37,884 bases of DNA from Sphingomonadales bacterium (GTDB taxonomy: Bacteria; Pseudomonadota; Alphaproteobacteria; Sphingomonadales; Sphingomonadaceae), in assembly GCA_013297725.1 (NCBI GenBank), contig JAAFIB010000021.1, positions 1 to 37,884 on the forward strand. The letters run 5' to 3'. Of the stretch, positions 1 through 37,884 are shown in pieces. The notes below the pieces were generated by a model, which was not told where the DNA came from, made no database searches, and was given only the letters and a program-made list of their open reading frames with translations. The position numbers were made by a program, and so were the translations under genes. Numbering within the stretch: the stretch's first letter is position 1; every line of letters begins with the position of its first letter.

Positions 1-390
1 GGCATCGGCGAGTGTGTGGAACAATGACGGCAGACTGGCCAATTGGTCCGCTGTGCTTTCAACCAATGCCAATGGCTGCGCATCTGCCTGCAATGCGGCA
101 ACCACCGATTTGACCAACGCCGACTTCCCCATGCCCCGCGCACCCCACAGCAGCACGTCGTGGGCGGCATGGCCCTGGGAAAGACGCTGGCTATTGGTCA
201 GGATGTCCGCCTTTTGCCGGTCAACACCGACTATTAGCACCAGCGGCAACGGCGCAAAGCGGGTGACGGCCGACAGTTCCTTGCCATCCCAGTGATAGGC
301 AGGGTGCGTCGCTAAATCGGCTGTCGCAACAGCAGGTGGTGCTAGCCGTTCTAGGGCGTCGGCGATGCGGCGGAGCGTATCGTCACTCAA
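1..390 (-). CDS. DUF815 family AAA+ ATPase, N-terminal part (runs off window)
   Basis: The first 130 codons of a gene that continues past the left edge. The reading begins LSDDTLRRIADALERLAPPA and reaches a Walker A loop GARGMGKS at residues 83-90, preceded by HDVLLW. That arrangement is typical of the DUF815 (PF05673) P-loop ATPases, which are common next to metabolic genes in sphingomonads and whose physiological role is not known. I chose the TTG start at 390 because it overlaps the TGA of the upstream acyl-CoA dehydrogenase gene in a TTGA overlap, implying translational coupling, and because family members begin at about this point. Walker B and the sensor motifs lie outside the window, so completeness cannot be judged. 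Confidence 0.8.
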   Translation of the reverse strand, partial: MSDDTLRRIADALERLAPPAVATADLATHPAYHWDGKELSAVTRFAPLPLVLIVGVDRQKADILTNSQRLSQGHAAHDVLLWGARGMGKSALVKSVVAALQADAQPLALVESTADQLASLPSLFHTLADA

Positions 391-2111
391 GCCGCAAGCC
401 CCTCAGCGTCCAGTTCATAAAGCAAATCCGAGCCCGCCATCGCGCTACCCGCCAGCGCCAGCGCCTCGGGAACCATCACGCCCAGATAATAACGGCAGGC
501 CACAATCTTTGCCTTTAGGAACGGACTATCGCCCGCTGCCTCTGCTGCGCGCAATTGTTTGGCCATCAGCCAACCGCTGGTCGCAACGGACATCATCGTC
601 ATATACGCATAGCTGCCTGCCAGCCGGTCATCGACGGGCGCGGCCAGCATATACTCCGTGACCTCGGCACACGCCCCCGCCAGTGATTTCAGTCCGGCAT
701 GCTCGCCCGCCTCTGCACCGATCTGCGCCAGATGTTCGCGGATCGCATCGCCGCCGCGCAACCCCAATTTGCGGCCGACAAGGTCCGCGGCCTGAATGCC
801 ATTTGTGCCTTCGTAAATCTGCGTAATCCGCACATCACGGTAGTATTGCGCTGCGCCTGTTTCCTCGACAAAGCCCATGCCGCCATGGATCTGAATGCCA
901 AGCGACGCGATCTGTTCGCCCATGTCAGTGCCGTAAGCTTTTGCAAGCGGTGTCAATAGCTCGACCATTTCCTGAGCGCCTTCAATGCCCAATGTCGCGC
1001 GGTCCACTTGCCCGGCGGCATAATAAGAAAGCGCACGGATCGCTTGCGTCCCTGCCTTCATCCTAAGCAACATCCGCCGCACATCAGGGTGTTCGATAAT
1101 CGCCACGGGATCACGCGACGGGCCGCCAACGCGCGCAGACTGGACGCGTTCTTGCGCAAACCAGATTGCCTTTTGCGTTGCGCCCTCGGCAATCTGCACG
1201 CCTTGTAGGCCGACGTTCAACCGCGCATTATTCATCATTGTGAACATAGCGCGCATGCCGCCGAATTCGGGGCCGATCAATTCGCCAACGCAATCGCCTT
1301 CTTCGCCAAAGGCCAGCACGCATGTGGGCGAGGCATTGATACCCATTTTGTGTTCGATCGAAACAGTCTGGATATCCTGCTCTACCCCAGCCGAACCATC
1401 CGCATTCAGCCGGTATTTGGGAACAAGAAACAGCGAGATGCCCTTTGTTCCCTCGGGCGCACCCGGGGTTCGGGCAAGCACGAGATGGACGATGTTAGAT
1501 GCCATGTCATGATCGCCAAAGCTGATATAGATTTTCTGCCCCTTAATCTGGAACGTGCCATCGCCGCGCGGTGTAGCAGTCGCCTTCAACGCACCGACGT
1601 CGGAACCCGCCTGAGGCTCGGTCAGGTTCATTGTCCCTGACCATTCGCCGCTGGATAGCTTTGGCAGATAGGCGGCTTTTTGCGCATCCGAACCATGATG
1701 ATGCAAAGCCTCCACTGCCCCCAATGACAACAACGGACACAAAGCAAAGGCCATATTGGCACTGCCCAGCGAATCGAGCGCGACGGTGGCCAGTGCATAA
1801 GGTAGCCCCTGCCCGCCATGTTCGACCGGCGCGTTGATCGACGCCCAGCCATTGTCGACAAAGGCCTGATAGGCAGCTTTATAGCCATCGGGCATTACCA
1901 CGCGGCCATCAAGCAAGCGCGCACCGACAGTGTCGCCAATGCGGTTTAGCGGCGCAAACTGGTCTTGTGCGAACTGCCCCAGCCCCTCGACAATCGCCTC
2001 CACCATATCGGGCGTTGCATCAGCAAAGCGTGGATGCGCTGCCAGTTCGTCTATGTTTGTGACGTGGCGGAGCACAAACAATTGTTCTTGAGTGGGGGCA
2101 ACAAAGCTCAT
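387..2111 (-). CDS. acyl-CoA dehydrogenase (DmdC/long FadE-like, 574 aa)
   Basis: Flavin-dependent alpha,beta-dehydrogenation of an acyl-CoA thioester; cytosolic, beta-oxidation-like pathway. The FAD/substrate motif LTEPQAGSD is at residues 163-171. The predicted catalytic base is Glu434 in QIYEGTNGIQ, and IHGGMGFVEE is at 408-417. The length of about 574 aa and the extra C-terminal helical region (about 460-574) match the long acyl-CoA dehydrogenase class with an acetyl-CoA-dehydrogenase-type C-terminal domain, which includes 3-methylmercaptopropionyl-CoA dehydrogenase (DmdC). The actual substrate cannot be read from sequence. The frame stays open another 65 codons upstream to 2306, but that stretch lies inside tsaC and is basic and low-quality, so I start at MSFVAPTQEQ. 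It is divergent from tsaC with only 46 bp between them, and overlaps the DUF815 start. Confidence 0.92.
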   Translation of the reverse strand: MSFVAPTQEQLFVLRHVTNIDELAAHPRFADATPDMVEAIVEGLGQFAQDQFAPLNRIGDTVGARLLDGRVVMPDGYKAAYQAFVDNGWASINAPVEHGGQGLPYALATVALDSLGSANMAFALCPLLSLGAVEALHHHGSDAQKAAYLPKLSSGEWSGTMNLTEPQAGSDVGALKATATPRGDGTFQIKGQKIYISFGDHDMASNIVHLVLARTPGAPEGTKGISLFLVPKYRLNADGSAGVEQDIQTVSIEHKMGINASPTCVLAFGEEGDCVGELIGPEFGGMRAMFTMMNNARLNVGLQGVQIAEGATQKAIWFAQERVQSARVGGPSRDPVAIIEHPDVRRMLLRMKAGTQAIRALSYYAAGQVDRATLGIEGAQEMVELLTPLAKAYGTDMGEQIASLGIQIHGGMGFVEETGAAQYYRDVRITQIYEGTNGIQAADLVGRKLGLRGGDAIREHLAQIGAEAGEHAGLKSLAGACAEVTEYMLAAPVDDRLAGSYAYMTMMSVATSGWLMAKQLRAAEAAGDSPFLKAKIVACRYYLGVMVPEALALAGSAMAGSDLLYELDAEGLAA

Positions 2112-2157
2112 GGGAGAAAATCCTGTTTCAAAATTCTTGCGCCGCCTATAGCGCGGG

Positions 2158-3117
2158 ATGATGCTAGGCTCAAATCCCCAAGGTAAAGGCCGGATTCTTC
2201 CGGCAGATGCACTTGCTGTAGCAGAGGCCGCAACGCATTTGCGTAACGGCGGCATCGTCGCTGTTCCAACCGAGACGGTGTATGGCCTTGCAGCGGACGC
2301 CAGCAATGCGAATGCTGTGGCAAAAATCTATGCCGCTAAAGGCCGGCCAGATTTCAATCCGCTGATTGTGCATGTGCCCGATACCGAAGCCGCAGAGGCT
2401 ATCGCGCATTTTGATGATGTTGCCGCTGCACTTGCAGACAGGTTTTGGCCCGGCCCATTAACGCTGGTTTTGCCAGTGAAGGACGATGCAAAAATCGCCC
2501 CTGCTGTGACCGCAGGTTTGGGCACAATCGCATTGCGCTGTCCGGCGCATCCTATAATGCACGCACTGCTGCTGGCTAGCGGGCTTGTCGTTGCTGCACC
2601 ATCAGCGAACCGATCAGGCGGGATCAGCCCGACGACAGCAGCGCATGTCGCGGCTAGCCTTGGCGATGCGGTGCCTTTGATCATTGATGCAGGCGCATGC
2701 CGGTCGGGACTTGAATCGACCATCGTTGCTGTGCGTGCCGATGGTTGGCAAATCCTGCGTCCCGGCCCGATAACCGCTGCACAGATACAGGCTGTGCTTG
2801 GTACGCCTCCACTCGGCCAAAGTGGCAAAGGGATCGAAGCTCCAGGGCAGCTTGCAAGTCATTACGCCCCTGCAAAGCCTGTGCGGTTGAATGCAGCAAC
2901 GGCGACTTCAGGCGAGTGGCACATCGGCTTTGCGGCAATAGCTGGCGATGAAAATCTATCTGCCAGTGGCAACTTAGCAGAAGCGGCAGCTAATCTGTTC
3001 GCCGCATTGCACCGCGCCGATGCTAGCGACCGGCTGGCCATCGCTGTTGCTCCGATTACGGACCAAGGCCTAGGTGTCGCGATCAACGACCGTCTGCTAA
3101 GGGCTGCTGTACGATGA
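2158..3117 (+). CDS. tsaC: L-threonylcarbamoyladenylate synthase (YrdC-Sua5)
   Basis: Makes threonylcarbamoyl-AMP from threonine, bicarbonate and ATP, the first step of the tRNA t6A37 modification. The YrdC domain spans about residues 16-205, with AVPTETVYGLAAD (35-47), the KGRP nucleotide-binding segment (61-64) and PSANRSGGISPT (148-159). A C-terminal Sua5 domain follows the linker APGQLASHYAPAKP (228-241), so this is the long Sua5/TsaC2 form, not the short YrdC-only form. Length 319 aa fits. The start is ambiguous between the two adjacent ATGs at 2158 and 2161; no strong Shine-Dalgarno is visible. Its TGA overlaps the ATG of the M48 protease gene (ATGA), suggesting co-transcription and coupling. 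Confidence 0.92.
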   Translation: MMLGSNPQGKGRILPADALAVAEAATHLRNGGIVAVPTETVYGLAADASNANAVAKIYAAKGRPDFNPLIVHVPDTEAAEAIAHFDDVAAALADRFWPGPLTLVLPVKDDAKIAPAVTAGLGTIALRCPAHPIMHALLLASGLVVAAPSANRSGGISPTTAAHVAASLGDAVPLIIDAGACRSGLESTIVAVRADGWQILRPGPITAAQIQAVLGTPPLGQSGKGIEAPGQLASHYAPAKPVRLNAATATSGEWHIGFAAIAGDENLSASGNLAEAAANLFAALHRADASDRLAIAVAPITDQGLGVAINDRLLRAAVR

Positions 3118-4061
3118 AATGGTTTGTCCTGATCTTTGCGTTGATTACTGCGCCCGTCGTTGCCGCTCCAAAGGCAGAGACTGTTGCGGCCTATCGTGCG
3201 ATTGCGGCCCAAGATGCAAGACTGGCTGTGATCGGCCACCGGCTCGCCAATGCCAACGCCGCGTTCTGCAGCCATAAAATGGGGCATAATCCCGGCTGGG
3301 TACTTCACGATATCGCGCAGTATCCTGATGCCGACGCAGCCAAGTCTGCATTCGGTTTCACGCAACCAGTGGAGGTCGCATCGGTCGTTGCGGGCGGCGA
3401 TGCTGAAACCCAAGGCGTTAAGGCCGGCGATGGTTTAATCCGCATTGGCAATCGTGACGTTGCAAGCTTCACCCTGAGCAAGAAGCCCAGCGTCGAGCGG
3501 CTTGAGACTGTGCGCAAATTTTTGGACGATGTGTGGGGGCCAAGTGATTTGGCGCCTTTGCGGGTCAAACGCGGAACAGAGACACGCGAATTATTGTTCC
3601 AGCTAAAGCCCGTTTGCGCGAGCTATTTCTGGGTTGATGCCAGTAACAAAATTGAAGGCGGAGCGGATGGTGATCGCGTCCGCATCACCTCTGCGCTTAT
3701 CGATTTTGTCGGAAGTGACGATGAACTGGCGGCGGTTGCGGCGCACGAGCTGGCCCACAACCTGCTTGGTCATCCAACCGGATCGGCTGAAACCCGTAAA
3801 AGCAAATCCATCACTGCAACCGAATTAGAGGCGGACCGTCTGTCGGTTTGGCTGTTGACCAATGCAGGCTATGATCCACAAGGCGCGCTGCAGTTTTGGC
3901 AAAGATGCGGGCCTAAATCGTGCGTAGGCCTGTTCCGTTATCCGGGCTGGAAGAAACGCATGGCGACGATCAAGGCGGAAATGGATGTCATCGCAAAAAC
4001 CCTCGCCCAAAACGGACGACGCGACCCGCCATTGCTATCCGCCTTTAGAAAGGCACAATAA
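3114..4061 (+). CDS. M48-family metalloprotease with PDZ domain, secreted
   Basis: A predicted periplasmic zinc peptidase. An N-terminal signal peptide (about residues 1-18, ending VVAA) is followed by a PDZ-like segment at about 85-165 (VVAGGDAETQGVKAGDGLIRIG), then the peptidase core. The zinc site is HELAH at 211-215, with the third ligand expected in ELEAD at 237-241, the standard M48 arrangement. Placing PDZ before the catalytic core is a variant seen in small alphaproteobacterial M48 proteins. The substrate is unknown; envelope protein quality control is an inference from family and location. The start ATG overlaps the stop of tsaC. Confidence 0.85.
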   Translation: MKWFVLIFALITAPVVAAPKAETVAAYRAIAAQDARLAVIGHRLANANAAFCSHKMGHNPGWVLHDIAQYPDADAAKSAFGFTQPVEVASVVAGGDAETQGVKAGDGLIRIGNRDVASFTLSKKPSVERLETVRKFLDDVWGPSDLAPLRVKRGTETRELLFQLKPVCASYFWVDASNKIEGGADGDRVRITSALIDFVGSDDELAAVAAHELAHNLLGHPTGSAETRKSKSITATELEADRLSVWLLTNAGYDPQGALQFWQRCGPKSCVGLFRYPGWKKRMATIKAEMDVIAKTLAQNGRRDPPLLSAFRKAQ

Positions 4062-4148
4062 ATTGCGTTGCGGAATGCAATCGGCAGTTTCCATCCACCA
4101 ATGTTTGGCCTAACACCATTTTCGGCGGAGTGGAGCAATGGGCGCAAC

Positions 4149-5213
4149 GTGAAAAGTCGGGCGGATAAACTAATCATACTGGTGCTTTCTGCAGCGGGGC
4201 TTTCGCTTTCTGCATGCAATGGGCAGGAAACCAAAAAAGCCATACCGGCCGAAGAGATTTTTCCTGTTCAAACAGTGGCGGTTCAAACCGGAAATATGCT
4301 GCGTACGTTAAGTGTCGTTGGCACAGTTCGTTATCGCCGCGAAACGCCATTGGGCTTTACTACATCCGGCAAAGTATCGGCGGTACGTTTTAACGAGGGC
4401 GATAACGTCAAACGCGGCGCGCTGCTTGCCGCACTCGACACGACGATTGTTGGCGCAGACCTTAGCGTGGCTGAGGCTGAACGCGCACGGGCCCAATCCG
4501 AATTTGCCCGCATTGCGGAACTTTACAAAGAAGGCTGGGTGACAAAGGCGCGGTATGAATCCGCCGATACCGCTGCCAAAGCGGCGGGCGCGCGGGTATC
4601 GCAAGCCCGTTTTGCCACAGGCACATCGCAGCTATATGCTCCATCAAGCGGCACGATCCTTGCCCGCAATGTCGAACCAGGTCAGGTTGTTGCCGCAGGG
4701 ATGGCAGCTGTAATTCTGGGCCAAGCCGATCAGGGCTTTATCTTTCGCGTGCCCGTTACGGGCCGCGATGCGTCGCAATTGCGGGCTGGTATGACAGCGG
4801 AAATCACGCTGGATGCAGTTGAGGGCGGCCCAATCACCGCGACCATTTCCGAAATAGAGGGACAAGCGAACGCAGCTACCGGTGCGTTTACGGTTTTGTT
4901 TCGCTTGCCCGCACAGGCAAAGCTTCGCGCAGGGCAAATCGGCACCGCCAGCATCAAACTGCCCGCCGCCAATGATGGCGCAATGCAGATACCGGCAAGT
5001 GCTTTGTTCGGCGTCCGTACTGGCGAGGGGCTGGTCTATGTTGTCGATGCCAAAACCAGTCGCGTCGAAACACGCAATGTTATGATTGAACGGGTGATGG
5101 ATGACTTCATCATCATCTCTGGCGGACTGCAACCGGGCGACAGCATTGTTGTATCCGGCGGAGAAAAGTTGCGTACCGGCGCAAAGGTCCGGCCGATCGC
5201 GGTCACGCGTTAA
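4149..5213 (+). CDS. RND efflux periplasmic adaptor lipoprotein
   Basis: Membrane-fusion subunit linking an inner-membrane RND pump to an outer-membrane channel. From the GTG at 4149 the protein begins VKSRADKLIILVLSAAG and has a lipobox LSAC with Cys23, so it is a lipoprotein. It then shows the biotinyl-lipoyl-like half motifs (GTVRYRRETPLGFTTSGKV, LYAPSSGTILARNVEPGQVV), a short hairpin containing LYKEGWVTKARYE, and the beta-barrel and membrane-proximal domains. The frame is open back to a TTG at 4068, but starting there would bury the signal peptide. The next gene is its permease, 21 bp downstream, so the two form a tight unit. Exported substrates cannot be told. An outer-membrane channel gene is not adjacent. 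Confidence 0.88.
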   Translation: MKSRADKLIILVLSAAGLSLSACNGQETKKAIPAEEIFPVQTVAVQTGNMLRTLSVVGTVRYRRETPLGFTTSGKVSAVRFNEGDNVKRGALLAALDTTIVGADLSVAEAERARAQSEFARIAELYKEGWVTKARYESADTAAKAAGARVSQARFATGTSQLYAPSSGTILARNVEPGQVVAAGMAAVILGQADQGFIFRVPVTGRDASQLRAGMTAEITLDAVEGGPITATISEIEGQANAATGAFTVLFRLPAQAKLRAGQIGTASIKLPAANDGAMQIPASALFGVRTGEGLVYVVDAKTSRVETRNVMIERVMDDFIIISGGLQPGDSIVVSGGEKLRTGAKVRPIAVTR

Positions 5214-5234
5214 GCGGTCTGGCATAATCAGCGC

Positions 5235-8200
5235 ATGGATTTTACCGAATTCTCGATCCGCCGCTGGCAACTCACCTTGGTGTTATTCGCGCTGTTGATC
5301 GCTTTGGGCTATTCAGCATTTACCTCTGTGCCGCGTGCGGTTGATCCGCACTTCCCCCTGCCTGTCGTGGCGATCACTGCGGTCCAGCCGGGGGCAGATG
5401 CCTCGGAAATGGAACAAACCGTTGCCAAGCCGATCGAAGAAATCGTGCAAGGGCTTGAGGATGTTAAAGAGATCGTCTCCACCAGCGTCGATGGCAGCAC
5501 CGTCATTCGCGCCGAGTTTGACTGGTCCGGCGATCCTGATCGTTACTTCAACGATACTGTACGCGAGATCACTGCGATCCGCAGCCGCCTGCCCGCTGAA
5601 TTGGCGCGGCTTGATTTCAAAAAAATGCGCACCACCAACGCCTCTGTTCTGCAATTCGCATTAGTCAGCGAAACCGCAAGCTGGCGGCGCATGGAAAAAT
5701 ACGGGGTGGATATCAGCGAGGCGTTATCGCGCTATGCCGATGTTCGCGAATCCGATGTTTACGGCCTTAGCCAACCCGAAGTGACCGTCGCCATCGATGT
5801 TGCCCGCCTTTCGGAACTGCGCATCCCGGCGAGCGCCATTGCCGATGCGGTGCGGCTTGGCGGGTCGGATGTATCAAGCGGTGCTGTTGTCAGCGGAAAC
5901 CGCCGGTTTAATGTCGAGGCAGGCGGCGCGTTCAAAACTATAGATGCCGTGCGCGCGCTGCCATTACGCTCAAACGATGGCAGCTTAGTTCGGGTGGGTG
6001 ACGTTGCCACGGTCGCATGGGGCGCCGAAGAACCACGCAACCATTTGTACCACAACGGCAAACGGGCGGTCTGGATCACCGCAAACCAAAAAGCCGGAAC
6101 CGACGCCACAAAACTTGCCAAAGTCCTGATGGCCGAAATCGCTGTGCAGAAAAAATTTCTGCCGCCTGATATCCAGATCATCACCCAGTTTGACCAGAGC
6201 CGCGACATCACCAAACGCCTGCAAGAACTGGCGCGCGATTTTGCTTTGGCGCTGGGGCTGGTGATGCTGACGCTGCTGCCGCTGGGCTGGCGCGCCGCTG
6301 CCATCGTGATGGTATCCATCCCGCTGTCACTCGCATCGGGGCTGCTGGCGGTTTATGCTGCGGGCTATAATCTTAGCCAGCTGGTCGTTGCAGGTTTCAT
6401 TCTCTCGCTAGGCCTGCTTGTCGATGACAGCATCGTTGTGATCGAAAACATCGCGCGCCATTTGCGCATGGGCAAAGACCGCATTCAGGCGGCAATCGAT
6501 GGAACCGAGGAAATCCGCGTCGCTGTGCTCGGTTCAACCGGCGTATTGGTGTTCGCCTTTTTCCCGATGCTCTTCCTGCCAGAGGGTGCAGGAAAGTTCA
6601 CCCAAAGCTTTATCGCGACGATCATCTTCACTGTTGTCGCATCGCTGATCATTTCGCTGACGATCATCCCGTTTCTGGCCAGCCGCTTGTTAAAACGCGA
6701 CGCTGATGAACATGGCAATCCGGTGCTGCGGTGGTTGATGAGCAATATCGACCATTTCTACCGCCCTATTCTACACAAGGCACTGGAAATGCCGCGCCGC
6801 TTTGTCTGGGGTGCGCTGGCACTGACGCTGTCGGCTTTTGCTCTCATCCCTGTGCTCGGCTTTGGCCTGTTCCCCAATGCCGATGCCAGCTATTTCCGCG
6901 TACAGATTGATGCTGAACAGGGAACCAGCCTTGACGGAACTGGCCGCATCGTTCGCCAGGTTGCAAACATCCTTGCAAAAGAACCCGCAATAAAAATCCG
7001 CGCTGAAAATGTCGGGCGGCATAACCCGTCGGTATTCTATAATGTGTTCGACAGCGCAGAAACCAGCACATCGGGCGAAGTGCTAGCGATCATGGATAAA
7101 TGGAGCGGTGAGGAAAGCAACCGGATGGTTGACCGGCTACGCAAGCAATTTGACGGGATCAGCGGTGCCCGTATCAAACTGATCCTGTTTCAGAACGGCG
7201 CGCCGATCAATGCGCCGATCGAGTTCCGCGTTGTTGGTCCTGAACTGCCGGTGCTGAAACAATTGGCGGCAAAGATGCAGGCAGTATTGCACGATACACC
7301 GGGCACGCGCGATGTGGTCAATCCCGTGGCGACTGACCGGATCGACCTTGATATGCGGATTGACGATGCCAAGGCGGCATTGCTGGATATCCCGTCTGGC
7401 TCGCCGCGCAGGACCATCCGCCTTGCTTTGTCTGGCGAACGCGCCGGGCTGTTCCGTGACAGCGAGGGTGATAGCTATCCTGTTACTGTGCGGCTGCCGC
7501 TGGACAACACGCAACCGGTATCGGCGCTGGATTCGATCTATGTGCCAACGCGCACCGGGGCACCAGTTTCGCTGTCAGAGATTACCGATCCGCAGCTTGT
7601 TTCGGTTCCGCCGCTGATCAAACGGCGCAATCTGGAACGTGTTGTTGAAATTACCGCTCAGCTTAAACCCGGCGCAGCAACCGGCAAAGTCGCGCAAGAC
7701 GCACAAGCAAGGCTTGATAAGTTGAAGCTGCCAGTGGGCTATTCAATCCGCGTCGGCGGCGAAGCCGAAAAAGTCCGCGAAACTTTCAGCGGCTTTGGCC
7801 CCATCGTCCTGATCGCGTTGTTCATTATCTTTGGTATTCTGGTCGCCGAATTTGGCGAGTTTCGTGAGGCTTTGGTGGTCGCCGGGGTTATACCGCTGGG
7901 TACTTTTGGCGGGCTGATCGGATTGCTTGTCACCGGCAACAATATGTCCTTCCTTGCCGTCATAGGCTTTGTCGCTTTGATCGGGATCGAGATTAAAAAC
8001 TCGATCCTGCTGGTCGATTTCACCAGCCAGTTGCGCGCACGCGGGCTTGGCCTGCGCGAAGCGATTGAACAAGCAGGCGAAGTCCGCTTCCTGCCAGTGC
8101 TACTCACCTCGGTAACGGCCATCGGCGGGCTGCTGCCACTCGCTTTGTTCGGCGGCAGCCTTTACGGGCCGCTCGCAATTGTCCTGATCGGCGGACTTAT

Positions 8201-8303
8201 TTCGTCCACCCTCTTGTCGCGCATCGTTACGCCCGCCATGTATCTGTTGGTTGTTCGCGGCCGCGAAGAAAAGCGCGAAGCAGCGAAAGCTATAGCAGCA
8301 TAA
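5235..8303 (+). CDS. efflux RND transporter permease (HAE1-like)
   Basis: Inner-membrane proton-driven exporter of 1022 residues, full length for the RND superfamily. The first TM segment is near LTLVLFALLIALGYSAF. Large periplasmic loops alternate with two six-helix TM bundles. The TM4 proton-relay motif LLVDDSIVVIENI has its Asp pair at 397-398, and the equivalent lysine-bearing segment IGIEIKNSILLVDF lies in the second half. These are the residues expected of a working pump. It follows its adaptor gene by 21 bp and precedes msrA by 9 bp, so the three may share a transcript. Multidrug or solvent export is a family-level expectation only. Confidence 0.93.
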   Translation: MDFTEFSIRRWQLTLVLFALLIALGYSAFTSVPRAVDPHFPLPVVAITAVQPGADASEMEQTVAKPIEEIVQGLEDVKEIVSTSVDGSTVIRAEFDWSGDPDRYFNDTVREITAIRSRLPAELARLDFKKMRTTNASVLQFALVSETASWRRMEKYGVDISEALSRYADVRESDVYGLSQPEVTVAIDVARLSELRIPASAIADAVRLGGSDVSSGAVVSGNRRFNVEAGGAFKTIDAVRALPLRSNDGSLVRVGDVATVAWGAEEPRNHLYHNGKRAVWITANQKAGTDATKLAKVLMAEIAVQKKFLPPDIQIITQFDQSRDITKRLQELARDFALALGLVMLTLLPLGWRAAAIVMVSIPLSLASGLLAVYAAGYNLSQLVVAGFILSLGLLVDDSIVVIENIARHLRMGKDRIQAAIDGTEEIRVAVLGSTGVLVFAFFPMLFLPEGAGKFTQSFIATIIFTVVASLIISLTIIPFLASRLLKRDADEHGNPVLRWLMSNIDHFYRPILHKALEMPRRFVWGALALTLSAFALIPVLGFGLFPNADASYFRVQIDAEQGTSLDGTGRIVRQVANILAKEPAIKIRAENVGRHNPSVFYNVFDSAETSTSGEVLAIMDKWSGEESNRMVDRLRKQFDGISGARIKLILFQNGAPINAPIEFRVVGPELPVLKQLAAKMQAVLHDTPGTRDVVNPVATDRIDLDMRIDDAKAALLDIPSGSPRRTIRLALSGERAGLFRDSEGDSYPVTVRLPLDNTQPVSALDSIYVPTRTGAPVSLSEITDPQLVSVPPLIKRRNLERVVEITAQLKPGAATGKVAQDAQARLDKLKLPVGYSIRVGGEAEKVRETFSGFGPIVLIALFIIFGILVAEFGEFREALVVAGVIPLGTFGGLIGLLVTGNNMSFLAVIGFVALIGIEIKNSILLVDFTSQLRARGLGLREAIEQAGEVRFLPVLLTSVTAIGGLLPLALFGGSLYGPLAIVLIGGLISSTLLSRIVTPAMYLLVVRGREEKREAAKAIAA

Positions 8304-8312
8304 GGATAGTAT

Positions 8313-8840
8313 ATGGCTGAAGCAATTTTTGCAGGCGGATGTTTCTGGTGCACAGAGGCTGTGTTTGGCCAACTCCAAGGCGTGTCTGGCGTTGAAAGCG
8401 GTTATCTCGGCGGGCATGTTGTCGACCCGACCTATAAACAAGTGTGCGGCGGTGACACCGGCCATGCCGAGGCGATCCGCATTACATTTGACGAGAGCGT
8501 CATCAGCTATGCCGATCTGCTCGACATATTCTTTGCAACGCATGATCCGACCCAGCTGAACCGTCAGGGCGGTGACATCGGTACGCAGTATCGTTCTGCC
8601 ATATTCCCGCTGAATGATGCGCAGCGCGCAGAGGCACAGGCCGGCATCACCCGCGCCCAGCCCGATTGGCCCGCACCGATTGTTACCACGATCGAGGGGC
8701 CAGCAACATGGTATCCTGCCGAGGATTATCATCAGGAATATTGGGCCGGTGAAGGCCAACGCAATCCCTATTGCCTCGCCGTAATCCCCCCGAAACTTGC
8801 CAAGCTGAAAAAGGGATTTGCCAACAGGTTAGCGTCATAG
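8313..8840 (+). CDS. msrA: peptide-methionine (S)-S-oxide reductase MsrA
   Basis: Repairs methionine-S-sulfoxide in proteins using thioredoxin-type reductant. The signature [11 protein letters not shown] places the catalytic Cys at residue 10, and downstream family segments [41 protein letters not shown] and EDYHQEYW are all present. Cys154 in NPYCLAV is the likely resolving cysteine. At 175 aa it is a normal, stand-alone MsrA without a fused MsrB. A good ribosome site (AAGGA, six bases before the ATG) supports the start. It sits 9 bp behind the RND permease, and the juxtaposition is probably only transcriptional. Confidence 0.96.
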
Positions 8841-8872
8841 ACAATTAACCATGTTCCATTATGAGACGAAAC

Positions 8873-9742
8873 ATGGCGCATAAACCTATTCGTAAAGCTG
8901 TGTTTCCTGTCGCTGGCCTTGGCACGCGCTTTTTGCCTGCGACCAAAGCGATCCCGAAAGAAATGCTGCCGGTCGTTGACAGCCCGCTGATCCAATATGC
9001 GGTTGACGAGGCACGCGAGGCGGGCATCGAACAGATGATCTTTGTCACCGGTCGCGGCAAAAGTGCGATTGAGGACCATTTCGACATCGCGTTTGAACTG
9101 GAACGCACGATGCTCGATCGCGGCAAAGACATATCGGTTCTGGAACCAACGCGCCTTGGCCCCGGCAACTGCGCCTATGTGCGGCAACAAGAGCCAATGG
9201 GCCTTGGCCACGCCATTTGGTGCGCGCGCGACATTGTGGGTGATGAGCCCTTTGCGATCTTTTTGCCCGATGAATTCATGCACGGCAGCCCCGGATGCAT
9301 GGCGCAAATGGTCGCCGAATATAACCGCGTCGGCGGCAATTTGCTCAGCGTGTTGGAAGTCCCGAAGGAACAGGTTTCCAGCTATGGCGTTATCGATCCT
9401 GGCAGCACAGACGGCAAGCTTACCGAGGTGCGCGGGCTGGTTGAAAAACCAGCGGTTGAGGCTGCTCCATCAAACCTGATCATATCGGGCCGCTATATCC
9501 TGCAACCCGAAGTTATGCGGGTGCTAGCAGCGCAGGAAAAAGGCGCAGGCGGCGAAATCCAGCTGACTGATGCAATGGCACAGATGATCGGCAGCCAGCC
9601 TTTCCATGCCGTAACCTTTGACGGTGCGCGCTATGATTGCGGGTCAAAGGCTGGGTATATTGAGGCCAATCTGGCGGTCGCTTTGTCACGCCCCGATATG
9701 GCCGATGAAGTGCGCGCGATGGCGACCAGGTTGCTTGGGTAA
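8873..9742 (+). CDS. galU: UTP--glucose-1-phosphate uridylyltransferase
   Basis: Makes UDP-glucose for cell-envelope polysaccharide synthesis. The nucleotidyltransferase signature GLGTRFLPATKAIPKEMLPV is intact near the N-terminus, followed by DSPLIQYAVDEAREAGI, the FLPDEFMHG segment and VEKP, and it ends in the family's usual short C-terminus. About 289 aa is the standard GalU length. I prefer the ATG at 8873 (MAHKPIRKAVFPVAG) because GAGACGA lies just upstream of it; the in-frame ATG at 8861 would add MRRN and lacks a ribosome site. The gene stands alone, and its 3' side holds a large inverted repeat. Confidence 0.95.
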   Translation: MAHKPIRKAVFPVAGLGTRFLPATKAIPKEMLPVVDSPLIQYAVDEAREAGIEQMIFVTGRGKSAIEDHFDIAFELERTMLDRGKDISVLEPTRLGPGNCAYVRQQEPMGLGHAIWCARDIVGDEPFAIFLPDEFMHGSPGCMAQMVAEYNRVGGNLLSVLEVPKEQVSSYGVIDPGSTDGKLTEVRGLVEKPAVEAAPSNLIISGRYILQPEVMRVLAAQEKGAGGEIQLTDAMAQMIGSQPFHAVTFDGARYDCGSKAGYIEANLAVALSRPDMADEVRAMATRLLG

Positions 9743-9783
9743 GAGCTTAACGTTCAATAACATCGACTAGAAAAAATACGTCG

Positions 9784-9862
9784 CCCCGTGCTTGACACGG
9801 GGCTGGGCTACTTGGCGAATTTGAGGATGAATAAAAAGCCAAACCCCGTGTCAAGCACGGGG
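9784..9862. repeat. REP-like inverted repeat, family A, copy 1
   Basis: Two perfect 19-bp arms, CCCCGTGCTTGACACGGGG (9784-9802) and its reverse complement CCCCGTGTCAAGCACGGGG (9844-9862), surround a spacer with inner complementary pieces GGCT...AAAAGCC. Each arm is itself partly self-complementary (CCCCGTG/CACGGGG). It lies between the convergent ends of galU and the L,D-transpeptidase gene, where such dispersed elements usually sit and may act as a transcript end. A related copy is at 15809-15869. Confidence 0.85.
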
Positions 9863-9919
9863 TGACGGTAAGGGTGAGGTTTCATATCTGGAACGGAACT
9901 AAAGCCTCACAAACTAGCC

Positions 9920-10897
9920 CTAATCCCCGGTCCCCGGCACAAACACCACCTCGCCAATCGCCGCCTCGCTGACAACCACCGGCTTTGGCATCTCCTTCGC
10001 CCGATCCCCGCCAAGCCCCGCGAACATAAACCCGCCATCGCGTAAAATGCTGAACAGCCATTCGCGCAAATGCGGTGCAACGACGATACAGCCCTCGCTC
10101 ATCCCCGGCTTTCCGCCGCGCACTTGCACCAGACTTGCGTTGAAATAGCGCCGCCGTTCGGGCTGATAACTATGCGCGACAATATCGCGCACCCGCATGC
10201 TGCTATTGCTTGGGTCCAATCCATCGAGCCGCAGCGACAGGCCGTTCATGCCCGTATACAACTCACCCCCGCGCGCCGCGCCCAACGAAGACGCAAGGCT
10301 GTTATACACATTGCTAAACCGCTGCGCGATGCCATCATCATCAGGGTCAGAACCGACGCCATGCGCCACCAGCACCGGCGTATCGAGCCCCTGCCCGCTG
10401 ACCAAATCCACCGCATAAAGCCGCGGCTGTGACGAAGGCTTAGCAAAATCGACAATAACGATTTCTGATGGACCAAAGCCGCGGCCCTGGCTTTTGGTGC
10501 AAATGTGGCGGTCATAGCTATCCAGCGCAGTATCGAGCAGCACCTTGTCCAGCCGGCTGGCAGAAGGCGGAGTTGCCGGAGGCGGGTTGACCACGCTACC
10601 GTCCGCAGGTGCTGCGGCCAAAACTGCCTCAGAAGCAGCGGAAGGGATAACGTTAGGGGAATTCTCAGACGGGTAAGCACTATCCAACCGCGCGCGGGCG
10701 GAGGTAAAGTCGGTACAAGACAACAAAGGTTTAGGGGCCACTACAGGCCGAGACACTGGGCCAGACATAACCGGCTCACCAGAGCCAGTACCGGGCGCAA
10801 ACACGATATCGGTTTGGGCAATGGCGGGGGATGCCATTACGGGCATCACCACGATAAAGGCCGCAAGGGTCATCCCGAATCTAACTACCGATCGCAT
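9920..10897 (-). CDS. murein L,D-transpeptidase catalytic domain protein (YkuD_2-like), secreted
   Basis: Predicted periplasmic enzyme of the PF13645 type, related to L,D-transpeptidases that cross-link or remodel peptidoglycan. It has a signal peptide about 1-28 (cut after AIAQ), a Pro/Ala-rich linker to about residue 115, then the catalytic domain. The domain contains DFAKPSSQPRLYAVDL, VAHGVGSDPD, GLSLRLDGLD and the cysteine motif MSEGCIVV, with Cys270 as the likely nucleophile. The cysteine context matches the family, though the exact substrate is unknown. An odd feature is that the mature N-terminus (IVFAPGTG, 31-38) and the extreme C-terminus (VVFVPGTGD, 317-325) carry nearly the same short peptide. 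Confidence 0.82.
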   Translation of the reverse strand: MRSVVRFGMTLAAFIVVMPVMASPAIAQTDIVFAPGTGSGEPVMSGPVSRPVVAPKPLLSCTDFTSARARLDSAYPSENSPNVIPSAASEAVLAAAPADGSVVNPPPATPPSASRLDKVLLDTALDSYDRHICTKSQGRGFGPSEIVIVDFAKPSSQPRLYAVDLVSGQGLDTPVLVAHGVGSDPDDDGIAQRFSNVYNSLASSLGAARGGELYTGMNGLSLRLDGLDPSNSSMRVRDIVAHSYQPERRRYFNASLVQVRGGKPGMSEGCIVVAPHLREWLFSILRDGGFMFAGLGGDRAKEMPKPVVVSEAAIGEVVFVPGTGD

Positions 10898-10967
10898 GGC
10901 GTTAAGATAGCGCGAACCTTAGGGGGTTGGGAAGGGGGCGTGGTTGGATGGATACCGTAAGAAGATA

Positions 10968-12026
10968 TCAGTATCTCCCGAGGCGAAAAGCAACGACAAG
11001 TTTTTTTTCGTCAGGTTTGCCCGTGAGAGGATCGCCGCCAGCCGAAAACGTTAGTCCGAGCCCCGCACGCCAGTCCTTTTTGTTAGGCTTAGCTGGGCGC
11101 ACAAAGTAATATGTTCCGGAGACTTCAAACTTCTCTGCGAAGCTTTCCAAAGTTGGCGAACGCGTTGACGAAGCATCCAGCTTATACCTAAATTGGCTAG
11201 CCGCCTTGATTTCCCATCCAGGATTGATGAAGCTTGGTGTAAATACGATAGCGATCCCTCCTGTTGCAGATAGATAACCGCCTTTGACTCCAAGCCCTGT
11301 TATTAAATCGAGAGGATTGTTTAGCAGTAAATCATGATCCAAGCCGAGCTTTGGTGCAATCGAAAAGGCTAGTGAGTTCCCAAGCCGATTCTCTAGATTG
11401 CCGTTAAAGAGGGTTGCCGCAAAACTCGATCTTATCGATTCCTTCGTTTGCGCCGCGCACTGTGGTAATGCAGGTGTCGTTATGCAGGGAGCCTTGTCTA
11501 TATCCGGATAGGAGCTGGTACGAGCGTAACCGGTCGATAATTCGTAAGCGATATCAGTATGATCTCCGCGTTGATCTGCAATTTCTGCAAGACGTCTACG
11601 CTTTTCCGGCGTAACGTTTGTTAGGTCAAATTCTGATGGAATACCGAGCAGAGCTATAATGTCATATCCAACGTTGAATTTCGCACCAAATTCGAGGTTA
11701 TTCTGCTTATCGCCGCCGGTCTCACGCTGATAACGAAAATAGCTACCCAGCGTGCGCTTGCGTCCTTCTAATTTTGTAAGATCGGGCTCAGTCAGATTGA
11801 AACCAAGCTCAAGATTGGCTTGAATGCTGGCTTCATCAGGCGTACCTTTAATTATCGAATAGCTTAGCCGAGCTGGGTCCTCCCAAGGTTTAGAATCAGG
11901 TGCGCTTTCCTGCGTCAAAGCAATCTCAAACTGACTCTTTTTTTCTGCGTCATCCGCAAAGACTGGTGCGCAAATAATGACAGAAATGGAAAAAGCTAAA
12001 GCCATCTTAGAGGATTTAACAAACAT
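10968..12026 (-). CDS. probable outer-membrane beta-barrel protein of unknown function
   Basis: No family recognised. From the ATG at 12026 the product is 352 aa, with a clear signal peptide (MFVKSSKMALAFSISVIICAPVFA, cut before DDAEKK). The body has many alternating polar/hydrophobic stretches (LEFGAKFNVGYDIIALLG, IKAASQFRYKLD, FEVSGTYYFVRP) and ends in KKLVVAFRLGRY with a terminal aromatic residue, typical of outer-membrane barrels. One Cys pair lies in an internal loop (CITTPALPQC). The frame continues 42 codons upstream to 12152 but that part is inside the preceding gene, so I use 12026 (AGG nine bases upstream). It overlaps the small gene at 12016-12285 by 11 bp. Both look AT-richer than the neighbouring uvrA. 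Confidence 0.65.
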   Translation of the reverse strand: MFVKSSKMALAFSISVIICAPVFADDAEKKSQFEIALTQESAPDSKPWEDPARLSYSIIKGTPDEASIQANLELGFNLTEPDLTKLEGRKRTLGSYFRYQRETGGDKQNNLEFGAKFNVGYDIIALLGIPSEFDLTNVTPEKRRRLAEIADQRGDHTDIAYELSTGYARTSSYPDIDKAPCITTPALPQCAAQTKESIRSSFAATLFNGNLENRLGNSLAFSIAPKLGLDHDLLLNNPLDLITGLGVKGGYLSATGGIAIVFTPSFINPGWEIKAASQFRYKLDASSTRSPTLESFAEKFEVSGTYYFVRPAKPNKKDWRAGLGLTFSAGGDPLTGKPDEKKLVVAFRLGRY

Positions 12027-12285
12027 AATCGATGACCTGCTGAATCGTCGTGGATGGAGTAATTTTCTGGTCGTCTGTAAGCGGTGGCTTGCCTGATTCT
12101 GCACGCTGCATGTTGACCCAGTCTTGCAAAATTGCACATTTCTGGGGACCAATACCGCAGAAGTTGAGGTCGTTATCCGTCGAGATATGCTCGATCAGAA
12201 GCATGTGAATTTTATCAAGCACATCGATGGCAAATACTGCTTTGATCTCACATTCAGCTGAAACTGTGTCAGTGTATTTAGTCAT
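12016..12285 (-). CDS. small hypothetical protein (89 aa), coupled to the barrel protein gene
   Basis: Not recognised. MTKYTDTVSAECEIKAVF starts at an ATG with a strong ribosome site (AAGGGG seven bases upstream), which is why I reject the longer open frame to 12447. The protein is soluble-looking, has no signal peptide, contains four cysteines including CGIGPQKC at about 50-57, and ends IQQVIDYVC. It comes first in a two-gene unit, its last 11 bp overlapping the start of the barrel protein gene, so a joint role is likely. It is divergent from uvrA, with about 170 bp of shared upstream DNA. Confidence 0.6.
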   Translation of the reverse strand: MTKYTDTVSAECEIKAVFAIDVLDKIHMLLIEHISTDNDLNFCGIGPQKCAILQDWVNMQRAESGKPPLTDDQKITPSTTIQQVIDYVC

Positions 12286-12430
12286 TGTCTTGCCCCTTCG
12301 GCATTGGAATAACCAATCCTTGACGCCCCCACCCGTGACCCAAATCACACCCCCCATAAAAACCCTCACTTGAAATCTCCGCCCCCTCGGGCCACACGCT
12401 GGACAAGTAACGCGCCCTCTTGCGCGTGAT

Positions 12431-12445
12431 GAACAAATATGGAAC
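12431..12445. promoter_or_regulatory. LexA (SOS) box before uvrA
   Basis: GAACAAATATGGAAC is the reverse complement of GTTC-N7-GTTC, the alphaproteobacterial LexA operator. It lies 13 bp before the ATG at 12459, where a repressor would block uvrA transcription. Because an operator should not sit inside the coding region, it also argues against the longer open frame starting at 12420. Confidence 0.88.
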
Positions 12446-12458
12446 AAGTCTCCCCATT

Positions 12459-15431
12459 ATGTCTTTAACTCACATCAAAGTGCGCGGTGCGCGCGAGCAT
12501 AATCTTAAAGGGATCGATATCGATCTGCCGCGCGATCAGTTGATTGTGATTACTGGCCTGTCGGGCAGCGGCAAATCGTCGCTGGCGTTCGACACGATCT
12601 ATGCCGAGGGGCAGCGCCGCTATGTGGAATCGCTGTCCGCTTATGCTCGACAGTTCCTTGAGATGATGCAGAAACCCGATGTTGAACATATTGAGGGGCT
12701 GAGCCCTGCGATCAGCATCGAACAGAAAACTACCTCACGCAATCCGCGCTCGACCGTTGCCACTGTCACCGAAATCTATGATTATATGCGGCTGTTATGG
12801 GCGCGTGTCGGCGTGCCCTATTCGCCCGCAACGGGCCTGCCGATTACTGCACAGACCGTGACGCAGATGGTCGACCGGGTGATGCAATTGGCAGAGGGAA
12901 CGCGTGCCTATCTGCTCGCGCCTGTGGTGCAGGGCCGCAAAGGCGAATATCGTAAAGAGCTGGCGCAGTGGCAGAAAGACGGCTTCACCCGCGTGCGCAT
13001 CGACGGCGAATTTTACGCCATTGATGAAGCGCCAGTGCTCGACAAGAAATACAAGCACGACATCGAGGTTGTGGTCGACCGCATCGTAGTGAAGGACGAT
13101 ATCCAGACGCGCTTGGCGGACTCGTTTGAACAAGCGTTAAAGCTGGCTGATGGCTTGGCGTTTGTTGATCTGGCGGATGGCACAGTGGCAGAGGCGATGG
13201 CCGCACCAACCGGTGTTGCGGAAGCGCGTGCGACCTTTACTGCACAGGATGTTACGCCAACCGGCAATGTGTCAGCAAATGTCACCGGCGGCGCGATGAA
13301 AGGCACAGGCCTGCCGCCCAACCGCATCGTGTTTAGCGAGAAATTCGCTTGCCCTGTCTCCGGCTTTACCATCGCCGAAATTGCGCCCCGCCTGTTCTCG
13401 TTCAACGCCCCGCAAGGCGCTTGTCCCGATTGCGACGGTCTGGGTGAGCGGTTGGAATTTGACCCGCAGCTTGTGGTGCCAAATGAGGCGCTGTCGTTGA
13501 AAAAGGGTGCGGTTGTACCATGGGCGAAATCGAATCCGCCTAGCCCATATTATATGCAAGTGCTGTCCAGCCTTGCCAAAGCATATGACTTTAACCTCGA
13601 AACGCCGTGGAACGAATTACAGCCTGACCAGCGGCTGATTATCCTGCATGGCACCGGCGGCATGCCGGTCGAGCTGACGTTCAAAGACGGGCGCAAAGAA
13701 TATACGGTGCGCAAAGCGTTTGAGGGCGTGATCGGCAATCTGCACCGCCGTTTGCTGCAAACCGATAGCGCGTGGATGCGCGAGGAACTGGCCAAGTTCC
13801 AAACGTCACAGCCATGCGAAACCTGCCACGGCGCACGGTTGAAGCCCGAAGCACTTTCGGTGAAGATCGCTGGCACAGACATCGCCGGGCCCACACGGAT
13901 GAGCGTTGCCGATGCGTTGGAATGGTTTTCCAGCGTTGATGAAAAACTCACCGCCACGCAAAGCCAGATCGCCAAAGCTATCTTGAAAGAAATCAACGAA
14001 CGGCTTGGCTTCCTCAACAATGTTGGCCTTGATTACCTGAACCTTGATCGGACCAGTGGCACTTTGTCGGGAGGCGAAAGTCAGCGCATCCGCCTCGCGT
14101 CGCAAATCGGTTCCGGCTTGTCCGGTGTGCTCTATGTGCTCGATGAACCCAGCATCGGCCTGCACCAAAAGGATAACGACCGCCTGCTCGCGACGCTGCG
14201 CCGCCTGCGCGATTTGGGCAACACTGTGATCGTGGTCGAGCATGACGAAGATGCCATTCGCACTGCCGATTGGGTAGTCGACCTTGGCCCCGGCGCGGGC
14301 GTTCACGGCGGCACAGTGATGGCCGAAGGGACGCTGAAACAAATTCTGAAAGCCAAATCGCTCACCGCCGATTATCTGAACGGCACCCGCGAAATCGCGG
14401 TCCCGAAAACACGACGCAAAGGCAATAAGAAAAAACTGACCGTCCACGGCGCGCGCGCGAACAATTTGAAAAACGTCACCGCGTCGATCCCCCTTGGCAC
14501 ATTTTGTTGCATCACCGGCGTATCGGGTTCGGGCAAATCCAGCTTTACCATCGACACGCTGTATGCCGCCGCCGCACGCAGCCTGAACGGGGCGCGTGTC
14601 ATTGCGGGCGCGCATGACAAGGTCACCGGCCTTGAGCATTGCGACAAGGTGATCGACATCGACCAATCGCCCATCGGCCGCACCCCGCGCAGCAACCCTG
14701 CGACCTATACCGGCGCGTTCACCAATATCCGCGACTGGTTCGCAAACCTGCCGGAAAGCGCGGCGCGCGGCTATAAACCCGGCAGGTTTAGCTTCAACGT
14801 AAAGGGCGGACGCTGCGAAACATGCAGCGGCGACGGCCTGATCAAAATCGAAATGCACTTCCTACCCGATGTCTATGTCACCTGCGAAGAATGCAACGGC
14901 AAACGCTATAACCGCGAAACGTTGGAGGTGAAATGGAAGGGGCTGAGCATCGCTGATGTCCTCGACATGACCGTCGAAGATGCGGTCGAGGTGTTCAAAG
15001 CGGTGCCTCCGATCCGCGACAAAATGGCGATGCTGGCCGAGGTAGGTCTCGGCTATGTCAAGGTCGGGCAACAGGCCACAACGCTGTCGGGCGGCGAGGC
15101 GCAACGCGTGAAACTCGCCAAAGAACTCGCGCGCCGTTCAACCGGACAGACGCTGTATATCTTGGACGAACCCACAACCGGCCTGCATTTTGAAGATGTG
15201 CGCAAATTGTTGGAAGTGCTGCACCGCCTTGTTGAACAGGGCAACAGCGTGGTGGTGATCGAACATAATCTGGACGTCATCAAAACCGCGGACTGGATTG
15301 TCGATCTCGGCCCCGAAGGCGGCGTCAAGGGCGGCGAGATTGTCGCCGAGGGTACGCCCGAAGATGTGGTGAAAGTCGCGGCGAGTTACACCGGGCATTA
15401 TCTTGCACCGATGTTGGCGAAGGCGAAGTAG
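12459..15431 (+). CDS. uvrA: excinuclease ABC subunit UvrA
   Basis: DNA-damage recognition ATPase of nucleotide excision repair, partner of UvrB. It has two ABC modules with Walker A loops GLSGSGKSS and GVSGSGKSS, signatures [12 protein letters not shown] and [12 protein letters not shown], and Walker B segments [10 protein letters not shown] and [10 protein letters not shown]. The zinc modules are visible as CPVSGF...CPDCDGLGE in the first half and CETCSGDG...CEECNGKRY in the second. From [20 protein letters not shown] the length is 990 aa, close to the slightly long sphingomonad UvrA. The upstream LexA box implies SOS induction. The last 36 codons reappear, diverged, at 15998-16105. Confidence 0.97.
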
Positions 15432-15462
15432 CGCCAACCCCTCTCCTCTGCCCCCCTCAATT

Positions 15463-15533
15463 CGTCATCCTGAACTTGTTTCAGGATAACAAACAGACAT
15501 TGCGTGTTATGCTGAATCAAGTTCAGCATGACG
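15463..15533. repeat. REP-like inverted repeat, family B
   Basis: Arms of 25 nt at 15463-15487 (CGTCATCCTGAACTTGTTTC...) and 15509-15533 (reverse complement CGTCATGCTGAACTTGATTC...) match at all but three positions, the mismatches partly preserving self-pairing of each arm (CCTGAA/TTCAGG versus GCTGAA/TTCAGC). That compensatory pattern is what selected or replicating hairpin elements show. Confidence 0.8.
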
Positions 15534-15808
15534 AACGTAAGGGACAGGATACCCCTCTCTCCTTTCCCTCTCCCCTTAAGGGGAGCCGCAGGCGTGGCGA
15601 AGCCACAAAGGATACACAGCCTTAGGCGCGTAGCGACTTAGGCGAAGTTGGAGAGGGGGTGCTACCGGTGAGGTTGCGCACTGCCATATCGCCTCGCCAG
15701 ATTATTTCACACGAAGCCACGAAGAAGAGAAGGTTTTGCCGTTCGCCGTCTTAAACTCGTCATCCGTCTTTCCCCAGTCATGCCTTGCTACCCCTACCCT
15801 TCACGTCG

Positions 15809-15869
15809 CCCCGCACTTGATGCGGGGTTAGGCTTACTAGCCATCAGAAAAGCCAAGCCCCGCATCAAG
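15809..15869. repeat. REP-like inverted repeat, family A, copy 2, right arm truncated
   Basis: Left arm CCCCGCACTTGATGCGGGG (15809-15827). The right arm begins CCCCGCATCAAG (15858-15869) and is then cut off by CCTGTCCTGAGCCTGTCGAG. The flanking CGTCG and the inner GGCTT/AAAAGCC match copy 1 at 9784-9862. Confidence 0.75.
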
Positions 15870-15888
15870 CCTGTCCTGAGCCTGTCGA

Positions 15889-15911
15889 GCCGAAGGCGAC
15901 CGCAGGTCAAC
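15889..15911 (+). repeat. 23-bp direct repeat, left copy (flanks HEPN gene)
   Basis: GCCGAAGGCGACCGCAGGTCAAC; 22 of 23 positions match the copy at 17619-17641. The two copies lie on either side of the uvrA fragment and the HEPN gene. Confidence 0.7.
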
Positions 15912-15997
15912 GGTTGCGTGTCCCCGGCTTTGCGGTAGTTTTCGCCCCGCCCCGCTTGGAGTTTGGGGGTTAAGTAAACTGTCACTGTAATTCCAGC

Positions 15998-16105
15998 GTA
16001 AAGGGCGGCGAGATTGTGGCGGAGGGGACGCCAGAAGATGTGGTGAAGGTGGCCGCGAGTTACACCGGGTATTATTTGAAGCCGATGTTGGCAAAGGCTA
16101 GATAA
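15998..16105 (+). pseudogene. displaced 3' fragment of uvrA (last 36 codons)
   Basis: Reads [20 protein letters not shown] then SYTGYYLKPMLAKAR and a stop. The matching end of the intact uvrA differs at only three residues (Y/H, K/A, R/K), but many silent third positions differ. The fragment has no start and is preceded by non-uvrA sequence. The protein-level identity with silent divergence points to a uvrA tail from a related strain or species brought in with flanking DNA, or to an old duplication. Confidence 0.9.
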
Positions 16106-16152
16106 ATGACTGATTGATTATCTAAGAACAAACCTACTATCACTGGGCACGC

Positions 16153-17439
16153 ATGGCAATCGACATAAATCCAAATGCAATTGCTGCGGTAAAAGCCGCT
16201 CTCCTTGAGGGATTGCCTGTCGTATCGGTGGATAAAGGAAAATTTTTGGATGCCTCGAGTGGTTTCGTTGCAGCATACAAAGCGGATGAGGCGCTGCCTC
16301 AAAATGGGCAATTGCACGACACGTTGGTTGAAATTATCGAAGAAAGACCTTTTGCGAATTTTGTTTTTAGTATTTTGAGTTCGCGATTGAGAGACGAACG
16401 AGATTATCTAGCGGAAGCAGACAAAGAAAAACTTTTGGAATCCGGTGTGTTTGGCGACGCCGAAGAAGTCGCCGAATGGCTGATTACCCAGTTTACGTCA
16501 CTGCCGTGGAAGTATTCTTTTGCTATTGAATTTCCGCCAGACGCCCTCCCTCTTGACGTGATCGAAGGTGCTTCACAGCAGGTTGGCGAATGTTGCCATG
16601 TTGTGAAATCCGATTTGTTTCTTGCTGATCGTTTTCCTCTTTTCCATCCTAACCCAAAGAGAAACAGCGTTCTTAAATCGGGCGGACTCTTAGGTCTAAT
16701 TGGCGGTGATCCGAAGTGGAAAGACGATAGAGCTTTTTTCACGCAAGAACGAGAGGGGTATGTGAGTATTTATGGCAGCGGTTCGGTTGCCGAACAATGC
16801 GCCTTCACTTTGCAAAGCTTTGTAGGTCTCGGATTAGCTATGAGGCTATTTAATCATCGAGTGCGCTATGACAAAGAGAAAATTAAATTTGAGTGGAAGG
16901 TTCACCAAGCTGTTGGTGATAATTGGGAATATTTCACTCGATTTGATTTGGACGACGAATCAAAAGAAGCGCTGCAGCATCTTATATCATTTCAATTTGC
17001 AGATACTTATCCCGAAGAAAACCGTATTCCATGGCTGCGATCTGCAATAAAGAAGATATCTGATGTTTTCTCGGCAGAAAATTCACAAACAATTATGCTT
17101 GCTGCCAAATGGTTTTTTGACAGCCACAAAGGGCGTGATCAGACACTAAGATATATTCGGTTGATGACCACTCTTGAAATTCTCTTGGGTGAGCATGCGG
17201 ACCGATCAAAAGCCAGCCTAGGAGAAATTCTAGGTAATCGCTTGGCCTATCTAATCGGAAAGAATCATGGCGAAAGGCATGAAATTCTTCAGAAATTTAA
17301 AAAGATTTATGGTGTGCGTTCTGGAATTCTGCATCATGGAAAGCACAAGCTCAAATCGTCTGAACGAAATTTGATATCCGATCTCGAATCCTATTGTAGG
17401 CGAGCGATTGAGGATGAGGTGTCGTCATTGCTTGCTTAG
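16153..17439 (+). CDS. Apea-like HEPN domain protein (putative RNase, defence-type)
   Basis: A 428-aa protein whose C-terminal third (about 330-425) matches the Apea-like HEPN pattern. LMTTLEILLGEHAD and GNRLAYLIG are followed by KIYGVRSGILHHGKHKL, where R389 and H394 form the R-x4-H motif of HEPN ribonucleases. The N-terminal about 300 residues are unassigned and probably sense a target. HEPN proteins of this type are frequent in phage-defence islands; the role here is inference. Codon use is clearly AT-richer than uvrA, and the gene is bracketed by the uvrA fragment, direct repeats and a dead antitoxin gene, all pointing to horizontal gain. The ATG at 16153 has no strong ribosome site. Confidence 0.75.
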   Translation: MAIDINPNAIAAVKAALLEGLPVVSVDKGKFLDASSGFVAAYKADEALPQNGQLHDTLVEIIEERPFANFVFSILSSRLRDERDYLAEADKEKLLESGVFGDAEEVAEWLITQFTSLPWKYSFAIEFPPDALPLDVIEGASQQVGECCHVVKSDLFLADRFPLFHPNPKRNSVLKSGGLLGLIGGDPKWKDDRAFFTQEREGYVSIYGSGSVAEQCAFTLQSFVGLGLAMRLFNHRVRYDKEKIKFEWKVHQAVGDNWEYFTRFDLDDESKEALQHLISFQFADTYPEENRIPWLRSAIKKISDVFSAENSQTIMLAAKWFFDSHKGRDQTLRYIRLMTTLEILLGEHADRSKASLGEILGNRLAYLIGKNHGERHEILQKFKKIYGVRSGILHHGKHKLKSSERNLISDLESYCRRAIEDEVSSLLA

Positions 17440-17489
17440 ACTATCTTAGAATCATAAAAATCCTTGATACACTATACCACTAGCACCCC

Positions 17490-17690
17490 TCAAGCGACCG
17501 CCATCATCCCCTTCTTCTCCATCAAAGTCAGCAGCTTGAGCGCTGCGCCGCTCGGGCGTTTCTCTCCGCGTTCCCATTGGCTGACCAGCCCCGGCGTAAC
17601 GTTCAGCGCGCGGGCGGGGCCGAAGGCGACCGAAGGTCAACCGGTTTGGCTGGCGAGTGCGCGGGTGCGCAAAGTCTATGTGTAGTCTGC
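17490..17690 (-). pseudogene. remnant of an XRE/NadS-like helix-turn-helix antitoxin gene
   Basis: On the minus strand the tail ALNVTPGLVSQWERGEKRPS then GAALKLLTLMEKKGMMAVA and stop is a typical HTH antitoxin C-terminus (recognition helix plus helix 4-5). Upstream, in the same frame, RALASQTG fits the preceding helix but a TGA follows, inside a GCCGAAGGCGACCG...AGGTCAAC repeat unit that has replaced the expected residues. No partner toxin frame is visible. It is a decayed toxin-antitoxin antidote gene. Confidence 0.75.
17619..17641 (+). repeat. 23-bp direct repeat, right copy (inside dead antitoxin gene)
   Basis: GCCGAAGGCGACCGAAGGTCAAC, one mismatch to 15889-15911. It lies exactly where the antitoxin reading frame is interrupted. 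Confidence 0.7.
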
Positions 17691-17797
17691 GCGATGGCGG
17701 CGCTGGGCTTTGTAGGCAAGCCTTGGATTAATGCGGCACTGCTGAGTGCGGCGGCACCCTAGAAAATGCGCCGCCGCAACTCAACAAGATCAAGGCA

Positions 17798-18463
17798 CTA
17801 AAATTTTGGTCCTTCATCGCCAAAATTACCCATGAACCATGTGATGCTATAGGTCGACGGCGGGCTGGCTTTTTCGCATGCCATATAGGCTTTTACACTC
17901 GCCAAATTGCTGCGAAATTTGGTTTGTTGCGCAGGCGTCATCATCGCCGCCATCCGGCTTTCCCATTCCTGGCCCAGAACATTGCTGGCCGCTATCTGTG
18001 CTTCGGAATAATCGGAATAGCTGCCATATTCGAACACTGCATATTGGCCGTGGCTGGCGGTCAGCAAACGTATCTGTTCTGCGGTCGGCAGATGCTGTAC
18101 CGCGGTTATCGCATCACTCGCTTCTCTTGCTTTTTTATCCGATACGCCGTCGCGCACATACATGGCCAAGCCGCCATTGGTCGCCTGCTTTAACGGCGTA
18201 TTCTCGTTGATCTTGCCAATGCGTTGGCCGACGCTTTCGGTGATGACGTTGTAATTTGCGATCTGTTCTGGCGTCAGGTTCAGCCCGGCATAGGGATACA
18301 GCGTGCCCTTATGGTTTGCAAAACAGGCGGCGGTTTCATCCATCTCCGCCTGCGTAAAGACGTAACCGTCCGGGTATCGGTCTTGAGCGATAAGCGGAGT
18401 TGCGACGGCAAATGTAGATGCCAGCAAGAGCATGGTGCTTTTACAAATGTGTGACCCGAACAT
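17798..18463 (-). CDS. secreted hypothetical protein (221 aa)
   Basis: Not recognised. It has an N-terminal signal peptide (SHICKSTMLLLASTFAVATP, cleavage probably after LIAQ), then a helical body with QAEMDETAACFANHKGTLYP and GQEWESRMAAMMTPAQQTKF. Two mature cysteines (residues about 47 and 200) could form a disulfide in the periplasm. The ribosome site GGAG nine bases before the ATG supports the start. Just upstream is a short direct repeat AACAGTTT-AAAACAGTTT (about 18482-18500, minus strand) that could be a regulatory site. No operon partner. Confidence 0.65.
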   Translation of the reverse strand: MFGSHICKSTMLLLASTFAVATPLIAQDRYPDGYVFTQAEMDETAACFANHKGTLYPYAGLNLTPEQIANYNVITESVGQRIGKINENTPLKQATNGGLAMYVRDGVSDKKAREASDAITAVQHLPTAEQIRLLTASHGQYAVFEYGSYSDYSEAQIAASNVLGQEWESRMAAMMTPAQQTKFRSNLASVKAYMACEKASPPSTYSITWFMGNFGDEGPKF

Positions 18464-18856
18464 AGTATGTCTCCAAAATGTGAAACTGTTTTAAACTGTT
18501 TCCAAGAACGAAATCGGCGTCGTTTTGGATGCAATGCGCCAAAAGATATTTCACACCAATCCGGGAATTGCGATGACAGGTGCGTAAACCCCAAAACAGG
18601 CAAGCCGATATCGCTTGACTTTGCGAGTTTGTTCCTGTATTGTTCTAAATGGTTCTTTGATATCGTCTGCCGCCTTATTTCCAATTCTCCGGCACAAATG
18701 TGCCCGCCGCACAAATCCTACACTGCGTAGGAAAGCCAAAGCCTGCCTTACTGGTAAACTAGCTGTAAACTTGCATTTAACACGGGTGTGTCCTCGCCGC
18801 GTTCCAAAACCGTTTAGGTGAGACTTTAGTGTGACTTTCCGCCGATGTGGCGCAAC
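18464..18856. other. intergenic region with SOS-type promoter, no clear gene
   Basis: These 393 bases hold the upstream region of the secreted protein gene (minus strand) and the plus-strand promoter with LexA box at 18615-18645. Plus-strand frames after that promoter are short or start at TTG without a ribosome site, so no protein is called. A transcript starting near 18650 could end at the hairpin 18863-18886, about 240 nt, which would fit an untranslated RNA, but this is inference. Confidence 0.55.
18615..18645 (+). promoter_or_regulatory. sigma70-like promoter overlapped by LexA box
   Basis: A -35 TTGACT (18615-18620), a 17-bp spacer and a -10 TATTGT (18638-18643) form a good housekeeping promoter. 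The sequence GTTCCTGTATTGTTC (18631-18645) is an exact GTTC-N7-GTTC LexA operator covering the -10. A third GTTC half-site follows at 18652-18655. No gene is obvious downstream on this strand. Confidence 0.7.
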
Positions 18857-18886
18857 AAAAAACCCCGCCCAGTTGCCCGGGCGAGG
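18857..18886 (-). terminator. rho-independent terminator of the FAS1 lipoprotein gene
   Basis: On the minus strand, CCTCGCCC (18886-18879) pairs over an 8-base loop with GGGCGGGG (18870-18863; one T-G pair) and is followed by TTTTTT (18862-18857). It lies about 95 bp after the FAS1 stop codon. Confidence 0.85.
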
Positions 18887-18980
18887 TTCCTTTCGATCCC
18901 ATCACTGCCTGCCAAGGGGGATAGCGGGCAGCGCGGGCGAATTTATGGTTTTGCGCTTGCCGCGTTGCCGCGTGCCCGCG

Positions 18981-19577
18981 TTATGGCATTACGACCGTGT
19001 CGATCGTGTGGACCACGCCGTTCGATGCCGCGATGTCAGTTGCGGTGATCGTCGACTTGCCGCCCTTGGCATCGGTCAACTGCACCTTGTCACCCGCCAT
19101 GCTGGCTTTCAGGCTGCCGCCACCAACGGTTTTAATCGTCGCGGTGCCTTTGCCATCGGTGATCATCTTGACCACATCGGCGGCCTTCACATTGCCCGCA
19201 ACGACATGATATTTCAGGATCGCGCCCAGCTTATCCTTTGCCTCTGGCTTCATCAGGCCGTCTAGCGTTGCCTTATCCACCTTTGCAAAGGCTGCATTGG
19301 TTGGCGCAAACACTGTGAACGGACCTGTGCCCGACAGTGTTTCACCAAGGCCCGCTGCGGTTACGGCCGCGACCAATGTCGACAGATCGGCATTACCCTG
19401 AGCCAAAGCGACGATATTCTTCGCCTCTTTTGTCTCGCCTGCCATCGGTTCTGCGGCGGCAGTTTCATCCTGCACCATCACATCGTCAGCAGCAGGGGTT
19501 TCTGTCGGCGCCGAGCAAGCCGCCAGCGACGCTGTAGCAAGGCCCGCGATCATAGAGATTTTAAAAGCTTTCATCAT
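18981..19577 (-). CDS. fasciclin (FAS1) domain lipoprotein
   Basis: Secreted, lipid-anchored protein with a single FAS1 adhesion domain. MMKAFKISMIAGLATASLAAC carries a lipobox LAAC. A Glu/Ala/Pro-rich linker follows to about residue 50, then the domain with TLVAAVTAAGLGETLSGTGP, the H1 motif FTVFAPTNAAF, YHVVAG and the H2-type end NGVVHTIDTVVMP. I use the ATG pair at 19577/19574 (AAGGA five to eight bases upstream) and not the open frame to 19610. In alphaproteobacteria such proteins take part in surface attachment; the specific role here is unknown. Its own terminator follows. Confidence 0.9.
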   Translation of the reverse strand: MMKAFKISMIAGLATASLAACSAPTETPAADDVMVQDETAAAEPMAGETKEAKNIVALAQGNADLSTLVAAVTAAGLGETLSGTGPFTVFAPTNAAFAKVDKATLDGLMKPEAKDKLGAILKYHVVAGNVKAADVVKMITDGKGTATIKTVGGGSLKASMAGDKVQLTDAKGGKSTITATDIAASNGVVHTIDTVVMP

Positions 19578-19727
19578 CCTAATCCTTTTTTGCGTTTTTC
19601 CCTCACACATAGAAACGTGATGGTTTGCAAAAAGGATGCAAGGGGATGAAATAATATTGTCGCGGCTATGGGGCGGCTGAACGGGTTATGGTGCGCCTGT
19701 GGGATGTGTTGGTGCTGCCGATGGCGC

Positions 19728-21131
19728 TTAAACCAATGTTTTTGCCAGCACCTTATCGGTCAGCACAGCATCCTCCATCGCACCGACCAGCTGAACATTA
19801 CCATCAGCATCGCGGCGAGCGACAAGGACCACGAACTCTTCGGCGCCATGTGCGAACTCTGCCAGATCCTTTGCCCGCGCACTACGCAGCCGCGGACGCG
19901 GATCGGCGGCGGCAACTGGTGCGACATGCCCGCCTTTTTGCACTTTACGCGCACGGCGTTCTGCCTGAACAATGCCTTTCAGCCCGCCTTCATGGTCGGA
20001 AATCAGCTCGGCAAGCTTGCCCTGCCCCACGATATTGCGGTGCGCATAATCCAATGCGGCGGCAAATTCGGTCAACCGCGTTTTGTCATAACCCGCACCG
20101 AAAATCAGCTTTACCACCGGCGTCATCGGCGCGCGATCTTGGGCCTTTAGCCCTGAATCAGCGAGCAGTTCTGCATAATCCTGTGGGAAACGAACAGCGG
20201 CGAGGGAGAAATCATAGGCGCGGCCAATGGCGCGATACAGCGCATCGCGGCCACGCACATCCGCCTCGGATGCGGCATTCGCGCTACTGCGAGCGACATC
20301 CAGCCAATCGGCAAGGTTTGATTCCTCGGATGGCTCGGCATCCTGCTGGGCATAAGCGTCGTGTGCAAAAGCATCTTGCGCAAAGGCACCAAGTTCAAGT
20401 TCATCAGCATCAGCGTCATCGCCTGCGGACAACTCCAGCACATCTCCAGCAGGGCCATCAGCCCAAACAGGCACATGTTCGCGATGCGGCGGCAATTCGG
20501 CCAGCGCGTCCTCAACCTCCATCTGCAACGCAGATGTCAGTTCGGCGGTCGCGGCTTCTTTCCAGTTGATCACGCCATAGATGAAATCAATGGTATCATC
20601 GTCCGACGAATAGGGCAGCAATATACCGCGATACATGATGTTTACGCCGCGATCATTGACGAATTCCGCCTCAAACCCGATGGGCGCGCGGTTAGCGATA
20701 ATCTGCATATAATGGTCGGTAATCCGCGATAGCAAAGACCGCGGCGGCACTTCGTCCAGATAGCCGATCTCGGCGGGAACACCGCATTCAATACGCAATG
20801 CTTCGCCAAGGAACTGGATCGATGGATTTTCTATGCCCGATGTGAAATCAAGCAATACGCTGTAATCGCGGAAGTCTTCAACGCCTTCGGGGTCGAGCTC
20901 CTCGACATTGGGATAGTTGCCCTCGGCCAGTTGCGCGGTCCAAAAGTTATAGGCACGAACCTGCATTCGGCGCTCGTCGTTACCAAAGGCTGGCGGTGCT
21001 TCGATGCCCGCATCTTCAGTGTCTTCAGCTGCTTCCGCTTCAACAGACACGTCATCATCGAACGCGGCATAAGCTACCGGTTCGTCCTGTCCGTCACTGT
21101 TATAGGGGCCTAATCCCCGATACGTGTCCAT
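19728..21131 (-). CDS. PAS-domain protein (PAS_5-like) with acidic linker, sphingomonad type
   Basis: A cytosolic, strongly acidic protein of about 467 aa. Residues about 55-200 look like a PAS_5 (PF07310) sensor (RAYNFWTAQLAEGNYPNVEE, FLGEALRIECG, YRGILLPYSSDDD, DFIYGVINWKE). A long Asp/Ala/Glu-rich linker is followed by a helical C-terminal part with GRDALYRAIGRAYDFSLAA and a final segment FVVLVARRDADGNVQLVGA. There is no HTH or kinase domain, so what it signals to is unknown. I use the ATG at 21131 (AGGGA nine bases upstream); a GTG at 21137 is the alternative. Downstream on the same strand is the FAS1 gene, with 150 bp between. Confidence 0.72.
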   Translation of the reverse strand: MDTYRGLGPYNSDGQDEPVAYAAFDDDVSVEAEAAEDTEDAGIEAPPAFGNDERRMQVRAYNFWTAQLAEGNYPNVEELDPEGVEDFRDYSVLLDFTSGIENPSIQFLGEALRIECGVPAEIGYLDEVPPRSLLSRITDHYMQIIANRAPIGFEAEFVNDRGVNIMYRGILLPYSSDDDTIDFIYGVINWKEAATAELTSALQMEVEDALAELPPHREHVPVWADGPAGDVLELSAGDDADADELELGAFAQDAFAHDAYAQQDAEPSEESNLADWLDVARSSANAASEADVRGRDALYRAIGRAYDFSLAAVRFPQDYAELLADSGLKAQDRAPMTPVVKLIFGAGYDKTRLTEFAAALDYAHRNIVGQGKLAELISDHEGGLKGIVQAERRARKVQKGGHVAPVAAADPRPRLRSARAKDLAEFAHGAEEFVVLVARRDADGNVQLVGAMEDAVLTDKVLAKTLV

Positions 21132-21285
21132 AAACACTGGTCCCTGTTTTCGGGCAATTCCCGCCCATTCCCCTATCGTTATGCCGTGTGATGGTTAACA
21201 GCCGGTAAATTGGACATCGCTGGTCATCTGTGATTGCGCTTGAAATCGGGCGGTGCTGGCGCTAATCGCCGCCCACTAACAGCGC

Positions 21286-21361
21286 GCCGCTTTAGCTCAG
21301 TTGGTAGAGCACATCATTCGTAATGATGGGGTCGTAGGTTCGAATCCTATAAGCGGCACCA
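21286..21361 (+). tRNA. tRNA-Thr (CGT anticodon)
   Basis: Complete cloverleaf. The acceptor stem GCCGCTT pairs with AAGCGGC and discriminator A, the D-arm is AGCTCAGTTGGTAGAGC, the anticodon stem CATCA/TGATG encloses loop TTCGTAA, and the T-arm contains GGTTCGAATCC. CCA is encoded. The anticodon CGT reads the threonine codon ACG. Confidence 0.97.
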
Positions 21362-21468
21362 TTTTCAGACATCTCCTACTAGACCGCACGCGACCATAGC
21401 GCGCTTGAACAAAGCCCGTTCCGCTTATAGTGATGGTGCAGTTTACACGCGGAAAGGCCGAGGATCCG

Positions 21469-23457
21469 ATGCGACACGATGATGTGAGCGATCTGGGCTT
21501 GTCAAATCCTGCGGCATATCTTGATATAGGCATTACCGGACATCGCAGCGGCCATCCGGTCTTTTCTGCCAACCACGACCGTATCGCCGAGAGTTTAAGC
21601 CAACTGGTTATCATTATTGCGCAGCTGGCGCATCAGGAGGTGCAAACGACAGATGCCGGGAAAAGGGGGGGTATTCGGCTGCACTCTTTGCTTTCATACG
21701 GTACTGATTTGATGGGAGCGCATGCGGCGATTGCGCAGGATTGGGCGGTTCACGCACCTTTGCCGTTTGGCCGCGCGCTAAACCTTGCCATCAACGCCCA
21801 ACCATCAAGCGTTAGCGATATGGAGGCTTTGCTTAGCGGTGCGGCTGTATCGGACGCAGTCACAACCGAGCGTGCCGCTGAAATCACAGCGATTGCCGAT
21901 CAGGTCAATGTGTTCGAACTTGCCGAACAAGACATTGAGATAGAAGCACTTTACCGTGCGCATCTGACCGCGCCTGATGACGAGCCAGCAGAACAAGCGT
22001 TTGCCGCGATCTGTTCTGATCGCGCGGCAATGGCGGCGCGCGTTATGGTCGAACATTCCGACATGTTGATCGGCATCTGGGATGGTGTCACACGCGGCGC
22101 AATCGGCGGAACGCGCCACACAATAGAGGCAGCGCTGGAACACGGCATACCGGTTATCTGGATCGATGCGCGAAACCCGGAACGCTGGCATGTGCTGCGC
22201 GCAGCAGAAGAGCTAGCAGGCATCGCGCAGCGGCCATCAAGCACTCAACCTATAGACGCACTAAAAGCGGTCGTCACAAACGCTTTGCAACCATCGGGCG
22301 AAACAAAGCAAACCGCCCATGGCAACGAAAAGTGGCGCGACAAAAGCAGCCTGTTGTTTCAGGCTTACCGGCGCGTCGAATTGTTGTTTGGCGAACCCGG
22401 AAAGAGGCCTTTTAGAAGCCTGCGTCAAAACTACGAACACCCGCTTCAAATTGCCAGTGGAAGCGGTGCGCCTATGCTGGCCGCGGCAACCGCGCTGCCC
22501 GGCGTTGACCCTTTGATCCCTGCTCGTATCGCAAGGGATGTTCTGAAACCTTTTGCCTGGGCTGATGGAGTATCGACATGGCTTTCAGATGCCTATCGCG
22601 GCGGCATGGTCGCCAGCTTTTTCCTGTCCGCTTTTGCGATCATCGGCGGCATTGCCTATTTGCCCTTTGCTTCGGTTGACCAGAAATGGGGCTTTGCCGC
22701 GTTTGAATTTTTATTGCTGGCAATGATCGTTGCCATCTTTTTCACGGGAAAGCGCCTGCGCTGGCACGAACGCTGGTTCGAAACGCGCCGCATCGCCGAG
22801 TATTTTCGTCATTCGCCAATCTTGCTGTTGCTGGGCGCAGCAAGGCCCGCCGGCAGATGGCCCCGCGGCGCAGACGGGAACTGGCCCGAACATTATGTGC
22901 GCCACGCATTGCGCAGCATCGGCTTGCCGCGAATGAAAGTGACGCCCGCATTTCTACGCGGTGTGCTTGCGTTGATGCGCGACCACCATGTCGTTCCGCA
23001 AAGCCGCTATCACCGCGAAAAAGCGGACAGACTAAAACGCGCGCAGCATAATCTTGACCGCACATCGGAATTTCTGTTTTTGCTCGCGGTATTGTCTGTC
23101 GCCATTTATCTTGTGATCGAGTTCGGTGCCGGCATGGGATGGCTTGCGCACACTCTGCCCCATGATGTTGCAAAGACTTTCACGTTTTTGGGCGTGCTAT
23201 TCCCGACAATGGGCGGCGCATTTGCAGGGGTGCATTATTTTGGTGATTTCGAACGGTTCGCCGCAATCTCGGCAATTACTGCCGAGAAGCTGAGCGATGT
23301 GGAAACGCGGATCGGCTTTTTGCTGAACGCACCGGACAGCGAGATCACCTATACACGCGTATCTGGCCTGGCCCATGCGATTGACGATATCGTCGTTGCC
23401 GAAATTGAAAATTGGCAAGCGGTGTTTGGCGGAAAACATATCACTGTGCCTGTTTAG
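21469..23457 (+). CDS. SLOG-like nucleotide-binding protein fused to SLATT-like membrane effector (putative defence protein)
   Basis: A 662-aa fusion. The N-terminal about 18-240 looks like a Rossmann/SLOG module (DIGITGHR at 19-26; SDMLIGIWDG, GAIGGTRHTIEAALEHGIPV and IWID across 197-233). In SLOG proteins these segments bind nucleotide-derived ligands. The C-terminal half has four predicted TM helices in two pairs: about 380-400 with 408-426, and 534-553 with 571-590. The first pair is followed by KRLRWHERWFETRRIAEYFR, much like SLATT effectors. By analogy it could open a membrane pore on binding a signal nucleotide; this is inference. I use the ATG at 21469 (GAGG five bases upstream); the frame is open to 21430. 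It begins 107 bp after tRNA-Thr. Confidence 0.62.
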   Translation: MRHDDVSDLGLSNPAAYLDIGITGHRSGHPVFSANHDRIAESLSQLVIIIAQLAHQEVQTTDAGKRGGIRLHSLLSYGTDLMGAHAAIAQDWAVHAPLPFGRALNLAINAQPSSVSDMEALLSGAAVSDAVTTERAAEITAIADQVNVFELAEQDIEIEALYRAHLTAPDDEPAEQAFAAICSDRAAMAARVMVEHSDMLIGIWDGVTRGAIGGTRHTIEAALEHGIPVIWIDARNPERWHVLRAAEELAGIAQRPSSTQPIDALKAVVTNALQPSGETKQTAHGNEKWRDKSSLLFQAYRRVELLFGEPGKRPFRSLRQNYEHPLQIASGSGAPMLAAATALPGVDPLIPARIARDVLKPFAWADGVSTWLSDAYRGGMVASFFLSAFAIIGGIAYLPFASVDQKWGFAAFEFLLLAMIVAIFFTGKRLRWHERWFETRRIAEYFRHSPILLLLGAARPAGRWPRGADGNWPEHYVRHALRSIGLPRMKVTPAFLRGVLALMRDHHVVPQSRYHREKADRLKRAQHNLDRTSEFLFLLAVLSVAIYLVIEFGAGMGWLAHTLPHDVAKTFTFLGVLFPTMGGAFAGVHYFGDFERFAAISAITAEKLSDVETRIGFLLNAPDSEITYTRVSGLAHAIDDIVVAEIENWQAVFGGKHITVPV

Positions 23458-23798
23458 CGTCCTTTAGTGTGATGAAATTTGGCAATTACATTTTAGGTAA
23501 TAAACTGCATCAGCGGCGCGGCGCTAACCTCCAGAGGTGGAAGAGGCTATGACGGGTACGCATCAGCAAATTGGTCAGCAAAGCTGTGTTCGCGACACGT
23601 CAATCGCTTGGATAATACGTACCGCCCGCGCCTGATCAGCTCCTGCATAGCTGATAAAAATTGTCCTCTACCTTTGATCAGGATCGCTAGCTTGTAAATC
23701 GTTTTCGGTGACAGTCATGCCGGACAGATTTGGATGGTCCCAAGCTTGACGTCTTGTGACGATAGCTATTTGCGGTGGTGGTAGGCAGTATCGGAACC
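23458..23798. other. intergenic region between SLOG gene and lasso locus
   Basis: About 340 bases lie between the convergent ends of the SLOG gene and the nucleotidyltransferase gene. I see no RNA gene or clear terminator. A 28-codon frame at 23550-23636 has a good purine-rich ribosome site (GGAAGAGG) but no recognisable product. The tract is likely the left boundary of the lasso locus. Confidence 0.5.
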
Positions 23799-25061
23799 CT
23801 AGGGCGCCTTGTCATACATCCAGTTTCTGACATCCTTGGCCCGACCAACATCGTGCATCAATCCGGCATCATGCTTGGCAAAAATCAGCCTGTTCATCTG
23901 ATACATAAGCCAGCGGGGGTATTGCAGTATCGACCAATATCTGGTCGTCGCAGCGCCTGAAAAAGACGCTAAATGATGCAATGGCGGAAAGGCTCGCTTG
24001 ACGAACCTATGCGCTTTATTAGACACAGTCGCGTCGTCACCGAACTCAGCTTTTATACCGATTAATCCACGGTAATCAAAATCCTGAAGTGATAACAAAG
24101 CGGCGCTTTCGCGTTGATGGGGTAAAGGTGCAGCAATACTGCCAGAATAAAACTCCCGCCACGCATCGGAACCATGATAATAGGATGCCAGTTCGAGGAT
24201 CATGATGCACCCACGGGTCCAGTTACCTGCCTGTGCCATCTGCCAAAATATCGGCCAATCGATATCGGCGCTTTCAAGCAAAACAGCGATATCGCTAAAC
24301 GTTAGTGGGCCGTTGTTGAACTGATGATCATACGCAGCATGTACGATAAGGTGCAGCAACGTGTCTGTTGGCGACAAATATGGTATTCCATCCCGATACT
24401 GTCGGCGGGCCATTAAATACGGGACATCATCCAAAGTTTGCTGTGCCGAAGAACCCAAAGGCACCGTCAGCAGTCTCGTATGCACCTCTAAATGCAACCC
24501 TGTCTCGATGCAGCGCATAGGTGGTAGATGTTTGGCATCATACAGAGCACCCTCCAGCGGCATCGGAGAATCGCAATCGCGGACAAAGCCGTTTTTTTGA
24601 AGCAGCGCATAAACCGATAGAACCTTTGCTGGTTCGACAAGGATATCTATGTCACGCAACGGCCTTAAAGCAGGATCATCATACGCATATTGCGACAACC
24701 ACGCGCCCTTTAAGGCCGCAAAAGGAATGTTTGCTGTTTCCAAAATTGCGTTCAGACGAGCCAGTGTTTTGCGAAACGCCAGATACCGCAATGCAGCCTT
24801 TCGGTAAGCACTGGCCCATTGGTTAAGAACATCGGCAGGGACGGCATCACCCAATTCCAGCGCCTGTATGCGGCGGTGAAGCATTGGTCCAACACGGTGT
24901 TGTTTTGCTATCTTACACAGTGCGTACCAGTCCTTGTCCGCAAAAGACTTCAGTCGATCGCCTGTGACCGTCTGTGCGGTCGAGATCAGGTCTAGCAACA
25001 CATGCTTGATATCGTCTTCGGGTGCCGTAATCGGTGAGTGCACTCTATTTTCAACCATCAC
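23799..25061 (-). CDS. nucleotidyltransferase family protein (PF14907-like), lasso-peptide tailoring candidate
   Basis: A 420-aa protein with the features of the uncharacterised NTP_transf_5 family: LKG at 117-119, then LRPLRDIDILVEP at 132-144 with the paired aspartates (D137, D139) of a pol-beta-like nucleotidyltransferase, and LHLEVHTRLL at 189-198 for the third acidic/His strand. The C-terminal half is helical. Family members occur in lasso-peptide clusters that also contain an HPr-kinase-like enzyme. In the pseudomycoidin system, as I recall it, such an enzyme acts on the phosphorylated C-terminus. By analogy this one may transfer a nucleotide or sugar group to a phosphorylated Ser20. 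Its ATG overlaps the end of the oxygenase gene by 4 bp; it is the last gene of a three-gene leftward unit. Confidence 0.8.
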   Translation of the reverse strand: MMVENRVHSPITAPEDDIKHVLLDLISTAQTVTGDRLKSFADKDWYALCKIAKQHRVGPMLHRRIQALELGDAVPADVLNQWASAYRKAALRYLAFRKTLARLNAILETANIPFAALKGAWLSQYAYDDPALRPLRDIDILVEPAKVLSVYALLQKNGFVRDCDSPMPLEGALYDAKHLPPMRCIETGLHLEVHTRLLTVPLGSSAQQTLDDVPYLMARRQYRDGIPYLSPTDTLLHLIVHAAYDHQFNNGPLTFSDIAVLLESADIDWPIFWQMAQAGNWTRGCIMILELASYYHGSDAWREFYSGSIAAPLPHQRESAALLSLQDFDYRGLIGIKAEFGDDATVSNKAHRFVKRAFPPLHHLASFSGAATTRYWSILQYPRWLMYQMNRLIFAKHDAGLMHDVGRAKDVRNWMYDKAP

Positions 25062-26257
25062 TGTGGTCGCAAATCAAAGGCAACACATATCCGCTTTTCG
25101 GCCGTGCCGTGGGCATAAGTGCGATGATAAGTATGCGAGGGGAAGGTCAAAAGCAATCCGCTCTGCGGCCTGACAATCTGCTCGCCAAATTGCGTGCTAG
25201 CCTCTGCCCCGACTAGTTCTTCGGGCAGGCCGAACGCCAAGCATCCACTGTGGTCGCTGCCCTTTGCTATCGTGTCAGGAATCTGGACGTAATAGACACC
25301 GCTGAGCCAGCCAAATTGATGCACATGCCAAGTTTCAAAACCCTTGCTTTCGGTGATTACACACCAGTTACGAAGCAGAGCGTTTTCTGGACAAGCCGCG
25401 GCCCATTTATGGTCAGACTTTTTCAAGGCAGCGAGGTGCTTGTTCAATGATTTGGTGATTTGCGCGATCAGCGTTTTGAACAATGGCGTATCCGGTCGCG
25501 ACGGATTTTCAATACGCCAGGTCAATTCAGACGCGCTACCGTATCGTTCATACCGCATTGCAGGGTGGTTGACCAACTCTTGAGCCAACGCTGTGTTGAA
25601 CTCCTTGATCGTCGCCCAACCTTCGGGCGGTTGAAGCTGCTCGCTTTGGTGCAAACTATCAAAGCCCTCTGCAGTGCGAGCCGATGCAATATCGCCCGCC
25701 TGCGCAAAGGCAAGCACACGTGCGCCGAAAAGACGCGCATGGTCTGCACCGTGTTCTAACAACTCATCGGTCAGCTTTAGCAAAGCATCGGAACGCCCTT
25801 CGTCCAAAAGGATCGCCGCCAATCGTTTACAGGCATCTTTGTTGTGCGGATCAAGCTCCAACGCACGACGAAGCGTTACCTTTGCCAGTTCGGTATGGCC
25901 CAACCGGGCCTCACATTTACCGCGTGCAGCAAGAACTGCTGAGCGTTGCATATCATTTTCACTCAAAGCAAAAGCGTGATTTCCAGCCTTTAAAGCACGT
26001 TCGTTGTCGACGTTTCTTTCCCTGGAAATATACCCTTGGATCAGGAACATCTGGTCGCGATACCCGCGCTCTGGGATGGACTCGAGCAACATAATCGCTT
26101 CTTCGAATTGGTCATCCATCAACAACATACGGGCCAGCTGCCCGCAAATGGCAGGGCTTGGACTTTTTAGATGGGCCGTGCGCAGCAGGTCCAGTTCTTG
26201 CCCCAGTGTAAGCTGCTTTTCACCTTCAAGCTCAATGTGCGGGATCCTCAAAACCAT
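25058..26257 (-). CDS. TPR protein with 2OG-Fe(II) oxygenase domain, copy 1
   Basis: A 399-aa protein. Residues about 20-200 are TPR-like helical repeats (AVLAARGKCEARLGHTELAK, TLRRALELDPHNKDACKRLA). Residues 210-399 are a putative 2-oxoglutarate/Fe(II) oxygenase of the PF13759 type, with WHVHQFGWLSGVYYVQIP (metal-site candidates H311, H313), FPSHTYHRTYAH (H378) and KRICVAFDL (R389, the 2OG-binding candidate). Such enzymes hydroxylate amino-acid side chains. In this context the likely substrate is the lasso peptide, with TPRs for docking. It is paralogous to the gene at 29080-30285 across its whole length. It lies between the propeller gene and the nucleotidyltransferase in one transcription unit. 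Confidence 0.83.
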   Translation of the reverse strand: MVLRIPHIELEGEKQLTLGQELDLLRTAHLKSPSPAICGQLARMLLMDDQFEEAIMLLESIPERGYRDQMFLIQGYISRERNVDNERALKAGNHAFALSENDMQRSAVLAARGKCEARLGHTELAKVTLRRALELDPHNKDACKRLAAILLDEGRSDALLKLTDELLEHGADHARLFGARVLAFAQAGDIASARTAEGFDSLHQSEQLQPPEGWATIKEFNTALAQELVNHPAMRYERYGSASELTWRIENPSRPDTPLFKTLIAQITKSLNKHLAALKKSDHKWAAACPENALLRNWCVITESKGFETWHVHQFGWLSGVYYVQIPDTIAKGSDHSGCLAFGLPEELVGAEASTQFGEQIVRPQSGLLLTFPSHTYHRTYAHGTAEKRICVAFDLRPQ

Positions 26258-26312
26258 TATTCACGTTCACTAACATTCATCCGGCTAAACATTGCTGTCT
26301 ATCAGTAACAGC

Positions 26313-27230
26313 TCAAATGGCAACGATGTCGGCTGGTGGCCCGCCCAGTTCGATTTTAGCAAGCCTGTTCAATGCGCCATCCAATACAACGACGGCACCG
26401 GGAAGTGCATCACGGTTTTGACGCGGGCCAAAGCTGGATATGCCGACGATCATAGCATTCCCAGAACATGCAAGACCGCGAGTCATTCGGTCGAAATCGA
26501 TTTTTACCCGGCGCCCATCCGAGGTAAGAAGCTCGCCCGTCATCGATGCAGAACACCAGATCGTGCCGCTATCATCTGCAACAATATCATGGCAACAACG
26601 GCCATCCAGCGTCACCCGCTCTAACAGCTGCCATTCAGAATCAAGCCATGCCAGCTCGCTGCACTTTTCCGGTGAAACCTTACCATTGTGTAACATAATG
26701 GCGATGCGGTCGCCAATCTGTGCGACCGAGTTCATATGGAGATAAGCACCTGTCTTACCGGTCGCTGGAACAAGGGGAAACGGTGTTTTTACGTCAATAG
26801 GTTTGCCGTCGAGCGCATAGCGTAAAATCACTTGGTTGGCAGTATCGATGACGCACAACAGCTCGTTTACAATTCCGATTTGATGGCAACTCGCATCAAG
26901 GCCTTTTACCAGCACATCAGGTGCAGATAACTGCCCCTTGGCCATAGTCATTTTAACAATGCGGCCAAGCTTAAGCGTTCGATCTCGCTGAGCACAATTT
27001 TCAAAAAGATAGATGTCTGGACCATAAAGACAGATGCCAAAAAACCAACCATGCGCGACTAGCTTGGCACCTTTTAGATTGACGGCGTACAAACCGTTAT
27101 GCGTTGTAACTAACCAGTCATAGCCCCGGATGTCGGTGTCAACCAACCTGACATGATCGCGATTATAGCTGTCACGCACCAGTGCCTTTCGGATTGCACG
27201 GCGTGCATCAATTGCAAAAGCTGTGGCCAT
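26313..27230 (-). CDS. propeller-like hypothetical protein in lasso locus (305 aa)
   Basis: No family named with confidence. No signal peptide or TM helix. The sequence shows a run of repeated four-strand-like units with the rhythm of a beta-propeller: YDWLVTTHNGLYAVNLKGAK, IYLFENCAQRDRTLKLGRIV, LDASCHQIGIVNELLCVIDTANQVIL, GDRIAIMLHNGKV, WLDSEWQLLERVTLDGRCCH, DDSGTIWCSASMTGELLTSD. It is the first gene of the leftward unit propeller-oxygenase-nucleotidyltransferase and is divergent from the cyclase gene, with 29 bp between. It might bind the peptide or scaffold the tailoring enzymes. Its linkage to lasso genes is the only functional clue. Confidence 0.6.
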   Translation of the reverse strand: MATAFAIDARRAIRKALVRDSYNRDHVRLVDTDIRGYDWLVTTHNGLYAVNLKGAKLVAHGWFFGICLYGPDIYLFENCAQRDRTLKLGRIVKMTMAKGQLSAPDVLVKGLDASCHQIGIVNELLCVIDTANQVILRYALDGKPIDVKTPFPLVPATGKTGAYLHMNSVAQIGDRIAIMLHNGKVSPEKCSELAWLDSEWQLLERVTLDGRCCHDIVADDSGTIWCSASMTGELLTSDGRRVKIDFDRMTRGLACSGNAMIVGISSFGPRQNRDALPGAVVVLDGALNRLAKIELGGPPADIVAI

Positions 27231-27259
27231 AATCTTCGCCTAGCGCCCTTGCAGATACG

Positions 27260-29077
27260 ATGAAACAAAAAAGGCTTTCACCTGTGTGTGGTCAATGCCA
27301 TGCCCCGGCGATGGCGAATATGATGTCACAAGCTATACGGCCGAGCGGGATTTACGGGCTGTTCAACCTCGACGGCGCGCCTGTTGAGGCCAGGGATACC
27401 GAATTGCTTGGGCTGCCAAGAACAACAGAGGCAAGATCATGGCTGGTCGCCGGGCATGATCCACGACTGCCATTTGCCGTTTCCGATAACGAAAGTCCGC
27501 TAGGATTCACAGTGTTGGTCGGTGAAGTAGAGGAAGCCGGGACACTGGCCGCTTCTTTGGGTCTGCCGAATAATAGCAGCCCTGCTGCCCTTGCCGAAGC
27601 CGCTTTGATGCGTTTTGGCGGCGAACTACCCTCAGTCCTTATAGGTGAGTGGTCGTTATTACATAGGGCATCAAATGGCACGCTTACATTGATGCTGTCT
27701 GCGGCAAAGCGTGATCGCTTGCACTATACTATTCGGGGCAACCGGGTTGCAGTTGCTTCGAATCTGTTTGCATTGGCTGGGCTCGACTGGGTCAACAATA
27801 CAGTTGATGAGGCGGGCCTGCTGTTTCCGATGGGCCGTGCTGCTGTACGCGCCGGACGCGGTGATTCAACAATGCTTAAATCTGTATATCAACTTAGCGC
27901 GGGCTCTACTGCGATTATCCAGCTAGATGGTTCTGTTACAAAAACTACTGCGCATACTCTAGTCGAACAACCGCGGTGGCATGGCAGTTACGCAGATGCT
28001 GTGGTGGAAACAAAGGCTTTGATGCGCCACATCATGCGGACAAAGCTAGCACGCCACAGCAAAGTCGCATCCATGCTTAGTGGTGGGCTTGATTCATCAT
28101 TGCTGACCTGGCTGTGTTCGGAATCAGGCACAGACTTACTCGCTCTGACATCTGTTTCCCCACCGGATAGCGGAATTGCCGACGAAGCGCACTTTGCAGA
28201 CAGTGTTGCCAGAACATTAGGAATAGCAAGCCAGCATGTCTTCCCTGATTTTGATAACAACATCTATCGTCCCAAAGATGCCATATTAACCGGAGGTAGC
28301 GGACCTATTTTATCGAACCGCCACTGTTTGACTGATACATTTCAGTCTGCCGCACGTGCAGCGGGCGCAACGCTTATTGTTGATGGAACTTACGGCGAAA
28401 TGAGCATCACTGCGCGACTGCCAAAGCCCAGCCCATTGCGCCAGTTGCGCACATTTGCACGGCATATGCTGAGTGCCAATCCGTTTGTTCAACGCAGCAC
28501 GGTTGAAACGACACCTTTTCATGTCCGACTGGCGCCTCACCGCTTGGCTAAACTACCAGAGCAGATCTTGGCTGCCTGTTCAGATGTATCGGTCAGCGCC
28601 GTTTCGATGAACCCTAATGGCTTATTTGGTTATATGAAAGGCAGCGAAAAAGCGCTGACATTGCAGAATGAATTTTATCCAGGGGCAATTCGCGTGACGC
28701 ACCCCTATCGCGACATCCGGCTGCTGCGGCTTTTTGCCGGATTCCCTATACAGATGTTGACTGAAAATGGTGCAGATCGAGGCATTGGCCGTGCCATGAT
28801 GGATGGGCATTTGCCCGATATGATCCGTTTACGTAACAGCGGCATGCCCGCGTCACCCGATCACCTTCCTCGGCTCAAACGCCAAGCAAGTGCCGCCCGG
28901 CAGCGTATTCCCCTATTCCGCAAAGCCGAGCTTGATGATTGGTTGGATTTAGATTGGCTTGATCTGGCTTTGGAAAGCGTAGCTGCGCGCGGCCCGACAA
29001 ATCATAGTGAGGCCAATGAGGTGCAGTTAACGGCAATCGCAGCAGAATTTTTGCTTTGGTGGCGATCACAAAACTGA
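27260..29077 (+). CDS. lasso peptide cyclase (asparagine-synthetase-like, C protein)
   Basis: Predicted to activate an Asp side chain of the core with ATP and close the isopeptide ring onto the new N-terminus. An N-terminal glutaminase-like domain (SGIYGLFNLDG, about 29-39; RDRLHYTI) lacks the catalytic N-terminal cysteine of true asparagine synthetase, as lasso cyclases do. The synthetase domain holds the pyrophosphate loop SGGLDSS at 274-280, then SDIRLLR-like C-terminal segments (HPYRDIRLLRLFAGFP). Length 605 aa is normal. The ATG at 27260 is used, though M18, M21 or M22 would give a start nearer the family's usual N-terminus. Its stop lies 2 bp from the stop of the convergent second oxygenase gene. 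Confidence 0.88.
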   Translation: MKQKRLSPVCGQCHAPAMANMMSQAIRPSGIYGLFNLDGAPVEARDTELLGLPRTTEARSWLVAGHDPRLPFAVSDNESPLGFTVLVGEVEEAGTLAASLGLPNNSSPAALAEAALMRFGGELPSVLIGEWSLLHRASNGTLTLMLSAAKRDRLHYTIRGNRVAVASNLFALAGLDWVNNTVDEAGLLFPMGRAAVRAGRGDSTMLKSVYQLSAGSTAIIQLDGSVTKTTAHTLVEQPRWHGSYADAVVETKALMRHIMRTKLARHSKVASMLSGGLDSSLLTWLCSESGTDLLALTSVSPPDSGIADEAHFADSVARTLGIASQHVFPDFDNNIYRPKDAILTGGSGPILSNRHCLTDTFQSAARAAGATLIVDGTYGEMSITARLPKPSPLRQLRTFARHMLSANPFVQRSTVETTPFHVRLAPHRLAKLPEQILAACSDVSVSAVSMNPNGLFGYMKGSEKALTLQNEFYPGAIRVTHPYRDIRLLRLFAGFPIQMLTENGADRGIGRAMMDGHLPDMIRLRNSGMPASPDHLPRLKRQASAARQRIPLFRKAELDDWLDLDWLDLALESVAARGPTNHSEANEVQLTAIAAEFLLWWRSQN

Positions 29078-29079
29078 TG

Positions 29080-30285
29080 CTAAGCTGGGCAAATATCAAA
29101 GGCGATGCACATCCGGCGACCCTCTGCATTATGCGGAAACGTGCGATGATAAACATGGGATGGAAATAGAGTTAGTAACCCAGGTTTTGGTCGAACCAGT
29201 GTTTGTCCAAAATTGTGCGCTGCAACCTCGCCGATTAGCCCTGAGGGAAGCCCGAATGCTAAACAGCCAGCTTCCCCATCGCCATTCGTCACCGCATCAG
29301 GTACTTCGACATAATAGCCGCCGCTCATCCAACCTTGCGGATGCATATGCCATTGTTCATAGCCATGGCCTTCTGTAATGACACACCAGCTTCGCAATAT
29401 TGCCGATTGTGGACGGACATCGGTCCAAAAATGATCATGTTTCGCACATGTCCCTGCATGACGTTCAGCCAAGCTCGCAATTTCAGCGAGTAAGGCTCTG
29501 ACTGCGGGGGTGGTCCCGGTTGCGGGATGCTCAACGCGCCACGTCTTTTCAGACGCTGTGCCATAGCGTTCAAAACGTATGCTGGAATTAGTGTTGATTT
29601 CGGAAACAAGAGCAGCATTGAAGGTCGCAAGATCAGACCAACCGGCTGGAGTTTCAATCAAACCTTCATAGATGAAACTTGCATAGCAAGCCAGTTGCTG
29701 TGCCGATTTATAATCTCCAGACGCGGCAAAGGCCATCGTGCGAGCAGCCAAAAGTCTGGAATGCCCGATCCCATTTTGTTTTAGATCGTCGGTCAGCTTG
29801 ATAACCTGCAGAGGTTTGTTTTGACGAAACAATTCCATTGCAAGGCGTTTGAAGGCAGCGACATTAGAGATATCCAACTCAAGCGCTTTACGTAAAAAAG
29901 AAAGTGCCTTTTCAGTATCGTTTCGGCGCAAATGTGCCTTAGCCAATTCTGCCAGCAGATAGGATTTTTGCGTTTCATTCAATTCAAGCGACAAGGCCCT
30001 TTCGGCAACTTGCAACGCCATTAAAGTATCGCCGGCTTCGTTGCGGGCAAAATAAGCTGCGATCAACGCTGTTTGTACGCCGTAATCATCGCCAAGCGGG
30101 GCGTGCGCAGTTAACATTTTAATACTGTCAGAAAACATATCTAACGAGTTTAGCAACCGTGCAAGGCGCATTCTGAGTTGGGTCGAAGCTGGATTTTGGG
30201 CAACAGCTCCGCGCAAAAGCTCAAGTTCTGTTGACGGCGTAAGCTCTCTAGACGGCTCAATCTTGATGTTTACATGACGCGTCAT
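29080..30285 (-). CDS. TPR protein with 2OG-Fe(II) oxygenase domain, copy 2
   Basis: A 401-aa paralogue of the oxygenase at 25058-26257. TPR-like repeats at about 20-200 (LLAELAKAHLRRNDTEKALS, FLRKALELDISNVAAFKRLA) are followed by the oxygenase domain with RYGTASEKTWRVEHP, WHMHPQGWMSGGYYVEVP (H313, H315), FPSHVYHRTFPH (H380) and RRMCIAFDI (R391). All candidate metal and cosubstrate residues are kept, so both copies look active. It is divergent from the precursor gene with about 160 bp of shared control region, so it may be co-regulated with the peptide. Two copies suggest two hydroxylation sites or a division of substrate, which is inference. Confidence 0.83.
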   Translation of the reverse strand: MTRHVNIKIEPSRELTPSTELELLRGAVAQNPASTQLRMRLARLLNSLDMFSDSIKMLTAHAPLGDDYGVQTALIAAYFARNEAGDTLMALQVAERALSLELNETQKSYLLAELAKAHLRRNDTEKALSFLRKALELDISNVAAFKRLAMELFRQNKPLQVIKLTDDLKQNGIGHSRLLAARTMAFAASGDYKSAQQLACYASFIYEGLIETPAGWSDLATFNAALVSEINTNSSIRFERYGTASEKTWRVEHPATGTTPAVRALLAEIASLAERHAGTCAKHDHFWTDVRPQSAILRSWCVITEGHGYEQWHMHPQGWMSGGYYVEVPDAVTNGDGEAGCLAFGLPSGLIGEVAAHNFGQTLVRPKPGLLTLFPSHVYHRTFPHNAEGRRMCIAFDICPA

Positions 30286-30395
30286 CCCGCATTGATTTAC
30301 ACATCGCAGGGCGGCGGTCTACGGAAATGATTGAACATGTTGCAGCGACGTCGCCGACAATTTTTGCCGAGACATAACCATATTATTACCTTATG

Positions 30396-30418
30396 ACACG
30401 CGCAGAATGCACACGCGC
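30396..30418. promoter_or_regulatory. paired direct repeat ACACGCGC before the precursor gene (possible operator)
   Basis: ACACGCGC occurs at 30396-30403 and 30411-30418, 15 bp apart. The second copy is the core of a small palindrome GCACACGCGCTGTGC (30409-30423). The pair sits 30-52 bp before the precursor ATG in the divergent control region, where a regulator could act. No regulator gene is in the locus. Confidence 0.4.
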
Positions 30419-30447
30419 TGTGCGTAGATTTATGTAAGAGTGGATAT

Positions 30448-30582
30448 ATGTCGGAAGTTGTAAAACGCGAAACCTGGATCGAGCCAGAAATCCGTGAACT
30501 GGATGTTCAAGAAACCAATGCAGACGAAGGCACAGGTGCTGACGTTGGCGGTGATCCTTTTCCGGATTGCCAGCGATCCTAA
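30448..30582 (+). CDS. lasso peptide precursor, paeninodin-like (44 aa)
   Basis: Leader MSEVVKRETWIEPEIRELDV then QETN (1-24); predicted core ADEGTGADVGGDPFPDCQRS (25-44). The leader has W10-x2-P13-x-I15-x2-L18-D19-V20-x2-T23, the recognition pattern bound by PqqD-like B1 proteins, with Thr at -2 of the cut. The core would start at Ala25 (Ala1), with Asp32 at position 8 as ring acceptor, a 12-residue tail with Pro-Phe-Pro, one Cys (position 17), and a C-terminal Ser, the residue phosphorylated in paeninodin. AAGAG lies seven bases before the ATG. The gene stands between the oxygenase and the ABC exporter. The family is clear; the exact ring is an inference. Confidence 0.85.
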   Translation: MSEVVKRETWIEPEIRELDVQETNADEGTGADVGGDPFPDCQRS

Positions 30583-30890
30583 AGTTAGAGCAGCAGGGAT
30601 AGGTTGAAGCTAGCTGCGGGCCGAATCATATTCCAAGTTTTATTCGTCAGTTGCAAATCTGCCATTCAAGCCAGCAGAATGTTTCAGGCATCGTATTTGA
30701 AATGCGCGACTGCGCGGTGTCACTTTGAATGCGGGCCTTGTGAATGCGGGCTGTGTATCTCTGTCGATTGGCCGCGGTTCAACTCTTGCATCGGCCAACG
30801 GAAAATCCGATTTGACACTTCTTACTCTATCGTTCTTGCTTTCGGATCGCCGATAGAGAACTTGGTTGCAGCGCCACGGAGCTTGAAAAT
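30583..30890. other. gap between precursor and exporter genes
   Basis: These 308 bases contain a 96-codon TTG-started frame (30604-30894) with seven cysteines (FECGPCECGLC) but no ribosome site or recognised family; I do not call it. A direct repeat TGAATGCGGGC at 30726-30736 and 30741-30751 (15-bp period) produces part of that Cys pattern. No strong terminator follows the precursor, so read-through into the exporter is possible. Confidence 0.5.
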
Positions 30891-32618
30891 TTGACTGATA
30901 ACCAAGGTCCAGTGCACTCCAGTAAGGCAACGATGCGCGACCTAATGCGTAGGATGCCGCCGGGGCAATTGGTTTTGCTAGCCCTGCTGATGACGGCAGT
31001 TGCAATGACCGACGGTATTGGCATCGTTATGCTGGTTCCACTTTTAACCGCTATGAACGCGGGCAATTTAGGCGGCATCGCTAAGGATGCGTTAGGCCAG
31101 CTTGGACTGCCCAATAGCCTTACCCTATTGCTCGTTATGTTCGTCTTGTTGGTTGTGATCCGAACGTCGCTCGTTTTTACGCTGGGCCAAATGAGGGCAA
31201 AGTTGCAGCACCAGCTTGTCGATCGTTTACGGCAGCAATGCTACAAAGGGCTTTTGGCTGCGGAATGGCGGTGGTTATCAAACCAGCGCGCGGCCGATCA
31301 TAATGCCATTTTGACAATTAATGTAGCGTCGGTTGGGGTTGGCTTTGACCAGATGATCAACTTGTCAGCCAGCGCATTGATGCTTTCTGCTTATGTGATT
31401 GCAGCATTATATTTGTCATGGCCCACAACAGCGATAGCCATCGGGTTAGGTGCTATCACCTTGTTGTTCATGAAGAGATTCCGTGGCCGTGCGACGATTT
31501 TTGGTGGCGTTTTAAACAACGCCAATCGTGATCTGCACCGTCATGTGCAGCAAGGCTTGTCATCGATCAGATTGGCCAAGATTTTTGGCAAAGAAGCTCT
31601 GCTTGACTCAGGGTTCGCTGCAGCTATCGAAGCCGTCCGCGAGACCAAAATGTCGTATTCACGCGACGCTGCAGCAGGACATGCCATCATCCAAGTCGGC
31701 GCTTCCGTCTTGCTCGCGATCTTGACCTATGTGGCCGTAGTGCTTTGGCAAATGCCCTTGACAGTCTTGCTGCCGCTTTTGCTGGTCTTCATCCGGCTAG
31801 CACCGATGCTGGCCGCGATCCAGCAAGGATGGAATCATGCTCTTCATGCTTTGCCCACGTTGCAAGAGGTTAACGCGCTAATTGACGAGGCGGAGAGAAA
31901 TGCCGAGCCCATGGCCGCCGCGCAGATACTTAATCTGGAACAGGCGATCACTTTTTCCGACGTCTCCTTTGTCTATTCTGCGCGTGAAATACCGTCATTG
32001 CGGAATGTCACAGTCTCGATCCCAGCCAACACTACCGCGGTAGTCTTTGGCGAATCCGGATCAGGGAAAAGCACATTTGCCGATTTAGTCATGGGCTTGC
32101 TGCAACCCGATTCCGGCTCCATTCGGATTGATGACACCCCATTAGAGGGTGCATATCGCAGAGCTTGGCGAGACAGGGTCGCCTATGTTGAACAGTCACC
32201 GGTGTTGTTGCACGATAGCATCCGCTCAAATCTGTTATGGGGCAAAGCAGACGCGACTGATGCTGAACTCGTTGACGCACTGAAACAAGCATCTGCCGAA
32301 TTTGTTTTGTCTCAGTCCGGCGGCCTTGATTCGATGGTCGGCGATGGCGGAATGCGGCTATCCGGCGGTGAGCGGCAACGCATCACTTTGGCGCGCGCGT
32401 TACTGCGGCGCCCCGCCTTGCTGATTCTTGATGAAGCCACCAGCGCGCTCGATCCTGAAAATGCTGCGGCGGTGCGAAGGGCCGTGGCAGCTCTTCATGG
32501 CAGCATGACGATCATCCTGATTGGACATCAATTGTCTATGCGCGATGGTTGCGACCAAATCATCGAATTGGATAATGGCAGTGTAGTAGAAAGGTCGATG
32601 TCCGCACCCCAAAACTAA
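30891..32618 (+). CDS. ABC transporter, fused permease-ATPase (lasso peptide exporter, D protein)
   Basis: A 575-aa half-transporter of the inner membrane, working as a homodimer. The N-terminal TM domain has about six helices (LVLLALLMTAVAMTDGIGIV, LTLLLVMFVLLVVIRTSLVF, ASVLLAILTYVAVVLW). The ATPase domain carries Walker A GESGSGKS (387-394), signature LSGGERQR (490-497) and Walker B LLILDEATSALD. No N-terminal C39 peptidase is present, as expected because B2 removes the leader. It probably exports the finished lasso peptide to the periplasm and so gives self-immunity. The TTG start (GGAG nine bases upstream) is likely; an ATG at 30933 is the alternative. Its stop overlaps that of the convergent B2 gene by 4 bp. 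Confidence 0.88.
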   Translation: MTDNQGPVHSSKATMRDLMRRMPPGQLVLLALLMTAVAMTDGIGIVMLVPLLTAMNAGNLGGIAKDALGQLGLPNSLTLLLVMFVLLVVIRTSLVFTLGQMRAKLQHQLVDRLRQQCYKGLLAAEWRWLSNQRAADHNAILTINVASVGVGFDQMINLSASALMLSAYVIAALYLSWPTTAIAIGLGAITLLFMKRFRGRATIFGGVLNNANRDLHRHVQQGLSSIRLAKIFGKEALLDSGFAAAIEAVRETKMSYSRDAAAGHAIIQVGASVLLAILTYVAVVLWQMPLTVLLPLLLVFIRLAPMLAAIQQGWNHALHALPTLQEVNALIDEAERNAEPMAAAQILNLEQAITFSDVSFVYSAREIPSLRNVTVSIPANTTAVVFGESGSGKSTFADLVMGLLQPDSGSIRIDDTPLEGAYRRAWRDRVAYVEQSPVLLHDSIRSNLLWGKADATDAELVDALKQASAEFVLSQSGGLDSMVGDGGMRLSGGERQRITLARALLRRPALLILDEATSALDPENAAAVRRAVAALHGSMTIILIGHQLSMRDGCDQIIELDNGSVVERSMSAPQN

Positions 32619-33037
32619 AAGCGGACTACCTCTTCAAACTTCCCCATTTCGCCTTTGCCTGTGACCACAACCGATCCGGCGACCAACCACGCGTGTGCCA
32701 GTATGGCCGTTTCCGCCGGATTTACGCCTAAAGACAACTCGGAGCTATATCCACGGCGCGACAATGCCTTTTTACCTGCAATACCGCAGATCAAGCACTT
32801 TGAACGCTTTGGCAGTATAAACGACACCAAATCAATAATGCGGCGAATATCGCGTGCCAATTGCACTGGGGGGGTAAGAGCAAGAGGATCGTTCTTCAAC
32901 CCCGCGCTATAGCGTTTAAATGTTACAAATCGAACCGTCCACGCCGCCAACGCAATTTGGACGAGCAGCTCCAGCCCCAGAAATATAAGCCGGATTATTC
33001 GAATGCTCTTGCGCAGGATTTCTGGTTGGCCATTCAT
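32615..33037 (-). CDS. lasso peptide leader peptidase B2 (transglutaminase-like)
   Basis: A 140-aa protein of the Transglut_core3 (PF13471) B2 family, expected to cut the leader after Asn24. A hydrophobic N-terminal helix (IRLIFLGLELLVQIALAAW, about 14-33) may tether it to the membrane. The catalytic part shows KCLICGIAGKKALSRRGYSS (Cys81 the likely nucleophile, Cys84 next to it), LSLGVNP and AHAWLVAGSVVVTGKGE (His115). The residue after HAWL is Val where family members I recall have Glu, and no Asp follows, so the third catalytic residue is uncertain. It is on the opposite strand from B1 (PqqD-like) and both neighbours, giving it its own promoter in the 105-bp gap before the first kinase gene. 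Confidence 0.85.
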   Translation of the reverse strand: MNGQPEILRKSIRIIRLIFLGLELLVQIALAAWTVRFVTFKRYSAGLKNDPLALTPPVQLARDIRRIIDLVSFILPKRSKCLICGIAGKKALSRRGYSSELSLGVNPAETAILAHAWLVAGSVVVTGKGEMGKFEEVVRF

Positions 33038-33142
33038 AAGGGGTTCTTAGCCAGATTTTAGAGTAGCAGGAAGTGTCACGGTGAGAACCGTAACAACAGC
33101 TTACTCGACAATCGCTTTTTGACCAGCGATAGGAGCCGGGTC

Positions 33143-34021
33143 ATGACAGCACTTTCAGGCTATCGCGCTTACGGGCTGAATATCGCATCGGAATTCGAAA
33201 TTCCCGGTGGGATTCGGTCTGAGCAGCTGGTGCATGATGCAGACATTATCATTCGCCGTGGCATCGCAGCCATTGGCATAGCGGATGCAGTAAATGGTCC
33301 TTATACCCGCAATGGCAGCGCGTTGCTGTTCGATGCCACTGGCGTTGCGCGCTATTTTGCGCCGTCACCAGACCAGCTTTTGGTTGAGCCTTATCAAGGC
33401 TCAGACTCCCGCGAAGTTTGCGAACTGCTAATAGCAACAGCTCTACCAATGCTGATGTGGATGCGTGGCGGCATCGTTTTGCATGCTGCGGGAATAGCGC
33501 CAGTAGGAAGGAATGAAGCCATCGCGATTGCTGGGCCAACTGGTATCGGCAAATCCACCTTAGCCGCAGGTTTAATGCAATCCGGGGCAAAATTGGTTGG
33601 CGACGATAGTCTGTGCCTGACAATGCGCGACAACGAACCGGTTGTCAGCGGGCTTTCGGCGATGTTGTTCCAATCAAATGGTCCCAACAGTCTACGAACC
33701 GCGACAGAAATTCCACTGGACTTACAAGTGGACAATACCCGTTTAAGCGCGCTTGTCATACTTCGTATCACCGATGGAGAAGCGCCAAAAGCGCAACGAA
33801 GATTACAGAGCGCAGAAGCAATTGAAGCAATTTTGCAGAACCGGCATCGACCGAAAATTCCGGCGATATTGGGGCTGGAAGCTGCTGTATTCCAGCAATG
33901 CATATTGCATTGTCGCACTTTGCCGATATACGAACTCACGATGAAACGTGGCGACATAGCTGGCTCGCAGCAGCATATTGCCTCGATATTCTCTGATCAT
34001 TTCAGGAGTGTGCGACAATGA
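33143..34021 (+). CDS. HPr-kinase-like protein 1 (lasso peptide kinase candidate)
   Basis: A 292-aa HprK/PadeK-type P-loop kinase. Family features: LHAAGI (H114), Walker A GPTGIGKSTLA (131-141), LVGDDSLCL (152-159) with the acidic pair, and a C-terminal helical part ending HFRSVRQ. It differs from the second kinase by lacking the PGxPxIRLF segment after the acidic pair (it reads SGLSAMLFQSNG instead). It may therefore be inactive, regulatory, or have a different acceptor. The ATG at 33143 has AGGAG eight bases upstream; a TTG at 33119 is open but poor. It opens an operon with B1 and kinase 2, each joined by 4-bp ATGA overlaps. Confidence 0.78.
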   Translation: MTALSGYRAYGLNIASEFEIPGGIRSEQLVHDADIIIRRGIAAIGIADAVNGPYTRNGSALLFDATGVARYFAPSPDQLLVEPYQGSDSREVCELLIATALPMLMWMRGGIVLHAAGIAPVGRNEAIAIAGPTGIGKSTLAAGLMQSGAKLVGDDSLCLTMRDNEPVVSGLSAMLFQSNGPNSLRTATEIPLDLQVDNTRLSALVILRITDGEAPKAQRRLQSAEAIEAILQNRHRPKIPAILGLEAAVFQQCILHCRTLPIYELTMKRGDIAGSQQHIASIFSDHFRSVRQ

Positions 34022-34290
34022 ATGCGACAACATGGCAGCGCAGTGACCATTGGGTCGGGACTCAGATCGACGATGCCTTTGTTATGCTGGATTTCGAAAG
34101 CGGCATTTATGTATCGCTAAACAAAACCGCGACCGACGTTTGGAATGCTCTTGAACAACCGTGCAGCACGGAAAACATCGTTGGTGTTTTAACTGAACGG
34201 TACGACGTGAGCGACGAACAATGTGCAGCGGCGGTCGATCGTGTTTTGTCGGATTTTCAGGCAAAGAAGCTTATCCAGCCAGTTGAATGA
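34018..34290 (+). CDS. lasso peptide leader-binding protein B1 (PqqD-like RRE)
   Basis: A 90-aa stand-alone RiPP recognition element. The PqqD fold is visible: strands DAFVMLDFESGIYVSLNKTA, then ATDVWNALEQPCSTENIVGV, LTERYDV and CAAAVDRVLSDFQAKKLIQP. It binds the W..P.I..LDV part of the leader and delivers the precursor to B2 and the cyclase. It lies between the two kinase genes and overlaps both by 4 bp, suggesting fixed stoichiometry of the three proteins and perhaps that the kinases use it for substrate recognition. Confidence 0.9.
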   Translation: MNATTWQRSDHWVGTQIDDAFVMLDFESGIYVSLNKTATDVWNALEQPCSTENIVGVLTERYDVSDEQCAAAVDRVLSDFQAKKLIQPVE

Positions 34291-35198
34291 ATTCAGAACC
34301 TCTGCACTATCAGGCGCGATCCTTTGGTCTGTTGTGGCAGTCTGATATTAAGATAGAACATTTTGCAGACGCATTTGGTAGTGACAGCAACGCTGACATT
34401 ATCGTCAGCGAAACGAACCATTTGATTGAGCGCCAACCGATCCACAGCATCAATCGCGGTATTATTTATGCCGATGGCTTCCGGTTCACTTGGAACGATA
34501 TCGCAACGTTCGATATGTTTGATGGCAACCGCGTCGAATATTGTCCGGGTGCAAATTGGACGGGCGATTTGCCATGGCCATTTTATAGCACCGTGACCGC
34601 ATTGTTGCTGGCGTGGCGCGGATGCATACCCTTTCATGGCTCTGCAATCTCCGTAGACGGCCAAAGCGTCTTGATTTGCGGAGAAAGCGGTGCCGGCAAA
34701 TCATCCCTGACGGCAGCGTTGATTTCACAAGGGGCACAGTTCATCTCTGACGATCTGTCTGTTGTGGTTCCGGATAAAGCGCAGTCTTGTTTTAACTTGG
34801 TCCCGGGACGTCCTGGAATCCGTCTTTTCCCGGCAGTAGGGCAGTGGTTTTTTAGCAATGATGTGCATCCGCTGCATGACGATCCAAGAGACAAGGTTAT
34901 TGCGGTTCCGCAAAGTTACATCGATGGGAATGCTGTTCCACTTCGTCATGTGGTTTTTCTATCCAGTTCGGAAAATGCACTGTCCGAAATCGACCGGTTC
35001 ATTCGGCTGCGAAAGCAATTATTTCGTCCAAATTGGCTAGACAAGCTTCCCGGCATTGCCGCAATCCGTGTGGCGGTGCGCGATATATCGGTGTCTGCGC
35101 ACGTTAGTATTGAACCCGTAATTGGTGAAACAAATCAAGCTGGTTTGCGGGCACGCGCACAGGCGATCATCGATAGGGTGCAAAGCGTGGCCGTTTAG
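34287..35198 (+). CDS. HPr-kinase-like protein 2 (PadeK-like lasso peptide kinase)
   Basis: A 303-aa kinase with all expected landmarks: PFHGSAI (115-121, H117), Walker A CGESGAGKSSL (131-141), ISDDLSVV (153-160) and LVPGRPGIRLFPAVGQ (171-186), the last a segment typical of HprK-like lasso kinases. In the paeninodin system the homologue phosphorylates the C-terminal Ser of the precursor. The precursor here also ends in Ser, so this is the better candidate for that reaction. It follows B1 with a 4-bp overlap and ends the kinase-B1-kinase operon, 96 bp before the TonB receptor gene. Confidence 0.82.
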   Translation: MNSEPLHYQARSFGLLWQSDIKIEHFADAFGSDSNADIIVSETNHLIERQPIHSINRGIIYADGFRFTWNDIATFDMFDGNRVEYCPGANWTGDLPWPFYSTVTALLLAWRGCIPFHGSAISVDGQSVLICGESGAGKSSLTAALISQGAQFISDDLSVVVPDKAQSCFNLVPGRPGIRLFPAVGQWFFSNDVHPLHDDPRDKVIAVPQSYIDGNAVPLRHVVFLSSSENALSEIDRFIRLRKQLFRPNWLDKLPGIAAIRVAVRDISVSAHVSIEPVIGETNQAGLRARAQAIIDRVQSVAV

Positions 35199-35294
35199 GC
35201 CATTCGTCGAACCCTGTGCCACTTTATCGAACACAACTTCTGTCATTCGCCCTTTTGCGTAGGCAAAACACAATAAGTATATCGGGGAGGTGGC

Positions 35295-37388
35295 ATGCGT
35301 TGGCATTTGGCGGGGACATTAATGTTGGCTGGGCTTTCCCCTCAGCTCGCATTGGCCCAAGAAGCAGCAACGGTTTCAGCCAGCGAAGGCAGCCGCGTAT
35401 TTACGCCTGACTTTTTCACAGGATTCAGCCCCGTTACTGCACTCGACATGGTGCAGCGCATCCCCGGTTTTTCCATCGAAGGCAGCCGGGAACGTCGCGG
35501 GTTTGGCGAAAATGCAGGCAATGTCTTGATCGATGGTGACAGGCCTTCGACCAAATCGGATGACATCTTCACGCTGCTTGGACGCATCCCGGCAAGTGAA
35601 GTTGAACGCATCGAACTGAACGAGCAAGCCGGGGCTGACGGCGAAGCGCAGGGCAAAGGACAAGTGGTCAATGTCATCCGCAAAGCCTCCGCCAAAATCA
35701 GCGGCACATACGCCGCCAATTTGCTAATCGGAACACGTTACGGCGTTACGCCATTCGCCAGCGGCTCCGCCACTTTGCGGCGCGGCGCAACGAGCTATGA
35801 GTTAAACTTCTCGTCCTTTTCAGAACGTCTGCGCGGCTTTGGCCCGGAAGATTTCAAAAATGGAGCCGCGCAGCTTATTGAGCGCCGCCGCTATGAAGGA
35901 TTTGGCGCTCTAGACGAGTATTCGGTGGGCGGTGCGATCAAGACCCGCAGCGGCGATGTAAAGATCAACGCAAATGGCAAGTTTACAGCGCGCAACGGCA
36001 CAGATCGGCGGCGGGGTATTTATACCAACGCAGCCGAAGTGCAGATCGGCACGGAGCGGTTGTTCAGCGATGCGCCAAAGCATGATATTGCCTTTGAAGT
36101 TGGCGGTGACATCGAATTCCCGATCGCCGCAAAGCTAAACAGCAAACTGGTTGCCCTTTTCCGTTCGAGCAGAGAAAGTTCGAGCAATTTCATCGAGACA
36201 AGCCGTGTCGGCCAGCCGGTTTCATTGTTTGAAACACGCAACCGCAACCGCCCAGCCGAAGCGGTGTTTCGCGCACAGAACGACTGGAGCGGGCTTGCGG
36301 GGCACGCGATCCAATTTGGCGCAGAATTCGCGTATAACAAACTCGATGCAAGGTTTTCTGCTGCTAGCTCGACAGGCGGCGCGGTGACGCAATTCCCTGC
36401 ATCAAATGTACAGGTAAAAGAAACGCGGTTCGAACCGTTCCTGTCCGATGTCTGGACTGTCAGCCCATCATGGAAACTTGAGGGCGGCGCGATCATGGAG
36501 TTTTCAAAGCTAACGCTAAGAGGTGATAGCAATGCGCGGCGCAGTTTTCAGTTTATCAAACCGCGGCTGATCGCAACTTGGGCTATTGATAAAGCAACTA
36601 CTCTCGAATTCCGTGCCGAACGGCAGGTTGCACAGCTGAACTTCAACGATTTTGCGACATCGGTGGATCTGGGGCAGAGTAATCAGGTTGACGCAGGCAA
36701 TCAGGATCTGGTGCCAGAAAAAACTAACAGCTTTTCAGCTTTGATCCGCCATAAATTTCTGGATCGCGGAAGCATTCAGTTTGTCGCATCCTATCAAGCG
36801 GTCAGCGACACGCAGGATCTTGTGCTTATCACCACCCGCGACGCCACTGGAAACATCACCGGCCGCTTTGACGGCGCGGGCAACATCGGTTCCAGCAAGC
36901 GGTGGAATGGTGAGTTGGAAATCACTCTGCCATTTGACTGGCTGACAAAGGCGGTGGGCATCACGGGTATGGAACTGAAATATGTCGGCCATTATCATGA
37001 CAGCCGCGTTGATGATCCGATCACAGGTCTGACACGTCGCATATCCTACCGCCCGTTATGGCATCAGAACTGGGATTTTCGTCATGACATTCCAAGCATC
37101 GGAATTGTCTGGGGCGTCAACTGGGCTGAACGTGCGGCAGGCAAAGCCTATTTCTTTAATCAATACCGGCTTGAAAACTATGGTTCCAACATCGGCTTTT
37201 TTGTCGAGTATAATAAATTCAAGCTGGGCACCTTGCGGCTGGAAGCAATCGGCATCGGCGGCCAAAAATTATTCCGCAACCGGTTTGTCTATAATGATAC
37301 GCGAGCGAGCAACGTGCTGACTCAGGTTATCAACCGCGAACGCTCGCTTGATCCGCGCATTCAGCTGGCTTTCTCGGGCAAGTTTTAG
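35295..37388 (+). CDS. TonB-dependent outer-membrane receptor linked to the lasso locus
   Basis: A 697-aa outer-membrane receptor. A signal peptide (MRWHLAGTLMLAGLSPQLALA) is followed by a plug domain about 45-140 (FSPVTALDMVQRIPGFSIEG, GNVLIDGDRPSTKSDDIFTL, ASEVERIELNEQAGADGEAQ) and a 22-strand-type barrel ending IQLAFSGKF with terminal Phe. There is no N-terminal FecA signalling extension, matching the absence of FecI/FecR genes. It could import the lasso peptide, perhaps loaded with metal, or be a receptor whose ligand the peptide resembles. An excellent ribosome site (GGGGAGG) precedes the ATG. A strong shared terminator follows. Confidence 0.85.
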   Translation: MRWHLAGTLMLAGLSPQLALAQEAATVSASEGSRVFTPDFFTGFSPVTALDMVQRIPGFSIEGSRERRGFGENAGNVLIDGDRPSTKSDDIFTLLGRIPASEVERIELNEQAGADGEAQGKGQVVNVIRKASAKISGTYAANLLIGTRYGVTPFASGSATLRRGATSYELNFSSFSERLRGFGPEDFKNGAAQLIERRRYEGFGALDEYSVGGAIKTRSGDVKINANGKFTARNGTDRRRGIYTNAAEVQIGTERLFSDAPKHDIAFEVGGDIEFPIAAKLNSKLVALFRSSRESSSNFIETSRVGQPVSLFETRNRNRPAEAVFRAQNDWSGLAGHAIQFGAEFAYNKLDARFSAASSTGGAVTQFPASNVQVKETRFEPFLSDVWTVSPSWKLEGGAIMEFSKLTLRGDSNARRSFQFIKPRLIATWAIDKATTLEFRAERQVAQLNFNDFATSVDLGQSNQVDAGNQDLVPEKTNSFSALIRHKFLDRGSIQFVASYQAVSDTQDLVLITTRDATGNITGRFDGAGNIGSSKRWNGELEITLPFDWLTKAVGITGMELKYVGHYHDSRVDDPITGLTRRISYRPLWHQNWDFRHDIPSIGIVWGVNWAERAAGKAYFFNQYRLENYGSNIGFFVEYNKFKLGTLRLEAIGIGGQKLFRNRFVYNDTRASNVLTQVINRERSLDPRIQLAFSGKF

Positions 37389-37416
37389 AGCCGCGATCGC
37401 CGCGGCTTTACCCAAA

Positions 37417-37454
37417 CAAAAACCCTGCCGGAATTGCTCCCGGCAGGGTTTTTG
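37417..37454. terminator. bidirectional rho-independent terminator between TonB receptor and rpoC
   Basis: A perfect 15-bp stem (CAAAAACCCTGCCGG at 37417-37431 with CCGGCAGGGTTTTTG at 37440-37454), 8-base loop, and runs of T after it on the plus strand (to 37461) and of A inside the stem for the minus strand. It serves the converging receptor and rpoC genes. Confidence 0.93.
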
Positions 37455-37474
37455 TTTTTTTCGGTATGTGACGT

Positions 37475-37884
<410 letters not shown>

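Follow-up and report, generated by a model that had tools for sequence, protein, structure and literature searches.

The window considered here, a stretch of 37,884 nucleotides from a member of the Sphingomonadales that was analysed as a whole, raises the question of whether an unusually large set of tailoring genes around a lasso precursor serves one pathway and, if so, what that pathway makes. An earlier note on this DNA had proposed a peptide that is phosphorylated, hydroxylated and perhaps nucleotidylated or glycosylated. Every gene it named was found at 23799-37388, through Pfam and NCBIfam matches, the precursor open reading frame (ORF) and, for the propeller, an AlphaFold2 model. A minus-strand block holds a nucleotidyltransferase-like (NTP_transf_5) protein (23799-25061; PF14907, E 3.2e-54, 184.6 bits against a cut-off of 31.2), a TPR plus Fe(II)/2OG oxygenase, oxy1 (25058-26257; PF13759, E 4.1e-19), whose gene overlaps the former by 4 bp, and, across a gap of 55 bp, a six-bladed beta-propeller protein not assigned to any Pfam family (26313-27230). 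Divergent from the propeller gene, with 30 bp between the propeller start and the first cyclase start codon, runs the plus-strand gene for the Asn-synthetase-like lasso macrolactam synthetase, the cyclase or C protein (27260-29077; PF00733, E 8e-13). A second TPR plus Fe(II)/2OG oxygenase, oxy2 (29080-30285, minus strand; PF13759, E 1.5e-19), diverges from the gene of the 44-residue lasso precursor (30448-30582, plus strand), which is supported by an alignment of 11 family precursors. The ABC exporter, D (30891-32618, plus strand; profile matches), and the B2 leader peptidase (32615-33037, minus strand; NF033537, lasso_biosyn_B2, 61.9 bits against an NCBIfam cut-off of 33) are followed by three plus-strand genes: the HprK-like kinase K1 (33119-34021), the PqqD-type RiPP recognition element B1 (34018-34290; PF05402, 64.9 bits against a cut-off of 23.4) and a second HprK-like kinase, K2 (34287-35198), the proposed C-terminal-Ser kinase. 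B1 shares 4-bp overlaps with both kinase genes, and the His/GKS/DD motif is intact in K1 and K2. A TonB-receptor-like barrel (35295-37388, plus strand) begins 96 bp after K2 and is a doubtful member. A 675-residue ORF at 21430-23457 of the window also adjoins the cluster and has no Pfam match at 0.001.

Recurrence of the gene set in other genomes speaks against a chance grouping. The cyclase was searched in 396 genomes of the order and found at E 1e-100 or better in seven; of the 199 genomes of the family, two contain it, one of them being the window's, and a search of genome contigs gave two loci. The comparison covers nine genomes with 10 cyclase loci, namely the window, L003 (S. hylomeconis), L004 (a Sphingomonadales MAG, with L002 contained in it) and L023-L029, of which L025 and L026 belong to one genome, G481; together with these, 11 precursors were compared. 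The nine genomes are not independent, because all come from one order.

Lasso precursors are marked by Thr(-2) and by an acidic residue at position 7-9 that accepts the ring bond, and both marks are present in this family: Asp8, the predicted acceptor, is kept in 11/11 cores, and the Thr(-2)-to-Asp8 spacing is constant in 11/11 precursors. The window precursor has a leader of the pattern W..P...LDV..ET, which we take to resemble the paeninodin-type leader, and a predicted core, ADEGTGADVGGDPFPDCQRS, with an A1-D8 ring and a C-terminal Ser20. Leader Trp, Pro and Thr(-2) occur in all 11, yet most of the precursors were found or parsed with a pattern that included these residues, so that their invariance stems partly from selection; Asp8 and the C-terminal residues formed no part of that pattern. 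Asp(-5) of the core is kept in all 11 precursors, Cys(-4) in 10 (Ser replaces it in L003) and the C-terminal Ser likewise in 10, the window included (Val in L028). Core residue 1 is Ala in 7/11 and Gln, Thr, Asn or Gly in the remaining four. A third, solitary precursor of G481 (L063, 9997-10131; core AQPGGGADVGGNPFPDCQRS) lies on a different contig from the cyclase loci L025 and L026; among cluster genes, only ABC-type ATPase homology was matched around it, and it is presumably matured in trans. The outlier among the precursors (L028, 10774-10926, genome G341) ends in DCNHV; G341 is without a K2-clade kinase and has a second, divergent oxygenase.

The cyclase passes the PF00733 cut-off and matches NCBIfam NF033535 (E 5.8e-13), but with 48 bits against a lasso cut-off of 525, so that threading of the product is assumed and standard models may miss such clusters. 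Its SGGLDSS motif is invariant in 3/3 aligned sequences, and the true start may lie near 27320, because aligned homologues start about 20 residues later. Cys81 and His115 of B2 are invariant in 5/5 aligned sequences. B1 and B2 are each present in 9/9 genomes; in five of the nine, B2 is represented only by lower-scoring matches (91-106 bits) that lie away from the cyclase and could be part of other lasso loci. The ABC exporter adjoins cluster genes in 3/9 genomes (the window, L029 and L049).

Judged from sequence, this is a real, conserved and apparently undescribed lasso family of the phosphorylated kind. The best explanation, held with moderate confidence, is that the locus makes a lasso peptide that is both phosphorylated and hydroxylated; gene content, conservation, motifs and predicted folds are observed, and from them we infer each chemical step, the order of the steps and the residues concerned. 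B1 would bind the leader. On the still-linear precursor, Ser20 at the C-terminus would be phosphorylated by K2, and a conserved Asp, most likely Asp16, beside Cys17, would be hydroxylated at the beta carbon by the TPR/2OG oxygenases. B2 would cleave after Asn(-1), the cyclase would close an 8-residue ring between the amine of core residue 1 and Asp8, and the ABC exporter would carry the product out. K1 may place a second phosphate elsewhere or lengthen the first. A further group may be attached to the phosphate by the nucleotidyltransferase, by analogy with PsmN in pseudomycoidin.

The hydroxylation put forward in the earlier note stands as far as enzyme family and predicted fold go, which agree (the oxy2 model has a pLDDT of 94.5); the modified residue is a proposal. 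Oxy1 and oxy2 share 42% identity. AspH fills the top ten among the Foldseek matches listed (low overall TM of about 0.34, identity about 14%); when structures were compared at domain level, the 50 matches listed include prolyl hydroxylases but not AspH. The pathway could be as proposed with Pro, or Asn/Asp12, hydroxylated instead of Asp16: in fold, the prolyl hydroxylases PHD2 and P. putida P4H lie no farther away than other 2OG enzymes from outside the oxygenase's own Pfam family, Pro3 is present in 9/11 cores, and Asn/Asp12 occurs at four of the five two-oxygenase loci. However, no Pro is invariant and the window core is without Pro3, Asn12 is found at L003 and L026 with a single oxygenase at each of these loci, and L028, with two, has neither Asn nor Asp at position 12. 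This reading appears unlikely, if worth keeping in view, and Asp16 is retained as the probable target.

Whether the additional genes act on the peptide at all is addressed by their distribution. An ordinary paeninodin-type phosphorylated lasso locus, in which oxygenases, propeller and second kinase happen to adjoin the locus or are degenerate extras that leave the peptide untouched, would account for the C-terminal Ser and an HprK-like kinase, both of which match paeninodin. It would also suit two control loci of the same order, L030 and L031, representing other lasso systems with distant cyclases (E 2.7e-24 for a second copy in G341 and 5.8e-21 in G423); each has one kinase and B1, with no propeller or oxygenase match in the 16-17 kb read. 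The family itself speaks against such a reading. Co-occurrence with lasso genes, on which the earlier note had staked its proposal, was found for the oxygenases at 9/10 cyclase loci and in 9/9 genomes and for the propeller at 10/10 loci, while the K1 clade is present in 9/9 genomes and the K2 clade in 8/9. The sole cyclase locus without an oxygenase is L027, in G235, where the pathway genes occupy two sites on a single contig, separated by about 300 kb; the oxygenase lies at the other site, L049, together with K1, K2, B1, ABC and B2, so that the split leaves it with both kinases. Both loci of G481 have their own precursor, cyclase, oxygenase and propeller. Set against these patterns, inactive neighbours seem distinctly improbable. 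In S. hylomeconis the K1 copy lies on another contig, as do K1, K2, B1 and B2, together, in the Sphingomonadales MAG.

At E 1e-40 or better, an oxygenase was found in 10/396 genomes of the order, the seven cyclase genomes and three without this cyclase (G422, G083 and G388); the surroundings in those three (L054-L056) gave no kinase, B1 or cyclase match at E 1e-5. The oxygenase relatives at L054, L055 and L056 lie outside lasso loci, and the one at L056 is adjoined, by eye, by a TonB-receptor-like ORF. Two further members named in the earlier note fared less well. The nucleotidyltransferase is not a constant partner of the lasso genes: in a search of the loci, three of the 10, the window included, have a strong homologue (485-544 bits), and L028 has a weak match (40 bits). 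It is therefore an optional member, with nucleotidylation or glycosylation possible at the loci that carry it. The TonB receptor was found at one of the 10 loci, the window, among the stretches examined, which places it outside the conserved set.

A phosphorylated product, by contrast, is well supported, by the C-terminal Ser in 10/11 cores and the His/GKS/Asp-Asp kinase motif. K1 and K2 form separate clades (support 100/100 and 100/99, respectively). K1 scores below its Pfam cut-off (23.2 versus 33.3), and an ATG at about 33143 may be its true start. Over whole genomes, the K2 profile scores 207-445 bits in eight of them, and its best score in G341 is 80; there the second local kinase has Glu-Asp in place of Asp-Asp and groups outside the K2 clade. 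K2 is thus missing from the very genome whose precursor does not end in Ser; this paired loss, a single natural case, suggests that K2 is the C-terminal-Ser kinase and would leave K1 with another task. The HprK-type lasso kinase BsfK is described, in part of one article, as acting on core Ser3 rather than the C-terminus, with help from B1 (PMC10368454).

The propeller, of 305 residues, is modelled by AlphaFold2 as a confident six-bladed propeller (pLDDT 89.7) and has no Pfam match at 0.01. The window protein scores below the Pfam cut-off for DUF4915 (PF16261; 12.8 bits versus 35); weak matches to it occur in 4/10 propellers, with a best E of 0.028. His116, His165, His214 and Arg251 are invariant in the family. 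The propeller is found in 7/396 genomes of the order, the same seven as the cyclase clade. At 7/10 loci its gene and that of the cyclase run divergently from starts separated by 21-69 bp, and at 3/10 it lies about 5 kb off. Relatives in another family adjoin HprK-like kinases, with no cyclase match in two of three such genomes, which ties the propeller to kinase RiPPs rather than to lasso folding and suggests an unrecognised component of phosphorylated RiPPs. The family may thus be a new RiPP component, and in the proposed pathway the propeller would be a cytoplasmic member of the kinase part, its conserved His3/Arg site binding or processing the phosphorylated peptide. In G756, a stretch (L062, 8441-13767) holds two HprK-like kinases, PqqD, a propeller, a GT2, a pyruvyl-transferase-like protein and a 57-residue ORF with W..P.L and a C-terminal Ser; no cyclase was matched in the 20 kb read, and by sequence this is apparently a phosphorylated RiPP locus.

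A bolder scheme, which we put forward as a long shot, makes the propeller a new kind of RiPP tailoring enzyme, metal-dependent and with a three-His/Arg centre, acting on kinase-made phosphoserine, with elimination possible, and has K1 make phospho-beta-hydroxyaspartate. K1 acting on the Asp hydroxyl made by the oxygenases would explain a second kinase in every genome even though Ser20 is the sole Ser/Thr in the L026 and L063 cores. Were the propeller to catalyse elimination at the phosphoserine of the C-terminus, the outcome could be dehydroalanine, an amide or a thioether between Cys(-4) and Ser(-1); the thioether, if true, would join lasso and lanthipeptide chemistry. Least probable of all, a kinase-type RiPP with an unthreaded macrolactam, or without macrocyclisation by the classical lasso route, would fit the cyclase score far under the lasso cut-off, the L062 locus and the published LPP RiPPs (HprK, recognition element, NTP transferase), which are mostly unlinked to lasso enzymes in the part of that report cited (PMC13381572), but B2 scores above its lasso cut-off and the spacing from Thr(-2) to Asp8 is fixed throughout.

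Under the phosphorylated and hydroxylated lasso reading, one conserved family unites two kinase clades with AspH-like hydroxylases and a new propeller family; the literature searched gave no description of this combined gene set, the primary paeninodin and pseudomycoidin papers lying outside its scope. The family makes testable the division of labour between kinases, serial hydroxylation and phosphorylation of one residue, and the role of the propeller. Clusters of the sphingopyxin and astexin type occur in sphingomonad and other alphaproteobacterial hosts. Such isopeptidase-type clusters carry a TonB transporter, according to parts of two reviews (PMC9266682, PMC8498205). Pfam scans of the 12 proteins of the cluster and of 10 other ORFs in the window gave no prolyl-oligopeptidase-type isopeptidase and, the transglutaminase-like domain of B2 apart, no peptidase family. 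The sphingomonad propeller stands alone as a 305-residue protein instead of forming the N-terminal domain of a prolyl-oligopeptidase-like enzyme. AspH, an Asp/Asn beta-hydroxylase, likewise has a TPR domain followed by a 2OG domain; it belongs to a different Pfam family from the PF13759 oxygenases, and the likeness is one of working only. The LPP RiPPs, as far as the cited part of the report describes them (Nat Commun 2026, PMC13381572), share an HprK kinase, a recognition element, an NTP transferase and an MsbA-like exporter with the present set; unlike it, they are from Bacillota, use an SpI peptidase and are linked to lasso enzymes in about one third of cases, and the word 'propeller' is absent from the main text. 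As described in parts of the same two reviews, PadeK, ThcoK and SyanK phosphorylate the C-terminal Ser of lasso peptides, PsmN adds hexose onto that phosphate, and CanE, an Fe/2OG enzyme, beta-hydroxylates Asp14 of canucin on the linear precursor with help from B1 (PMC9266682, PMC8498205). Like the paeninodin type, the sphingomonad set has split B1 and B2, an HprK-like kinase with His-Lys-Asp-Asp and a core with C-terminal Ser, but it has two kinase clades rather than one and adds oxygenases and the propeller. With pseudomycoidin (PsmK/PsmN) it shares a kinase and a protein annotated as a nucleotidyltransferase, PsmN being likened by description only, whereas here that protein is confined to 3/10 loci and the set goes further, with oxygenases, another kinase and the propeller. 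The canucin A enzyme CanE, also likened by description only, is similarly an Fe/2OG enzyme within a lasso cluster, while the sphingomonad enzymes are TPR-fused PF13759 proteins, often two in number.
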